Assembly: GCA_021773395.1 (NCBI GenBank)
Contig: JAJFKB010000024.1
Coordinates: forward strand, 186,001 to 250,000
Direction of reading: 5' to 3'
Source: Gammaproteobacteria bacterium
GTDB taxonomy: Bacteria; Pseudomonadota; Gammaproteobacteria; Pseudomonadales; IMCC2047
Length of the DNA: 64,000 nucleotides
Shown: piece by piece, positions 1 through 64,000 of the stretch
Layout of the letters: every line of letters starts with the position of its first letter
How positions within the stretch are numbered: the first letter of the stretch is position 1
The notes under the pieces: generated by a model
The model's database searches: none
The model's input: the letters and a program-made list of their open reading frames with translations, nothing else
Told to the model about the DNA's origin: nothing
Translations under genes and position numbers: made by a program

Positions 1-1017
1 AAGCTGAACAAACACGATATTCAGGGAAATCAGCAAAAGCTCACTGAGATCTACCTGCTCGGCGACACCCATACCCTGGACAAAGAAGAGATAGAATGCC
101 TGCCGGCCGTTGAACGTGTCATACGAATTTCTGAGGAATACCGAATCCTCGGGCGACACAAAGATAATTTGCTGACTTCCGGCTTTACCTACAACGATGT
201 GCGCTTTGATCAACAGGGGCTGAATATATTTGCCGGCCTTTGTGCGGTGGACAATCCTCAACATGTAGAGCTGATGATGAAGGCGCTTAAAGAGAACGGC
301 CAGCAATGCACTCGCATGGGCGCCTACAAGCCTCGTACCAACCCCTATTCCTTTCAAGGGCATGGTGATACCTGCTTGCCTTATGTTTTTGAGCTGGCAG
401 GCAAATATGGCATCAAAGTGATCGCCATGGAGATCACTCACGAAGCGCATATTGATGAGATTCATGAATGCCTGGAGAAATCAGGTAATCCCACCGGAGT
501 GATGCTACAGATTGGCACCCGTAACACGCAGAATTTTGAACTGCTAAAGGCCATCGGCCGCCAGAACACTTACCCTGCACTGCTCAAACGTGGTTTTGGC
601 ATTACCCTGAATGAATCGCTCAACGCCGCAGAGTACCTGGCCAGCGAAGGCAACTCAAATGTGATTTTCTGTTTACGCGGAATGAAAAGCGAATATGGTT
701 TACCCCACCGTAATCTGGTGGACTTTGCTCATGTTCCCGTCATTAAACGACTGACCCGTATGCCGGTCTGTATCGATCCATCTCACTCGGTGGGAACTCG
801 AGAACTGGCGCCTGACGGTTTGATGGATGTTATGCACGCCACAGCCCAGGGAATCATTGCCGGAGCCAATATGGTATTGGTGGACTTTCACCCAGCACCG
901 ACCAAGGCCCTGGTGGATGGCCCTCAGGCACTGCTTCTTGAGGAATTACCTGTGTTTTTGGAAGACGTACAGATTGCACATGAGGCCTACAAGAAACGCT
1001 GTGCGTTATTCAGCTAG
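1..1017 (+). CDS. 3-deoxy-7-phosphoheptulonate (DAHP) synthase, 5' end outside window
   Basis: First step of the shikimate pathway: condenses phosphoenolpyruvate and erythrose 4-phosphate to DAHP in the cytoplasm. The frame is open from the first base, so the N-terminus is missing; the first in-frame ATG-like start inside is not the true start. The visible start is the tail of a ferredoxin-like N-terminal domain (LPAVERVIRISEEYRILGR) that is typical of type I-beta enzymes. It is followed by the barrel with the RMGAYKPRTNPYSFQGHG substrate loop and the metal-binding DPSHSVGTRE motif near the C-terminus. Domain order fits the regulatory-domain-plus-barrel (AroF/AroG-beta) subfamily and not the E. 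coli AroFGH subfamily. It is convergent with the nqr operon and separated from it by a hairpin. The exact subtype, and whether another domain was fused upstream, cannot be told. Confidence 0.9.
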   Translation, partial: KLNKHDIQGNQQKLTEIYLLGDTHTLDKEEIECLPAVERVIRISEEYRILGRHKDNLLTSGFTYNDVRFDQQGLNIFAGLCAVDNPQHVELMMKALKENGQQCTRMGAYKPRTNPYSFQGHGDTCLPYVFELAGKYGIKVIAMEITHEAHIDEIHECLEKSGNPTGVMLQIGTRNTQNFELLKAIGRQNTYPALLKRGFGITLNESLNAAEYLASEGNSNVIFCLRGMKSEYGLPHRNLVDFAHVPVIKRLTRMPVCIDPSHSVGTRELAPDGLMDVMHATAQGIIAGANMVLVDFHPAPTKALVDGPQALLLEELPVFLEDVQIAHEAYKKRCALFS

Positions 1018-1039
1018 TTTGGCTATTTCAAGCGAGGCG

Positions 1040-1066
1040 AAGGCAGGACAATGGTTCCTGCCTTTA
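1040..1066. terminator. Candidate intrinsic terminator after DAHP synthase gene
   Basis: Perfect 9-bp inverted repeat AAGGCAGGA / TCCTGCCTT with a 7-nt loop, lying 23 bp past the stop codon and followed by only three T residues. It sits between two convergent transcription units. The short T tract makes it a weak rather than a certain terminator. Confidence 0.5.
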
Positions 1067-1149
1067 AGCCGGCTCTGTTAAATCAATATCCCATTTATCA
1101 TGTACTCGATGGCTAATGTAACTCAAGCCAACCAGTGCTTTTTTTGTTT

Positions 1150-1368
1150 TTATTGTTCGCTCTGTTCCAGCTGTTTCAACGCTATCTTGCGTTTTTTCCT
1201 CTCACACTCTTTATCTTTGCCACTGCATACATCACAGGCTGACTTCATGCCAATTGCACTGAGTCCACCGCAGGAGCCACTAATAGGTTTCCCAGCAAAC
1301 ATGACACCCACAGACATCACTAATACGATCAATAGCATTACTGCGAAAACAACCAATACAATAGACAT
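1150..1368 (-). CDS. nqrM: NqrM, Na(+)-NQR maturation factor
   Basis: Small (72 aa) inner-membrane protein needed to mature the Na(+)-translocating NADH:quinone reductase, where it is thought to deliver iron to the Cys ligands of NqrD/NqrE. One N-terminal membrane helix (residues 2-25) is followed by a conserved cysteine cluster: CGG at 33-35 and CDVC at 45-48. A Lys/Glu-rich tail follows. Length and cysteine pattern match the family (formerly DUF539). A GAGG ribosome site lies 7 nt before the ATG. It is the last gene of the nqrABCDEF-apbE-nqrM operon, the usual position for it. Confidence 0.93.
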   Translation of the reverse strand: MSIVLVVFAVMLLIVLVMSVGVMFAGKPISGSCGGLSAIGMKSACDVCSGKDKECERKKRKIALKQLEQSEQ

Positions 1369-1401
1369 AAAAACCTCAATTTTAAGGTAACTGCTTAACG
1401 A

Positions 1402-2448
1402 TCAGTTTAACCAGCTTGAAAAGGCGCTGGATGCATGCTCGACAAATCCAGCCCCATCTTTAACAATCAGCAAAACAGGCAAATTATGCTTGTTAGCAAA
1501 AGCTAAGGCGCGCTCATCTCCCATTACATTCAAAGCCGTCGCCAGCGCATCCGCTGTGGCACTGGTATCAGCCAGCACGGTAACTGAAGCCAGTTGATGG
1601 GTAATGGGATAGCCCGTCACCGGATCGATCGTATGAGAGTACCGCTTGCCTTCTTGCTCGAAATAATTACGATAATCTCCTGAAGTAGCCACCGCGATAT
1701 CCGTCAAATCCAGCACACGCTGCACGGATCGTTGGCCAGGAACAGGCAATTCAATCGCGATTCGCCAAGGCTCTGAACCAGGCTTGGTGCCACGAGCTCG
1801 TATCTCTCCACCCACTTCAACCATGTAGCTTTCAATACCCTGTTCATCCAGGTATTTTGCAACCTGGTCAACTGCATACCCTTTTGCAATGGCTGACAGG
1901 TCTAATGTCAGGGGTGTTTGCTTCTTTAGCGCTGGCGGAGACAGTCTTACTTCTAGCGACTGATAACCAACCCGCTCAAGTTCCTGCTCAATATCCTGTG
2001 GTGATGGTAGCTCAGGCTTCCTATAGGTCGGACCAAAGCCCCATAGATCCACCAGCGATGCAACCGTCACATCAAAGGCACCGCCAGTCTGCTCACTAAT
2101 AGTCAGGGCCAGCGAAACAACATCAGCGGTCGCTTTTGATACCGGAAACCACTGATCCGTACCAAACCTATTAAACCGGCTTACTTCGGAATCTGGCAAA
2201 TAGGTCGACATTAACTGGTTAACCTGTGCCAATCGCCGCTCTATATCCCGCTTAACCTCTTCCGCGGCATTCGCAGACACGGAATAATACTTAACATGAA
2301 ACTGGGTGCCCATGGTTGGACCGGACAGGCTAATCTGGCCCGGTTCTTCCGCAGAACACCCTGACAGCAATAACCAAAATAGAATTATCGCCGGTTTAAC
2401 TAATCCTTTCAGCGATAACCACCTTTCAGTACTAACCACCAAAGTCAT
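1402..2448 (-). CDS. apbE: ApbE, FAD:protein FMN transferase (lipoprotein)
   Basis: Transfers FMN from FAD onto a threonine of NqrB and NqrC in the periplasm, an essential step in pump assembly. The N-terminus has a lipoprotein signal (hydrophobic IILFWLLL, then lipobox LSGC), so the enzyme is anchored in a membrane facing the periplasm. The family motifs [35 protein letters not shown] and [10 protein letters not shown] are present in order. The start is uncertain. An upstream ATG at 2475 would overlap nqrF by 44 bp; I chose the next ATG at 2448. A CTG at 2412 preceded by AAAGGTGG is a further option and would still keep the signal peptide. Its substrates, carrying SGAT motifs, are encoded in the same operon. 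Confidence 0.92.
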
Positions 2449-3661
2449 CAAGCAGAATATTCTCTGGCTCAACACCGAGATCCTCCAGCATTTTGATAAC
2501 TGCCGAGTTCATCATGGGTGGCCCACACATGTAGAACTCACAGTCTTCAGGAGCCGGGTGGTCTTTCAAATAATTTTCATAGAGCACATTATGAATAAAC
2601 CCTGTGTACCCGGTCCAGTTATCTTCCGGCATAGGATCGGACAAGGCAACATGCCATTCAAAGTTCTCATTTTCTTCAGCGAGCTTGTCGTATTCATCCT
2701 GGTAGAACATTTCACGCATACTGCGCGCGCCGTACCAGAAAGATATCTTACGTTTGCTGCCCAGACGCTTAAGCTGATCAAAGATGTGCGAACGCATGGG
2801 GGCCATACCTGCACCACCACCAATAAAGACCATTTCAGCATCGGTTTTCTTAGCGAAAAACTCACCAAAAGGACCGAACACATCAATTTCATCACCCGGC
2901 TTTAAGCTAAACACATAGGATGACATTTTACCTGCTGGGTAATGCGTCCCAGGTGGTGGCGATGCAACCCGGATGTTAAATTTAACGATACCTTTTTCTT
3001 CCGGATAATTGGCCATTGAGTAAGCGCGGACTACTTTCTCTGTCACATGGGATTCATGCTTCCATATATCAAAACGATCCCAATCTTCGTGATACTCTTT
3101 ACCTATATCAAAATCTTTGTAATGGACATGATGTGGTGGCACTTCCAACTGAACGTAGCCACCGGCCCTGAAATCAACACTTTCGCCTTCAGGTAATTCC
3201 AACACCAACTCTTTAATAAAGGTTGCCACGTTGTCATTCGAGCGAACCTTGCATTTCCAATGCTTGACGCCGAAGACCTCTTCCGGCACTTCAATTTTCA
3301 TATCCTGCTTTACTGCTACCTGACAGGACAAACGCTCCCCTGCACGTTTTTGTCCGCGCGTAAAATGTCCCTCTTCCGTCGGCAGCATCGATCCACCACC
3401 TTCCAGCACGGTACATTTGCACTGTGCGCAGGTACCGCCTCCACCACAGGCGGAGGACAGAAAGACACCTGCGCTCGCGAGTGTTTGTAGTAGTTTATCG
3501 CCCGCCGGCACCTCAATGGTATGCTCTGGATCGCCATTAATTTCAATGGTAACCGCGCCGGAGCTAACGAGTTTCGCCCTGGCCATCAGGATCACAACCA
3601 CCAAAAACAGCACGATGGCGGTGAACATTCCGACCCCTAAATAGATGTCTGATAAATTCAT
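2432..3661 (-). CDS. nqrF: NqrF, NADH-oxidising subunit of Na(+)-NQR
   Basis: Entry point of electrons into the Na(+) pump: oxidises NADH through FAD and passes electrons to a [2Fe-2S] cluster. A single N-terminal membrane helix (residues 5-27) is followed by a plant-type ferredoxin domain with ligands C72, C78, C81 and C113. Next is a ferredoxin-reductase-like FAD domain ([11 protein letters not shown]), then an NADH-binding domain ([11 protein letters not shown], and CGPPMMN near the end). Length (409 aa) and the terminal DDFGG are as in the family. It lies 33 bp after nqrE, and the 3' end overlaps apbE. Confidence 0.97.
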
Positions 3662-3694
3662 GGTTAAACCTTTCCCATTTGCCCGTTCAATTGA

Positions 3695-4306
3695 TTAGAG
3701 TTGGATGCCAGAAAATGACATAAACCCAAGTGACATCAAACCAACGGTAATAAAGGTGATGCCTAGCCCACGCAACCCATGAGGCACGTCACTGTATTTC
3801 AATTTCTCTCGTATACCGGCCAGCGTAGCAATAGCCAACGCCCAGCCTGTGCCTGAGCCCAAGCCATAAACCACACTCTCTGCGAAATTGTAGTCTCGTT
3901 CCACCATAAAGAGTGAGCCGCCCATAATGGCGCAGTTTACGGTAATCAAGGGTAGAAAAACCCCCAACGCGTTATACAGAGCGGGCACGTAGCGATCCAG
4001 AAACATTTCCAGGATCTGCACCAACGCCGCGATGACACCGATATAACTCAACAGGCCTAAAAAGCTCAGATCCGCTTCAGGAAAACCGGCCCAGGCCAAA
4101 GCGCCATCAGCCAGCAGGTAGGTATAGATCAAGTTGTTGACGGGAACGGTGATGGTCTGAACCACGACCACGGCAACCCCTAAACCAATGGCTGTCTGTA
4201 CCTTCTTGGAAACCGCCAAGAAGGTACACATGCCGAGGAAAAAGGCTAAAGCCATGTTTTCCACAAACACGGCCTTCACAAATAGACTTAAGTAATACTC
4301 AAACAT
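3695..4306 (-). CDS. nqrE: NqrE, membrane subunit of Na(+)-NQR
   Basis: Integral membrane subunit (203 aa, six helices) that together with NqrD holds an intramembrane iron centre and takes part in Na(+) translocation. The conserved half-helix cysteines occur in FLGMCTF near residue 27 and in VNCAIMGG near residue 120, the mirrored positions expected for the NqrD/NqrE/Rnf family. The start ATG shares one base with the nqrD stop (TAATG), indicating translational coupling. Confidence 0.96.
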
Positions 4307-4977
4307 TAGTGGGCCTCCTGCATGCTGGTTGTTTGCGGTGCTAACTCATATTCTTTAGCTTCCACCTGATTGGGCTTCCAACTACGTAATGCCCAGATCA
4401 GCAAGCCGATGATGAAAAATGCGCTGGGAGGCAGCAACAACAGACCGTTGGGCACATACCAGCCACCATCATTCACCAGGGACAGTATCTCGATACCAAA
4501 CAACTTGCCTGCTCCGAACAATTCGCGAATGACCGCTACTGAAATCAGCAGCACGCTATAGCCCAAGCCATTACCAATTCCGTCCAGGAAACTCAGTCCG
4601 GGAGGATTTTTCATAGCGAAGGCTTCGGCACGACCCATTACAATACAGTTGGTGATAATCAAACCGACAAACACCGACAGCTGTTTGCTGATGCTATAGG
4701 CGTAGGCTTTAAGTATCTGATCCACAACTATTACCAAAGAGGCAATAATGATCATCTGTACGATAATCCGTATGCTGCTGGGAATATGGTGACGGATCGC
4801 AGCAATCGACAGGTTTGAAAAAGCCGTTACCATAGTCAGTGCGATACACATGACCAGGGTGACCTGTAAACTGCTGGTAACCGCGAGCGCTGAACAGATT
4901 CCGAGGATCTGCAACGCAATCGGATTATTTTCAAATATGGGTGATACTACAACTGATTTCGCGGTGACTTCTGACAT
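4306..4977 (-). CDS. nqrD: NqrD, membrane subunit of Na(+)-NQR
   Basis: Partner of NqrE in the membrane core of the pump, with inverted topology and the same cysteine-bearing half helices ([10 protein letters not shown] near residue 29; [14 protein letters not shown] near residue 110). The ATG at 4977 was chosen because GGGAGAGG lies 7 nt upstream. A GTG at 4983, overlapping the nqrC stop, would add two residues. The family is homologous to RnfE/RnfA, but NqrF, ApbE and NqrM in the same operon settle the assignment as Nqr. Confidence 0.96.
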
Positions 4978-4979
4978 AA

Positions 4980-5750
4980 TCACACCTCTCCCGCACGTAA
5001 ATTAGCCAAATAGGAACCAAAGCCTTTCTCACCCAGCCAGAACCGAATAAGATTCTCCACCCCATTACTAGTCAAGGTGGCGCCGGAAAGACCGTCTACT
5101 TTGTACATTGCTCGAGGGTCACTCGGATCTACTGACTTCACCAGCTCAATCTGAGTCTGGCCCTGTTCGTCAAAGACGCGCTTACCAACCCATTGCGATT
5201 TCCAGCGTGGATTATCCACTTCACCGCCGAGCCCAGGGGTTTCAGCATGAGAATAAAACCCTAAACCAGCGACCGTGTTACCGTCGCCTTCCAAGGCCAG
5301 AAAACCGTAGAGCGTAGACCACAAACCATAGCCGTGAACGGGAATAATAATGCGATCCAACTTGCCCTCTTTTTCTAGCAGGTAAACCGTCGCATAACGC
5401 TCGCGACGATTAATGCTGGCGATATCGACATCGTCACTTAGCTCATCTGAAAGCTTAGGATTTTTCGCCGCTTTTCTTTGGTCGTAGGTTTCCGCATCCA
5501 CTGCTGTGGTATAAACACCAGCATCTAAATCCACTACCTTGGGCGTAAACTGCAGGAACAGTGTATTAATATCCTGTCCTTTGGTTTCAAAGCCTGCCGC
5601 AGCAAGAATATTGGTTTTACGGTCGAGTGCCTTATTCGCCAGCTGCACTGGTTTTAGGATTACGGCTGCACCGGACACCACGATTGAACAGACCAGGCAA
5701 AGCAGCAACGCTACTTTGACAGTTTTTTGAACGGTATCATTACTAGACAT
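4980..5750 (-). CDS. nqrC: NqrC, FMN-carrying subunit of Na(+)-NQR
   Basis: Membrane-anchored periplasmic subunit (256 aa) that carries FMN bound covalently through a phosphoester to a threonine. One N-terminal helix (residues 11-33) is followed by the FMN-binding domain. The flavinylation motif SGAT is at residues 222-225, with T225 the predicted attachment site, the position I recall for Vibrio cholerae NqrC. The GLYSTLYGF-like stretch [13 protein letters not shown] and the AETPGLGGE motif are typical. The start overlaps nqrB by 8 bp. Confidence 0.97.
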
Positions 5751-6939
5751 TGCGTACTGCCCTCCGCTTGATGTTAGCCTGAATCACAAAGTGATCGATC
5801 AAAGGTGCAAACAGGTTACCAAACAGAATCGCCAGCATCATGCCCTCAGGGAAGGCCGGATTGACCACACGAATCAGTACCACCATAACTCCGATCAGCG
5901 CGCCGAATATCCATTTACCGGTATCCGTCATGGATGCCGAAACCGGGTCCGTCGCCATAAACAACATGCCGAAGGCAAAACCACCCAGTACCAGATGCCA
6001 ATCCCAGGTCATGGCAAACATCGGGTTGCTATCAGATCCAATCATATTAAAAATCAACGACATTGCGATCATACCGAGCATGACACCGGAAACAATACGC
6101 CAGGAGGCGATCTTAGTGTAAAGCAACACCGCTCCACCGATAAAGATTGCCAAGGTTGAAGTCTCGCCGATCGAACCAGGAATCATTCCGATAAAGGCAT
6201 CTATCCAGCTGTAATTGATCGCCTCGACACCACCCAGCGCAGCTAGACCTAAAGGTGTTGCGCCGCTGAAACCATCGACCGCGACCCACACCGCATCACC
6301 CGACATCTCTGCCGGATAGGCGAAAAACAGGAAGGCACGACCCGCCAAGGCTGGGTTAAGGAAGTTTTTACCCGTACCACCGAACACTTCTTTTGCAATC
6401 ACCACGCCGAAGGAAATACCCAGCGCCGCCTGCCACAATGGAATATCGGGAGGAACGATCAACGCAAACAATATCGAAGTAACGAAAAAGCCTTCATTCA
6501 CTTCATGGCCACGAATCATGGCAAATAGCACTTCCCAGAAGCCACCGACGAGGAAAACCACCAGGTAGATCGGTACTAAATACGCAGCGCCATGGATAGT
6601 ATTATCCAAAACACTGTTAGCGTCATAGCCTGCGAACAACTCAATCAAGCCACCGCGCCATCCTTCAACGGCGGCAATACCCATGCTGGCCATCGCTTCA
6701 TTAGCCAGATGTCCCAGATTCCACATCCCAAAAAACATGGCTGGGAATGCGCAGAGCCAAACGGTTATCATGATGCGCTTAAGGTCTATGCCATCTCTAA
6801 CATGCGAGGCATTTTTGGTGACCGAAGGCGGTGTATATAAAAAGGTGTCCGTCGCTTCGTATAACGCGAACCATTTTTCGTGTTTGCCGCCTTTGGTTAC
6901 ATGCGGCTCTATTTTGTCGAGTATTTCTCTTAAGCCCAT
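5743..6939 (-). CDS. nqrB: NqrB, membrane subunit with covalent FMN
   Basis: Largest membrane subunit (398 aa, about ten helices). It carries a covalent FMN and riboflavin and forms part of the Na(+) path and quinone site. A soluble N-terminal stretch (residues 1-50) precedes the helices. The ApbE target motif DGFSGAT is at residues 222-228, with T228 the expected flavin ligand. [20 protein letters not shown] and the [15 protein letters not shown] loop are family signatures. It starts 3 bp after the nqrA stop, so the two are co-translated. Confidence 0.97.
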
Positions 6940-6942
6940 GTC

Positions 6943-8292
6943 TTAACCCTCTTTCTCAATACGATCAAGATTGCTGCGCAAGATCGGTCCGAATTCATAT
7001 TTACCCGGACACACATAGGTGCAGAGCGCCAAATCTTCTTCATCCAGCTCTAGGCAGCCTAGGGATTGTGCCGTTTCAACATCGCCGACAACCAGAGACC
7101 TTAATAGGTGCGTAGGCAAAATATCCAGAGGCACTACTTGCTCGTATGCGCCGATAGGAACGATCGCCCTGGGGCTACCGTTGGTCGTGGTTGTCATTGC
7201 AAATTTCTTATTGCGAAACAACTTAGACAGGTAAATATTCATCACGGAGTGCTTGTTAGCGCCGGGACTCATATAGCCCAGCAGATCGCGGGTTATGTTT
7301 TCCTGAACCACTGACACCTGATTATGATATCTGCCCAGATAAGCCAGTGGCCCTCGGGCCGTGCGACCAGAATGAACTGAACCGGAAATGGTACGATTTT
7401 CCTGACCTGATTCATCGCATTGACCTGCAGTCAATTCCTCTAGACTGGCGCCGACACGGGTACGAATCAGACGCGGCTGAGTCACACGCGGACCTGCCAG
7501 TGCAACCACACGATCCATATAAAGTTGCCCGGTAGTAAATAGCTTACCCACCGCAATCACGTCCTGATAGCCTATGTGCCACACTATCCTTTTATCCGAA
7601 GCCGGATCTAAATAATGTATGTGCGTACCGACCAATCCTGCTGGATGCGGACCCGCGAACTCTTCAACCTGTATAGAAGGTGCACTGCCATTGGGTATAT
7701 CTGCGCCAGGCTCTTTACAGAGATAGACGCGTCCAGGCGTTAATTTACTAAGCACATCCAGGCCAGTTGCAAAATCATTCGAGTGTTCGGCAATAATCAC
7801 TTGCGGATTGGCCGCCAATGCGTTGCTGTCCATCGCAGCGACAAAGATTGCAACAGGTTGAGTGCCCGGCTGCGGAACTTTGCTAAAAGGTCGCGTGCGC
7901 AACGCAGTCCAGAGGCCGGAATTAACCAGATTTTGCTCAACCTGTGCAGCGCTTAACCCGGAGATTTGAGAGGCTTCGTAGCGGTCAAAACTCTCCGCTT
8001 CGTCACCTTCAACATCGATCACCACCGACTGAAGCACACGTTTATCTCCACGATTAATGGCCGATATTGTGCCCGCCGCTGGTGCCGTGTATCTGACACC
8101 TTCCGTTTTTTTGTCTGTAAATAACAGCTGCCCCTTACGAACCCGGTCGCCCTCCCTGACCTCCATCGTAGGCTTCATGCCCACATAGTCGCTACCTATT
8201 ATAGCGACGGTTCTCGCTGTCGCGCCGTCATAAATCTTCTGTTCCGGCTCGCCAGCGATAGGCAGATCCAAACCTTTTTTGATCTTGATCAT
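6943..8292 (-). CDS. nqrA: NqrA, cytoplasmic subunit of Na(+)-NQR
   Basis: Soluble cytoplasmic subunit of the pump (449 aa from this start), associated with quinone binding and with NqrB. The N-terminus [14 protein letters not shown] is the family signature, which is why I use the ATG at 8292 and not a TTG four codons upstream with no ribosome site. Other family stretches are [20 protein letters not shown], a biotinyl-lipoyl-like fold, and [16 protein letters not shown] near the end. It is the first gene of an eight-gene minus-strand operon (nqrABCDEF, apbE, nqrM). The promoter should lie in the ~190 bp between here and the GAPDH gene, but I saw no clear -35/-10 pair. Confidence 0.96.
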
Positions 8293-8486
8293 AAGCTTCG
8301 CCAATTAAAATTAAAATTAATAAACCACTTTGTGCCCTACCGACTTTACAGATACGGCACCAAAATCACTTACTGGCCTGAGTTGCTGTACAGGTCAGTT
8401 TTAACGGGCTGATATCGAAGTGATAGAAACCCTTTACTACTCGAGCTCCCTAGCGGAACCCGATAACAATTATCTCGGCTTAAATG

Positions 8487-9938
8487 CTACTCTTGCACCG
8501 GGTAAACTGGCAGGGTTGCATGGGTAATTTGCCTCAAAATACGGACCACCTGGCAGGCATAGCCGAATTCATTGTCATACCATACGTACAACACACAATG
8601 ATTTCCGTTAGCAATCGTAGCTAACGCATCAAAAATTCCAGCCGCTCTGGTACCCACAAAATCGGAAGATACCGCTTCGGGAGAATTCGAGTAATCAACC
8701 TGCTTCTGCAAATCTGAATGTAATGCAATGTAACGCATGTAATCGTTAATTTGATCCCTGTCCGCCTGCTGTTCCAGGGTCAGATTCAAGATCGCCAGCG
8801 ATACGTTCGGCGTAGGTACGCGTACCGAACTACCTGTTAACTTCCCTTCCATTTCAGGCAAAGCCTTGGATACCGCCTTAGCTGCGCCTGTTTCCGTCAA
8901 TACCATATTCAATGCCGCACTGCGGCCACGTCGATCACCCTTATGGTAGTTGTCAATCAGATTCTGGTCATTGGTATAGGCGTGAACTGTTTCGACATGA
9001 CCGTTAGTTACGCCAAATTTATCATTCATGGCTTTCAAAACTGGCGTAATGGCATTTGTTGTACAGGATGCCGCGGATAAGATTTTGTCACTATCTTCAA
9101 TGATCTGATTATTGATGCCATGTACAACATTCTTGATGCTGCCCTTCGCTGGCGCCGTCAACAAAACCTGGGCAATACCTTTGGCTTGTAGATGCAAAGA
9201 AAGGCCCTCTTCATCACGCCATTTACCGGTATTGTCAACGACTACAGCATTGTCGATGCCATATGCTGTGTAGTCGATAGTCTCTGGGGATTCTGAATAG
9301 ATGACCTGAATTTGTTGGCCATTAACTATAATTGAAGTATTTTCTTCATCGATATTCACTACGCCTTTGAAAGAGCCGTGCACCGAGTCTTTCATCAACA
9401 GGCTGGCTCTTTTTGCCAAATCGTTGCCTTTCCCTTTACGGACAACAATAGCTCGTAACCGAATACCTTTCCCACCTCCGGTACGATCACAAAGTAAGCG
9501 CGCAAGTAGTCGCCCGATACGGCCAAACCCGTATAACACCACATCCTTGATCTCAGCAGCTTCCTGATGTTCAGAGATACAGGCATCCGCCAATTCCAGT
9601 TTCAGGAAATCTGTCAATGACTGGTCGCCATCATGCGATTGGTACTTAACAAACAATTTCCCAAGATCAATGTGGGAAGGAGCAAGCGAAAGCCCTGAAA
9701 GTGACTGCAATACTTCCAGACTATCAAAGGGGGACAGCGTGACATTTTCCACTTGCTGAACGAATTCATGCGCCATCATGATGTCATTGACCGTGCGCTT
9801 AACAATCAGCCGACCAAAAATTGAAGTTTCAACGGAATGATCTCGGTAAAGAGTGCCTACCAGAGGAACCATCGCCTCTGCAGCACGTTCACGTTCTTCC
9901 CAATTCTTTGAGCATGAGTCGAAAATATCTGGTGTCAC
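8487..9938 (-). CDS. Glyceraldehyde-3-phosphate dehydrogenase, N-terminally extended form
   Basis: Interconverts glyceraldehyde 3-phosphate and 1,3-bisphosphoglycerate with NAD(P). The catalytic domain begins near residue 132: Rossmann motif GFGRIGRLLARLL at 137-149, catalytic C292 in SCTTN, and a C-terminal WYDNEFGYACQVVRI. About 130 extra residues precede it, making 483 aa against roughly 335 for the classic enzyme. This matches the long GAPDH form I remember next to nqr and mfd in Pseudomonas. The start is a GTG; a TAGGG stretch lies 7 nt upstream. The gene stands alone, divergent from mfd. Whether it works in glycolysis or gluconeogenesis is not shown by the sequence. Confidence 0.9.
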   Translation of the reverse strand: MTPDIFDSCSKNWEERERAAEAMVPLVGTLYRDHSVETSIFGRLIVKRTVNDIMMAHEFVQQVENVTLSPFDSLEVLQSLSGLSLAPSHIDLGKLFVKYQSHDGDQSLTDFLKLELADACISEHQEAAEIKDVVLYGFGRIGRLLARLLCDRTGGGKGIRLRAIVVRKGKGNDLAKRASLLMKDSVHGSFKGVVNIDEENTSIIVNGQQIQVIYSESPETIDYTAYGIDNAVVVDNTGKWRDEEGLSLHLQAKGIAQVLLTAPAKGSIKNVVHGINNQIIEDSDKILSAASCTTNAITPVLKAMNDKFGVTNGHVETVHAYTNDQNLIDNYHKGDRRGRSAALNMVLTETGAAKAVSKALPEMEGKLTGSSVRVPTPNVSLAILNLTLEQQADRDQINDYMRYIALHSDLQKQVDYSNSPEAVSSDFVGTRAAGIFDALATIANGNHCVLYVWYDNEFGYACQVVRILRQITHATLPVYPVQE

Positions 9939-10498
9939 AAGCAGTACCCTAAATTGATTGTCGTTACCAACGAATCGAAATCCATTGCATTTACAAGGCG
10001 AATCTCCAAATTAGCGACCCAACGAGCCACTCGAAATGCCCCAATTTTGGCGCGCGTATTCTCTCATAGAACAGCGCCTTTCTCTATTATTTTTTTGCTT
10101 TGCAAAGAAGTTTTTTTAGATGAATTAACTTTTTAAATACAAGGATTTAGATTCCATGATATAGGTCATTTTTTAAAATTTAATTTAATGCTTACTTTAA
10201 CTGTTAATACTAACCAACCTATTGACTTTCCCCCATCATATGTTGCCACAAACAAATCTGCGACAGACTCCACTACGCTGCCATCCAGCCCAATATTCAG
10301 ATAATTGAGCAAAGTAGACCAAAGCTCAACAAAGTGACCGCCGTCGCACAATACCGCGCCTTTTCAGAAGACTTAAGTAGAGAAAGAAATTAGTCGCTGA
10401 CGCCACCAACCTAATTAAGGTCCCAGTAACTGATAGGATTTTGCCGCACGCTTTAGTACACTAGCCTGCTTTTTCTTCCCGATATCGAGTTATCATCA
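9939..10498. other. Divergent intergenic region between GAPDH gene and mfd
   Basis: About 560 bp with no supportable gene. Positions 10085-10200 are strongly A/T-rich and could act as an UP-like or curved promoter region for either gene. A 61-codon minus-strand open frame (10166-10351, TTG start) has fairly protein-like composition but no ribosome site and no recognisable domain; it may be a gene remnant. No convincing -35/-10 pair was found. Confidence 0.4.
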
Positions 10499-13400
10499 GT
10501 GTCACACCTATCAGCTATCTCTCCTCCTGATCTATCAAGCCCACATCGATCCTGGACGGGGCTATCCGGTTCTGCAACTGCGCTGGCTATTGCTGAAGCT
10601 GCACAATCATGTCAGGGGGTCTGCCTGGTCATTACTCCAGACACTCGCTCAGCAGAGCAATTGAGCGAAGAAATGGCTTTTTTTAACACAGACCAGATCC
10701 CACTACTTTCTTTTCCTCACTGGGAGACACTGCCTTACGATAATTTTTCGCCTCACCGGGACATCGTTTCAGAGCGTCTGAAAACCCTCTACCGATTACC
10801 TTCTCTGAGCAAGGGGTTGTTAATCGTACCAATGACAACGCTAATGCAACGCATCGCCCCCAAGGAGTTCATCCTAACCACCAGCCTGATAATTAAAGCC
10901 GGAGAATCGTTAGACCGGCAGAGAATGCGACTCGAATTGGTCGGGAATGGTTATCGCCAGGTAGATACTGTCTATGAACATGGTGAGTTTGCGGTCAGAG
11001 GGTCGATCATTGATATTTTCCCTATGGGCACACAATTCCCGTTTCGCATCGACCTGTTAGATGATGAAATTGATCAGTTGCGTACTTTTGATCCAGATAG
11101 TCAACGATCGCTTGAAAAAATTGAATCTATTGAAATTCTACCAGCCCATGAATTTCCTTTTGATAAGCAGTCTATATCATTGTTCCGGCAGAATTGGCGA
11201 GCAACGTTCGAATCAGACCCGAATGCCTGCCCCGTCTACCAGGATGTTTCATCGGAGCTGACACCACCCGGTATTGAATACTATCTACCGCTCTTTTTTG
11301 AGCAGTGCTCCAATCTACTGGACTATCTACCGGCAACCACACAGATTTTCACCCTGGAGAAAATCGAAGGTGCCGCTGAAAGCTATTGGATGGAAATTAA
11401 TACGCGATATCAACAACGCCGATTGAACCCTGAACAACCCATACTGCCACCCGAATCACTTTTTTTACCGGTCGATCAAGTTTTTGGCAAACTGAAACAA
11501 TTTCAGCGCATCAGGCTAGAGGAACGGGATAGTAATGATGATATGAGTGGCGACCACAAAGGTGTTTATATATTTAATTGTCGCCCTGCCCCCGTTTTCA
11601 ATCTGGATCATCACTCTGATAATCCACTGGACGACGTTGAAGCCTACATTCGATCTTCAAAATCGCGCCTGTTATTTTGCGCGGAAACCGCAGGAAGAAA
11701 AGAGATACTGCAGGGCATGCTCCGGCAAATCAACGTCCAGCCGACAGAGCACCAGAGCTGGCAGTCTTTTTTAAATAGCAACGATGCCATCGCTATCACA
11801 ACCGCAGCGCTTGACAGAGGCCTCCAGCTACTTGATTCAAATATCGCAATTATTACTGAGTCACAGCTTTTTGGCGAGAAAGTATTACAGCGAAGAAGGC
11901 GCAGCAAAACAAGCGATCAAAACGACCTGATCATCAAAAATCTTGCCGAACTTCAGCTCGATGCTCCGGTGGTACATATTGATCACGGCGTTGGGCGTTA
12001 TCGAGGACTGGAAACGCTGACTATAAGCGGCCAGGCTGAGGAATTTCTGACCCTGGAATACGCTGCAGAAGCAAGGCTATATGTCCCTATTTCATCGTTA
12101 CATTTGATCGCTCGCTTTGCCGGGAGTAATGATGAAACAGCGCCGCTTCACAGCCTGGGTAGCGATAAATGGCAAAAGGCTAAGCGCAAGGCTGCCGAGC
12201 AGGTACGCGACACAGCAGCGGAGCTTTTAGACATTCATGCCCGACGCGCTCAACGCAAAGGTTTTGCCTTTCATCTACCGGAACTGGAGTATCAGCGTTT
12301 TTGCTCCGATTTCCCCTTTGAAGAGACCCCGGATCAAATAACCGCCATCGTTTCAACCATTAAAGATATGTGCGCTGCAACACCCATGGACCGACTAATT
12401 TGCGGTGATGTTGGATTTGGTAAAACCGAAGTGGCAATGAGAGCTGCTTTTGTTGCTTCACTCAATAGCCGACAGGTTGCGATATTGGTGCCAACAACAC
12501 TACTGGCCCAGCAACATTACGAATCCTTCAGTGATCGATTTGCCGACTGGCCTGTGAATGTGGCCGTTATATCTCGCTTCCAGAGTCGTGAAGAACAAAA
12601 CCGTACGCTGGAAAAAGTTGAGAATGGTCAGGTTGATATTTTAATCGCTACCCACAAATTGATATTGGGCGACTTTCACTTCAAAAATCTCGGTCTGGTT
12701 ATTATTGACGAAGAACACCGCTTTGGCGTACGCCAGAAGGAAAAATTAAAAGCACTGCGCGCAGAAGTTGATATTCTTACTCTCACTGCCACGCCCATTC
12801 CTCGCACCTTAAACATGGCTATGACCGGAATTCGGGATATCTCTATTATCGCCTCTCCACCAGAAAAAAGACTGTCCATTAATACCTTCATTCATCGAGA
12901 TGATGATACTGTCCGAAGAGAAGCGATCAGCCGGGAGCTTTTAAGGGGAGGACAGGTATATCTGCTATACAACGAAGTCAGCAGTATCGAAAGAAAAGCC
13001 AGAAAAATTGCCGAATTGATACCGGAAGCACGCATCGGGATTGCCCACGGACAAATGCGGGAAAGAGATCTGGAGAAGGTCATGTCAGACTTTTACCATA
13101 AGCGATTCAATCTTCTGATTTGTACCACCATAATAGAAACAGGCATTGATATTCCGACCGCGAATACCATTATTATCGAGCGAGCGGACAAATTCGGATT
13201 GGCGCAATTACACCAACTCAGGGGGCGTGTTGGACGTTCTCACCACCAGGCCTATGCCTATTTACTCACTCCCCACACGAAAACCATGACTGCAAATGCT
13301 AAAAAAAGGCTGGAGGCCATTGCAGAGGCTCAGGAACTAGGTGCCGGTTTTATGCTGGCCAGCCACGATCTTGAAATCCGAGGTGCCGGAGAGTTTTTGG

Positions 13401-13954
13401 GGGATAATCAAAGTGGCCATATACAAACCATCGGATTTACGCTTTACTCGGAACTTTTAGAGCAGGCGGTTAACACCTTAAAACAGGGTAAAGCCTTTAA
13501 TCTGGATCAACCGATGCAGCATGGCACGGAAATTAACCTGCACTGTCCAGCACTGATACCCGATAGCTATTTACCAGACGTACATGCGCGACTGGTGATC
13601 TATAAGCGTATTGCCAATGCCTCGAACGACAATGATCTTAAAGAACTTCAAGTCGAAATGATCGACCGCTTTGGTTTGTTGCCTGACGCGACAAAAAATC
13701 TGTTTGAGATAACCACTCTGAAAATTAAAGCACAGCCACTGGGAATTAATAAAATTCAGGTCCACAACCAGGGTGGGAAAATTGAATTTAGCTCGGACAC
13801 TCAAGTCCAACCCCAGCGTTTGGTTTCACTGATACAGGAGCAGCCCGGACTGTTTAAACTGGAAGGCGCAAGCCAATTAAAATTCAATCTGGCTATGCCT
13901 GATATGCAAAGCAGGATAAAAAAGACACATCTGCTTCTGGATCAGTTGGCCTGA
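10499..13954 (+). CDS. mfd: Mfd, transcription-repair coupling factor
   Basis: ATP-driven DNA translocase that removes RNA polymerase stalled at lesions and recruits UvrA. At 1151 aa it has the full family length. In order it shows the UvrB-like N-terminal domains (PHWETLPYDNFSPH), the CarD-like RNA polymerase-interaction domain around residues 490-560 (HIDHGVGRYRGLE), and the RecG-like translocase. The translocase has Walker A GDVGFGKTEVA near 635, the IIDEEHRFG box near 735 and TATPIPRTLNMAM after it. The C-terminal autoinhibitory domain follows. Start is a GTG that comes directly after ATCA. The gene is followed by csiV, as in Pseudomonas. Confidence 0.97.
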   Translation: MSHLSAISPPDLSSPHRSWTGLSGSATALAIAEAAQSCQGVCLVITPDTRSAEQLSEEMAFFNTDQIPLLSFPHWETLPYDNFSPHRDIVSERLKTLYRLPSLSKGLLIVPMTTLMQRIAPKEFILTTSLIIKAGESLDRQRMRLELVGNGYRQVDTVYEHGEFAVRGSIIDIFPMGTQFPFRIDLLDDEIDQLRTFDPDSQRSLEKIESIEILPAHEFPFDKQSISLFRQNWRATFESDPNACPVYQDVSSELTPPGIEYYLPLFFEQCSNLLDYLPATTQIFTLEKIEGAAESYWMEINTRYQQRRLNPEQPILPPESLFLPVDQVFGKLKQFQRIRLEERDSNDDMSGDHKGVYIFNCRPAPVFNLDHHSDNPLDDVEAYIRSSKSRLLFCAETAGRKEILQGMLRQINVQPTEHQSWQSFLNSNDAIAITTAALDRGLQLLDSNIAIITESQLFGEKVLQRRRRSKTSDQNDLIIKNLAELQLDAPVVHIDHGVGRYRGLETLTISGQAEEFLTLEYAAEARLYVPISSLHLIARFAGSNDETAPLHSLGSDKWQKAKRKAAEQVRDTAAELLDIHARRAQRKGFAFHLPELEYQRFCSDFPFEETPDQITAIVSTIKDMCAATPMDRLICGDVGFGKTEVAMRAAFVASLNSRQVAILVPTTLLAQQHYESFSDRFADWPVNVAVISRFQSREEQNRTLEKVENGQVDILIATHKLILGDFHFKNLGLVIIDEEHRFGVRQKEKLKALRAEVDILTLTATPIPRTLNMAMTGIRDISIIASPPEKRLSINTFIHRDDDTVRREAISRELLRGGQVYLLYNEVSSIERKARKIAELIPEARIGIAHGQMRERDLEKVMSDFYHKRFNLLICTTIIETGIDIPTANTIIIERADKFGLAQLHQLRGRVGRSHHQAYAYLLTPHTKTMTANAKKRLEAIAEAQELGAGFMLASHDLEIRGAGEFLGDNQSGHIQTIGFTLYSELLEQAVNTLKQGKAFNLDQPMQHGTEINLHCPALIPDSYLPDVHARLVIYKRIANASNDNDLKELQVEMIDRFGLLPDATKNLFEITTLKIKAQPLGINKIQVHNQGGKIEFSSDTQVQPQRLVSLIQEQPGLFKLEGASQLKFNLAMPDMQSRIKKTHLLLDQLA

Positions 13955-14022
13955 GACTCGCATAATAGATAAAGACCGCCCGAGGTCACTACAAATTCTT
14001 GATCGGGCACGAGGAGCAAAGC

Positions 14023-15153
14023 TTGCGAAAGACCATGAAAGGATGGGTATTTGTGCTACTTGGAGCGATGGCGCTAATTACTGCCCCTATTGCAGCCGAT
14101 GAGGAGAAAAAACAGAAATGGTATCAGGTTGAACTGATTGTTTTTGCCTTCCATCAAGGTGCCAACGAAAGCACTGAAGCATGGCATGATCAAGCCGTTG
14201 CGGATTATCCGCCCAACCTTACAGTACTGCGTCAGTATAGAGCACCTTCTGTTATCAGAGCGCGTCCAACAGAAGGGTTCTCTGATGATTTATCGGAAGA
14301 TGCTCTCGAATCCTTCATCGAGCTATTCGACGACATAAAGGATGTTGAACCTAAAAATCCACACAGGGATGAAACGCAGAGGCTGCTAAGCACTTCTGAC
14401 AAATCCACGTCGCCTGAAAGCGACCTGTCGGAAAAAAATCAGAGGGAAGTTGACTCCCATCTGATTTCGGATGGCTCATTGGGCCAAGCTGCCGAGCTGG
14501 AGACTTTCGACGTGAGTGTTCTACCTACAAGAATAGCCGCTCCGATGGATATTCGTAAAGAGCCATTTATATCGCTACCCGAACGAGAATTGATGCTGAA
14601 TCGGTTGAAGTCACGTATCGACCGTGCACTCGATTTGCGTTTGCTTGCACATACCGCATGGCGACAACCGGTTGCATCAGAAATCGACAGTCCAGCGGTT
14701 CTGATTCAGGCTGGAGAGCAATACGGTTTAAATTTCGAACTGGAAGGCACGCTGGTGGTACGGGAAAAGCGCTATTTACACGTAACAACAGATATGTTTT
14801 TTTCTGAATTTAACAAGACTATTATGAGCGAACAGGATAACTGGCCAACTTTGCATAAGAACTCCTCAAACCACTCTGATTACTCCGCCAATGAAACTAA
14901 CCGTAATGGTCTGTTAATCAATACCACTGATCTGTTCAACCAACCGGCGAATGACTATATTCGCCAGCTAACCGCGGAACTAAAACAGTCGCGTCGTGTT
15001 AAATCTGAAGAGTTACATTACCTGGATCATCCGCTATTTGGTATTTTGGTTCAGCTCACGGATTACCAGCTTCCCGACCCGGCGATGGAAATGGAAGAGT
15101 TTGATATTGAACAACTGCCTCCAAAGAAAGAGCTGCCTATAATATTGGAATGA
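14023..15153 (+). CDS. csiV: CsiV-like exported protein
   Basis: Exported protein of the CsiV family, described as a peptidoglycan-binding cell-shape factor in Vibrio; molecular role otherwise little known. I see a signal peptide (MRKTMKGWVFVLLGAMALIT, cleavage after IAA) and the family opening WYQVELIVFAF right after it. A long acidic, low-complexity middle (about 130 residues rich in D, E, S) follows, then a conserved C-terminal part with YLHVTTDMFF and SEELHYLDHPLFGILVQL. The TTG at 14023 was chosen because GAGGAG lies 6 nt upstream; an ATG at 14035 would also keep the signal. Position directly after mfd supports the call. The last 17 bp overlap the convergent phosphorylase gene. Confidence 0.8.
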   Translation: MRKTMKGWVFVLLGAMALITAPIAADEEKKQKWYQVELIVFAFHQGANESTEAWHDQAVADYPPNLTVLRQYRAPSVIRARPTEGFSDDLSEDALESFIELFDDIKDVEPKNPHRDETQRLLSTSDKSTSPESDLSEKNQREVDSHLISDGSLGQAAELETFDVSVLPTRIAAPMDIRKEPFISLPERELMLNRLKSRIDRALDLRLLAHTAWRQPVASEIDSPAVLIQAGEQYGLNFELEGTLVVREKRYLHVTTDMFFSEFNKTIMSEQDNWPTLHKNSSNHSDYSANETNRNGLLINTTDLFNQPANDYIRQLTAELKQSRRVKSEELHYLDHPLFGILVQLTDYQLPDPAMEMEEFDIEQLPPKKELPIILE

Positions 15154-15886
15154 CCTGGTGTAGTAGTTCTTTCACCTTAACCAGACCGGCATCAAGATGC
15201 ACCTTGAGCACGTTAAGCGTCAACACTTCATCGCTTCGTCCTGCACCCCAGTTAACAACAAGAGCCACACTGGCGTACTCCAACCCCAACTCTCTTGCAA
15301 GGCTGGCTTCCGGCATTCCGGTCATACCCACGATGTCACACCCGTCCCGTTCCAGCTTATCAATTTCGGCACTGGTTTCCAGCCGAGGTCCTTGCGTTGC
15401 CCCGTAGACCGCTTTGTTGTTAAAGGGCACACCCAATGTACGCGCAGCTTCAAGCAGCTTATTCCTTACATTTGGATGGTAGGGCATAGTAAAATCAATG
15501 TGACTGACTCGATCCTGGGATCCATCAAAGAAAGTATGTTCCCGCCCAGAAGTGTAATCAATAATTTGATCCGGTATGCAGATTTTTCTGGGCGCCATAG
15601 CTTCGGTTATTCCCCCCACCGCATTCACCGCAACTACCGACCTGACTCCAGCTTGCTTAAGCGCATATAGGTTCGCTCGGTAATTGATCTTGTGTGGCGG
15701 AATATGATGATCCTCACCGTGACGCGGTAAAAATACGATCTCTCTGGATTTAAATCGCCCGAAAATAAGTGGTGAAGAGGTTTCGCCGAATCGGGTGGTA
15801 GGCCATTTGCTTTCCAGGATTTCAATACCTTCGAGTTTGGCAAGGCCAGTGCCGCCTATCACGGCAATTTCCGGTGTACGGATCAT
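15137..15886 (-). CDS. S-methyl-5'-thioadenosine/thioinosine phosphorylase
   Basis: Purine nucleoside phosphorylase family 2 enzyme (249 aa) that cleaves a methylthio-nucleoside left over from polyamine and quorum-signal synthesis. Motifs: phosphate loop GGTGLAKLEG, PRHGEDHHIPPHKINYRAN, VNAVGGI, and TGMPEASLARELGLEYA in the base/ribose pocket. In P. aeruginosa the enzyme at the same place (between csiV and nagZ, PA3004) was shown to prefer methylthioinosine over methylthioadenosine. By position and similarity this one may do the same, but substrate choice cannot be settled by eye, so no gene symbol is given. Confidence 0.88.
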   Translation of the reverse strand: MIRTPEIAVIGGTGLAKLEGIEILESKWPTTRFGETSSPLIFGRFKSREIVFLPRHGEDHHIPPHKINYRANLYALKQAGVRSVVAVNAVGGITEAMAPRKICIPDQIIDYTSGREHTFFDGSQDRVSHIDFTMPYHPNVRNKLLEAARTLGVPFNNKAVYGATQGPRLETSAEIDKLERDGCDIVGMTGMPEASLARELGLEYASVALVVNWGAGRSDEVLTLNVLKVHLDAGLVKVKELLHQVIPIL

Positions 15887-15969
15887 TCGTTACTCTCCCA
15901 AATATTGTAGCTTAAAGGTTCTCTGGAAAATCAGAACCCCGAGGATTAAACCTGTAATTCACATAAAAT

Positions 15970-17097
15970 CTATTTCGACACAACCTTCTCATCTGCCTCG
16001 ACCAATGCTGCATTTTTAATCTGTACCGCCTCCGGCACATGCAGCGTCGAAGTAGGATATGCCACATCGGCGTTATGCTCGTTAATTATCGCCAGTATTT
16101 TCAGCAGGATATCTTGTTTGATTTCATGAAACTCGACCCAATTTGTAGTCTTGGTAAAGGTGTAAACGAAAAAATCCAGCGAAGAAGCTCCATAGGCGTT
16201 AAAGTTAACGATCAGTGTCTGCCCGGTATCAATTTCCGGATGGCTTAACAACATAGCCTTCACATCCGCCACAACGTCCCCTACCTGCTCGACGTCTTGA
16301 TAGCGCAAGCCTATGGTTTCATAGATGCGCCTATTGGACATGCGTGAGGGATTCTCTACGGTTATGCTGGCAAAGATACCATTCGGAATATACAGCGGCC
16401 TTTTATCAAAGGTGCGAATGCGCGTCAGCCGCCACCCTATATCTTCCACCGTCCCTTCTATTTGGCGATCCGGGGAGCGTACCCAGTCGCCAACGGCGAA
16501 GGGCCTATCAAGATAAATCATCAACCCACCAAAAAAGTTGGCTAACAGATCCTTGGCCGCAAAACCAATCGCTATACCGCCTATACCACCAAATGCAAGG
16601 ACACCAGAAATACTGTACCCCAATGTTTGCATCATCACCAGCGTGGCCGTGATGATAACAGACAGGCGCAGCAGCTTGCCCATTGCCATTACAGTCGTGG
16701 CGTCCATGGTCTCGCCGTTACGCTCAGGGGAAGTGAGCTCTATCTCCGCGCCCTTGATAAAACCAACAACAAACCAGACCAGAATAATGATGACCGACAT
16801 CTCGCGAACAGGCCCAATAGCACTAAATATTGCAGCACCTGAATTTGCGGCGACAATTTCTGCCGCCCAGCTTAATCCCAACATCCAAATCAGTAAACTG
16901 AGCGGTTTACGCGCTGCGTTGACAAACACATCATCCCAGTAGTTATTTGTCCGGTTAATATGGCTAGCCACACGAGATAGCATTTTTAGAGCCACGAAAT
17001 TGATTAGCAGGGTAACAAACACGACTGTAAAAACCTGGGCCGCGAGAATACCCTCTTTGCCCAGCCCCGCTTCGGCAAACATCACTTTCAAATCCAT
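15970..17097 (-). CDS. MscS-family mechanosensitive channel
   Basis: Small-conductance mechanosensitive channel protein (375 aa) of the inner membrane that opens under osmotic downshock. About five hydrophobic helices occupy residues 15-180. The pore helix and following gate are clear: GGIGGIAIGFAAKDLLANFF, then GGLMIYLDRPFAVGDWVRSP. The cytoplasmic beta and C-terminal domains follow (IEDIGWRLTRIRTFDKRPLY-like stretch). The two extra N-terminal helices relative to E. coli MscS resemble YnaI-type members. It stands between the phosphorylase gene and nagZ on the same strand, but spacing suggests its own transcript. Confidence 0.88.
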   Translation of the reverse strand: MDLKVMFAEAGLGKEGILAAQVFTVVFVTLLINFVALKMLSRVASHINRTNNYWDDVFVNAARKPLSLLIWMLGLSWAAEIVAANSGAAIFSAIGPVREMSVIIILVWFVVGFIKGAEIELTSPERNGETMDATTVMAMGKLLRLSVIITATLVMMQTLGYSISGVLAFGGIGGIAIGFAAKDLLANFFGGLMIYLDRPFAVGDWVRSPDRQIEGTVEDIGWRLTRIRTFDKRPLYIPNGIFASITVENPSRMSNRRIYETIGLRYQDVEQVGDVVADVKAMLLSHPEIDTGQTLIVNFNAYGASSLDFFVYTFTKTTNWVEFHEIKQDILLKILAIINEHNADVAYPTSTLHVPEAVQIKNAALVEADEKVVSK

Positions 17098-17180
17098 ACC
17101 AGTATCCTGTTCTCTATATCTTTTTTCCTGCGGGTTCGGCCACCAATTTTACTCGGCGCCCACGCCCTCTTAATTAACTT

Positions 17181-17310
17181 GAGATCTTTGCATAATGTAG
17201 CGAGCGACGGCAATACAAGGCAAAATTCGGCGGAAAAGGCATAGTTTATACTCATAAATGAGCATTTTGAGCCGGGTTTTAACCTAGTGTAGTAGTTATG
17301 CAAAGGTCTC
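17181..17310. repeat. MITE-like element (family B), 130 bp
   Basis: Ends in near-perfect inverted repeats: GAGATCTTTGCATAA on the left and the complement of GAGACCTTTGCATAA on the right (one mismatch). It is flanked on both sides by the direct repeat AACTT (17176-17180, 17311-17315), which looks like a target duplication. No coding capacity. It lies exactly at the 3' end of nagZ, whose TGA stop is formed across the junction. Ends of the GAGACCTTTGC type recall IS5-family termini, but that is memory, not a search. Confidence 0.75.
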
Positions 17311-18316
17311 AACTTAGCAATCTTACTCGATTGACTGCCGCAGTCCACTCAGGGCTCATTGCCAGGTTTGCATTTAATTTCGAGTGGTGCTTTAACCGAG
17401 GCAGCCGTTGAGAATAGACGATCTTTTGTCGATTCATATATTCCAGCACCTCAAGCGCACCGGAACGATCGTTACATACCAGTACCATATCACAACCTGC
17501 GGTCAGTGCCGCTTGCGCTCGCTCTGCAAAGCCGCCGGCAACAGAGGCACCTTCCATGCTTAGATCATCGCTAAAAATAACACCATCAAAACACAGCTTT
17601 TCTCGCAATATGTCCTTTAGCCAAACTGCTGAGAAGCCAGCCGGCCGGTCATCCACCTCTGGGTAGATGACATGCGCAGGCATCAGCGCGTCTAGTGATC
17701 CGGCTAATTGTCTAAACGGCACCAAATCCGCACATTCAATTTCCAGCCAATTTCGAGAGTCAACGGGGATCTCGGTATGGGAATCGCCAACAACGCCCCC
17801 ATGACCCGGGAAATGTTTACCCGTAGCCGCCATACCCGCCGCATGGAATCCGTCAATAAACGCACTCCCCAGTTTAACGACAATCTCCGGATCATCCGAA
17901 AAAGCACGATCTCCAATCACCTGACTTAGGGTATGATCCAGATCTAACACGGGGGCAAAGCTCAGATCAATATCCATTACCAGCAATTCCGCCGCCAACA
18001 ACCATGCCAGCTGTCTTGCTGATAGCAACGCCTGTGTCGGATTCTGCCTATATAGTTCGCCCAAACAACACATCGCCGGAATTCTGGTAAACCCTTCCTG
18101 AAAGCGCTGTACTCGCCCGCCTTCGTGGTCCACAGCAATCAGTATTTCAGGCCTGATATTTCTTATTTCAGCTATTAACAGACTCAACTGTTTCGGCGAC
18201 TGATAATTTCGCGAAAAAAGAATAATACCGCCGATCTGATTATCAGTTAGCAGCTGGCACTCCTCAGAAGTGAGGCTAAGCCCGTCCAAGTCCAGCATCA
18301 GCGCGCCAATCGGCAT
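17309..18316 (-). CDS. nagZ: NagZ, beta-N-acetylglucosaminidase
   Basis: Glycoside hydrolase family 3 enzyme (335 aa) that removes N-acetylglucosamine from anhydromuropeptides in cytoplasmic murein recycling, and so influences AmpC induction in related bacteria. Substrate and catalytic motifs: AVDHEGGRVQRF near 61-72, KHFPGHGGVVGDSH at 167-180 with the general-acid His180/Asp178 dyad, and FSDDLSMEG near 248 with the nucleophile Asp. No signal peptide, as expected. AAAAGGATAG precedes the ATG. The stop codon is supplied by a repeat element; removing the element in silico would give TAA at the same codon, so the protein end is unchanged. Confidence 0.95.
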   Translation of the reverse strand: MPIGALMLDLDGLSLTSEECQLLTDNQIGGIILFSRNYQSPKQLSLLIAEIRNIRPEILIAVDHEGGRVQRFQEGFTRIPAMCCLGELYRQNPTQALLSARQLAWLLAAELLVMDIDLSFAPVLDLDHTLSQVIGDRAFSDDPEIVVKLGSAFIDGFHAAGMAATGKHFPGHGGVVGDSHTEIPVDSRNWLEIECADLVPFRQLAGSLDALMPAHVIYPEVDDRPAGFSAVWLKDILREKLCFDGVIFSDDLSMEGASVAGGFAERAQAALTAGCDMVLVCNDRSGALEVLEYMNRQKIVYSQRLPRLKHHSKLNANLAMSPEWTAAVNRVRLLS

Positions 18317-18507
18317 GGTATCTCTATCCTTTTCCCGTGCATTAATGTCAGGCTATTCTAAAGACAGCACCATAGATAACCAAGAGAACTGACCTCTTTT
18401 TTGATATTAATTGATCCCTGTGGCGGTTGCTGAACTTTCCAGGCCCGATGTTTTCGAATATCACAACCTATCAATAAAATCTGAAATTCAGAACAGGACT
18501 TGCATCT

Positions 18508-18969
18508 ATGTTAAATCAATGGTCGATCTATACTACCCTGATTCTATTAATAACCACACAAACAGCCGCCTTGGCCGGTGGCATATCTTCGGATCAGATT
18601 ACAAGACCACAGGGAACCGCTGCTGCCACAGCCAGTAATGATGAATTATTGAAAATGGGTGAACAACTCTGGCAGAACCCTTCGCTGAGTAAAAACGGAA
18701 AAACGTCCTGTGCCAGCTGTCACAAAGGAAACACCCGGATGTTTAAAAAATCCTTTTTGGAACCCTACCCACACTATGTGAAGATGCCCAGCAAAAAAGC
18801 AAAGATGGAAACCATTACGGCCGAGGGAATGGTTCAGTTCTGTATGCTGGCACCAATGAAAGCTGATACTTTAGCCTGGGACTCAATTGAGCTGGCTGCC
18901 TTGACTGCCTATACCGAGCAGGTGGTACAAAGAGCCTATCGAGAAAAACAGGCCGAAAATATAAAGTAA
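18508..18969 (+). CDS. Exported c-type cytochrome, single heme
   Basis: Predicted periplasmic heme protein (153 aa). A signal peptide ends near residue 23 (TTQTAALAGG). One covalent heme motif, CASCH at 68-72, is followed by KGNTRMF; the sixth ligand could be a Met in GMVQFCMLAPMKAD (residues 112-125). The region after the heme site is unlike the standard cytochrome c5/c553 shape. AGGAC lies upstream of the ATG. A second small cytochrome gene is convergent with it 55 bp downstream, which suggests a shared redox role, but neither partner nor electron acceptor can be named. Confidence 0.75.
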   Translation: MLNQWSIYTTLILLITTQTAALAGGISSDQITRPQGTAAATASNDELLKMGEQLWQNPSLSKNGKTSCASCHKGNTRMFKKSFLEPYPHYVKMPSKKAKMETITAEGMVQFCMLAPMKADTLAWDSIELAALTAYTEQVVQRAYREKQAENIK

Positions 18970-19024
18970 TGCTCCATGGATAGAGCACCATATAGCAACT
19001 AGTAAATATTCAGGTTATCTGATT

Positions 19025-19369
19025 CTAAGGCCCATGACTGGCCGGCTCTAGCGTTCTGATGTAAGCCACCAGATCAGAGATCGCCTGATCATCCAATTCC
19101 TCGGCCATCGGTTGCATAACCTGACCATTTTCGTCATCTTTATGGCTGCCGCGCACTCCTGCTCTAAAGTTTTTAAGCTGGGTTGTTAAATACCAGCCAT
19201 GCTGTCCATTCAATCTAGGGGCACCAAAATCTTCACTCCCTTCTGCCCGTTCACCATGACAGACGCTACAGACCTCGAAAGATTCTTCTCCCTTTACGAC
19301 GTCTCCCTGTGCCAGACAGTCGTTATTACAAACCACTGCACCCAATAGTACTAATGCATAAATACGCAT
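19025..19369 (-). CDS. Cytochrome c553/c5-type class I cytochrome
   Basis: Small exported electron carrier (114 aa). Signal peptide to about residue 20 (CLAQG), heme motif CSVCH at 34-38 followed by GERAEGSEDFGAPRLNGQ, which is typical of cytochrome c4/c553 domains. A QPMAEELDDQAISDLVAYI stretch supplies the distal Met (M88) and the C-terminal helix. It probably shuttles electrons to an oxidase or peroxidase in the periplasm. Convergent with the other cytochrome gene. Confidence 0.87.
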   Translation of the reverse strand: MRIYALVLLGAVVCNNDCLAQGDVVKGEESFEVCSVCHGERAEGSEDFGAPRLNGQHGWYLTTQLKNFRAGVRGSHKDDENGQVMQPMAEELDDQAISDLVAYIRTLEPASHGP

Positions 19370-19424
19370 ACGATGTTCCTCTGATCATTGATACTCTTGC
19401 CTAGTTAAAGACCACGAACAGGTT

Positions 19425-19916
19425 TCAGTGTTCGCTGATAATTACCGGACAGCCAATCGAAACAGACTCGAACAGCTCGATAACGTTTTTATTACGCATA
19501 CGAATACAGCCGTGCGATTTTGGTACACCCATAGGCTCGCTATCTGGTGTACCATGAATGTAAATATAGCGGCGCATGCTATCGACTCCTCCCAACCGAT
19601 TAAGGCCAGGCTCAGCGCCACATAACCAAAGAATTCGCGTCAAGATCCAATCCCTGTCGGGAAACGTGCGAGCCAACCTGTCACTGTAGTGTTCGCCGGA
19701 AAATCGCCGCCCTACAAACACCGCGCCCACGGGTAACCCTGCACCAATTTTTGCTCTAATATAGTGCTTGCCTCGCGGTGTTTTTTCGCTCCCGGAACAC
19801 TCACCCCCTCCCTTTTTTGCGGATGAAATCAAGTAGCTATGCTGGCATATTGTTTCACGGAAATAGCGTAACCGCTGCTCCATTAAATTGATTTCAATAT
19901 GTTCATGGCCTTTCAT
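19425..19916 (-). CDS. L,D-transpeptidase (YkuD domain)
   Basis: 163-aa YkuD-family protein with the active-site signature HGTPDSEPMG at 121-130 and SHGCIRM at 134-140: His121, His135 and catalytic Cys137. Family members form 3-3 crosslinks in murein or attach proteins to it. There is no signal peptide or membrane helix at the N-terminus (it starts MKGHEHIEINLMEQRLRYF), so either it is cytoplasmic, it is exported by another route, or the true start is elsewhere. I saw no better start upstream. Neighbouring nagZ also acts in murein metabolism. Confidence 0.85.
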   Translation of the reverse strand: MKGHEHIEINLMEQRLRYFRETICQHSYLISSAKKGGGECSGSEKTPRGKHYIRAKIGAGLPVGAVFVGRRFSGEHYSDRLARTFPDRDWILTRILWLCGAEPGLNRLGGVDSMRRYIYIHGTPDSEPMGVPKSHGCIRMRNKNVIELFESVSIGCPVIISEH

Positions 19917-19969
19917 AACTTGGAGTCACTTCAGCATGGAGAGCAGCAGATCTGCTCGCCAGTTTAAAA

Positions 19970-20626
19970 TCAATTGTTAATGGTTAATGCTTGATGTGAA
20001 ATAATAATCTTAAGCGCGTCATCAATATCATCAACCAGCGTAATCAAATCCCGTTCCTGTTGATTGATACAGCCTTCTTTCATCAGCTTGTTTTCCAACC
20101 AATTGAGCAACCCCTCCCAATAATCACTGCCCACCAGGATGATCGGTATCTTGACTATTTTTTCAGTCTGCACCAGAGTTAAAGCCTCAAACAACTCATC
20201 GAGCGTACCGTAGCCTCCAGGAAAAATAACGAAGGCAACGGCATGTTTCACAAACATGTATTTACGCACAAAAAAATATCGGAAATTCAATGTAAGATCC
20301 TGAAATACGTTTGCCTTCTGCTCAGCGGGCAACTTAATATTAAGCCCGATTGATTCACCATCCCCGGGCTCATTTGCATTTAATGCCCCCTTATTGGCCG
20401 CCTCCATGATGCCAGGGCCACCACCGGTAATCACGGGGATACCTTGTTTGGCAATATTGTAGGCCAAGGTTTCGGCCTGCTGGAAGTAAGCTGACCCCTT
20501 ATGCAAACGAGCGCTACCAAATATAGTTACAGCACGGCTGAATTTGACCAGACTTTCTGTCCCATCTACCAGTTCAGACTGTATACGCAGCACTCTCCAG
20601 GCTTCCGGTACCTTGTTTTCATCCAT
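19970..20626 (-). CDS. LOG-family (TIGR00730-like) nucleotide phosphoribohydrolase
   Basis: Rossmann-fold protein of the LOG/lysine decarboxylase-like family, members of which cleave nucleoside 5'-monophosphates to base and ribose 5-phosphate. Signature motifs are GGGPGIMEAANKGA and PGGYGTLDELFEALTLVQT, which bind the phosphate and ribose. 218 aa from the ATG at 20626, chosen because CAGGAG lies 7 nt upstream; a more distal ATG at 20653 has no ribosome site. The natural substrate (AMP, CMP or cytokinin-type nucleotides) cannot be told. The name lysine decarboxylase often attached to such genes would be wrong. Confidence 0.85.
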   Translation of the reverse strand: MDENKVPEAWRVLRIQSELVDGTESLVKFSRAVTIFGSARLHKGSAYFQQAETLAYNIAKQGIPVITGGGPGIMEAANKGALNANEPGDGESIGLNIKLPAEQKANVFQDLTLNFRYFFVRKYMFVKHAVAFVIFPGGYGTLDELFEALTLVQTEKIVKIPIILVGSDYWEGLLNWLENKLMKEGCINQQERDLITLVDDIDDALKIIISHQALTINN

Positions 20627-20755
20627 CGAACTACTCCTGTTGCTATGCATCAACTGTCTTTCACCCAGTGTAATTCGATTTAGGCATCACTGCTAGAGGC
20701 TCAACCCCTTATTCGAATCTGCGCTCTACGTGATATCGTGCTGCTCTCATGCTAA

Positions 20756-20856
20756 GGAACCTCTGAATAACTCCTTAATGTCTCTGCGAGACCTGATAGC
20801 TTCATCTGCGGCATTAGAAACTTTGCTAAGGCAATAAGAAGTTATTCAGAGATTAC
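20756..20856. repeat. MITE-like element (family A), short copy
   Basis: About 101 bp with inverted ends (GGAACCTCTGAATAACT left; complement of GTAATCTCTGAATAACT right), flanked by CTAA on both sides as an apparent 4-bp target duplication. Inside are the family stretches TCTCTGCGAGACCTGA and GCTTCATCTGCGGC. This copy lacks the central ~100 bp found in the copies at 25088 and 27484. It ends 17 bp before the lexA -35 box. Confidence 0.8.
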
Positions 20857-20873
20857 CTAAATATGCGAATAAT

Positions 20874-20903
20874 TTGCACCCAGCCCGAACACCTGTATAT
20901 AAT
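20874..20903 (+). promoter_or_regulatory. lexA promoter (sigma-70)
   Basis: TTGCAC -35 and a perfect TATAAT -10 with 18-bp spacing. The -10 hexamer lies inside the first LexA box, so bound repressor would block polymerase. Leader of about 25 nt to the lexA ATG. Confidence 0.85.
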
Positions 20904-20925
20904 CACAGTCTGTACAAACATACAG
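20893..20925 (+). promoter_or_regulatory. Tandem LexA (SOS) boxes
   Basis: Two exact CTGT-N8-ACAG sites separated by one base: CTGTATATAATCACAG at 20893-20908 and CTGTACAAACATACAG at 20910-20925. They cover the -10 box and the start of transcription, giving autoregulation of lexA by the SOS response, as for the double site at E. coli lexA. Confidence 0.95.
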
Positions 20926-20935
20926 AGGACGAGCC

Positions 20936-21550
20936 ATGTTAAAGTTAACTCCGAGACAAAATGAAGTACTCGCCTGCATCAAAAACCATATTGAACAAAC
21001 CGGCTTTCCTCCAACACGCGCTGATATAGCCAAAGACCTGGGTTTTCGCTCTGCCAATGCCGCCGAGGATCACCTTAAAGCGCTCGCGCGCAAAGGTGCC
21101 ATCGAGATTGTCAGCAGTACTTCGCGGGGAATTCGCCTGTTATGTGAAATTGAGGAGGAACCGCAGGGTTTGCCTATAATCGGCCGTGTAGCGGCAGGCT
21201 CACCTCTTTTGGCACAGCAACATATCGAGAGCTATGCCAATATTCCCGCAAACTTTTTTTACCCCGAGGCCAACTATTTGCTCAAGGTCAAAGGGGATAG
21301 CATGATAGACGCGGGTATATTAGACGGCGACCTGGTAGCAGTCAGACAGAGTCGGGACGCTCATAATGGACAGATTGTGGTTGCTCGCATTGAAGAAGAG
21401 GTAACTGTCAAACGTTACCGCAAAGAGCGCAAACAGATCCTGTTATTGCCTGAAAACAAATCCTACGAACCCATTAAGGTCGACGAAAAAAGTACGGATT
21501 TTGCCATTGAAGGGCTGGTGGTGGGTGTCATCAGGGCTGATGTAAAATAA
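20936..21550 (+). CDS. lexA: LexA, SOS response repressor
   Basis: Transcriptional repressor of the SOS regulon that cleaves itself when RecA filaments form. 204 aa: winged-helix DNA-binding domain (residues 1-70, with [23 protein letters not shown] as recognition region), Ala87-Gly88 cleavage bond in GRVAAGS, catalytic Ser122 in GDSMID and Lys159 in VTVKRY. AGAGGA lies 7 nt before the ATG. In Pseudomonas lexA is followed by sulA; here the next gene is on the other strand and no sulA is visible, so lexA is probably monocistronic. Confidence 0.97.
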
Positions 21551-21691
21551 TTCGGGTTGTAGACACTGCTCGCCATTCAGTGCCAGCAATAAATATTGAT
21601 CCGCGTTAAAGCAAATAATGGGGAAGTAAATAGCAGGCCTGCAAGTAACCGCCCTGTAAATTACCGCAATAATTCAGTATAGAGTTCGGGT

Positions 21692-21946
21692 CTAATGCAG
21701 TGTGCGGGATAGTTCCTCTTCCGCGTCATATTCAAAATCATCATGATTGTCTTCCTGCATCTGTCCAACGATACGAATCCCGGTATTAATCATGGCTTTA
21801 GCAACATCGACATACTGTTCCTGGAGATAAAGTTTCACCTCATCAGAAAAACTGACACGCACCAACGGCTCTCCATCCCCATCAATACGCTGAAGAGCGA
21901 TTTCTCCATCTGCTAGTTCAACAATCTCATAATACGAATTGGACAT
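21692..21946 (-). CDS. Small conserved acidic protein next to topA
   Basis: 84-aa acidic soluble protein (YYEIVELADGEIALQRIDGDGEPL at the start, then VRVSFSDEV). I recall similar small proteins of unknown function between lexA and topA in Pseudomonas. No signal peptide, membrane segment or catalytic motif is seen. The N-terminal part could form a small beta sheet and the C-terminal part a helix (EVKLYLQEQYVDVAKAMI). It lies 126 bp downstream of topA on the same strand and may share its transcript. Confidence 0.65.
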   Translation of the reverse strand: MSNSYYEIVELADGEIALQRIDGDGEPLVRVSFSDEVKLYLQEQYVDVAKAMINTGIRIVGQMQEDNHDDFEYDAEEELSRTLH

Positions 21947-22072
21947 TAAATAGACTCTTTAGAATACAACTGTCTGCTATTCTAACATTTTTTGCAGACT
22001 CTGTTGACCCTAAAGACCGAAAATTATAAAACCGCTTTGCAACGCAAGCGCCCTTCCAGCCCTGTTCAATAT

Positions 22073-24721
22073 TTACTTTTTCTTCTTGGTTTTCACTGTG
22101 GTTTCCTGCTCTTGCCACTTGCCACCGCTGTAATACGCGCGCCAACCCGTTGCCTTTTTGTCCTTTTCGGTCATTACATATTGTTCTTTTGTCTTGCGAC
22201 TAAAACGTACGATCGCCTTTTCTCCCTGAGGATCCGTCACTGGCGCAGACAATAAAAAATGATATTTTGGGTCAATTTCATTCTTGTGCGGAATGAGTTC
22301 CTCCACTAATGGAGCCCTCGTCTCTCTATTCTTCGGAAATTTACTGGCAGCCAGAAATAATCCAGCGGCGCCATCACGTAAAATATAAGTATCATCCACC
22401 TTTTCGCAACTGAGTTCAGGCATAGGTACAGGATCCATTTTCGGTGGAGCCGCCTCACCACTTCTTAAGAGCTTTCTGGTATTTTTGCAATCCGCTGAAG
22501 TACAACCAAAATATTTCCCAAAACGGCCCGACTTCAACTGCATTTCGGCACCACATTTATCGCATTCAATAACGGGGCCTTCATAGCCCTTTATTTTAAA
22601 GCTACCTGACTCTACCTCATAGCCCGGACAATCTGGGTTATTACCACATATGTGCAACTTGCGTTCTTTATCAATCAGGTAGCTTTCCATGGCCGTGTCA
22701 CAGAATTTACAACGATGCTTGGTGCGCAATAACTTGGATTCGCCCTCTTCGTCCTTCTCGACATCGACAGCCTCTTCTCCCGACACCAGGTTAATGGTTT
22801 CCTTACAACGCTCTTTGGGTGGAAGGCCATATCCCGAACAGCCCAGGAATACGCCGGTACTGGCGGTTCTTATCTGCATATTGCGACTGCAGGCCGGACA
22901 TTTAATACTAGTTTCAGTTGGCGTATTGGCTCGCATGCCGTTTTCATCATTCTGCGCTGATTCCAATCGTTGAACAAAGTCTTCATAAAACTCATTTAAC
23001 ACCTGTTGCCAACCGACATGTCCATTGGCAATTTCATCCAGAGAATCCTCCATATTCGCGGTAAAACCATAATCCATCAAATGATCAAAATTTTCGGTTA
23101 GGCGATCAGTCACAATATCACCGATTTTTTCAGCATAAAAACGGCGGGTTTTAAGAGAAACATAGCCGCGATCCTGAATCGTTGAAATAATCGCCGCATA
23201 GGTTGATGGGCGGCCAATATCCCGCTTTTCCAATTCTTTAACCAGGCTAGCTTCGCTATAGCGCGCTGGCGGCTTTGTAAAATGCTGCTTAGGCAGCAAT
23301 TCAACCAGACTGAGAGAGTCACCAACAGCCAACTCAGGTAGAACGACATCATCGTCTTTTTTATTGATAGGCATTACTTTGAGGTACCCATCAAACTTTA
23401 GAATTCTACCCTTTGCTTTTAGCTCAAAATTCTCAGCCCGGACGGTTAACGTCGAGCTTAAAAATTCAGCACGAGGCATTTGGCATGCCACAAATTGACG
23501 CCAAATCAATTCATAAAGTCTCTCTGCATCGCGCTCCATGCTACTCAACTGGGTCGCCTTTACATTAACGTCCGAGGGGCGGATCGCCTCGTGCGCCTCT
23601 TGCGCACCTTCCTTTGAGCTATAGGAAATTGCTGTTTCCGGCAGATAGCGCTCACCAAAATTATCAACAATATAATCCCGACAAGCCGCCACCGCATCCA
23701 AGCTAAGGTTTGTGGAGTCAGTACGCATATACGTGATGTAGCCCGCCTCATAGAGCCGCTGTGCCATCATCATGGTTTTCTTTACGCTAAAGCCCAGTCG
23801 TGTGCTCGCTGCCTGCTGTAACGTGGAAGTTATAAACGGTGCGTTCGGTTTAGAGCTTGTGGGTTTATCCTGACGATCTGAAATCGCATAGTTTGCGCTT
23901 TTGAGTACCGACAGTGCGGCATCCGCTTGCTCTTTTGAGACTGGACGGAATACCTTATTATCCTGCTTCGCCACCTGAAACCTTACCAGGCTTTCTTCAT
24001 CGGGTTTTAAATCAGCATGCACCTCCCAGTACTCTTCTGGGTTAAAAGCCCGTATTTCCCGCTCTCGTTCGACAATAAGGCGCACGGCAACCGACTGTAC
24101 TCGTCCCGCTGACAATCCTCTGGCGACCTTCGACCATAGTAGTGGTGAGACCATAAAACCAACAACCCGATCCAGATAGCGCCGAGCATGCTGTGCATTC
24201 ACCCGGTTCAGATCCAGCTCAACCGGTTTCTCAAATGCACTGCGAATGGATTTCTTGGTTATCTCGTTAAAAATAACCCGCTTATATCTTGAATCATCGC
24301 CCCCAATCACCTGTTGTAAATGCCAGGCAATCGCTTCCCCCTCTCTATCCAAATCCGTTGCCAGGTAGATAGTGTCGGCATTTTGAGCCAAGCGTTGCAG
24401 CTCCTTAACAACTTTTTCTTTGCCAGGGAGAATTTGATAGCGAGCCTCCCAACCCTTTTCAGGATTGACGCCCATTCGGGCAATCAATTGATCTTTGGCT
24501 TTTTGTTTTTTATATTGCTCTTTCTTTTCTGGAGACATACTTCGTGTTTTCGCCGCCTCCTTGGCTCGCGCACTGGCATCGACTGGTTTTTTATCACCAC
24601 CGCTGACCGGCAAATCCCTAATATGACCAATGCTTGATTTGACGGCAAAATCATTGCCCAGATACTTATTTATTGTTTTCGCTTTTGCGGGTGACTCTAC
24701 AATAACCAAGGATTTAGCCAT
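22073..24721 (-). CDS. topA: DNA topoisomerase I
   Basis: Type IA topoisomerase that relaxes negative supercoils. 882 aa from the canonical start [17 protein letters not shown] (Toprim domain); an upstream in-frame GTG/ATG at 24763 would add 14 non-conserved residues. Active-site Tyr near residue 331 in [20 protein letters not shown] is the Toprim acidic motif. Three four-cysteine zinc ribbons follow at the C-terminus (CPAC...C...C; CKFC...C...C; CDKC...C...C), then a basic tail ending KTKKKK. Length and layout are typical of gammaproteobacterial TopA. Confidence 0.97.
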
Positions 24722-25087
24722 ATGATGATGATCTTCTCTAAGTGCTGTGAACCAGAGTCTCAATCCAGACCCCGACTAAGTAGCGGCTTTATCGCCTTCA
24801 AAGCAGCGCATCCTATTGCAATTATTCCGACTTTGAAAATCAGGAATAGCCAATAATTAAAAAATAGCTGCCTTTTTTGCGTTTTATCAATACATAAAAT
24901 ACAAAAAAAGATCGGACGCGCTGCCGTTTTTTGCTGGCTATTCCCTAGCCAGTCCTTTTTTAGCTTATGCCAGCTTGGAATAAGAACACAATAAAAATAT
25001 GGATTTTTCATATTATCAATTTCATTAAGCAAACCCCAAGACCTAGAACTCGTGTTGCAGGATGCTGTCCATAGGAGTAAGTTCTTG
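24722..25087. other. A/T-rich intergenic region upstream of topA
   Basis: Holds the topA promoter region and runs up to the repeat at 25088. It is rich in A and T tracts. A 90-codon minus-strand open frame (24760-25032) has poor composition (many Phe, Lys, Ile) and no ribosome site, so I do not call it. No clear -35/-10 pair was fixed. Confidence 0.35.
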
Positions 25088-25290
25088 GGAACTTCTGATT
25101 AACTTCTTGATCCCTCTGGCGTACGGAGCGTTTGTAGATCAAGACGGCTTTGTGCAGTAATGTCCAGACCTTGCAAACAAAGCCAACGTAGAGCTATGAA
25201 TGCCCTGTAAGCCCCGGAGGGCGAGGCCTGAAAGCTTCATCTGCGGCGTTAGAAATTTTGCTAAGGCATTAAGAAGTTATTCAGCGGTTC
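25088..25290 (+). repeat. MITE-like element (family A), middle-length copy
   Basis: About 203 bp, with ends GGAACTTCTGATTAACTTC and the complement of GAACCGCTGAATAACTTC. CTTG occurs directly on both sides (25084-25087, 25291-25294). The interior is shared with the copy at 27484 over more than 150 bp, including TGTCCAGACCTTGCAAACAA and GAAAGCTTCATCTGCGGCG, in the same orientation. It ends 28 bp before the nfeD start. Confidence 0.82.
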
Positions 25291-25318
25291 CTTGCGTATA
25301 TATGACCTGGCAAGACCG

Positions 25319-26731
25319 ATGAAGGGATCAGTACTTCGATTTTTATCGATACTCATTTTACCACTTTTGGGCGTCGCCTTGAGCAACCCATTGTTAGCCG
25401 CTGAACGCTTAATCAGCAAAGTACATGTGCTCACGACCAAAGGCGCAATTGGCCCAGCTACCAGCGACTATATCGTTCGAGGAATTGAACAGGCTACTCA
25501 GGAAGGGGCGCACATGCTGGTACTGCAGCTGGATACGCCCGGAGGTCTTGATAAATCAATGCGCACTATTATCCAGGCAATTTTGCAGTCCGAGATTCCC
25601 ATCGCTACCTATATAACACCTAGAGGGGCAAGAGCCGCCAGCGCTGGAACCTATATACTCTACGCTTCTCATATTGCCGCAATGGCACCCGCCACCAACC
25701 TTGGCGCTGCAACACCGGTGCAGATTGGGGCGCCCTCTATGCCTGGCAGCCCAAGCCCAAACCCTTCCGACGAACAAGAATCAAGTAAAACCGGGAAACA
25801 ACAAAGCATCGACCAGAAATCAACCCTGGAACGCAAGCAAATCAACGACGCTACCGCCTATATCCGAGGGCTTGCCGAAATGCACAACAGGAATATTGAA
25901 TGGGCAGAACAGGCTGTGCGTGCCGCCGTGAGTCTGACCGCCTCAGATGCGCTGAAAAACAAGGTTATCGACCTGATCGCCTCAGACCTTCAGGATCTTC
26001 TTAATCAAATAGATGGACGTGAAGTTAAAGTGCAGGATCAGCTGTTTACGCTGATGATAAGAAATCCACAATTAGTAGAGGTCAAAGCTGATTGGCGTAA
26101 TGAATTTTTAGCTACTATTACCGACCCAAACGTGGCCTACATACTCATGCTAATTGGCATCTACGGATTTATTCTTGAGTTTTATAACCCGGGCATGGGA
26201 GTCCCAGGGATTAGCGGCGCTATCTGTCTACTGATCGCTTTGTATGCGTTCCAGGTATTGCCCATCAACTATGCAGGTATTGGGCTCCTCTTATTGGGAC
26301 TGGCATTGATGGTTGCAGAAGCATTTGCCCCCAGTTTTGGCGTACTGGGAATTGGCGGGGTGGTTGCCTTCGTCTTTGGCTCAATTATTCTGATGGACAC
26401 GGATATACCCGCATTTCAAATTGCATTACCGCTGATTGCAGCGCTGGGACTACTATCAACTCTGGTGTTGATTGTGATTGCACGATTGCTCATCAGAACG
26501 CGCCAGCAAAAAACTGTCAGTGGCACTGAAGCCATGATTGGAGACACGGTCACGGTGGAGCAGTACAGCGAGGGTCAGGGCAAAGTCTGGTTACATGGCG
26601 AACTTTGGAATGCCTACGGCCCTGACGTCCTGCAACAAGGGGATCAAGCAACTATTGTGGATGTAAACGGCCTTAATCTGGAATTAGCGGCCGCCGGATC
26701 TAAATCAGTTAAAAGGGGGGAGGACCAATGA
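25319..26731 (+). CDS. NfeD-family ClpP-class membrane protease
   Basis: Membrane-bound serine protease of the long NfeD (NfeD1b) type, which pairs with a stomatin/slipin and takes part in membrane quality control. Signal peptide ([20 protein letters not shown]), then a ClpP/SppA-like periplasmic domain with [14 protein letters not shown] and the nucleophile Ser108 in [10 protein letters not shown]. About five C-terminal helices and a small OB-fold domain follow ([20 protein letters not shown]). 470 aa from the ATG at 25319; a TTG at 25292 would start inside the repeat element and has no ribosome site. Overlaps the slipin start (ATGA). Confidence 0.9.
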
Positions 26732-27483
26732 ACTACTTCGTACTGGCTATGATATTTGGTGCATTTATCATCGTTGTGAACCTGTTTCGCGTAATGCGTG
26801 AATACGAACGCGGCGTGGTTTTCCTACTGGGTCGATTCTACAAAGTCAAAGGCCCGGGTCTTATCGTTATCATTCCGATGATTCAACAAATGGTTCGGGT
26901 AGATCTGCGGACTATTGTACTGGATGTCCCCACGCAGGATGTCATCTCAAGGGATAACGTGTCGGTTAAAGTCAACGCTGTGATCTACTATCGCGTCGTC
27001 GACCCACAGAATGCGATCATCAATGTGGAAAACTTCCACGACGCGACCAGCCAACTGGCGCAGACTACACTTCGCTCTGTTCTGGGACAGCACGAACTTG
27101 ACGAAATGCTCGCCTCCAGAGAAAAGTTAAACACCGATATTCAGACCATTCTGGACAAGCAGACCGATGTGTGGGGCATTAAAGTTATCAATGTTGAAAT
27201 CAAGCACGTGGATCTCGACGAGAGCATGATACGCGCAATCGCCAAACAGGCCGAAGCAGAGCGTGAACGCCGCGCAAAAGTGATACATGCGGAGGGCGAG
27301 CTGCAGGCCTCTCATAAACTGCTGGAAGCCGCGCAAACACTCGCTCAACAGGAACAGGCATTACAGTTGCGCTACCTGCAGACGCTAACTGAGATCGCGG
27401 GAGAACACAGCAATACTATTGTCTTCCCCTTCCCTATCGATCTGTTAAAACAACTGCGCAACAAGGTGCCTCCGGAGAGCTAG
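26728..27483 (+). CDS. Slipin (stomatin/prohibitin-family SPFH protein)
   Basis: 251-aa SPFH protein, partner of the NfeD protease encoded just upstream (4-bp ATGA overlap, so translationally coupled; GGGGAGGA ribosome site). N-terminal membrane helix (residues 2-22), SPFH domain with [12 protein letters not shown] and the [20 protein letters not shown] stretch, then a helical oligomerisation region ([20 protein letters not shown]). Slipins form membrane scaffolds and confine proteases. The TAG stop lies within the CTAG flank of the following repeat element. Confidence 0.93.
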
Positions 27484-27744
27484 GGGACCTCTGAAAAACT
27501 CCTTGATATCTCTGGCTCACAGGGCGTTTGTAGATCAAGGCGGCTTTGCGCAGCAATGTCCAGACCTTGCAAACAAAGCCAAGGCAGAGCCAGGAATGCT
27601 CTGTAGCCCCGCTGGGCGAGGCCTGAAAGCTTCATCTGCGGCGTTAGAAACTTTGCTAAGGCAATAAGCATTAGCGGCAGTTCCTGCCTTGCAGCTAATG
27701 CTTTCAGGTCTCGCAGAGACATTAAGGAGTTTTTCAGAGGTTCC
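27484..27744 (+). repeat. MITE-like element (family A), long copy with nested hairpin
   Basis: About 261 bp flanked by CTAG on both sides (27480-27483, 27745-27748). Terminal inverted repeats of roughly 24 bp, GGGACCTCTGAAAAACTCC against GGAACCTCTGAAAAACTCC. Contains an extra internal palindrome, AGCATTAGC ... GCTAATGCT (27668-27702), absent from the other two copies. In direct orientation with the copy at 25088, so the two bracket nfeD-slipin. Translated frames across it are not genes. Confidence 0.85.
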
Positions 27745-27909
27745 CTAGGCACAAAGTTTTCAGGTGTGCGTCAAAACTGACACTCAAACCGGAAATCTGC
27801 CAGGTGCATAATAAATGCCGGTGATTTTATTTTCAGCTGATATACAAGCGCCACCCTAAACACTTATACTTTGCGCCTTATCAAAGCCGATATAGCAAGC
27901 GCTAGATGT

Positions 27910-28857
27910 ATGACAAAGTATGAATTAATACGTACCGCTGTTGTGGGCGTCGGATATCTTGGAAAATTTCACGCCGAGAAGTATGCCGCCATCCCCGATT
28001 GCCAACTGGTTGCCGTTGCCGACAGCAACTTTGCGCAAGCAAAAGAGGTCGCCCGTAGACTCAAGGTCGATGCTGTAGAAAACTATAGCGAGTTACTGGA
28101 TCAGGTAGATGCAGTCAGTATTGTCACTCCTACCAGTATTCACTATGAAACCGCATCAGCTTTCCTGAACCGTGGCATACATGTACTGGTCGAAAAGCCC
28201 ATTACCACCACGGTTGAACAGGCGCAGCAGCTAGTCGACGCGGCCAGGGCGAACAATTGTATTCTGCAGGTCGGGCACCTTGAACGCTTTAACGCAGCCA
28301 TGCTTGACCTGGATCGAGTATTAACCACGCCAAAGTTTATCGAAACACACAGACTGGCCCCATATAAACCCCGTGCTACCGATGTGGATGTGATACTGGA
28401 TCTTATGATTCATGATATCGATATCATTCTGTCCATCGCACATGCGGATTTAGTTGATATTGCGGTAAGTGGAACCAGCGTACTATCCAACCAGACTGAT
28501 ATTGCCAATGCCCGTCTGACTTTTGCCAATGGTTGCGTTGCGAACGTAACCGCCAGTCGTATCAGTTTAAAAACTGAACGGAAAATGCGTATCTTTCAAA
28601 CTGATGCCTATATATCAATCGACTTTCAAAACCGTATCTTCAGCTATCACCGAAAAGGCGATGGCGAAATGTTCCCAGGCGTCCCTAATATTGATAGCAA
28701 AGAAACCATTTATGAGGATGGCGACGCACTGCTCGCTGAAATTACCGATTTCGTTCGATGCATAAAAAGCCAGGAACAACCTTTGGTTTCAGGACTGGAA
28801 GGGCTTAAGGCCTTACAAACGGCGACACAGATTAGAGAACTTTTAAATCGATCTTAA
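27910..28857 (+). CDS. Gfo/Idh/MocA-family nucleotide-sugar dehydrogenase, GnnA-like
   Basis: NAD-dependent oxidoreductase (315 aa) likely to oxidise C3 of UDP-N-acetylglucosamine or a related UDP-sugar. Rossmann motif VVGVGYLGKFHAEKYA at the start, then VEKPITTTVEQAQQ and VGHLERFN. Further on come HRLAPYKPRATDVDVILDL and MIHDIDIILS, stretches I associate with GnnA-type enzymes (UDP-GlcNAc to the 3-keto sugar for amide-linked lipid A). The next gene is a PLP aminotransferase 14 bp downstream, the expected second step. Alternatives are WbpB-like enzymes for O-antigen sugars. The start is taken at MTKYELIR; an upstream TTG at 27871 is unlikely. Confidence 0.78.
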   Translation: MTKYELIRTAVVGVGYLGKFHAEKYAAIPDCQLVAVADSNFAQAKEVARRLKVDAVENYSELLDQVDAVSIVTPTSIHYETASAFLNRGIHVLVEKPITTTVEQAQQLVDAARANNCILQVGHLERFNAAMLDLDRVLTTPKFIETHRLAPYKPRATDVDVILDLMIHDIDIILSIAHADLVDIAVSGTSVLSNQTDIANARLTFANGCVANVTASRISLKTERKMRIFQTDAYISIDFQNRIFSYHRKGDGEMFPGVPNIDSKETIYEDGDALLAEITDFVRCIKSQEQPLVSGLEGLKALQTATQIRELLNRS

Positions 28858-28871
28858 GGAATACAACTTAT

Positions 28872-29966
28872 ATGATTCCAATGGTGGACCTGAAACAACA
28901 ATACCAGGACCTGAAACACGAAATAGATCAGGGTATAGACGAGGCGTTAACAAACTGTCACTTCATCCTTGGCCCTAATGTCAGCGCCTTTGAATCAGAA
29001 GCCAAAGAGTACCTGGGCACAGATTTCGCCATCGGTTGCGCCTCTGGCACCGATGCTTTGCATCTTGCGCTGCTAGCCAACGGTGTTGGTCCCGGCGACG
29101 AAGTTATTACCACAGCCTTTACTTTTATAGCAACGGCAGAGGCAATTGCCTACGTCGGCGCAACACCCGTTTTTGTTGATATATGTCCCGATACTTTCAA
29201 TATAGATCTGGACCTTGTAGAGCAGGCGATAACATCAGCGACCAAAGCAATATTGCCCGTCCATCTGTTCGGCCAACCGGTAGATATGATCCGCCTTCAG
29301 GCATTGTGCGAAGATCGGGGACTGCTATTAATTGAAGACTGTGCGCAGTCATTCGGCAGTAAAGTTAAAGGGAAAATGACGGGCAGTTATGGCGATTGCG
29401 GCTGCTACAGCTTTTTTCCCAGTAAAAACTTAGGCTGCTACGGTGACGGCGGGATGATCACTACTAACTCCGAACAGGTTGCCGAACGACTCAATATGCT
29501 GCGTAATCACGGCAGCAAAGAACGCTACCATCACGACATAATTGGTTTTAATAGTCGTCTGGATGAAATTCAGGCTGTTGTGCTTCGCGCGAAGCTTAAT
29601 CATATCGATAATTATAATCACAAACGTTATAAGGTGGCTCAACAGTACAATCTTTTACTTGCTAAAACCAAGGTGATTACGCCTCACGAAGACAAGGTTG
29701 GGAATCACGTTTTCCATCAATATACCACGTTGATGCCCAACCGAGAGAAAGTGATGCAGCACCTGCAGCAGCAGGGCATTTCATGTGCCGTTTATTATCC
29801 AATACCCTTGCACCAACAGAAGGTATTTGGGGGAACATATACTCCGAGCCTCCCGGTTACAGAAGATATTGCTTCGCGCTGCCTGTCTTTACCAATCTAT
29901 CCGGAACTGGAGAGTCAGCAGATCGAACGTATCGTTAACGCAGTTCTGGAAGCTTTGGACGAATAG
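28872..29966 (+). CDS. DegT/DnrJ/EryC1-family sugar aminotransferase, GnnB/WbpE-like
   Basis: PLP-dependent transaminase (364 aa) that would convert a 3-keto UDP-sugar made by the preceding gene product to a 3-amino sugar. The PLP-binding Lys185 lies in FFPSKNLG, preceded by IEDCAQSFGSK (Asp156 contacts the pyridine ring). The opening MVDLKQQYQDLKHEID and FILGPNVSAFESEAKEYLG are typical of the WbpE/GnnB branch. AAGGA lies upstream of the ATG. The pair sits apart from any O-antigen or lpx cluster in this window, so the final product (lipid A, O-antigen or exopolysaccharide) is open. Confidence 0.85.
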   Translation: MIPMVDLKQQYQDLKHEIDQGIDEALTNCHFILGPNVSAFESEAKEYLGTDFAIGCASGTDALHLALLANGVGPGDEVITTAFTFIATAEAIAYVGATPVFVDICPDTFNIDLDLVEQAITSATKAILPVHLFGQPVDMIRLQALCEDRGLLLIEDCAQSFGSKVKGKMTGSYGDCGCYSFFPSKNLGCYGDGGMITTNSEQVAERLNMLRNHGSKERYHHDIIGFNSRLDEIQAVVLRAKLNHIDNYNHKRYKVAQQYNLLLAKTKVITPHEDKVGNHVFHQYTTLMPNREKVMQHLQQQGISCAVYYPIPLHQQKVFGGTYTPSLPVTEDIASRCLSLPIYPELESQQIERIVNAVLEALDE

Positions 29967-30030
29967 CAGCAGACCACACGCACCCGGATGGGTTTTAGCG
30001 CCACTATAAACCACCGGTATCATTTATAAC

Positions 30031-30777
30031 CTATGAAGCAGGATAGCGAGACCGATACAGGTCAATAAAGGCCTGTATACGCTCGGCGTTGGCACCAAGA
30101 TCGCTCAAACCAACCCTGGATACCGAGCGCAGATCAATACGGCTGCCAATCCCTGTTTCAGAAATTCTGATCACGACATCATCCTTAAAACCCCATAACA
30201 ACGTGGTATCAACCGCTTCCAATCGGCCTCTCTCGCTATCGGCTGCTATCACTTCCCAACCTAGCTCTTTTGCAAGCTCAAGTGAGACCTGAAAACTTTT
30301 TTGACTATCAAGCCCGGTATCCAACGGTGCCAGATTGGGGTAACTGATCTGTTGCAACTTGGCAACGGCCTCCCCCCCATAATCGAGTGTATTATCTGTC
30401 GCTTTACGCAGTGGCTGCACCGCCTGAAAGATCGGTGGATTTTCCCGGTCAGTGGTAATATCGTGAATCTTTGGCAATGCCTTTCCCTTAACCAACTGAG
30501 TCATCAAACCACCCACAGGAAGCAACAGCATTAAGCAGGCAAAACTACCGACTTTAAGCAGTTGAACATTGGATTGCCAAAACGCGACAAGGCAGACGAT
30601 AGAAGCAATTGCCAAGAATACGCAGCTTGCGAAAAAAGTCCCCACGATAAGTGTGAAAGACCGATCCAATGTCAACCATCCCAGGCGGTAGCCGATCACT
30701 GCAATCGGAAACCCCAATATACACAAGACTGTACCCCAGAAAAAAACGCGCCCAACCCATATACTTTGCATATTCAA
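30031..30777 (-). CDS. DUF1499-family membrane protein
   Basis: 248-aa protein with about three N-terminal membrane helices (residues 8-95) and a soluble C-terminal domain of the DUF1499 type. Family marks are IHDITTDRENPPIF, then YPNLAPLDTG, and VDTTLLWGFKDDVVIRISE followed by GSRIDLRSVSRVGLSDLGAN. Function of the family is unknown; the soluble domain often occurs alone. It is convergent with the aminotransferase gene and 41 bp downstream of serS on the same strand. Confidence 0.85.
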   Translation of the reverse strand: MNMQSIWVGRVFFWGTVLCILGFPIAVIGYRLGWLTLDRSFTLIVGTFFASCVFLAIASIVCLVAFWQSNVQLLKVGSFACLMLLLPVGGLMTQLVKGKALPKIHDITTDRENPPIFQAVQPLRKATDNTLDYGGEAVAKLQQISYPNLAPLDTGLDSQKSFQVSLELAKELGWEVIAADSERGRLEAVDTTLLWGFKDDVVIRISETGIGSRIDLRSVSRVGLSDLGANAERIQAFIDLYRSRYPAS

Positions 30778-30818
30778 TTCTCCTGGATAAACAGCACCTT
30801 AAACTAATGAAAGGACCG

Positions 30819-32108
<1,290 letters not shown>

Positions 32109-32136
32109 TTACTCCGATTTTTTAATAATTTGCTTG

Positions 32137-32514
32137 TTAGAAAAGTTGTTTAGTTACCAGCATACCAGCGAAAACAGCGACCAGACAGACAACAACACTT
32201 GATAATATATAGATCATAGCTGCCGCTATTCGTCCTTCCTGTAATAGCATCAGTGTTTCAAGCGAAAACGTCGAAAAGGTGGTAAAGGCACCTACGAAAC
32301 CCACCATGAGTATGGCGTGCCACTCCGCAGCCACATCAAGTTTCTCAATTATCAGAACGTACAACACACCGATCAGCAACGAGCCGAGGATATTAACTAC
32401 TAATGTGCCAAATGGAAAGCTGCGGTCATACAAACTTGTAACCACGCCTACCACCCAATAGCGCGAAAGAGCTCCAAGTGCACCGCCGACCGCAATCGCT
32501 AATATTTTAGTCAT
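32137..32514 (-). CDS. crcB: CrcB/Fluc fluoride channel
   Basis: 125-aa four-helix membrane protein that works as a dual-topology dimer to export fluoride. Hallmarks: GGALGALSRYW at the N-terminus, FGTLVVNILGSLLIG with the pore Asn, and GFVGAFTTFSTFSLE carrying the Phe and Thr/Ser fluoride-track residues. It sits between rarA and serS in one gene string. I looked for a fluoride riboswitch upstream and saw none, as expected inside an operon. Confidence 0.95.
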   Translation of the reverse strand: MTKILAIAVGGALGALSRYWVVGVVTSLYDRSFPFGTLVVNILGSLLIGVLYVLIIEKLDVAAEWHAILMVGFVGAFTTFSTFSLETLMLLQEGRIAAAMIYILSSVVVCLVAVFAGMLVTKQLF

Positions 32515-32530
32515 GCTGAAAATCCATATA

Positions 32531-33865
32531 TTATTCGTATCGTTTATTGGGACTAGTACTGTTCAAGTGCGCCAGATGCTCTAGTTTTTCCTTAATTCTA
32601 GCTTCTAACCCGCGATCGACAGGCCAATAATAACGCTGATCTTTGAGAGTTTCAGGCAAATAATTTTCTCCGGCCGCAAAACCATCCACCTCATCATGGG
32701 CATAACGATAATCACCACCAAAATCCATATTTTTCATCAACTGAGTCGGTGCATTACGAAGATGCATAGGAACCTCATGACTCGGGCTCGATCGGATATC
32801 TGCCTTAGCCTTGCCGACGGCCTGATACACCGCATTACTCTTGGCAGCACAAGCTAGATATACTACTGCTTGTGCGATCGCCAATTCGCCTTCAGGGCTC
32901 CCCAGTCGCTCAAACGCTTGCCAGGCGTCCATGCTCATTGACAGTGCCCTTGGGTCAGCATTACCGATATCCTCACTGGCCATACGTACCAACCTGCGTG
33001 CGATATAAAGCGGATCACAACCACCATCCAGCATTCTCATCAGCCAATATAGTGCCGCATCCGGTGATGATCCTCTCACCGACTTATGTAAAGCTGAGAT
33101 CTGCTCGTAAAAAAGATCACCACCCTTATCAAAACGCCTAGTCCCTTCCTGCAAAACTTCTTGCAGGTTTTTTTCAGTAACCCTAACCTGGTTATCCTGC
33201 TGCTCACCTAAATCAACCACTATCTCCAAAATATTGAGTGCACGCCGGGCATCACCGTCCGCAGCAAGAGCAATCCGCTTTCGCAGCTCCTCGGCAAGCT
33301 GGATCGATCGACCTCCCAAACCCCTCTCCTTGTCAATCAAGGCCTTATCAATCAGTTGCTTCAAGTGTTCAACTTCGAGAGCTCGCAGCGCATAGACCCT
33401 GACCCGGGACAACAGGGCATTATTCAGTTCAAAGGAGGGGTTTTCGGTAGTTGCACCAATGAATATGATGGTGCCATCTTCAACAAAGGGTAAAAATGCA
33501 TCCTGTTGTGACTTATTAAAACGGTGCACTTCATCAATAAATAATATGGTTTTCCTTCGGTACTGCTGCTGGGTCTGTTTTGCTTTTTCGACTGCCGCCC
33601 TGATCTCCTTGACGCCAGACATAACCGCTGAAAGAGAGAGGAAATCCGCGTCGGACAATTGTGAGACCAGTTTCGCCAAGGTTGTTTTCCCAACACCTGG
33701 CGGCCCCCATAGCACCATCGAATGGGGAATTCCCGCCTCGAGTGCAACTCGCAGTGCTTTACCCTCGCCCAGGACGTGCTCCTGACCCACAAAGTCGTCT
33801 AGGCATAGCGGACGCATTCGCGCAGCCAATGGCTGATGTAGCTTTTCTTCGAACAGTTCTGGCAT
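32531..33865 (-). CDS. rarA: RarA/MgsA, replication-associated recombination AAA+ ATPase
   Basis: Clamp-loader-like AAA+ ATPase (444 aa) acting at stalled replication forks. Walker A WGPPGVGKTTLAKL at 53-66, Walker B LFIDEVHRFNKSQQDAFLP, sensor ATTENPSFELNNALLSR, and the tetramerisation C-terminal domain ending in YYWPVDRG. Length is standard for the family. Lies 25 bp after lolA and 16 bp before crcB on the same strand. Confidence 0.95.
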   Translation of the reverse strand: MPELFEEKLHQPLAARMRPLCLDDFVGQEHVLGEGKALRVALEAGIPHSMVLWGPPGVGKTTLAKLVSQLSDADFLSLSAVMSGVKEIRAAVEKAKQTQQQYRRKTILFIDEVHRFNKSQQDAFLPFVEDGTIIFIGATTENPSFELNNALLSRVRVYALRALEVEHLKQLIDKALIDKERGLGGRSIQLAEELRKRIALAADGDARRALNILEIVVDLGEQQDNQVRVTEKNLQEVLQEGTRRFDKGGDLFYEQISALHKSVRGSSPDAALYWLMRMLDGGCDPLYIARRLVRMASEDIGNADPRALSMSMDAWQAFERLGSPEGELAIAQAVVYLACAAKSNAVYQAVGKAKADIRSSPSHEVPMHLRNAPTQLMKNMDFGGDYRYAHDEVDGFAAGENYLPETLKDQRYYWPVDRGLEARIKEKLEHLAHLNSTSPNKRYE

Positions 33866-33890
33866 TTAGCGGCCCAGCAATAACTACAGG

Positions 33891-34517
33891 TTATTGCATA
33901 ATCAGATCGACGCCCTCTGGCGGGCTGAATTCAAACAGCTTCGGATCCAGTTGCGCATTTATTTCGGCGCCGATGAACTCTATACTCGATCGCTGTCCGA
34001 GTGAATCTGCTAAATGCATTTGCACCAGACGCTCATCAAGAAATGTAAGTTTCAGCTGATCAAAAAGACTCTCCGGATCTTTGGGCTTCAATAGAAAATA
34101 CCAGCTGTTCCCATTTTGTTCTCCGGCAATCTCATAGGAGTCTTCAAGCTTTGTCACATCACCACTTAACAAAAGTGCTGGTGTCTGTGTTATGCGCTGA
34201 TCCAAAGGCTGCACGGTTACCTGCTCCAGATCGGAGTCATAAAACCAGAGCCGGTCACCATCAGAAACCATTAGCTGGTTCATTGGTGGTAGTGTTTTCC
34301 AATAGAACAACCCCGGCTTTTTGACTGCAATAGTTCCCTCTACCTGCTGCAGGTTATTACCTTTCGCATCCAGCGTTGTCTGAGTAAAGTCAGCCCTGAA
34401 CGCAGTCATTTCACCTAACAACCTCGCCAAAGTGTCCGCTGCGTCAGCTTGTGCCTGGAGTGTATTAGCGAGCAACAAAGCCAATAACAGCCCCTTGAAT
34501 AGCATCTTTTTTATCAC
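33891..34517 (-). CDS. lolA: LolA, periplasmic lipoprotein carrier
   Basis: Shuttles lipoproteins from LolCDE in the inner membrane to LolB in the outer membrane. 208 aa with a signal peptide (LLLALLLANTLQAQA). Core stretches FRADFTQTTLDAKGN, GLFYWKTLPPMNQLMVSDGDRLWFYD in two parts, and DQRITQTPALLLSGD are typical. A GTG start is used; an ATG four codons in is an alternative. Sits between ftsK and rarA, the common proteobacterial order. Confidence 0.94.
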   Translation of the reverse strand: MIKKMLFKGLLLALLLANTLQAQADAADTLARLLGEMTAFRADFTQTTLDAKGNNLQQVEGTIAVKKPGLFYWKTLPPMNQLMVSDGDRLWFYDSDLEQVTVQPLDQRITQTPALLLSGDVTKLEDSYEIAGEQNGNSWYFLLKPKDPESLFDQLKLTFLDERLVQMHLADSLGQRSSIEFIGAEINAQLDPKLFEFSPPEGVDLIMQ

Positions 34518-34657
34518 TATGAATTATCCAAATATAATACAATTTTTTACTGTATGGATTGATCGGCCAGTCTATGGCTTTGGAAATCTTTAATTAAGAA
34601 ACCTGGAGATACCTTAATTGAATGTGGCTGACTACAATTCCGTGCTACCAATTCGCC

Positions 34658-36973
34658 CTAGTCTTTCACCGGCGAAGGCGCCAGCACTTCCCGACTGCCG
34701 TTCGAGCCCATCTCCGACACAACACCGGCCGCCTCCATGGTTTCAATCATTCGCGCGGCTCGATTGTATCCGACTTTCAGTTTTCGCTGCACAGCAGATA
34801 TCGAAGCTCGCCTCGATTCGGTTACAAACTGCAGCGCTTCATCATAAAGCTCGTCCTGCTCTCCATCATCACCATTAGACGATGAGCCGGGAATAAATAT
34901 CGGCTCAGTGGGCCCCTCTAAAACTTCGTCAATATAATTAGGCTCACCCCGCTTAACCCATTCCTTTACCACCCGGTGCACCTCATCATCAGCCACAAAA
35001 GCACCGTGAACACGCACCGGCACTCCCGAACCCGGGGGCAAATAGAGCATATCACCGTGGCCTAACAACTGTTCTGCTCCACCCTGATCCAGAATGGTAC
35101 GTGAATCCACTTTAGATGAGACTTGAAATGCAATACGTGTAGGTACATTTGCCTTGATTAAACCCGTAATCACATCGACCGAGGGCCGCTGTGTGGCAAG
35201 AATTAGGTGTATGCCAGCCGCTCGTGCTTTTTGGGCGATCCGCGCAATGAGCTCTTCGACTTTCTTGCCAACGATCATCATCATATCGGCAAACTCGTCA
35301 ATTACGACGACGATGTAGGGTAGCACATGCAAGGGCTGTGGATGTTCCTCTGCGCCGAACTCCTCCGATGCCTGCCACAGAGGGTCAAGGATCGGATTGC
35401 CCGACTTCTCAGCGTCCGCAACTTTACGGTTAAAACCGCCCAAATTACGCACGCCTAGCGCAGCCATCAGACGATATCGACGTTCCATTTCGGCAACACA
35501 CCAACGCAATCCATTAGCAGCCTCCTTCATATCTGTTATAACGGGGGCTAGTAGATGAGGAATGCCATCATAAACTGAAAGTTCTAACATTTTCGGGTCG
35601 ATCATTATCAATCGAACCTGCTCCGGCGTCGCCTTGAATAGCAGACTCACCAACATAGCATTCAAGCCAACTGATTTTCCTGAGCCGGTGGTTCCTGCAA
35701 CCAACAGGTGAGGCATCTTCGCCAGGTCAGCTACCACTGGCACACCACCTATATCATTGCCCAGCGCCAGTGTCAGCGGAGAAGAGTTAGCATCGTAGTC
35801 ACTTGAGGACAGCACCTCTCCCAATCGTACCACTTGACGGTCTTCATTGGGTATTTCAATACCTACCACAGATTTACCTGGAATGACTTCAACTACTCGA
35901 ACACTAATGACCGCCAATGAACGCGCCAGATCTTTCACCAGATTACTGATTCGACTCACTTTTACACCGGCCGCCGGCTGGATCTCAAACCGCGTGATCA
36001 CCGGTCCTGGCTGAACGGCAACTACCTCGGCATCCACTCCAAAATCCTTTAGTTTCAATTCCAGCAACCGCGACATTGCTTCCAGCGCCTCATTGGAATA
36101 GCCTTTACGCTTGTTCAGATCCGGTTGATCCAGTATTGATATTTGCGGCAGGATTCCGGTGACTTCCGCATCAAATAGCGTAACCTGACGTTCTTGCTCG
36201 ACCCTCTTGCTTGATTCCTGCTGCTTGGGCAGGGCAGCTATTTTCGGGGGTTCTCTTTTTATCTCTTTTTCAAGCTTCACCTCAAACGCCCGTTTACGAT
36301 TTTCCTGGGCCTGTTGAGAATTCCTCCTCTCCTTTATGTTTTGCTGAATACGCCTAATAGTTCCAAAGATAAAATTGGCGCTGTTCAACACCAGGTTGCC
36401 AATACCATCCATCAACCTTAACCAGGAAATACCGGTGAATACCGTTAACCCACAGAGAAAAATAGCCAACAGTAACAGCGTACTCCCCACTAAGTTAAAG
36501 GCCTGCAAAAACAGGTTAGAAATGATTTGTCCAAGAATGCCACCAGAAGTCTCTCTCAGCTCCCAGACATATTCATTAAAATGTAAAGTAGCCAGCCCGG
36601 TCCCCGCCAGCATCACAAATACGAACCCCATCGAATGCAATCCGAATAATGGCCAGTTCCAAGGCGCATTATGACTACGCTCACGAAAAATCAACCAGGC
36701 GCGGTACGCTAGCAAAACCGGAAACAGATAAGCCATGTAGCCTAGGGAAGAGAGTAAAACATCAGCAAACCAGGCCCCGGCGCGCCCAGCATTATTTAAT
36801 ATCTGTAATTCAGATCCGCCGGTGTATGTCCATCCAGGATCCTGCGGACTGTAGCTAAAGAGAGCCAGCAGCAGATACGCACAAAGTGCAACTGATCCGA
36901 TCAGTGCCCCTTCCTTCAAGCCGTGCGCCAAATGGTTAGAGAACTGACTGTCCTGCTGTTTTTGTTTCACCAT
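34658..36973 (-). CDS. ftsK: FtsK, DNA translocase
   Basis: Divisome protein that pumps chromosome ends toward XerCD at dif. 771 aa from this start: about four N-terminal membrane helices (residues 20-190), a short linker rich in K, E, Q, R, then the motor with Walker [18 protein letters not shown] and Walker [13 protein letters not shown]. The C-terminal winged-helix gamma domain ([11 protein letters not shown] onward, [21 protein letters not shown]) recognises KOPS. The linker is much shorter than in E. coli, as usual for Pseudomonas-type FtsK. The start is uncertain: the ATG lacks a good ribosome site, and a TTG at 36994 has GGGA upstream. Confidence 0.95.
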
Positions 36974-37488
36974 TGGTTGTGTTTTTTGTTTCAACGCTTT
37001 TCCCGAATAAATTGTTTCGAATTGAAAGCCCCGCAATCTGGTGCGAACCAACAAAAACCCAAACTTCCGAATCTCAGCGAGTTTAGCCGATTAGCCGTTT
37101 TTTCGCATTGCCTTTTTGTCCATTCGACAACCAGAGAACCTCCAATGACACACTTGATCCCTACGGCCAGCGGCACTTCCTTAGCTACGATTAGAAAAAA
37201 TAGACGCAAAAAGTGCCGCTTATGTATGAAAAATGGGCAGTTCGAGCCGGTTTTTTAACCCGACAGCATGCCTAATACCAGCGCAGCAGGCACAATAGTT
37301 TTTCAACAACCTGCTGAATTTCGAATCCAGACAGACTGAAAACCGCACTAACAGCAAAACCAACCAGCTGACTTATATCAATTTGCCCTAAAAACCACAA
37401 TTATAATGAAAAAATATATTAATGAGTACATATCTCTATATTTCAAAAAGTTAGCCTATTTTGTTACGGCGCTTTATATCTTAGTAAT
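36974..37488. other. Intergenic region upstream of ftsK with repeat debris
   Basis: About 515 bp without a supportable gene. It contains a partial copy of repeat family B (37220-37259) and a hairpin CAGCAGG ... CCTGCTG (37284-37290, 37310-37316). The stretch TTTTTCAACAACCTGCTG there recalls IS ends. The last 100 bp are A/T-rich. The ftsK promoter should lie within, but was not resolved. Confidence 0.45.
37220..37259. repeat. Probable remnant of repeat family B
   Basis: About 40 bp resembling the middle-right part of the element at 17181-17310: GAGCCGGTTTTTTAACC against GAGCCGGGTTTTAACC, preceded in both by a similar TTAT...AAATG.GCA.TT stretch. The terminal inverted repeats are gone, so this is a decayed fragment if it is related. 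Confidence 0.45.
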
Positions 37489-37517
37489 TTGTCATCTTGA
37501 AATCTTCGTACTATAAA
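37489..37517 (+). promoter_or_regulatory. Sigma-70-type promoter for the orphan secreted protein
   Basis: TTGTCA -35 and TATAAA -10 with 17-bp spacing, about 75 bp before the start codon. A 10-bp perfect palindrome CGTTCGAACG (37544-37553) lies in the predicted leader and could be an operator. Confidence 0.65.
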
Positions 37518-37593
37518 AGTAACTAAGCGTTAAATTTATTAAGCGTTCGAACGTTCTGAAAAGATCGATAACGCTGATCGCTGGAGGTTATTC

Positions 37594-38010
37594 ATGAAGG
37601 TAGATCGTGACCACAAGATTGCAAATTATGTGGCCATACTGGTAGGCCTGGTATCTCTTCTGGCATTTCCGGTTCAAGGAGATGACATGCCTGCGCTCAA
37701 CCTGAATATAGGGCTTTCAGACAGCTTCCTTCAAGCACCCGCTATAAACCATTACCCAACCAACGACTACATGTCGCTCTACCACGGAGAGACGGATATG
37801 TCGCTCAAATTGAGCAAACAATATCCCCTCGGATTAATGCGATTTAAAGCCGGAAAAAGTATGCGGGTTCGTGGCTGGCAGGTTAATCAAAATATTTATT
37901 TCGGACAGGCTAAAGTCGGTAAAAAATGGGGGCTCGGACTGGTACTTGATAGAGGCTCGCACTACTACGGAATTAATCATCGGGGCCTGTCATATCTTAA
38001 AAAGTTCTAA
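37594..38010 (+). CDS. Orphan exported protein of unknown function
   Basis: 138 aa. I do not recognise a family. An N-terminal hydrophobic segment (YVAILVGLVSLLAFPVQG) with cleavage after GDD or nearby marks it as exported. The mature part has no cysteines, is rich in Tyr, Gly and Lys, and has alternating polar/nonpolar strands (MSLKLSKQYPLGLMRFKAG; YFGQAKVGKKWGLGLVLD; HYYGINHRGLSYLKKF). That pattern would suit a small beta-barrel or an outer-membrane-associated protein. GGAGG lies 6 nt before the ATG and a good promoter precedes it, so it is very likely a real gene. It is convergent with dinG. Confidence 0.7.
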   Translation: MKVDRDHKIANYVAILVGLVSLLAFPVQGDDMPALNLNIGLSDSFLQAPAINHYPTNDYMSLYHGETDMSLKLSKQYPLGLMRFKAGKSMRVRGWQVNQNIYFGQAKVGKKWGLGLVLDRGSHYYGINHRGLSYLKKF

Positions 38011-38046
38011 AGCACGCGCGGCGCCCCATATTTCAACCTATTCATA

Positions 38047-40188
38047 CTAACCCATGATTCGACGATAGTTGGGCAGCGAATCCAACATCGCTTTACCATA
38101 ACTTTTTGTCAGAATTCTCCGATCAAGCAAGGTGATCCGACCACTATCCTGCTCTGATCTCAATAAACGACCACAGGCCTGTTTAAGTCTTAATGAGGCA
38201 TCTGGAACACTGATCTCCCAGAACGGATTTCGTCCATTAGCAGTCAGCCACTCATTCAGAGTCGCTTCCACCGGGTCACTGGGCACGGTAAAGGGCAGTT
38301 TTGCAATAATCACATGGCTCACATAGTTTCCTGGCAAATCCACCCCCTCCGTTAAACTGGTCAGGCCAAATATAACGCTGCCCTCACCCGCATCTACCCG
38401 ATCACGATGGCATTTAATGAGCGCCTGCTTGGAGTAATCATCCTGCATAATCACAATTTGCTTGAGCTCGGATTCCAAGCCCTCAAGTACTTTGTACATC
38501 TGCTGTCGTGCAGTGAATATAACGAGTGTCGCTTGGTCAAGCTGTACACACTGATTAAGCTGATCGATGAGTGCTCGCTCAAATTCCTGCCCCTGCCGCG
38601 GGTCTGCCGCACCCGCTGGAACTTCAAAAGTAGCGTTTTTTTGGTAGTCAAAGGGACTGGGAACCTCTTTATACACTGCATCCTGCGGTAATCCCAAGCG
38701 CGCGCGCGTTCTGTCAAATTGATTCACGCTACTCAGAGTTGCCGATGTAAGCACTGCACCAAAACAGCGGGACCATAGCATGTCCTGTAGCAGATCTCCG
38801 ACCATAACCGGACTGCTCCATAGCTCAAAATCGGCCAAGCCAGGATCTTCCACTGCCAAAATCCAACGCGCAGTGGGCAACTCCTCTTTTGCGCCACTGC
38901 TGTCATCCTCAACCCGGGCATAAGATTGCCATAAACGGCAAGCTATTTCGCTGCGGCCCAGCATCATTGCCAGGCGGGGATAGAGCTGTTCCACAATGGG
39001 TTTCAGCTCAATATTATCCTTTGCCTTTTCCAGTAAGGCATCACTGGCTAATCCCAGCGAATGCACAATCAAGCTATATTGTCGTGCCAGATTATTGGCA
39101 ATTACCCGCAGATCACTGCTCACCCGTCCCAACTCAAACCGCCACTGATACTCATCACTGGGCGGCTGACTTTCTGTAATACTGGTCACAATTTGCAACG
39201 CAAAAACCAGATTTTCATCAGTGGTTTTTTTAATCTCCGGAAATTTTTCCAGTTGCTCCTCAAGTCCTGCATTAGAACCGATATGCCCGCTCATTTGCGT
39301 AAGCATTTTTTGAATCTGATCCAGACTCTTTTTCGCGGCATTGATGCGCACATGATAATTAAAATGTGACAAAGCTTTATCCGGAAGATGATGAGCTTCA
39401 TCAAACACGTAAAGGGTATCTTCCGGATCCGGCAGCAATGCACCACCGCCTAATGCCATATCTGCAAGCACCAGATCATGGTTGGCAATTATGACATCAG
39501 CCTCGGCAATTTCTTTACGAGCAGTAAAATAACTACACTCGGAAAACCAGGCACACCCACGGTTACTGCACTGACGATGGTCTGTTGTAACTCGCTGCCA
39601 TTGCTGATTGCGAATGGGCGTAGACCAGCTATCACGATCACCATCCCAATCAGCCTCATCACAGGATTTGAGCATATCCTTATACAACTCAACACTTTTC
39701 TCATCGAGCTTTTCAGCTAACTCATCTTCAAAGAGGGTTTGCACCGGCGCCAGCGATGCATCGATATCCAGCACCGTAGCGAGCTTGGATCGACACAGGT
39801 ATCGCCCCCGCCCTTTGGCGATAGCAAATTGAAAAGGCAGTCGGCCGTGCTTAATGAGGTCAGGTAAGTCTTTTTGTGCCAACTGTTCCTGCAAGAGTAC
39901 CGTCGCCGTGGAAACAACCAGCTTTTTTCCTCTTGCCAAGGCGATAGGAAGTGCTGCCAGCATATAAGACAGCGTCTTACCGGTTCCGGTCCCGGCCTCG
40001 ATAACACAGATATGAGATTCGCCAAGTCGCGCACCGGAATCATCCACTTCAATATTTCCCAGCGTTTTCGCAATTTCGGCGATCATTAAACGCTGCCCTA
40101 ATCTGGCGCGGTACCCCTTGCTTTGAAGTACAGCTCGGTAACCCGCCTGAATAGTGTCTTTAAGTTCTTCTGAAAGCATCGTCGACAA
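38047..40188 (-). CDS. dinG: DinG-type ATP-dependent DNA helicase
   Basis: XPD-like iron-sulfur superfamily 2 helicase (713 aa), 5'-3' polarity in studied members, able to unwind R-loops and D-loops. Walker A EAGTGTGKTLSYML at 64-77. The 4Fe-4S domain has cysteines in RYLCRSKL, KSCDEADWD, QCSNRGCAWF and SECSYF, followed by DVIIANHDLVLADMAL. DEAH box FDEAHHLPDKAL; C-terminal GLTSLTEGVDLPG and QACGRLLRSEQD. No LexA box was seen upstream. A lipoprotein gene lies 3 bp upstream on the same strand, so the two are likely co-transcribed. Confidence 0.93.
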   Translation of the reverse strand: MSTMLSEELKDTIQAGYRAVLQSKGYRARLGQRLMIAEIAKTLGNIEVDDSGARLGESHICVIEAGTGTGKTLSYMLAALPIALARGKKLVVSTATVLLQEQLAQKDLPDLIKHGRLPFQFAIAKGRGRYLCRSKLATVLDIDASLAPVQTLFEDELAEKLDEKSVELYKDMLKSCDEADWDGDRDSWSTPIRNQQWQRVTTDHRQCSNRGCAWFSECSYFTARKEIAEADVIIANHDLVLADMALGGGALLPDPEDTLYVFDEAHHLPDKALSHFNYHVRINAAKKSLDQIQKMLTQMSGHIGSNAGLEEQLEKFPEIKKTTDENLVFALQIVTSITESQPPSDEYQWRFELGRVSSDLRVIANNLARQYSLIVHSLGLASDALLEKAKDNIELKPIVEQLYPRLAMMLGRSEIACRLWQSYARVEDDSSGAKEELPTARWILAVEDPGLADFELWSSPVMVGDLLQDMLWSRCFGAVLTSATLSSVNQFDRTRARLGLPQDAVYKEVPSPFDYQKNATFEVPAGAADPRQGQEFERALIDQLNQCVQLDQATLVIFTARQQMYKVLEGLESELKQIVIMQDDYSKQALIKCHRDRVDAGEGSVIFGLTSLTEGVDLPGNYVSHVIIAKLPFTVPSDPVEATLNEWLTANGRNPFWEISVPDASLRLKQACGRLLRSEQDSGRITLLDRRILTKSYGKAMLDSLPNYRRIMG

Positions 40189-40191
40189 AGC

Positions 40192-40929
40192 CTAAACAGG
40201 AAGGAACACAGCGGATGCAATACCATGCACGATCTTATTGATTGTGCGTTTGGTTCGATGCTCGGTAATCTTTGCCATCATATCCTGCACTGCAATCATT
40301 TTCCCAATAAGCCGTTCAAAACTTAGATTCACCGAACCGGCTGTACTGTTCGTGAGTAGATATGGTTTTCCATGATCATCACGTCGATGCGCCAGCCGCC
40401 AAGCCAGAATTTCAATATTTCTCGCACTGTTGTAAAGCTTTTGTGCATCCAGATTATCCAACATGAACAACTCCTTTTGTTCGTTATAGGCACGGAACAA
40501 CATGCCGCGCACACCTACTCCAAGCGCAAACACTCTGTCACCCTTAAACCCGGGACTAAAACTCAACAGCATTGCATCGATACTTTGTTGATTACCCAGC
40601 TCATTAAACAGCAGGTTATTCGGGTTAGCAAAAATCTGCTCAATACGATTATTTATAGTCTTTCCTGCATTTTTCTTTAATTCTCTTGGATTGCGCTTAT
40701 AAAGTTTACGGATCAACCGCTCCAGCAACTCATTACTTGCTTTAATGTGACTATCGCCGACCATACTAATGTCCGATTTCGCCAGATTTTGTATGCGCAT
40801 AGACTGGGAACCACAACCGCCAATTAGGATCAAACAGGCTGACAAACAAATAATCGCAATTCGTTGAGGACAGGCGCAAAATAAAATGCCTGGCTGATTA
40901 TTGAAATGCCGCTTGCTGAAAAAGGTCAT
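40192..40929 (-). CDS. Predicted lipoprotein, conserved hypothetical
   Basis: 245 aa with a hydrophobic signal (RIAIICLSACLILIGGC) and lipobox LIGGC, lipidated at Cys39. The mature protein is mostly helical with patches LLERLIRKLYKRNPRELKK and ARNIEILAWRLAHRRDDHG. I recall a similar gene beside the dinG homologue and a DUF4126 gene in Pseudomonas, but no function is known. The context points to a conserved neighbourhood and not to a shared pathway. Confidence 0.7.
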   Translation of the reverse strand: MTFFSKRHFNNQPGILFCACPQRIAIICLSACLILIGGCGSQSMRIQNLAKSDISMVGDSHIKASNELLERLIRKLYKRNPRELKKNAGKTINNRIEQIFANPNNLLFNELGNQQSIDAMLLSFSPGFKGDRVFALGVGVRGMLFRAYNEQKELFMLDNLDAQKLYNSARNIEILAWRLAHRRDDHGKPYLLTNSTAGSVNLSFERLIGKMIAVQDMMAKITEHRTKRTINKIVHGIASAVFLPV

Positions 40930-41000
40930 TTAGGCGTCGTTCTCAAAGAGTATTATTGAACGCAAATTAAATCAGCAAGCATCATATAGGACTGACCGAG

Positions 41001-41660
41001 ATGGAACAACTGGATCAAATCATCGCACTGCTCGCAGTGACCATGGGCGTTGGCTGGGCCAGCGGAATAAATCTGTACGCAACACTCCTGACACTGGGGA
41101 TTTTGTCCCACACCGGACATATGACGCTCCCCGCGGACTTGCAGATAGTTGCAGATCCGCTGGTAATGGCAGCAGCCGGGCTCATGTATATGGTTGAGTT
41201 TACCGCAGATAAAATCCCCGGAGTGGATACCGGGTGGGATAGTATTCATACACTCATACGGATTCCAGCTGGAGCCGCGCTGGCGGCAGGCGCCGTAGGA
41301 GAAACCAGCGCAGCAATCACCCTGGCAGCCGCTATTGTCGGTGGTGGACTTGCCGCCACCACACACCTTACCAAAGCCGGTAGTCGCATTGTTGCAAATA
41401 GCTCACCGGAGCCGTTTAGCAATTGGTTCCTGTCGATCGGCGAAGATGTCGCGGTGATTTTTGGCCTGTGGACTGCCATCCAACATCCTTGGTTGTTTTT
41501 GGTTCTGCTGGTTATATTTCTATGTCTGGTGATTTGGCTGCTACCTAAAATATGGGCAGGCGTTAAGGCCGTATTCAGAGCAATTAAACGCTTTTTTAAT
41601 TCGGACAGTAAGCACCCAACAGAAAATCCTGTTGGACTATTGGACGATAAAAACCGTTAG
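41001..41660 (+). CDS. DUF4126-family membrane protein
   Basis: 219 aa, mostly hydrophobic, with about five membrane helices and a glycine/alanine-rich core (GVGWASGINLYATLLTLGIL; VEFTADKIPGVDTGWDSIHT; IPAGAALAAGAVGE). These are hallmarks of DUF4126, a family of unknown role. A charged tail of about 30 residues ends the protein. GACCGAG precedes the ATG. Divergent from the lipoprotein gene. Confidence 0.85.
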   Translation: MEQLDQIIALLAVTMGVGWASGINLYATLLTLGILSHTGHMTLPADLQIVADPLVMAAAGLMYMVEFTADKIPGVDTGWDSIHTLIRIPAGAALAAGAVGETSAAITLAAAIVGGGLAATTHLTKAGSRIVANSSPEPFSNWFLSIGEDVAVIFGLWTAIQHPWLFLVLLVIFLCLVIWLLPKIWAGVKAVFRAIKRFFNSDSKHPTENPVGLLDDKNR

Positions 41661-41760
41661 ATATTGTATCAAGCGTTACAGCAGATCGTTTTGATTGGGT
41701 GCAAATCAGATTCCCTTAGAAAAAAGTTAATCTCTTTCCAAATGGCGGGTTTCACTTGTT

Positions 41761-44652
41761 ATGCCTATAATTGGTGAGATATGGATTTTGTTATTGATAG
41801 GTGTGTCTCCTTTGTTTTATCTAAATCGATCTAGAATACTTCTGTTATCCAGTGCTTTAACTCTTGGGTCTGTGCTTTATGGGCACGCACAAGCGGCAGA
41901 AGAGCATAGCGCCAGCCACTACTACGAAGACGCGGTCAAACGATTCAGCGAAAATGAGTTTAATGAAGCTGTCATTCAACTTAAAAATGCGCTGCAGATT
42001 AATCCACGACTCCTTCCAGCTCTGGCGCTGCTAGGTCAGGCCTACATCAGAACAGGAAATGCCGCAGCGGCCGAGTCTGCTCTGTCCGATGCCATTTCAG
42101 CCGGAGCAGATCCATCACTGTTAGCCGTACCTTTAGCGAAAGCCTATCTCAGCCAGATGAAATATGATCTGTTACTGGCGCAGGCAATACCAAAAAATCT
42201 ACCCGACTCCGTACTGGTAGAGCTTTTATCCATTCGGGCAAACAGCGCTCTGGCGATTAACAACGAGAAAGCGTTCAACGAAGTGTTATTAAAGCTGGAA
42301 GGAATCAATCCGGACGGACTGGAATATCTCAACCTCACATCCGCCCAGCAAATGAAAATGGGTAATTACGAGCAGGCTCAGGCCATCGTTGATCGCATGA
42401 TACTGCTCTACCCCAACAAAGAGACAGCCTGGCTATCCAGTGCCTCTTACAAGCATTTACGGGGAGATTTGGACGGAGCCATCGCGGACTATGAGCGGGT
42501 ACTCTCCATTAATGAAAAGCACTTCAGCGCACGCCTGGCGCACGCGGGCTTATTGGTTGATCTGAATCGCAATGAAGAAGCTACTAAGGATCTGCAGCGC
42601 CTGGTGAAAGCGGACTCCGGCGACCCCCGAGTACACTACCTCAGATCGATTACCTTTGCTCGAGCCGGTGACGAACACGCCAGCCGTAGCGAGTTAAATT
42701 TGGTGATCAACGCCATTGATGGTCTGGATAAAGAACTGGTGACACGTAACGACCAACTGTTACTGGTGGCGGGAATCGCGCACTACACATTGGGCAGTCC
42801 GGAGCTCGCGCGTAACTATTTTGAGAACTATGAAGAGATCGGTGGCGCGGATATCGGGCCGCTCAAACTACTCGCCACCGTATATCTAGACGATAAGGCC
42901 TACTTTCCCGCCGTGAGCTTGTTGGAAAATATCAGTAATCGCGTCCCTTTAACGATGGAATTGCTGTCGCTGCTCACCCAGGCTTATCATGGCGCAGGCC
43001 TGCATGAGAAAGCGATCGCGCTGATGGAAATGGCGACTTCCTATGAGGATACGCCAGAGCCACTTTTCACCCAACGCGCCATCACTCGCCTGGAAGCCGG
43101 ATATATTGAGCGGGGTATTGCCGAACTACAGGAGATCTTTAATAAAAGGCAAAGTAACAAGCTCGCCGGAATTGCCCTCGCCACCACCTACCTGAAACGC
43201 AATAACTATCTGGCCGCCGACCAAATTGCTGAGCAACTGCTGGCAGCCAACCCCAGTGACCCCAGCTATGTCAATTTGATTAGCATCACCAAATTGGCTA
43301 TCGGTGATACCACCAGCGCCCGAAAGGCGGTACTCAGCTATCTCGAGTCTGATCCTGAGTATGTAGTATCTGCTCGCATCAGTCTGGCAAAAATTGATAT
43401 CGAGGAAGGCCAAGCTGAAGATGCAAGAGTGATATTGCAGGACATCTTGGATAGCATTGAGCAAAGCAGTCGAAAACACCACCCTATGGCCATGCTACAG
43501 ATGGCAAAAAGTTATCAAATCGAGGGTAACTTGAAAAACGCTCTGTCCTGGGCGCGCAAAGCCGCTGCAAAAGCAAATGATAGTTTAATTATGCAGAAAT
43601 ACCTGTTTGATCTATTACTTCAAAACGAGGCGTTGGACGAAGCCAGTAATCTAGCCTATGAACTGGAATCAAAATCCCCTAATGACCTCTCTGTGATGGA
43701 GTTACAAATCCCGCTGCTCAAGGCCAAGGACGAAACCGGCAAGCTCAGCGCACATCTGCAGAACATGGCGGGTGCGGCTGGCTCCCACACCGACTGGCTT
43801 TCCAGAATTGCCCGTCATCAGGTTGATATAAATGCCTTGAGTGATGCGGCTTACACCCTTTTCAAAGCCATTCAGGTTAATCCAGACAGCATCGCTATAC
43901 AGGCTCAATTAGCAGAAGTGGAACTCAAGCTTAACCGCATCGACAGTGCCACAGACAGAATTGCCAACCTTACAATAAAACACCCGGACCAAGCTATTGG
44001 TCACAGTTTGACTGGCGATCAAAAAATGCAGGCTGGCAAACCCGCTCAGGCAATACAATCCTATGCCACAGCACAGAAAATTCAACCTAATACGCGCCAT
44101 CTTATACGACTGTATCTGGCGCAACGCAGTGCCGGCAAAAGTAACAGCGCAGAACAAACTCTGCTAGGTTGGCTGAAGCTACACCCGGAGGATATTATTG
44201 CGCGCCATGCAGTTGCAGAGCATTATCTGGCCAACCAGCAGTGGCAGCGATCGATCGGCTATTACCAGGATCTACTGGAAACCAGACCCAACGATGCTCT
44301 GCTGCACAACCACGTTGCCTACGCCTATGGTAAGCTCAATCAAATTGATCAAGCTCTGGCGCACGCGAACAGCGCCATAGCGCTACAATCGGACAATGCC
44401 GCCATTAATGACACACTGGGCTGGCTGCTAGTGCAGCAGGGGAAATTTGACCAAGCTCTTCAATATTTAAGAGAGGCCCTAACTCGCAACTCCCATAATG
44501 CGGAGATCCGCTATCATCTGGCCGCCGCACTAATAGGACTGAACAGAAATGATGAAGCACGTACTGAGCTACTGCTCTCACTTGAGTCTAATCAGACCTT
44601 CGATGGTCGTGATCAGGCTCAGGCCATGCTGGATCAGCTACAGAATCGCTAA
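41761..44652 (+). CDS. PrsT-type TPR protein of the exosortase/PEP-CTERM system (copy 1)
   Basis: 963-aa exported protein built almost entirely of tetratricopeptide repeats. Its opening ASHYYEDAVKRFSENEFNEA followed by VIQLKNALQINP is the signature of the PEP-CTERM-system TPR protein (PrsT family), usually found with exosortase and exopolysaccharide genes. About 20 TPR units follow, the last ones AYAYGKLNQIDQALAHANSA and TLGWLLVQQGKFDQALQYL. The N-terminus as given has two hydrophobic stretches. A TTG at 41812 with AGGTG upstream would leave one clean signal peptide (cleaved after HAQA) and may be the real start. No lipobox. The cargo gene follows 188 bp downstream on the same strand. Confidence 0.82.
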   Translation: MPIIGEIWILLLIGVSPLFYLNRSRILLLSSALTLGSVLYGHAQAAEEHSASHYYEDAVKRFSENEFNEAVIQLKNALQINPRLLPALALLGQAYIRTGNAAAAESALSDAISAGADPSLLAVPLAKAYLSQMKYDLLLAQAIPKNLPDSVLVELLSIRANSALAINNEKAFNEVLLKLEGINPDGLEYLNLTSAQQMKMGNYEQAQAIVDRMILLYPNKETAWLSSASYKHLRGDLDGAIADYERVLSINEKHFSARLAHAGLLVDLNRNEEATKDLQRLVKADSGDPRVHYLRSITFARAGDEHASRSELNLVINAIDGLDKELVTRNDQLLLVAGIAHYTLGSPELARNYFENYEEIGGADIGPLKLLATVYLDDKAYFPAVSLLENISNRVPLTMELLSLLTQAYHGAGLHEKAIALMEMATSYEDTPEPLFTQRAITRLEAGYIERGIAELQEIFNKRQSNKLAGIALATTYLKRNNYLAADQIAEQLLAANPSDPSYVNLISITKLAIGDTTSARKAVLSYLESDPEYVVSARISLAKIDIEEGQAEDARVILQDILDSIEQSSRKHHPMAMLQMAKSYQIEGNLKNALSWARKAAAKANDSLIMQKYLFDLLLQNEALDEASNLAYELESKSPNDLSVMELQIPLLKAKDETGKLSAHLQNMAGAAGSHTDWLSRIARHQVDINALSDAAYTLFKAIQVNPDSIAIQAQLAEVELKLNRIDSATDRIANLTIKHPDQAIGHSLTGDQKMQAGKPAQAIQSYATAQKIQPNTRHLIRLYLAQRSAGKSNSAEQTLLGWLKLHPEDIIARHAVAEHYLANQQWQRSIGYYQDLLETRPNDALLHNHVAYAYGKLNQIDQALAHANSAIALQSDNAAINDTLGWLLVQQGKFDQALQYLREALTRNSHNAEIRYHLAAALIGLNRNDEARTELLLSLESNQTFDGRDQAQAMLDQLQNR

Positions 44653-44746
44653 CCAGTGTCGGAAATATTTACAACTTAAGTTAAAAATACAAAGAATTTC
44701 TACTAGATAATTCCTATCCTATTGATATTTTTATCAAATAATTATC

Positions 44747-44762
44747 TGGCAAAGAAATTGCA
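44747..44762 (+). promoter_or_regulatory. Sigma-54 (-24/-12) promoter of the exosortase cargo gene
   Basis: TGGCA-N6-TTGCA with the obligatory GG and GC dinucleotides exactly 10 bp apart (44748-44749 and 44760-44761). It lies about 80 bp before the cargo start codon in an otherwise A/T-rich region. Sigma-54 control fits the PrsK/PrsR-type regulators known from PEP-CTERM systems. A short inverted repeat GTGGT ... ACCAC lies just downstream in the leader (44790-44806). Confidence 0.75.
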
Positions 44763-44840
44763 TTTACTAAAATATATTGATGGTTTGCGTGGTGTTTTAG
44801 AACCACCAAAAGAATTAAACAATAGATCATGGTGATATTC

Positions 44841-45686
44841 ATGAAAAAATCAGTAAATACCCTGTTAGCCGTTTCATTGGCATTGATTTGGGCTGGCAGT
44901 GCAAACGCGGCAGTCAACTGGACGTTTGGTAGCGGAGGAAACTTCGATACAGCTGGAGACAACAGCTACACAAAAACCCTCACAGACTCAATAATCGGAG
45001 ATATAACACTTACGATTACAGCATGGGCTTCTCAAGGTGGCAATAGTAGTAGTATGTTTGGACGAGAAACACTTACAAGATACGGCGGCAATAAGTTAGG
45101 CACGGTTACAAACGGTAGAAGTAGCGAACCAGTGCATGCGGTAGGTGACTTTTATTCTGAAGAGTTTTTACTGCTAGAGTTCACTAAACCGGTTGCCATT
45201 ACCCAAATAGGAAATGGCTATGCCCGAGAATGTAATGCGGGAGTAACAACATGCTATCAATCGGGGAATCGACATTCCAATAATGTGGACGCGAGTATTC
45301 TGGCGCATTTAGGAGCAGGGGGCCCATCACCGATGACGTCCTATAGTTCTAGTGGAACAGCTGGATTAACTAATAATGGTTGGCAACATTTTGATGCTTC
45401 TTTTAATTCTGGCGGAACAACTGGGAATTTTAATCCAACGCCAACAAGTGGCTCCGACCCTCAACAGATTTTTTCAAATACTTGGCTAATTGGTAACGCA
45501 AACGAGTTCATTTCCAGTAGTGATAGCCTAGAGGATTTCTTCAAGCTTAATCTTGTTAAAACAACTACCCGACGGGGTTGCGCACCTGGAGATCAAGGAT
45601 GCGGTGATAATGGCGTACCAACCCCCGCGACCGCAGCACTGCTAGGTCTGGGGCTGCTATTGCTGCGTCGGCGCGTTTCACAATAA
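44841..45686 (+). CDS. Exosortase-dependent surface protein with PEP-CTERM-like tail
   Basis: 281 aa from the ATG with GGTGA 5 nt upstream (an ATG at 44829 is less likely). Signal peptide MKKSVNTLLAVSLALIWAGS ending in ANA. The mature domain is rich in Gly, Ser, Asn and Thr, low in Lys, with four cysteines (ECNAGVTTC; GCAPGDQGC). The tail has the tripartite sorting layout: VPTPAT motif, hydrophobic helix LLGLGLLLL, then RRR. VPTP replaces the usual VPEP, a variant seen in some gammaproteobacterial exosortase substrates (XDP-like proteins). The protein is expected to be cut by an exosortase and released or anchored at the surface. The role of the N-terminal domain is unknown. Confidence 0.85.
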   Translation: MKKSVNTLLAVSLALIWAGSANAAVNWTFGSGGNFDTAGDNSYTKTLTDSIIGDITLTITAWASQGGNSSSMFGRETLTRYGGNKLGTVTNGRSSEPVHAVGDFYSEEFLLLEFTKPVAITQIGNGYARECNAGVTTCYQSGNRHSNNVDASILAHLGAGGPSPMTSYSSSGTAGLTNNGWQHFDASFNSGGTTGNFNPTPTSGSDPQQIFSNTWLIGNANEFISSSDSLEDFFKLNLVKTTTRRGCAPGDQGCGDNGVPTPATAALLGLGLLLLRRRVSQ

Positions 45687-45726
45687 TTACAACTTGTTTT
45701 TGCCTGACTATTCGGGCGCTCCTGTA

Positions 45727-45756
45727 AACCCCGGTCAATGTACCGGGGTTTTTTAT
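45727..45756 (+). terminator. Strong intrinsic terminator after the cargo gene
   Basis: Perfect 9-bp stem AACCCCGGT / ACCGGGGTT with loop CAATGT and a run of six T residues. It lies 41 bp past the cargo stop codon. Confidence 0.93.
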
Positions 45757-45799
45757 ATCCGTTGAAAAACTCGACGGGCTAGAACATCACCCCAACAAA

Positions 45800-46185
45800 G
45801 AAGTTTGACTAAAGTCGAACCTGCAGTCGTAGACCACTGTTCCAGATTTTACCAGACCGCAGGCCTGACGTTAGCCAACGTGCAAATCGATTCCTACTGT
45901 AGCTTAACGTGGCAAAGGTGTTTCAGCTAATCTGTCCAACTGAAATCGGGCTGGTCAAACCGGCTACCCTTTGCCCGTGCCTATCTTATACCTGCAAGTA
46001 TTCCTCCCAGCTTGCAGGTTTGGCTTTAGTCGGGGTATATCCTGAGCCGTTGCCGGAGCATCCGCTCAAAGCAGGCAAAACCATGTATTTATCTGGCTGA
46101 AGTCAGCCGCCACATTCCCCCGGCACTGGCACCTGCCTTGAAAAGAATCCTCGCGAAACTAGGCCCGACTTTAGCCGGGCACCAC
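45800..46185. repeat. Array of REP-like short palindromes between the two TPR genes
   Basis: Six imperfect palindromes sharing a core like GACTTTAGTC: 45807-45816 (GACTAAAGTC), 45862-45876, 45936-45951 (weak), 46022-46035 (GGCTTTAGTCGGGG), 46095-46108 (GGCTGAAGTCAGCC) and 46163-46180 (GCCCGACTTTAGCCGGGC). Spacing is 60-85 bp, in both orientations. This resembles REP/BIME clusters of Pseudomonas-like genomes. Spacing and repeats are too irregular for CRISPR. The open frame 45909-46100 inside it is not a gene. Confidence 0.65.
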
Positions 46186-46238
46186 TCTGATTGATTATGA
46201 AGGGCTTCATACCCCCTCTATACTACTTGCGCGGAATA

Positions 46239-49025
46239 CTACTCCAACTTCTGAAGCAGCTCTCTGGCGTTCGCGGCTTGCGGAAAATCCTTATAATCCC
46301 TAAGCAATCGGGTTAACTCCTTTTTGGCTGCCTCTTGCTGATTGTTTTTCTCTAAAGCAACCGCCAGATGGTAACGAATTTCCGGGTTAGTCGGCGCCTT
46401 GGATGCAGCCGTCTGTATGTGACTCAGCGCAGCCTTTTTATCTCCCTCATGTAGCATAATCCAACCCAGTGTATCGATAATTTCCGGGCGCCCTGGCTCT
46501 GCCTCGTTGGCGAGCCGCGCCACATCCAGGGCCCTGCTATCATTTTCAACCCAATAGAGCCAGGCCAGATTGTTCAGCACCACTGCATTTTCAGCAACCG
46601 AATTGTTAAGCCACTCATAATGCGTTATTGCTTCTTTGTTTTTATTGAGTTGCTGATAAAGGGTTGCCAGACGCAACCGGTTGACATTATCCTGTGGCAC
46701 CACGTCAATATACTGCTGTAATTTTTCAGCGGCCTTTTTCGGCTGCTCATCTTTTACATAGAGGCGCGCCAAGGTAGTTACCAGGTAAGATGTTTTAGCA
46801 AGGTCAAAAGCCTGCTCATAGGCCTCAACTGCCTTACCAGACTGCATCTGGGCGACAAGTAAATCACCGGTTAGCTGTTCATCTAAATGTGAAGTTGGAA
46901 AATCTTTAGCAATCGCACTGATTTGCTCTTCTGCAGTGATATAGCGCTTATCGCTAATATTAATTTTTACTCGAGCAGCTAAAGCCGGTAGATATGTTTC
47001 ATCCAGCGCCAATATCTGCTCAACGTTATCCATTGCATCAATCATCTGACCTTCCGATGCCTGTATCTGCACCATTTGCATGCGATGGATAATATCTTTC
47101 GGGCTGTTTTCGATAACTTCCTGCAAATGATACTTGGCCTGCTGCAGCTCCCCTTTCGCCAGATAAATCCGCGCCAGCAAAGACCTGGCCCCTAAATTAT
47201 CAGGATGATCCGTCTGGTAGGTCAAAGCCTCATTAAGTGCTTTCTCAATCTCCTGTTGCTGCAGGTATTGATTTGCAAGTAAATTAACTGGCGCAAAGGC
47301 TTGGGGATTATTTCTCTTTGCCTGCTCTGCCAGTTTCAAAAATTCCCGCTCATCTCCTTCACGCAATGCAAGCTGTGCCAAAGCCAATTGCGCCTGCATG
47401 TGCTTGCTATTCGCTTTTAACACACCCTGAAAATAAGATCTGGCTTGCTCTAACTGCCCCTCAGCTACACTAAGTTTGCCCAGCGACAGCAGGGCAGGAA
47501 GATACTCGGGCTCTACCTCAATCGCTCTCTGATAGGCCTGTCTGGCTTCATCATTGTTTAACTGTGCCTCGTGCGCCATTCCCTTCAAATTATAGTAAAT
47601 CCCGCTTTTCGGCTCTTTTTTAATTGCCTGGTTAATTGCCGTATAGGCTTTATCAAACATTCGCTCTTTGATATAGGAGAGAATCAACATTACCTGAGGC
47701 ATGTCCCCCTGGTGGGTATCCTGAGCCAGACTATCCTCCAGCTGTTTTATAGCCTCTCGTGTATTACCTGAAGCCAACTGCCCAAGTGCTATCTGTGTTC
47801 TGGCGCCTTCCAACTCCGGCGCAATTTTAACCGCTCGTGTCAGTGCCGCCGTGCCTTTATCAATTTCCCCCAACTGTAGATAAGCACGCCCCAACACATT
47901 GAGCAACTGAGCATCCTCATGTTCAGCCTGCTGGTCAATAGATTCAATTAAATCAACCGTACTTTGCGGATCGCCCAGCTTTAAATAGGTGGCACCGAGA
48001 ATACGGGCGGCAGCGGCATTACCAGCCTGTGTCCCCATAAATTTTTCCAGGTATAACTTGGATTGCTCCAGGTTTTCCTGCACATAGTGCGCCGTTCCCA
48101 GAATGAAAAAGCTCATCTCATGATTTGGAATGACACGCAGCACTTTCTCTGCCGATATCTGCGCAGCCTCATATTCCTTGGCATCCAACTGCAGCTTGCT
48201 CATCAAAAAATTGGCCTGGGGCAGCATGTCATTGAGTTTGAGGGCGTATTCCGTATCCTCTCTGGCAAGATCCAGTTTACCTAATCTTACATAGCCCTCA
48301 GCTCGCGCCATTCTCGCGGCAATATTTTTAGCATCTCGCTCCAAGATACCATCAAATACCTGCACTGCTTCTTCATATTTATCGATGGAACCCAGAATCT
48401 GCGCTTTGGTAAAAAGTGCCTCAGTGTAGTTTGGTTTTAGCTTAAGCGCCTCCTCCAAGCCCTTCAAGCCCTCATCGGTTTTTCCTTCAAACAAAGCAAT
48501 GCGCGCTCGTCCCAGTACCGCATAGGGTGTTCTGCTCAAAGCCAGCGCATCGGAAAATGATTGCTTCGCATCCCCCGGCTGATTTTTCACCATGTACGCG
48601 TGCCCGATTATGGCCAGGGCTTCACTCTTCTCCTCTGCAGTCGATAATTCGTCAACCTTTAATACTTCCAATACTTCGTCGGCCTTTCCTTTGCGCAACA
48701 ACGTAAGCGCCAGTGGCAATGCAACACGCCGTTTCTCTATACCCAAAGAAGCGCCTGCTCTCAGCTCTTTTTCAGCCGCATCATAGGCGCCACTTTTTAA
48801 ATAGGCCTGACCAAGCAACATGCGTGCTTCTGCGTTTTTATCATCTTCCTGTAACGCATTTTTTAGCTGAATGATGGCGGACTTATAGTCCTCCTTATCA
48901 AAATAACCTCGCGCGTCCTCAAGATACCCTGCGTTTGCCATGCCGCCAGCCAGGCAGGCGACAACCACACAGCTTCTCAGGTAACTAACAGGTTTCAGAT
49001 GAGACAAAATATTTGGGTAGCCCAT
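46239..49025 (-). CDS. PrsT-type TPR protein of the exosortase/PEP-CTERM system (copy 2)
   Basis: 928-aa exported TPR protein and distant paralogue of the gene at 41761. After a signal peptide (SCVVVACLAGGMANA) the opening GYLEDARGYFDKEDYKSA followed by IIQLKNALQEDDKNAEARM matches the PrsT signature. About 20 TPR units follow to the end, including LNNLAWLYWVENDSRALDVA and IIDTLGWIMLHEGDKKAALS. AAAGGA precedes the ATG. Convergent with the cargo gene. Family members are thought to organise secretion or assembly of exosortase substrates with exopolysaccharide; direct evidence is thin. A VVAC lipobox-like string is too close to the N-terminus of the h-region to rely on. Confidence 0.84.
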   Translation of the reverse strand: MGYPNILSHLKPVSYLRSCVVVACLAGGMANAGYLEDARGYFDKEDYKSAIIQLKNALQEDDKNAEARMLLGQAYLKSGAYDAAEKELRAGASLGIEKRRVALPLALTLLRKGKADEVLEVLKVDELSTAEEKSEALAIIGHAYMVKNQPGDAKQSFSDALALSRTPYAVLGRARIALFEGKTDEGLKGLEEALKLKPNYTEALFTKAQILGSIDKYEEAVQVFDGILERDAKNIAARMARAEGYVRLGKLDLAREDTEYALKLNDMLPQANFLMSKLQLDAKEYEAAQISAEKVLRVIPNHEMSFFILGTAHYVQENLEQSKLYLEKFMGTQAGNAAAARILGATYLKLGDPQSTVDLIESIDQQAEHEDAQLLNVLGRAYLQLGEIDKGTAALTRAVKIAPELEGARTQIALGQLASGNTREAIKQLEDSLAQDTHQGDMPQVMLILSYIKERMFDKAYTAINQAIKKEPKSGIYYNLKGMAHEAQLNNDEARQAYQRAIEVEPEYLPALLSLGKLSVAEGQLEQARSYFQGVLKANSKHMQAQLALAQLALREGDEREFLKLAEQAKRNNPQAFAPVNLLANQYLQQQEIEKALNEALTYQTDHPDNLGARSLLARIYLAKGELQQAKYHLQEVIENSPKDIIHRMQMVQIQASEGQMIDAMDNVEQILALDETYLPALAARVKINISDKRYITAEEQISAIAKDFPTSHLDEQLTGDLLVAQMQSGKAVEAYEQAFDLAKTSYLVTTLARLYVKDEQPKKAAEKLQQYIDVVPQDNVNRLRLATLYQQLNKNKEAITHYEWLNNSVAENAVVLNNLAWLYWVENDSRALDVARLANEAEPGRPEIIDTLGWIMLHEGDKKAALSHIQTAASKAPTNPEIRYHLAVALEKNNQQEAAKKELTRLLRDYKDFPQAANARELLQKLE

Positions 49026-49226
49026 TTTTTATTCCTTTTTAACGACCAACGCCATCCTGAAGTTTCACAAATAACCCATAATGAAGAAATTTGCTTTCCG
49101 GGACTCTAACCAGGTCTTACTTGGGAGGGATTCATTTTAACCCTGATAAGAGTAGGAACTCTACCGCAATTTTGTTAACTTGTGATGCTACTGTACTGGC
49201 AACTGTAATATTTTCCCGAGGACCTG

Positions 49227-50351
49227 ATGAGTTGGCAACAAGAATTCCCACAACAATCCGATCTGGTATACCTGAATCACGCCGCGGTCTCACCCTGGCC
49301 TGAACGTACAAAAATTGCGATCTCGAATTTCGCCCAGGAAAATGTCTCGCTAGGTGCGCAAAATTATCCTCAATGGATTTCAGTAGAGACGCGCCTGCGC
49401 GAACGCCTGAAAGAGCTGATCAATGCGCCTAAGGTTGATGACATAGCGCTTCTGAAGAACACCTCAGAGGCCTTATCGGTGATTGCCTATGGCATTAACT
49501 GGAAACCAGCAGACAATCTGGTTATCAGTAATCAGGAATTTCCATCAAACCGCATCGTCTGGGAATCACTGGCCAATAAGGGTGTCCAGGTGAGAGTTGC
49601 GGACATGGAAAGTCCCGATTCTCCAGAACAGGCGATTATCAACGCTTTTGATCAAAATACACGGTTGCTTTCCATCAGTTCTGTACAATACGCCTCCGGA
49701 TTAAAACTCGACTGCGAAAAACTGGGAGCAGCTTGCAAGGACAGGGGTATACTGTTTTGCATCGACGCCATTCAAAGTATTGGTGCACAGGTTTTTGATG
49801 TACAAAAGTATCAAGCGGATTTCGTCGTTGCTGACGGTCACAAATGGATGCTGGGTCCTGAAGGGTTAGCCCTGTTTTACAGCCATGCAGAGGCCAGAAA
49901 GCAGCTGACCATTCGCCAATTTGGTTGGCACATGGTAAAACACCGGGGCGACTACGACCGCCAGGACTGGGAGCCCACCGAAAGTGCCCTGCGTTTTGAG
50001 TGCGGCAGCCCGAATATGCTCGGCATCTATGCACTGGAAGCGAGTCTTTCGCTGATTCAAGAGATCGGCATGTCACCAATTGAGCAACTTTTGCACGAAA
50101 AGGTACAGTACCTGGAAAACGCCATTCGGGAAATACCCAATATTGAATTGCTCGGCAACGATTCGCCGGAAAGAAGAGCCGGCATTGTTACTTTTAAACT
50201 TGGATCCAAAGATACAAAAAAAATTCACGACAGCCTGATGGCAAAGAGAATTATTTGCGCACATCGCGGTGGGGGCATTCGGTTCTCGCCTCATTTTTAT
50301 ACGCCCATTGAAAAAATTGACCGGGCACTGGAACAACTAAGGCTTTTTTAA
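49227..50351 (+). CDS. Class V aminotransferase family protein
   Basis: 374-aa PLP enzyme of the SufS/isopenicillin-N-epimerase type. PLP Lys206 in DGHKWMLGPEGLALFY, Asp180 in FCIDAIQSIGA, and the small-domain FSPHFYTPIEKIDRAL at the end. The cysteine loop of true cysteine desulfurases is not visible, so activity may be an aminotransferase, lyase or epimerase. GAGGACCTG precedes the ATG. It is divergent from the second TPR gene and followed by a YiiX-type gene. Substrate unknown. Confidence 0.8.
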   Translation: MSWQQEFPQQSDLVYLNHAAVSPWPERTKIAISNFAQENVSLGAQNYPQWISVETRLRERLKELINAPKVDDIALLKNTSEALSVIAYGINWKPADNLVISNQEFPSNRIVWESLANKGVQVRVADMESPDSPEQAIINAFDQNTRLLSISSVQYASGLKLDCEKLGAACKDRGILFCIDAIQSIGAQVFDVQKYQADFVVADGHKWMLGPEGLALFYSHAEARKQLTIRQFGWHMVKHRGDYDRQDWEPTESALRFECGSPNMLGIYALEASLSLIQEIGMSPIEQLLHEKVQYLENAIREIPNIELLGNDSPERRAGIVTFKLGSKDTKKIHDSLMAKRIICAHRGGGIRFSPHFYTPIEKIDRALEQLRLF

Positions 50352-50452
50352 TATGGCACAGCACAGGTAAGCTTACGGCTTCGAGTAAGGTAGATCATCA
50401 CGCACATGGATATATTTCGTCAGAAACTGCTAACAGGACTAAACTAACAGAC

Positions 50453-51481
50453 ATGGGCTTTTTGAATCGATATATCACCAAACCAATTGTCACCTGGTTG
50501 AATCAAGAGAATTCACAAAAGCACTTGCCACTCAGCGATTTCGAGAAAATCCGCGGTGAGTTAAAACCCTGTGATGTCCTGTTAGTCGAAGGGCGCACAC
50601 GCATCAGTAATGTAATTCGCATCATTACGCAAAGTTCATGGACCCATGCTGCACTTTATATTGGCCGTATTAAGGATATTGAAGATCCGAAATTTCGCAC
50701 TATAGTCGCCAATAATTTCAAAGGCGACCCCGAATCACAGTTGGTGATCGAAAGTCTTTTAGGCAGAGGTACGGTGGTTAATCCTTTAAGCAATTACCAG
50801 CACGACCACCTGAGAATATGCCGACCCAGAGGGCTCATCTATAAGGACAGTCAGCAAGCGATAAACTTTTCAATTTCCCGAGTGGGACTGGCATACGACT
50901 TTCGCCAGATATTGGATCTCGCAAGATTCCTGTTTCCCTGGGCGCTTTGGCCGAGACGCTGGCGTTCTACTCTGTTTCAGCATAATGCCGGGCCACCCAC
51001 CAAAACAGTCTGCTCAACAATGATTGCCGAAGCCTTCCATTATATTCAATTCCCAATATTACCTCTGGTTCGAATGACCGACGATCAGGGTATCAAGCTC
51101 TATCGGCGCAACCCCAAACTTTGTGTACCACGTGATTTTGACCATTCACCTTACTTCGAGATCATTAAATATCCCTTTATCGACTGCTGTGACTATGGCA
51201 GTTATCGCCTGCTACCATGGCATGGTTCTACTCCGCTCACGTCGAATGATCAGATCAAAGAGTCTGATCATCAAACAAATGAAGCCGTTATTGACCCGGT
51301 AAAGGAGAGGCTAAAGGAAGATGAACTGCTTGAAAGCTATAATGCTCAGCAACGAAGAGAAAACGATCCGCTGATTGAGGAGATACTGGGGAATGCCTCA
51401 AAGCTCGCTGAATTCCCTACCAGAGATGTACCGATCGAAGATCTAAACCCTGAAAACGATAGCCCGTCACGCAAGGAATAA
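50453..51481 (+). CDS. YiiX/permuted papain-fold hydrolase
   Basis: 342-aa protein of the circularly permuted NlpC/P60-like fold (YiiX/YebB group). Predicted dyad His65 in SSWTHAALYIG and Cys187 in TKTVCSTMIAEAF. The N-terminal half holds DVLLVEGRTRISNVIRIITQ and a long insert before the Cys. The C-terminal 80 residues are acidic and probably unstructured (EDELLESYNAQQRRENDPLI). No signal peptide. Related enzymes act on amide or ester bonds of lipids or peptides; the substrate here is unknown. Confidence 0.75.
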   Translation: MGFLNRYITKPIVTWLNQENSQKHLPLSDFEKIRGELKPCDVLLVEGRTRISNVIRIITQSSWTHAALYIGRIKDIEDPKFRTIVANNFKGDPESQLVIESLLGRGTVVNPLSNYQHDHLRICRPRGLIYKDSQQAINFSISRVGLAYDFRQILDLARFLFPWALWPRRWRSTLFQHNAGPPTKTVCSTMIAEAFHYIQFPILPLVRMTDDQGIKLYRRNPKLCVPRDFDHSPYFEIIKYPFIDCCDYGSYRLLPWHGSTPLTSNDQIKESDHQTNEAVIDPVKERLKEDELLESYNAQQRRENDPLIEEILGNASKLAEFPTRDVPIEDLNPENDSPSRKE

Positions 51482-51501
51482 CAGCATAAACCAAGCCTGC
51501 C

Positions 51502-51525
51502 AGTTCCGCTATAGTGGGAACTTTA
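51502..51525. terminator. Candidate bidirectional terminator
   Basis: AGTTCC / GGAACT stem with a CTATAG-containing loop followed by TTT, placed between the convergent YiiX-type gene and tatD. The stem is short, so the call is tentative. Confidence 0.42.
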
Positions 51526-51542
51526 CTATTGCCATGTCCTTT

Positions 51543-52313
51543 TTATCTGACAAAAAGATCGTAATAGTTTTGTGTGGTAGCTTCTGCCACTTGCTCCAGA
51601 CTCACACCTCTAAGCTCGGCAATATGTCTGGCCACTTCTACAACATATTTGGGTTGATTGCCCCTGCCTCGATAGGGGGTCGGCGCTAAATAGGGAGAAT
51701 CAGTCTCAATTAACAGTTTGTCCAAAGGCACTTGCTTTGCCACCTCCTTAATTTGCTGAGCATTTTTAAACGTAACAATACCGGATAGCGAAATATAAAA
51801 ATTCAGATCCAGCGCCCTACGGGCCATCTCCCAGTCCTCAGTAAAACAGTGCATCACACCGCCCACATCCAGATCTGCGAAGTTCTTGATATGCGCCAGG
51901 GTATCCTCCTTCGCGTCCCGACTGTGCACAATTACCGGTTTAGCACTCGCCTTTGCGGCCTCAAGATGTCGTTGAAACCGATCCAGCTGTTGCTCACGTT
52001 TATCTTTACCATAGTAGTAATCCAGCCCCGTTTCACCAATCGCGACAACCTCAGCATCAGCGACCAACTCCACGAGCCGTGCGCAGCTCAATTCCTCATC
52101 TGTATCTTCAAGTGGATGAATACCCACTGATGCGTCCACCGACGTATAGGTTCGTGCAATAGCAATAACATCAGCAAAACGATCAAGATCAATACCCACA
52201 CAGAGCATACGACTCACGCCGACTTCATGCGCTGCTGCTATTGCCGCGCCCAGGTCGCCCTCATACTCCGATAAATCGATACGATCTAAATGACAATGGG
52301 AATCTATAAACAT
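51543..52313 (-). CDS. TatD-family metal-dependent hydrolase
   Basis: 256-aa TIM-barrel metallo-hydrolase of the TatD/YcfH type; members act as 3'-5' DNA/RNA exonucleases or D-aminoacyl-tRNA deacylases. Metal ligands are evident: DSHCHLD at the start, GETGLDYYY, VIHSRDA, MHCFTEDW, and ETDSPYLAP with the catalytic Asp. Position after pilZ-holB matches the YcfH paralogue remembered in Pseudomonas rather than TatD of the tat operon. Confidence 0.93.
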   Translation of the reverse strand: MFIDSHCHLDRIDLSEYEGDLGAAIAAAHEVGVSRMLCVGIDLDRFADVIAIARTYTSVDASVGIHPLEDTDEELSCARLVELVADAEVVAIGETGLDYYYGKDKREQQLDRFQRHLEAAKASAKPVIVHSRDAKEDTLAHIKNFADLDVGGVMHCFTEDWEMARRALDLNFYISLSGIVTFKNAQQIKEVAKQVPLDKLLIETDSPYLAPTPYRGRGNQPKYVVEVARHIAELRGVSLEQVAEATTQNYYDLFVR

Positions 52314-52429
52314 CTATGATCCTCTATATACAGTCCGGGGGAATAGTAAGGGGAAACCATTGCCTTTAGACAAGCATCAACCCTTAAAGAATCGGCCGCT
52401 GCCAGCCGGGAATTGAACGAACAGGTAAT

Positions 52430-52777
52430 CTATAGGGTGTAGGTAGGACGATCTGACTCAAGCGAACCCGCCAGATAGTTTTCAATCTTGTTCCTTACTG
52501 TGTCATCTTCATTGTTAAACTGTATGCCCACACCAGTCGCTCTACTTCCCTGGGCACCTCTGGGGGTCACCCAGACAACCTTCCCTGCCACAGGCAGTTT
52601 TTCCGGTTCATCCATCAACGTCAATAACATAAACACTTCAGCACCGAGCTTATACTTTTTATTCGTCGGAATGAATAGTCCACCGTTCTTCACATAGGGC
52701 ATATAGGCAGCATAAAGCACTGCTTTATCCTTGATCGTTAACGACAGAATGCCGTTGCGTGGCCCACCATCAGCCAT
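52430..52777 (-). CDS. pilZ: PilZ-type type IV pilus assembly protein
   Basis: 115-aa PilZ-domain protein. The fold is recognisable from FIPTNKKYKLGAEVFMLLTL, VAGKVVWVTPRG and ATGVGIQF. It lacks the RxxxR c-di-GMP motif expected before the first strand, as does P. aeruginosa PilZ (PA2960), which is needed for pili but does not bind the nucleotide. Same position, directly after holB in the tmk-holB-pilZ-tatD string, supports the symbol. The gene follows holB by 15 bp. Confidence 0.88.
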   Translation of the reverse strand: MADGGPRNGILSLTIKDKAVLYAAYMPYVKNGGLFIPTNKKYKLGAEVFMLLTLMDEPEKLPVAGKVVWVTPRGAQGSRATGVGIQFNNEDDTVRNKIENYLAGSLESDRPTYTL

Positions 52778-52792
52778 AAAATCTGCCCTTTT

Positions 52793-53782
52793 CTATAAAC
52801 GTGAAATACATCTCAACCAATTTATCAATAAGTCTTCCAACGTCAGGAGTTTATTAGGGTTATTGCCCGAGAGCAATGCCTGTTTTAACTCTATCAGTTT
52901 ATCTAAGTATAAATATAGCTCATTCAACAATACCTGCTGAATGATCGTCAAAAAAAATACTTTGTAATCTTTGTTGATAAGAAGCGACTCATCGCCCGTT
53001 AACCTTAGTTTAACAAAATCTGTGAGGCAGGCAATCACCCAGTTCAGGATTAGTAGCAACTCCATGTCCTGCCATTGTTTGGCAACCTCCATAGGGTAAC
53101 GGGTTTGATCCAGAATATCTGAAAAGCCCGCGAACAGCATTTGTCGTTGTTCCAGGTAACCTGTTTCAGCCATAGCCAAGGCCTTCAACGGCGCATCATG
53201 AGCCAGATCCAGTAACAACTCAATCTGAGTCTCATTACTGAGCCGGCCCAACAACCACTCTGAAGCCTCCCTGCGCACAGGCCTGGCAATCTCATATCGA
53301 TTACAACGGCTGCGAATCGTCGGAAGTATTTGGCTCTTCTGATGTGATACCAGGATGAAATATGATTGCCTGCTCGGCTCTTCGAGACTTTTCAGTAATG
53401 CATTGGCTGCATTGATATTCAAAGCGTCCGCCGGATTGAGCAGCACAACCTTGCTGCCTCCCTGTTGCGCCGTCTGAGATATAAAGCGATTAACTTCCCT
53501 TACCTGGTCGACTTTAATCGCTTTCCCACTTTGTTCGGGGTAAACGTTCACTAAATCCGGGTGGGTGCCTGCCTGCAGCAATAAACATGCACTGCAGTGT
53601 CCGCAAGCAGCCGTTGATGAAGGTGCCTCACAGAGTAGATAGGCCGATAACTGCAGTGCCAGTCTTTCCTTGCCTATACCCTCGTCACCTGACAGCAAAA
53701 TCGCATGTGGCATTGTGCTGTTTTCCAGCAAACTCAAGAGTTTCTTCCAGTCTTGATTAAGCCATGGATAGAGGGGTTGCAT
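52793..53782 (-). CDS. holB: DNA polymerase III delta-prime subunit
   Basis: Clamp-loader subunit (329 aa). The degenerate P-loop GDEGIGKERLALQLSAYLL is near residue 32. A zinc module CGHCSACLLLQAGTHPDL follows, then VDQVREVNRFIS and ANALLKSLEEPSRQSYFILV with sensor residues. C-terminal collar domain is helical. It starts 4 bp after the tmk stop, indicating coupling. Confidence 0.93.
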   Translation of the reverse strand: MQPLYPWLNQDWKKLLSLLENSTMPHAILLSGDEGIGKERLALQLSAYLLCEAPSSTAACGHCSACLLLQAGTHPDLVNVYPEQSGKAIKVDQVREVNRFISQTAQQGGSKVVLLNPADALNINAANALLKSLEEPSRQSYFILVSHQKSQILPTIRSRCNRYEIARPVRREASEWLLGRLSNETQIELLLDLAHDAPLKALAMAETGYLEQRQMLFAGFSDILDQTRYPMEVAKQWQDMELLLILNWVIACLTDFVKLRLTGDESLLINKDYKVFFLTIIQQVLLNELYLYLDKLIELKQALLSGNNPNKLLTLEDLLINWLRCISRL

Positions 53783-53786
53783 AATG

Positions 53787-54431
53787 CTAGACCACTCCCC
53801 GTGCAGATAACTTTTGGTCCAGCAAGACCTTTATATCGCGCTGAACATCGGCCAGCGTCTGGTTCGCGTCAATCACCACGCAACGCTCTGGCTCATCCGC
53901 AACAGATCTCAAATAACCTTGCCTTACCCGCTCAAAAAATTCTGCCTTTTCGCTTTCAAAGCGATCCGCTTGCCCTCTCTTCCGGACTCGAGATAAACCA
54001 ACCTCCACCGGAACATCCAGTACCAGTGTCAAATCGGGGCGCAACTGGCCCTGCACCATGATTTCAAGCTGCGCAATCATATCTACAGACAAATTTCTTC
54101 CCGCGCCTTGATAGGCGTAGGTTGCATCGGTAAAGCGGTCACATAAAACCCAGTCTCCTCTATCTAAAGCGGGAAGAATGCTAAGGTTCAGATGTTGAGC
54201 ACGAGCAGCAAATACCAGCAATAACTCCGCCTCCTCGCAAAGCGGTTCATTGTGATGTGACAAAAGCAGATCCCTGATCTGTTCAGCAATTTCTGTACCG
54301 CCGGGTTCGCGCGTAACCAGCAACGACTGACCTGTCTGACGCAGGTAGTTTTCAATAAACTCGATATTGGTCGATTTCCCGACACCCTCGATGCCCTCCA
54401 CAGAAATGAAAAGGCCTCTTTTGTGACTCAT
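53787..54431 (-). CDS. tmk: Thymidylate kinase
   Basis: Phosphorylates dTMP to dTDP. 214 aa. P-loop EGIEGVGKSTN near the N-terminus, VTREPGGTEIAEQIR substrate motif, and LCDRFTDATYAYQGAGR with the DR motif. The LID Arg region is SRVRKRGQADRFE, giving the E. coli-type enzyme. ATG at 54431 preferred over the TTG one codon upstream. Confidence 0.96.
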   Translation of the reverse strand: MSHKRGLFISVEGIEGVGKSTNIEFIENYLRQTGQSLLVTREPGGTEIAEQIRDLLLSHHNEPLCEEAELLLVFAARAQHLNLSILPALDRGDWVLCDRFTDATYAYQGAGRNLSVDMIAQLEIMVQGQLRPDLTLVLDVPVEVGLSRVRKRGQADRFESEKAEFFERVRQGYLRSVADEPERCVVIDANQTLADVQRDIKVLLDQKLSARGVV

Positions 54432-54448
54432 CAATAAATTACCAACCT

Positions 54449-55501
54449 CTATTCTGGATTAACTGGTTCTGGCGCCGAGCGGTACTTATCAGATCGCTGG
54501 CGCACCTGAAAACGCTGTACAGCTTTAATATGCTGCTGCAGTGTATCAGAAAAAAAGTGTGTCCCATCACCCTGAGCAACGAAATAAAGGCTTGAATCCT
54601 TATTGGGGTGCAGTGCCGCATTAATAGCTTCGCGGCCGACCATAGCGATAGGTGTGGGTGGTAGCCCTTTAATCATGTAGGTATTATAAGGCGTACTTTG
54701 CTGCAAATGTTTACGCCTCAAATTGCCCTGATAGCTTTCACCCAAACCGTAGATGACAGTCGGATCCGTTTGCAATCTCATCCCTTTTTGCAAGCGCCGC
54801 ACAAAAACGCCCGCTATCCTGGCTCGCTCTTGTGCAACACCGGTTTCCTTTTCTATGATAGAGGCCATAATCAATGCCTCGTAGGGGCTTTCATAGGGCA
54901 AATCCGGATCGCGTTGCAACCACTCCTGTTGCAACACCTGTTGCAATTTTTGATAGGCCCTTTGCAGTATTTCCAAATCATTATTACCCGCGACATACCG
55001 ATAACTATCAGGGAAAAAACGTCCCTCCGGATGTTCGTTCGGATAACCCAGACTCTGCATGATTTCGCTCACTGACAGTCCGACAAGCTGGTGTTTTAGC
55101 TTGCTCTGTTTCTCCAGTTCACCCAGCATATCCTGAAATCGCCAGCCCTCAACAAAGGTGATCTTATACGATACCACTTTCCCCTCGGTAAACAGGCGCA
55201 GCAGCCCTAGCGGAGTAATACCGGGTTCAACCCGATATTCACCCGCCTTTACTCTTCTAGCCTGTGATGTAAGTACGGCGTAAAGCGTTAACCATGAGGC
55301 ATGTTTCAGCACATCTTTTCGCTGCAACTCTGCAGCTAACTGAGCAAAAGTTGAGCCTGGCAGCAGCTCGACAACTACGGGTTTGTTGCCTTGAAATGAG
55401 GGAGTTCTGAGGTAACGGGAAAACCCATACCCAACCAGAATAATGGCTATTGATATCAGGATTATAAACCAGAAAAAAACGGTTTTATTTAAAAATCTCA
55501 T
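54449..55501 (-). CDS. mltG: MltG, endolytic murein transglycosylase
   Basis: Inner-membrane lytic transglycosylase thought to end glycan strand growth. From the ATG that overlaps the pabC stop (ATGA) it has 350 aa: one N-terminal membrane helix (FFWFIILISIAIILVGYGFS), a LysM-like region, and the YceG catalytic domain with the active Glu in ASIIEKETG, then RLQKGMRLQTDPTVIYGLG and the C-terminal YFVAQGDGTHFFS. AGGAG lies upstream of the chosen start; a longer reading to 55591 would not carry a membrane signal at its end. Confidence 0.95.
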   Translation of the reverse strand: MRFLNKTVFFWFIILISIAIILVGYGFSRYLRTPSFQGNKPVVVELLPGSTFAQLAAELQRKDVLKHASWLTLYAVLTSQARRVKAGEYRVEPGITPLGLLRLFTEGKVVSYKITFVEGWRFQDMLGELEKQSKLKHQLVGLSVSEIMQSLGYPNEHPEGRFFPDSYRYVAGNNDLEILQRAYQKLQQVLQQEWLQRDPDLPYESPYEALIMASIIEKETGVAQERARIAGVFVRRLQKGMRLQTDPTVIYGLGESYQGNLRRKHLQQSTPYNTYMIKGLPPTPIAMVGREAINAALHPNKDSSLYFVAQGDGTHFFSDTLQQHIKAVQRFQVRQRSDKYRSAPEPVNPE

Positions 55502-56334
55502 GCGCCAGGCAACTCCTGTACCAACCCCTGAAGAGATCGTGTAACGTCGCCAACCTGATAATTTTTGCGCTCCCAGGAGCGAATCGGCCAAATACCTAAA
55601 ACGCTATTGCAAACGAATAGCTCAGGCAATTGCTGAAACTCATCGAGTCCAAAGACACCCTCTTTAACAGATATATTCTTTTGCGCAGCCAGCGATAATA
55701 AATAATCACGCATCACACCAGAAATACCACAGCGGTTGATTGAGGGTGTTATAAGGCATCCTTGCTGCACGCCAAAAAGATTGGTCCTCGTTCCCTCAAC
55801 CACATGCCCTGACTGATCCAGCATAATACCTTCCTGGCAGGTTGAACCTTGCCATTCCGCACTGGCAAGCACTTGATCCAGTCTGTTTAAATGCTTAATT
55901 CCTGCCAGTTGCGGTTGGTCGGACAAACGATGACGACAAGTACAAACTCTAATACCTTCGTCACTGTTACTTTTGGGATAGGAGGGTAAAGGGTGGGCGC
56001 TTACGATTCTCAAGGGCTGAGGATACTTCGGCAGGCGATAGCCTCTTCCCCCTGTCCCGGATGTGACCACGATTTTAACAATGGCATTTGTCTGTCCACA
56101 TAACCGCTGCGCCTCTTCCAGCAGCTTGGTATTCCACTCCAACTGCCAGGGTATCGCAAGCCGCTCACAACCGAGCTTCATGCGCGTCAAATGCGCTTCC
56201 CACAACAATGGCTCGCCACATTCGAAACGAATGGTTTCAAATAAACCATGTCCATAGGAAAGACCCCGATCAAATGCAAAGATATGATTTGTCGGATACC
56301 CATTCACCAATATCTTCGAATGTGCAGAATCCAT
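55498..56334 (-). CDS. pabC: Aminodeoxychorismate lyase
   Basis: PLP-dependent fold-type IV lyase (278 aa) that makes p-aminobenzoate for folate. Family marks are FAFDRGLSYGHGLFETIRF at the start, LTRMKLGCERL, the PLP Lys in AIVKIVVTSGTGGRGYR, and EGTRTNLFGVQ. Located between fabF and mltG, as in E. coli and Pseudomonas. Fold-type IV also contains BCAT and D-amino-acid transaminases, but context settles it. Confidence 0.93.
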   Translation of the reverse strand: MDSAHSKILVNGYPTNHIFAFDRGLSYGHGLFETIRFECGEPLLWEAHLTRMKLGCERLAIPWQLEWNTKLLEEAQRLCGQTNAIVKIVVTSGTGGRGYRLPKYPQPLRIVSAHPLPSYPKSNSDEGIRVCTCRHRLSDQPQLAGIKHLNRLDQVLASAEWQGSTCQEGIMLDQSGHVVEGTRTNLFGVQQGCLITPSINRCGISGVMRDYLLSLAAQKNISVKEGVFGLDEFQQLPELFVCNSVLGIWPIRSWERKNYQVGDVTRSLQGLVQELPGA

Positions 56335-56388
56335 ACTCTTTGTATCTGCCGAATAGGACCACAGGAGCCCTATTCTAAAAGTTCTTGA

Positions 56389-57630
56389 TCAGTCAGCCTT
56401 GTGAAATACTAACGTACCATTTGTTCCACCAAACCCGAAGGAGTTTGATACGGCAACGTTAATTGTGCGCTCCTGTGCATGGTGCGGCACAAGATTCAGA
56501 TCGCAACCCTCATCCGGGTTATCAAGATTTATGGTAGGCGGCGCTACCTGATCCCTGATCGCTAACACGCAGAATATGGCTTCAACCGCACCCGCAGCAC
56601 CTAGCAGATGTCCAATCATTGACTTGGTTGAGCTAACGGCAACCGCTGACGCGGCATCGCCCATCACCTTTTTAACTGCGCGGCATTCTATAATGTCGCC
56701 TGCCGGTGTAGATGTGCCATGTGCGTTGACATAATCTATTTGGTCACTATTAATTTTTGCATCGCCAATGGCATTCTGCATGGAAGTGGCCGCTCCCGCA
56801 CCATCTTCCGATGGGGCTGTCATATGATAGGCATCTCCACTCATACCGAATCCTGACAACTCGGCATAAATAGTTGCCCCTCGCTTTTTCGCGAACTCAT
56901 ATTCCTCCAACACCACAACGCCTGCACCGTCACTCAATACAAAGCCATCTCTGTCTCGATCCCAGGGTCTGCTGGCTGCTTCAGGATCATCATTGCGCGT
57001 AGACAGCGCCCGCGCGGCTGCGAATCCACCCAACCCCAACTGGGAAGTCGCCATCTCAGCACCTCCAGCAATCATCACGTCGGCATCACCCTGCTGAATC
57101 ATTCGCGCTGAAAATCCAATATTATGGGTTCCCGTGGTACATGCGGTAACAATTGAAATGTTTGGTCCCTTGTAGCCATACTTGATGGAAAGATTACCGG
57201 AGATCATATTGATAATGCTACCGGGAACAAAAAAAGGAGATATTTTACGAGGCCCACTGTTTTTTAAAGCGTCATAATTTTTTTCAATCATGGACAGACC
57301 GCCAATGCCAGAGCCAATTGCCACACCTATTCTACCCGCATTCTCCTCTGTACACTCAAGTTGAGCATCTTCAATTGCCTGCTCGGCAGCAATCATTCCG
57401 TATTGAATAAAGAGGTCCATTTTCCGGGCATCTTTGTTAGAGATGTACTCCCCGATATCCAGATTTCTGATCGACCCTCCAAAACGAGTGGTATAGGCTG
57501 AAACATCAAAATGTTCTATCGGCGCAATACCGCTTTTACCTGCAACAATATTTGTCCATGTATCTGCAATATTATTACCAACGGGCGACAAAATCCCTAG
57601 CCCTGTAACCACCACACGCCTACGTGACAT
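56389..57630 (-). CDS. fabF: Beta-ketoacyl-ACP synthase II
   Basis: Elongating condensing enzyme of type II fatty acid synthesis, 413 aa. Catalytic triad C164 ([10 protein letters not shown]), H304 ([11 protein letters not shown]) and H341 ([15 protein letters not shown]). The [12 protein letters not shown] end is typical. It helps regulate membrane fluidity through chain elongation in E. coli. It is 129 bp after acpP with a hairpin terminator between, so its expression is probably lower than that of acpP. Confidence 0.97.
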
Positions 57631-57700
57631 ACTAATCCTCCACTAACAAACTTATAGGCCTATACCGCCCACTGGCTTCCAATCGGGCCTGGCTCTCATA

Positions 57701-57737
57701 AAACAAAAGCCGCACCAACTTAAGCTAGTGCGGCTTT
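57701..57737 (-). terminator. Intrinsic terminator between acpP and fabF
   Basis: Perfect 10-bp stem AAAGCCGCAC / GTGCGGCTTT with a 12-nt loop, followed on the minus strand by TGTTTTAT. It begins 21 bp after the acpP stop. It would end most acpP transcripts while letting some read into fabF. Confidence 0.9.
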
Positions 57738-57758
57738 CGGAAACACATTTAGAATGTT

Positions 57759-57992
57759 TTATAGATGTTCGTTAATGTAGTCAACAGCCAGTTGTACGGT
57801 TGTGATTTTTTCAGCTTCCTCATCTGGAATTTCAGTCTCAAACTCTTCTTCCAGTGCCATTACAAGTTCCACGGTATCCAATGAGTCCGCGCCCAAATCT
57901 TCGACGAACGAGGATGCGCTTGTTACTTCATCTTCTTTTACGCCAAGTTGTTCACAAACAATTTTTTTAACTCGCTCTTCAACGGTACTCAT
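57759..57992 (-). CDS. acpP: Acyl carrier protein
   Basis: 77-aa acidic carrier of fatty acyl intermediates. Phosphopantetheine attachment at Ser37 in [19 protein letters not shown]. The start [12 protein letters not shown] matches the family, so the ATG at 57992 is used and not an upstream one at 58028. Confidence 0.98.
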
Positions 57993-58215
57993 AACCTTTG
58001 TTACTCCTATGGATAATTTAAAGGTCACAGCAAATAAATATAGGCTGCTTCAAAATTCTTTATATGTAACCCTGTCTTATAGTAGTTATTATGTCGCTTT
58101 TAAAACGAAGTCGCATATTATCAAAGTTTTCAGGTAATACAATACAGATTTCCTATAAAAAACTATTTTCTTATTCCAAGTGCGGCGCAGCGCCAGCCCT
58201 TTTACAGCGGCTATT

Positions 58216-58956
58216 TTACATATACATGCCGCCATTAACATGAATTGTCTGACCTGTAATATAGGCGGCCTCCTCACTGGCAAGAAATCCAACTGTTGCG
58301 CCAATTTCCTTTGCCTCACCCAGACGGTTGACTGGAATCTGGCCTAAAAGCGCCTGCTTATGCTCATCTCCGAGATCTTTGGTCATATCAGTATCGATAA
58401 ATCCTGGCGCCACAGCATTGACCGTAATAGCGCGAGATGCAACCTCTCTGGCCAAAGCCCGAGTATAGCCCTCAATACCCGCTTTGGACGCCGCGTAGTT
58501 AGCCTGACCCGCGTTACCCATGGATCCCACAACCGAACTAATATTAATAATTCTGCCCCATCGAGCTTTAGTCATGGCGCGAAGTGCCGCTTTAGTAACC
58601 CGATAAATAGAAGTGAGGTTGGTATTGATAACTTCATCCCATTCCTGGTCTTTCATTCGCAGCATAATATTGTCCCGAGTAATACCCGCATTATTAACCA
58701 CTATTGTGGGAAGCCCATATTTTTGCGCTATTAATTCAAATGCCAGCTTCACCGAATCGCTATCAGATACATTTAGAGCGATACCCTCACCAGTATTACC
58801 AATATCCTGCAGGTTATCACTGATAATTTGCGCACCGGACTCTGTAGTTGCAGAACCGATCACAACCACACCTCTTGCCGCCAACTCCTGGGCAATCGCT
58901 TTACCTATTCCCCGAGTGGCACCTGTTACCAACGCTACTTTTCCCTCAATGCTCAT
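58216..58956 (-). CDS. fabG: 3-oxoacyl-ACP reductase
   Basis: NADPH-dependent reductase of fatty acid synthesis, short-chain dehydrogenase family, 246 aa. GATRGIGKAIA cofactor loop, NNAG motif, and catalytic Ser-Tyr-Lys near 141/154/158 in ISSVVGSMGNAGQANYAASK. The second of two adjacent ATG codons was taken because AAGGTG is then at normal distance and the sequence begins MSIEGKVALVTG. Confidence 0.97.
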   Translation of the reverse strand: MSIEGKVALVTGATRGIGKAIAQELAARGVVVIGSATTESGAQIISDNLQDIGNTGEGIALNVSDSDSVKLAFELIAQKYGLPTIVVNNAGITRDNIMLRMKDQEWDEVINTNLTSIYRVTKAALRAMTKARWGRIINISSVVGSMGNAGQANYAASKAGIEGYTRALAREVASRAITVNAVAPGFIDTDMTKDLGDEHKQALLGQIPVNRLGEAKEIGATVGFLASEEAAYITGQTIHVNGGMYM

Positions 58957-58978
58957 CATCTCACCTTAAAACAATTAG

Positions 58979-59911
58979 TTATGCCGACAAGGACTTTTCC
59001 AGTCCAGATAAATCGCCAATAGAAGCAACATTCAACTGCCTGCTAATTCGCTTATTTAACCCTGACAAAACTTTCCCCGGCCCACATTCAATAACCTGCT
59101 CGACCCCCTGATCAACCATGCTATTAACACAATCAACCCAGAGCACAGGCCGATACAGCTGCTCTACCAAGGACTGCTTGATCGCCTGTGGCGTTTGCTG
59201 CATGGTAGCTGAAACATTTTGTACAACCGGGATATTGGGCTGATTCACTTCGATTTGCTCTAGTGCTTGCTGCAACTTATCGGCAGCAGGCCGCATCAAC
59301 TCACAATGCGATGGAACACTTACCGCTAAAGCCAGAGCCCTTTTGGCTCCCGCGTCTTTACACATTTTGATAGCCCGATCAACAGCCTCTGCGTGTCCGG
59401 CAATGACTACCTGGCCAGGTGAATTAAAATTGACTGCCGAAACAATCTGATTTTGCGCCGCCTGCTCACAGATATCAACAATCTGTTCATCCGCTAGTCC
59501 CAATACTGCAGCCATTGATCCCACACCGGCCGGTACCGCCTCCTGCATATACTTGCCGCGCAGATTAACCAATTTTACCGCCTCGGTAAATTCAATAGCC
59601 GATGCCGCCACCAACGCCGTATACTCACCAAGACTATGGCCCGCTAAACAGGCCGGCAGCGCGCCTTCCGACTCATTCCAGAGACGCCAAAGCGCAATTC
59701 CAGCTGTTAACAACAGTGGCTGCGTAATATCGGTGCGGTTGATCTCCTCAGTAGTCCCGGTCTGGCATAGCTGCCACAGATCCTGACCCAGCACTTCGGA
59801 CGCTTCACCGAATGTAACCTCGATAACAGCATGATCAGCGGCAATATCCGCCAACATACCCAACGACTGGGAGCCCTGCCCCGGAAAAACCAATGCCAGT
59901 TTTTTATTCAT
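58979..59911 (-). CDS. fabD: Malonyl-CoA:ACP transacylase
   Basis: Loads malonyl groups onto ACP. 310 aa. Nucleophile Ser93 in LAGHSLGEYTALV; FPGQGSQSLGML at the N-terminus; SVPSHCELMRPAAD carries the catalytic His. Starts at MNKKLALVFPG; an upstream TTG would add five residues without support. 22 bp before fabG. Confidence 0.96.
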   Translation of the reverse strand: MNKKLALVFPGQGSQSLGMLADIAADHAVIEVTFGEASEVLGQDLWQLCQTGTTEEINRTDITQPLLLTAGIALWRLWNESEGALPACLAGHSLGEYTALVAASAIEFTEAVKLVNLRGKYMQEAVPAGVGSMAAVLGLADEQIVDICEQAAQNQIVSAVNFNSPGQVVIAGHAEAVDRAIKMCKDAGAKRALALAVSVPSHCELMRPAADKLQQALEQIEVNQPNIPVVQNVSATMQQTPQAIKQSLVEQLYRPVLWVDCVNSMVDQGVEQVIECGPGKVLSGLNKRISRQLNVASIGDLSGLEKSLSA

Positions 59912-60044
59912 AAATAATCTCGCCAACGCAAATTCAGAATATCAGTAAGATGGAAATACAAAACGACAATCCGATAAATAAGAATGTCGCCCATGAAAAA
60001 TGCCCGCATACCCATCTAAATATAATTAACTTTAAATAGACACT

Positions 60045-61079
60045 TTATCTACTTGTTTTAATACCTATTTCTGTAATATTTTTTTGTATAAGTTGAGGTA
60101 GCGAGCCGCTAGCCTCATAAAGCGCCCGCTTGACTGCCTGCTTAAAACTGGCTACGTCTGCATTTCCATGACTCTTCACTACGGTGCCTTTCAACCCCAA
60201 CAAACTAGCTCCATTGTGCCGCTTGGGATCAATCTGCTGCACTAGCTTTTTTAGTACTGGCTTGCTCAGGAACCCAAGGGTTTTAGAATACAGGTTTTGC
60301 TGAAAGGTACGCTCTAGTAGACTACTGACCATCTTCGCCAGGCCCTCGCTGGTTTTCAACGCCACATTACCCACAAATCCATCACAGACAATCACATCTG
60401 CTTCATCTGCAAAAATATGGTCCCCTTCGACAAACCCAATATAATTAATCTCCGGATTATTCAGCAACATCTTCGCTGCCTCTCTTACCTGATCGATTCC
60501 TTTGCTTTCCTCCTGACCCACATTAAGCAAGGCGACCCTTGGTCTCTCGATGTGGTCCACGGCGCGCGCAACAATGGAGCCCATCACACCGAACTGGTAT
60601 AGATGTTTAGCATCACAACCAATATTTGCGCCCAGATCCAGCACATGACAATGGCTTGTTAACGTAGGGATTTCTCTAATAAAAGCAGGCCGATCAATCC
60701 CCTGAAGCATACCCAGGATGGATCGACTCAAAGCCATTAGTGCTCCGGTATTACCAGCGCTCACGCAGGCGCCCGCGACCCCTGACGCCACGGACTCTAT
60801 AGCCAGCGCCATGGAAGACTGTTTTTTGTTTCTAAGGGCATTGGCTGGCTTTTCATTCATCATAACAACTTCGTCACTATGAATGATTTCCAGCCGATCT
60901 TGATAAGGTTTAGAAGAAGCGGTCAGACTAGATAATATGCGGCGCTCATCACCCACTAATATAAGGCGGATTTGAGCAAATTCCGCCAGACATTCGGCCG
61001 CAGCAGCTACGGTGACAGAAGGGCCAAAATCCCCTCCCATTGCGTCAACTGCTATTGTGACTGACTTCAAAGGAGCCAT
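60045..61079 (-). CDS. plsX: PlsX, phosphate acyltransferase
   Basis: Makes acyl-phosphate from acyl-ACP for phospholipid synthesis with PlsY. 344 aa. Family marks are IAVDAMGGDFGPSVTV, MALAIESVASGVAGACVSAG and NTGALMALS, then LLNVGQEESKGIDQVREA and VCDGFVGNVALKTSEG. The predicted end RKNITEIGIKTSR type tail is as usual. It follows rpmF by 36 bp. Confidence 0.96.
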   Translation of the reverse strand: MAPLKSVTIAVDAMGGDFGPSVTVAAAAECLAEFAQIRLILVGDERRILSSLTASSKPYQDRLEIIHSDEVVMMNEKPANALRNKKQSSMALAIESVASGVAGACVSAGNTGALMALSRSILGMLQGIDRPAFIREIPTLTSHCHVLDLGANIGCDAKHLYQFGVMGSIVARAVDHIERPRVALLNVGQEESKGIDQVREAAKMLLNNPEINYIGFVEGDHIFADEADVIVCDGFVGNVALKTSEGLAKMVSSLLERTFQQNLYSKTLGFLSKPVLKKLVQQIDPKRHNGASLLGLKGTVVKSHGNADVASFKQAVKRALYEASGSLPQLIQKNITEIGIKTSR

Positions 61080-61115
61080 TACACCCGTTGATAAAAACCG
61101 CGGTGCCCACAGAGA

Positions 61116-61298
61116 CTATTCGTCGTCTTGTTTTTCCACTACTTTACGACCGCGATAAAACCCATCGGCCGTCATATGGTGACGAAGATGCACTTCACCA
61201 GTGGTCCCATCGACAGACAACGCGGAGGTTGTCAAAGCATCATGAGATCGACGCATTCCGCGGCGCGAACGAGTTTTTTTGTTCTTTTGTACTGCCAT
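61116..61298 (-). CDS. rpmF: 50S ribosomal protein L32
   Basis: 60-aa basic ribosomal protein beginning [20 protein letters not shown], with [17 protein letters not shown] near the end. It is the usual link between yceD and plsX in gammaproteobacteria. No zinc-binding cysteines, so it is the C-minus form. Confidence 0.97.
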
Positions 61299-61358
61299 TG
61301 CTATAACTCCACTAATTTCTTAACTAATAAAATCGGATAAAAACACCCTGAAACAGGA

Positions 61359-61886
61359 TTAATTCTTGTCCTTCAATTGTTGCAGTATCTGAAACGGATT
61401 GGCCGGCTTTTCACCCAATCGTTCAGTCTCATCGGTGCAATCACCAAAACCTGCTATAAACTCACATTCACCCTCTTGGTGCACTGCTGCGATGGGCAAA
61501 CCTAAAATCATTTCTTCCTCTACCATCTTCCATAGATCCAGGGCTGATTCATGCGACAGCAGCGGATCGTAATATCCCGGCAAATTCTTTGCTGCATCCT
61601 CACTAAAGACGATACCCAGACTCAAATCTGAATTTACTTTGACTTCTACGGCCTGCAAACACCGCTGACATTGCATCGAGACCTTGGCATTTATTACACC
61701 TGCTATGAAACGCACACCCATCTCATCTTTGTCAAACCGAAGCTTCACCTCCACCGCGCCAGAATTATCTAACAAATAATCCTGCACTCGATCGAGCTGT
61801 TTAAGCAAGATCCAGCCCTGCAAATCAACCCGCTGATCCACCATCTTTAAAGGATCAACCATTTTAGGAAAGGACGCTACAGACAT
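61359..61886 (-). CDS. yceD: YceD/DUF177-family protein
   Basis: 175-aa acidic protein of the DUF177 family, conserved upstream of rpmF and linked to 23S rRNA accumulation in plants and bacteria. MQCQRCLQAVEVKVNSDL contains the CxxC of the family; later cysteines (EGECEFIAGFGDCTDE) may complete a metal site. C-terminal NPFQILQQLK motif is typical. It begins the minus-strand gene string to tatD. Confidence 0.92.
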   Translation of the reverse strand: MSVASFPKMVDPLKMVDQRVDLQGWILLKQLDRVQDYLLDNSGAVEVKLRFDKDEMGVRFIAGVINAKVSMQCQRCLQAVEVKVNSDLSLGIVFSEDAAKNLPGYYDPLLSHESALDLWKMVEEEMILGLPIAAVHQEGECEFIAGFGDCTDETERLGEKPANPFQILQQLKDKN

Positions 61887-62000
61887 AGGCGCGCAATAAT
61901 AGGGCTAGACACCCATTATGTCAAAGAAAATCAAGGGTTTTTATACTATGCTGGCAACCTAAAGCTTACCATAAAGATTCACCTGGATTGGAGCCTCAGA

Positions 62001-62672
62001 TTGAAGGATAAAGAAAAGGAAATTGTTAAGTCCTGGCACAAAAACGCTGCGGCCTGGGTCCGGGCAATTCAGAATAGCGAAATTGAGAGTCGTAATTTAG
62101 TCACTAATCAGGCAATTATTAAAACGCTTCTGTCTCTACCCATTAAAAACGCCATCGATTTGGGGTGTGGTGAAGGATGGTTAAGCAATGAATTACAAAG
62201 CACAGGTATCGACATACTCGGCGTCGATGTGGTTCCCGAATTAATAGGCCAAGCTGCCAATAACGGCCATGCTGATTTTAAGGCCACCTCTTACGAAGCA
62301 TTTTCGCGCCAATTACTCGAAGATAAATTTGATGCAGCAATCTGCAATTTTTCGTTGTTCGGAAAAGCGCCTGTTGAAGAACTTTTAAACAATCTGCACA
62401 ACCTGATAAAAGACGCCGGATTCCTGGTCATCCAGACGCTTCATCCTAAGCAGCTGCAAACAATCGCCTCCTCTGATGGCTGGCAAAAAGGCTCATGGAG
62501 CGGGTTTAACGAGCGCTTCACAAACCCTCCGCCCTGGTATTACAGAACCTTGGACAGCTGGCTGAGTCTCCTTAAAAGCAACAATCTGGAACTGCTTAAC
62601 ACCTACGAACCCAGACATCCAGCAACTGGAAAAACGGCCTCTATTATCTTCGTTGCCCGTTTGCAAAGCTGA
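62001..62672 (+). CDS. Class I SAM-dependent methyltransferase
   Basis: 223 aa. Rossmann-like motif I AIDLGCGEGWLSNEL, motif post-I ILGVDVVPELI, and FDAAICNFSLFG (motif II). The TTG start has GGAG 7 nt upstream. C-terminal WYYRTLDSWLSLLKSNNLEL recalls UbiG/UbiE-like small-molecule methyltransferases, but no substrate can be named. Stands alone between yceD and nfuA. Confidence 0.82.
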   Translation: MKDKEKEIVKSWHKNAAAWVRAIQNSEIESRNLVTNQAIIKTLLSLPIKNAIDLGCGEGWLSNELQSTGIDILGVDVVPELIGQAANNGHADFKATSYEAFSRQLLEDKFDAAICNFSLFGKAPVEELLNNLHNLIKDAGFLVIQTLHPKQLQTIASSDGWQKGSWSGFNERFTNPPPWYYRTLDSWLSLLKSNNLELLNTYEPRHPATGKTASIIFVARLQS

Positions 62673-62693
62673 CGGCCGGCATTGCTCTCCCGC

Positions 62694-63281
62694 TTAATAA
62701 AATGCCTGACTTTTATCCGTATGATCAGTAATATCGCGTACCCCGGTTAACTCTGGAACATGCTCCAACAGTGTCTTCTCCACACCATCCTTCAGGGTCA
62801 TATCGACTGCACTGCAACCCTGACAGCCCCCGCCAAACTGCAACACGGCAACATTATCTTCAACTAAATCGATAAGACTTACCTCGCCACCATGCGAGGC
62901 GAGCATGGGATTAACTTCCGTCCAAAGGACATAGTTTATCTTTTCCTCTATGGTACTGTTTTCGTTAACCTTGGGTAATTTTGAGTTTGGTGCCTTTATC
63001 GTTAACTGGCCACCCATACGGTCTTCGCTGTAGTCAATGACCGCCTCTTCCAGAAAGGGAATGCTTTTTTCTTCGAGATATACAGCAAACGGCATACCAT
63101 CTATCTGTATATCTCCTTCCTGCTCTTCACCTGGACGACAATAAGCCAGACATGTTTCCGCTTGCGGAGTCCCAGGCTGCTGAACAAATACTCTGACACC
63201 AATACTTTCAGTTTCCTGTTTTGCCAGCAGATCAACCAAATAGTCGCTGGCACCGGGGGTAATCTCAATAATTTTATCCAT
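62694..63281 (-). CDS. nfuA: NfuA, Fe-S cluster carrier
   Basis: 195-aa 4Fe-4S carrier protein. A-type N-terminal domain ([20 protein letters not shown]) and Nfu domain with [18 protein letters not shown], ligands C153 and C156. It helps apo-proteins under oxidative or iron stress. It is divergent from metH across a strong palindrome. Confidence 0.95.
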
Positions 63282-63366
63282 TACAATCTCTCAAAATGAT
63301 AACCACTCTCAATTGTACGACATGCGCCCAGCCGAATAAATCCCTAAACTGAATCTATATAAAAAA

Positions 63367-63408
63367 ATATCAAACCTATATCAAAATATTTTGATATAGG
63401 TTTGATAT
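63367..63408. promoter_or_regulatory. Perfect 42-bp palindromic operator between nfuA and metH
   Basis: Exact two-fold symmetry over 42 bp, with four half-site copies: ATATCAAA twice on the left and TTTGATAT twice on the right. The central 20 bp (ATATCAAAATATTTTGATAT) is itself a palindrome. It overlaps the metH -35 box. ATATCAA-N6-TTGATAT looks, as I recall, like the site of SahR, an ArsR-family regulator of methionine genes. No SAH riboswitch fold was seen. Confidence 0.85.
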
Positions 63409-63430
63409 ACATTAGCGATAGTGCTATAAA
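63402..63430 (+). promoter_or_regulatory. metH promoter (sigma-70)
   Basis: TTGATA -35 and TATAAA -10 with 17-bp spacing. The -35 lies within the palindrome at 63367-63408, so a bound regulator would block it. The leader is about 120 nt. Confidence 0.75.
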
Positions 63431-63559
63431 GTCTGCTTCGATTGGCGCGATCCTGCAGTTTTCTGCCGCTTAGTGCTGACGATTGTACCAGCGAAGCTCA
63501 CTTGATAACGACCAGCAATAGCCTTCTATTCCTCTAATTTTATCAGTAAGGAATTTTTC

Positions 63560-64000
63560 ATGACCGTGAACAACCAACGAGAAGCCTCCCTAAAGCAAGC
63601 ATTAGAGAATCGAATTTTGGTTCTCGACGGCGGGATGGGCACGATGATTCAAAGTTATGAGCTACAGGAGCAGGATTATCGAGGAGAGCGCTTTTCTGCT
63701 TTCTCCCAATCACTCAAGGGCAACAATGACCTGCTCTCTATTACCCAACCACAGATCATTCAGGCTATTCATGAAGCCTATCTGGAGGCCGGGGCAGATA
63801 TTCTGGAAACCAACACTTTCAATGCCAACAGAATATCCCAAGCAGACTATGGACTAGAGGACAGTGTTTACGAACTAAATCTTGTTGGCGCAAAATTAGC
63901 ACGCGCCGCAGCCGACAAGATAACGGCTATGCAACCAGATAAACCCAGATTCGTTGCTGGGGTTCTGGGGCCAACCAATCGAACAGCAACTTTATCTCCG
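63560..64000 (+). CDS. metH: Methionine synthase, cobalamin-dependent, 3' end outside window
   Basis: N-terminal homocysteine-binding domain of MetH, which transfers a methyl group from methyltetrahydrofolate to homocysteine via cobalamin. First 147 residues seen: [46 protein letters not shown] and [14 protein letters not shown]. The length and order fit the large enzyme (about 1230 aa) and not MmuM/BhmT alone, as this opening with [13 protein letters not shown] is MetH-specific. Frame runs to the window end. AAGGAA lies 6 nt upstream of the ATG. Confidence 0.93.

Follow-up and report, generated by a model that had tools for sequence, protein, structure and literature searches.

The closest described systems are the PEP-CTERM/EpsH system (PMC1569441) and the prsT-pepA genes of Aquincola tertiaricarbonis RN12 (PMC9850573). 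In the former, PrsT is described as a lipoprotein encoded in tandem with PrsK and PrsR in 4 of 13 species, and the passages on its role go as far as the remark that an adaptor function is possible for TPR domains. A sigma-54 box lies ahead of PEP-CTERM genes of that system and is itself preceded, at a spacing of 32-92 nt (mean 62.8 nt), by a 17-nt box ending in TTTACA; the phylogenetic profile of this two-box promoter was matched to PrsT, PrsK and PrsR (PMC1569441). In Aquincola, flocs require prsT and also involve the neighbouring pepA; pepA is RpoN1-dependent with -24/-12 motifs, and transcription of prsT is seemingly unaffected by rpoN1 disruption (PMC9850573). Within the literature collection searched, no paper combined XDP1 with exosortase and, judging by title or abstract start among the matches listed, no cargo-paired PrsT.

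The locus described here lies in the window, the whole 64,000-nt stretch of DNA that was analysed, and comprises two genes for large TPR proteins, TPRa and TPRb, on either side of an XDP1-like gene (Table 1). It is like the PEP-CTERM/EpsH system, as set out in the passages on PrsT (PMC1569441), in that both TPR proteins score above the PrsT model cut-off and the source genome has XrtA, PrsK, PrsR and the two-box promoter; it is unlike it in that TPRa lacks a lipobox and its gene forms a pair with that of a cargo. As in Aquincola (PMC9850573), a PrsT gene adjoins a PEP-CTERM gene. The window also shows a comparable division, with a sigma-54 site before the cargo gene and no TTTACA-type site before the PrsT gene. 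In Aquincola, however, pepA is upstream of prsT, whereas in the window the PrsT gene comes first and the cargo is XDP1-like. This cargo aligns with XDP1 (NF041927) over its full length and is encoded 3' of a PrsT of TPRa's clade, as are above-cut-off XDP1s in genomes G001, G002, G249 and others; unlike XDP1, it scores below the cut-off of the model and has P-T-P in place of P-E-P.

We consider it probable that TPRa and the XDP1-like gene constitute a two-gene XrtA/PEP-CTERM module, with a cargo, its own PrsT partner and a sigma-54 promoter serving the cargo only, which would depend on a distant XrtA, and that TPRb is older and independent of it. Such a module would be a variant within the known exosortase system, its notable part being the cargo-linked PrsT lineage.

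Table 1. Features of the TPRa/XDP1-like/TPRb locus (positions in the window).
Feature	Position	Strand	Description
TPRa	41761..44652	+	963 aa; PrsT family, cargo-linked clade; TIGR02917 464.6 bits; no Cys in signal region
Box 1, likely PrsR enhancer site TGTCGGAAATATTTACA	44657..44673	+	top two-box score in window; motif from PMC1569441
Box 2, sigma-54 -24/-12 type promoter CTGGCAAAGAAATTGCA	44746..44762	+	72 nt past box 1, 66 nt before first ATG
XDP1-like gene	44829..45686	+	285 aa; signal peptide, beta-rich body, P-T-P sorting tail
Sorting-tail codons, tail VPTPATAALLGLGLLLLRRRVSQ	45615..45683	+	from sequence; aligned with XDP1 tails of relatives
Terminator-like hairpin 3' of XDP1-like gene	45726..45751	+	10 pairs, T run; consensus match only
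TPRb	46239..49025	-	928 aa; PrsT family; paralogue already resident, related to PrsTs encoded next to PrsR; TIGR02917 621.9 bits
Interval missing from the corresponding site of G003 and G001 (TPRa-XDP1 module and flanks)	41661..46238		collinear flanking genes in L133, L135

Two PrsT proteins and a distant XrtA system

The three open reading frames were found where the initial annotation had placed them, and the convergent arrangement that it gave is correct. The signatures that it named are also in the sequence, namely VIQLKNALQ and IIQLKNALQ near the N-termini of the two TPR proteins and, in the protein between them, a tail of VPTPAT, a hydrophobic helix and RRR. Its assignment of both TPR giants to the PrsT family is borne out by their TIGR02917 scores, which exceed the curated NCBIfam cut-off for the whole protein (312.2 bits). 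TPRa and TPRb share 25% identity across 949 aligned columns and are distant paralogues. Read by eye, TPRa has no Cys in its signal region and so lacks the lipoprotein signal of the PrsT described in PMC1569441. A loose lipobox pattern flags two relatives (L053 and L138), within the hydrophobic stretch. It also fits TPRb, where VVAC occurs early in the signal region and is followed by an AxA-type site; the TPRb orthologues L133 and L135 are unflagged. The same pattern missed the LNAC of a third PrsT, encoded on contig C2.

Seven ORFs between 37594 and 51481, a set outside which 49227-50351 lies, were compared with NCBIfam and Pfam, and the four other than those of Table 1 gave no exosortase, kinase or polysaccharide match above cut-off. 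The statement that no such gene is nearby therefore holds for the seven ORFs compared; the sole exosortase match and PrsK are on another contig. This match, in a source genome of 3.8 Mb (26 contigs, 98.9% complete), is an XrtA on contig C2 (353.4 bits, cut-off 208). It belongs to an exopolysaccharide (EPS) cluster that also encodes XrtA-type glycosyltransferases, amidotransferase, ligase, chain-length, tyrosine-kinase and export proteins. PrsK (798.8 bits) and PrsR (735 bits) are encoded on the same contig, approximately 28 kb from XrtA, and the third PrsT (603.9 bits), with its lipobox-like LNAC, is near them. The genome thus has XrtA, PrsK and PrsR alongside its PrsT genes and, in XrtA, an exosortase alongside the XDP1-like gene.

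The PEP-CTERM model PF07589 matches 22 places in the genome at E≤5, 15 of them above its cut-off. Seventeen tails were read by eye (L024-L041 without L033; L042 and L043 hold only 18-19 aa, and two places have no locus), and in seven of these the middle position of P-x-P is not E. The initial annotation had linked the locus to an exosortase system and had named one exosortase elsewhere and several variant tails as support, which is what the genome contains. At one site (C6:407912-410993, L048), three PEP-CTERM genes within 3.1 kb encode near-identical tails (LFGLGLxGLGFxRRKKA) with the motifs P-E-P, P-I-P and P-T-P.

A PrsT lineage linked to XDP1

In a tree of 33 PrsT-like proteins, TPRa groups with the XDP1-adjacent PrsTs of G002, G001 and G249 and one of G134 (five rows, 100/99), and TPRb groups with PrsTs of G003, G001, G002, G037, G073 and G049 (seven rows, 100/99). 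By eye, prsR- and prsK-like genes lie directly 5' of the PrsT gene of G037, and a prsR-like gene has that place in G073 and G049. The earlier suggestion of a separate step or cargo set for each of the two PrsTs is consistent with this tree and with the gene contexts, in which PrsK/PrsR-, XrtA- and cargo-linked groups can apparently be distinguished.

Sampling was then widened to the class. A TPRa profile built from five proteins, four of them encoded beside XDP1, gave matches at E≤1e-120 in 38 genomes of the 369 searched; 20 regions were taken, representing the best 22 of 53 non-own places, with at most two candidates scored per genome in this and one further search. In a FastTree phylogeny of 57 PrsTs, TPRa belongs to a clade of 23 members (support 0.983) with a weakly supported inner group of 19 (0.306). 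The count of 57 leaves out two contig-end loci, L149 (PrsTs of G025) and L144 (one PrsT of G085), as well as a second PrsT of G043 (L145), that of G080 (L074) and further search matches that were not retrieved; PrsTs that were counted near contig ends are those of L148 and L151 and the second of L188.

Of the 23 members of TPRa's clade, 17 have an XDP1 gene no more than 1 kb away, compared with 1 of the 34 other PrsTs, which is the window's TPRb; four of the 17 (the window, L053, L054 and L066) had first come from an XDP1 search, and without them the count is 13 of 19. Among PrsTs from the TPRa-profile search, XDP1 is the 3' neighbour of 13 of the 14 in the 19-member group, or 13 of 18 over the firmer clade. 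Twelve of these 13 neighbours are above the NF041927 cut-off, and all share the strand of their PrsT except at L198; over the full set of 17, every XDP1 exceeds the cut-off except those of L197 and the window. The XDP1 genes of L189 and L191 were found with a model from alignment A5 and confirmed by NCBIfam. Six clade members are without XDP1: those of L138, L202, L195 and L196, the second PrsT of L188 and the first of L192. The latter two adjoin other PEP-CTERM genes, and no adjacent PEP-CTERM gene was found at L202, L195 or L196. At L138, the place of XDP1 downstream of the PrsT is taken by a gene (6380-7147) for a DUF1194 protein that ends in a PEP-CTERM tail. Scanning named genomes yielded four loci, two being the G001 and G002 contigs again; at L209 (beta proteobacterium AAP65, outside the tree) an XDP1 of 144.3 bits is beside the PrsT, and L210 (Gayadomonas joobiniege) is without XDP1, its TPR protein matching TPRc best.

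XDP1 itself is rare, occurring in 10 of 294 genomes of the order at E≤1e-10, in seven of them above cut-off and in one (G221) in two pieces. It adjoins a TPRa-clade PrsT in four of the ten. No PrsT-like gene was found in the 17-20 kb around XDP1 in the other six, and XDP1 is therefore not always in need of such a partner. An exosortase is present in nine of the ten genomes, the exception being G001 (95% complete), and in five of these nine (G209, G288, G221, G249 and G156) it lies 4.3 to 25.5 kb from XDP1. Going by these distributions, XDP1 accompanies exosortase and the TPRa lineage mostly accompanies XDP1, which can exist without that lineage.

With XDP1 lacking an adjacent PrsT in these six genomes and PEP-CTERM genes flanking 10 or more of the 38 PrsTs that do not belong to the group of 19, TPRa might instead be a general helper of the XrtA system like any PrsT, its place beside XDP1 reflecting inherited gene order and not function. 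We regard this as unlikely, in that a gene as rare as XDP1 is nonetheless found beside 17 of 23 clade members and the pair stays together while its flanking genes differ among the window, G002 and G001.

A different arrangement of PrsT genes was observed at L203 (6383-12069), L204 (6659-12357), L205 (2421-8770) and L206 (2331-8677), where two close PrsTs lie 3' of genes that by eye are prsK-/prsR-like. The first PrsT of each pair is without a lipobox-like Cys and the second has one, and a 185-aa ORF separates them in L205 and L206. In BLAST comparisons, the non-lipoprotein member scores best against TPRb (399-450 bits).

Gene order and the extent of the proposed module

In a genome of the same genus as the source (G003) and in one of the same family (G001), the neighbours of the window's genes are collinear and include TPRb, and the TPRa-XDP1 pair is missing. 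The collinear genes encode a DinG-like helicase, a lipoprotein-like protein, a DUF4126 protein, TPRb, an aminotransferase, a C92 peptidase, and TatD, PilZ and HolB-like proteins (DUF4126 and C92 were named by Pfam and the other neighbours by eye). TPRb is 52% (G003) and 43% (G001) identical to the window copy, and the gap between the DUF4126 gene and TPRb, which in the window holds TPRa and the XDP1-like gene, is 159 bases in G003 and 60 bases in G001. Elsewhere in members of the family, the pair was found in G001 (L054) and G002 (L053), and TPRb of G002 (L136) is on a different contig from the pair; neither XDP1 nor TPRa was found in G003, a genome that is only 83% complete. The neighbours of the pair, named by eye, are the DUF4126 gene and TPRb in the window, ABC ATPase and permease genes in G002 and a dihydrolipoamide dehydrogenase-like gene in G001.

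We read this pattern as a probable insertion of the pair beside a TPRb that was already resident. Loss from the site in both relatives is possible, and insertion is preferred because loss needs more events. From gene order we infer that the pair has moved. The 549 intergenic bases to the right of the XDP1-like gene occur at a single place in the genome, the insertion region has only two imperfect inverted pairs, and its GC content (0.46-0.50) is like that of the window (0.47); a mobile element or repeat was sought at the insertion and none was found. Plasmid carriage of TPRa was rejected as well, a search of 72,556 plasmid records having returned nothing at E≤1e-30.

The initial annotation had taken the three genes for a single sorting or assembly module for one surface protein; on this reading, the two PrsTs would share a cargo. 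The genes are adjacent in the window, and two-PrsT arrays with PEP-CTERM genes exist elsewhere (L188 of G412 and L192 of G519); in both arrays, however, the two PrsTs fall in TPRa's 23-member clade and not in TPRb's. Moreover, G003 and G001 have TPRb in this neighbourhood but not the pair, in G002 TPRb and the pair are on separate contigs, and the one PrsT of 34 outside TPRa's clade that has XDP1 within 1 kb is the window's TPRb itself. A single three-gene cassette is therefore improbable. Because TPRb is in place without the pair in two relatives and the link to XDP1 is specific to TPRa's clade (17/23 vs 1/34), we take the unit to be two genes, TPRa and the XDP1-like gene, and not three. The array of L188 (637-8891) consists of a PrsT gene, an XDP1 gene, a further PEP-CTERM gene and a second PrsT gene, all on one strand.

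A predicted promoter at the TPRa/XDP1-like junction

The region upstream of the XDP1-like gene has the organization of a PrsR/sigma-54 regulon promoter: a TTTACA-type box, a spacer of 72 and GG-N10-GC. The exact two-box form precedes this gene and 9 of 18 other PEP-CTERM-like candidates of the genome, and a matrix was trained on those nine genes with the XDP1-like site left out. Scored with this matrix, the XDP1-like site ranks first in the 64-kb window with 28.9 bits, the next site having 20.8 bits and the best of eight random windows 21.7 bits; the nine training genes score 33.2-43.8 bits, values that are inflated because these genes are the training set. Box 1 begins 4 bases past the TPRa stop codon, placing the control site at the junction. 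No TTTACA box was found in the 300 bases upstream of TPRa or of TPRb. A second ATG in the XDP1-like ORF, at 44841, may be its true start.

Other PrsT-cargo junctions share this layout. Among the 15 same-strand PrsT-cargo junctions first listed, the promoter score is above 60 of 60 shuffles at 12 and above 21.7 bits at nine; two of the 12, L187 and L190, are low (12.9 and 17.0 bits). Junction L193 scores 17.3 bits, matched by 1 of 60 shuffles, and L199 and L200 have no two-box promoter. Junction L189, which was first taken as a control and later found to have XDP1, scores 29.7 bits (reached by 0 of 60 shuffles), and L191 scores 9.8 bits (reached by 1 of 60). One control region, 3' of TPRb of G002 (L136), is also above 60 of 60 shuffles, with 15.2 bits and a box 2 without GG; the remaining controls 3' of TPRb or other PrsTs (the window, C2, L202, L195, L133 and L135) are reached by 5 to 54 of 60 shuffles. 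The pair is predicted to carry its own internal promoter of the PrsR/sigma-54 type, serving the cargo only.

The XDP1-like cargo and its sorting tail

Residues 15-282 of the XDP1-like protein align with positions 2-241 of NF041927, and the protein is named XDP1-like because its score of 99.9 bits falls below the cut-off of 125. Its C-terminus consists of the motif VPTPAT, a predicted hydrophobic helix (263-280) and the basic extreme end RRR. Pfam gave no match on the whole protein, and PF07589 did not match its tail, which is absent from the 22 places found in the genome at E≤5. The alignment with NF041927, below cut-off, and the layout of the tail support the PEP-CTERM-like cargo that had been proposed here. 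A MYXO-CTERM or another non-exosortase sorting signal is highly improbable, as TIGR03901 (18.6 bits, cut-off 20) and TIGR03382 (14.9 bits, cut-off 15.85) match weakly and under cut-off, on which MYXO-CTERM identity was rejected, whereas the XDP1 model fits better and over the full length, XrtA is in the genome and the PrsR/sigma-54 boxes are common to PEP-CTERM genes.

Two structure models of the protein had mean pLDDT values of 61.2 and 66.7, the latter showing a beta-rich body and a C-terminal helix. With this second model, Foldseek gave no match at E≤0.001: the best row was a DUF4465 protein (E 0.028, not significant), and four of the next nine rows were CBM32 carbohydrate-binding domains (E 0.049-0.16, query TM 0.20-0.24). 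As these matches are not significant, no firm conclusion on the fold is drawn. A sequence comparison with solved structures returned a single row (E 0.61). Directly ahead of the sorting motif, a C-x-P-G-x-x-x-C-like stretch was seen by eye in the window (45579-45602) and in proteins of the same genome at L024 and L034; in these three cargos it is perhaps a small disulfide loop. Terminator-like hairpins such as that of Table 1 number 14 in 41600-49300, compared with a mean of 8.0 in shuffles.

Proposed function of the module

The computed family assignments, single XrtA, PrsK and PrsR, promoter boxes, empty site in two relatives and clade-specific linkage are the basis of the following model. 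TPRa would be made separately from its cargo, cross the inner membrane by means of its signal peptide and, lacking a lipobox, remain periplasmic as a TPR solenoid. Sigma-54 polymerase would use the two-box junction promoter to transcribe the XDP1-like gene once PrsK and PrsR, encoded on contig C2, fire. The C-terminal helix of the exported protein would anchor it in the inner membrane; XrtA would cut near the P-T-P motif and pass the protein to an acceptor tied to exopolysaccharide, presumably giving it a surface location. TPRa may bind the protein and guide it to XrtA or to the outer membrane. TPRb would be an older, independent paralogue beside which the module came to lie. Counting against this model are the XDP1s without a PrsT (6/10), loci L202, L138 and L210, the weak support for the 19-member group, the make-up of the TPRa profile (mostly XDP1-adjacent proteins), the low scores of junctions L187 and L190 and the score of the XDP1-like protein below the cut-off.

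More broadly, and more tentatively, the PrsT family may comprise three or more lineages that differ in function: a PrsK/PrsR-linked one, a lipoprotein lineage often near XrtA, and a cargo-dedicated one, acting as a periplasmic carrier that is private to XDP1 and moving with this cargo and a PrsR-controlled promoter. If this is true, the uptake of approximately 4.5 kb could provide a new surface protein to a bacterium in which XrtA and PrsK/PrsR are already present. An exosortase cargo could then move as a unit with its own control site while relying on a distant exosortase, and a search of only the neighbourhoods of exosortase genes would overlook such modules. On the role of PrsT, the passages in PMC1569441 go no further than the adaptor remark, and those in PMC9850573 give a floc phenotype. 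A PrsT lineage with one cargo would make PrsT function directly testable, by following the binding or sorting of XDP1 with and without its own PrsT.
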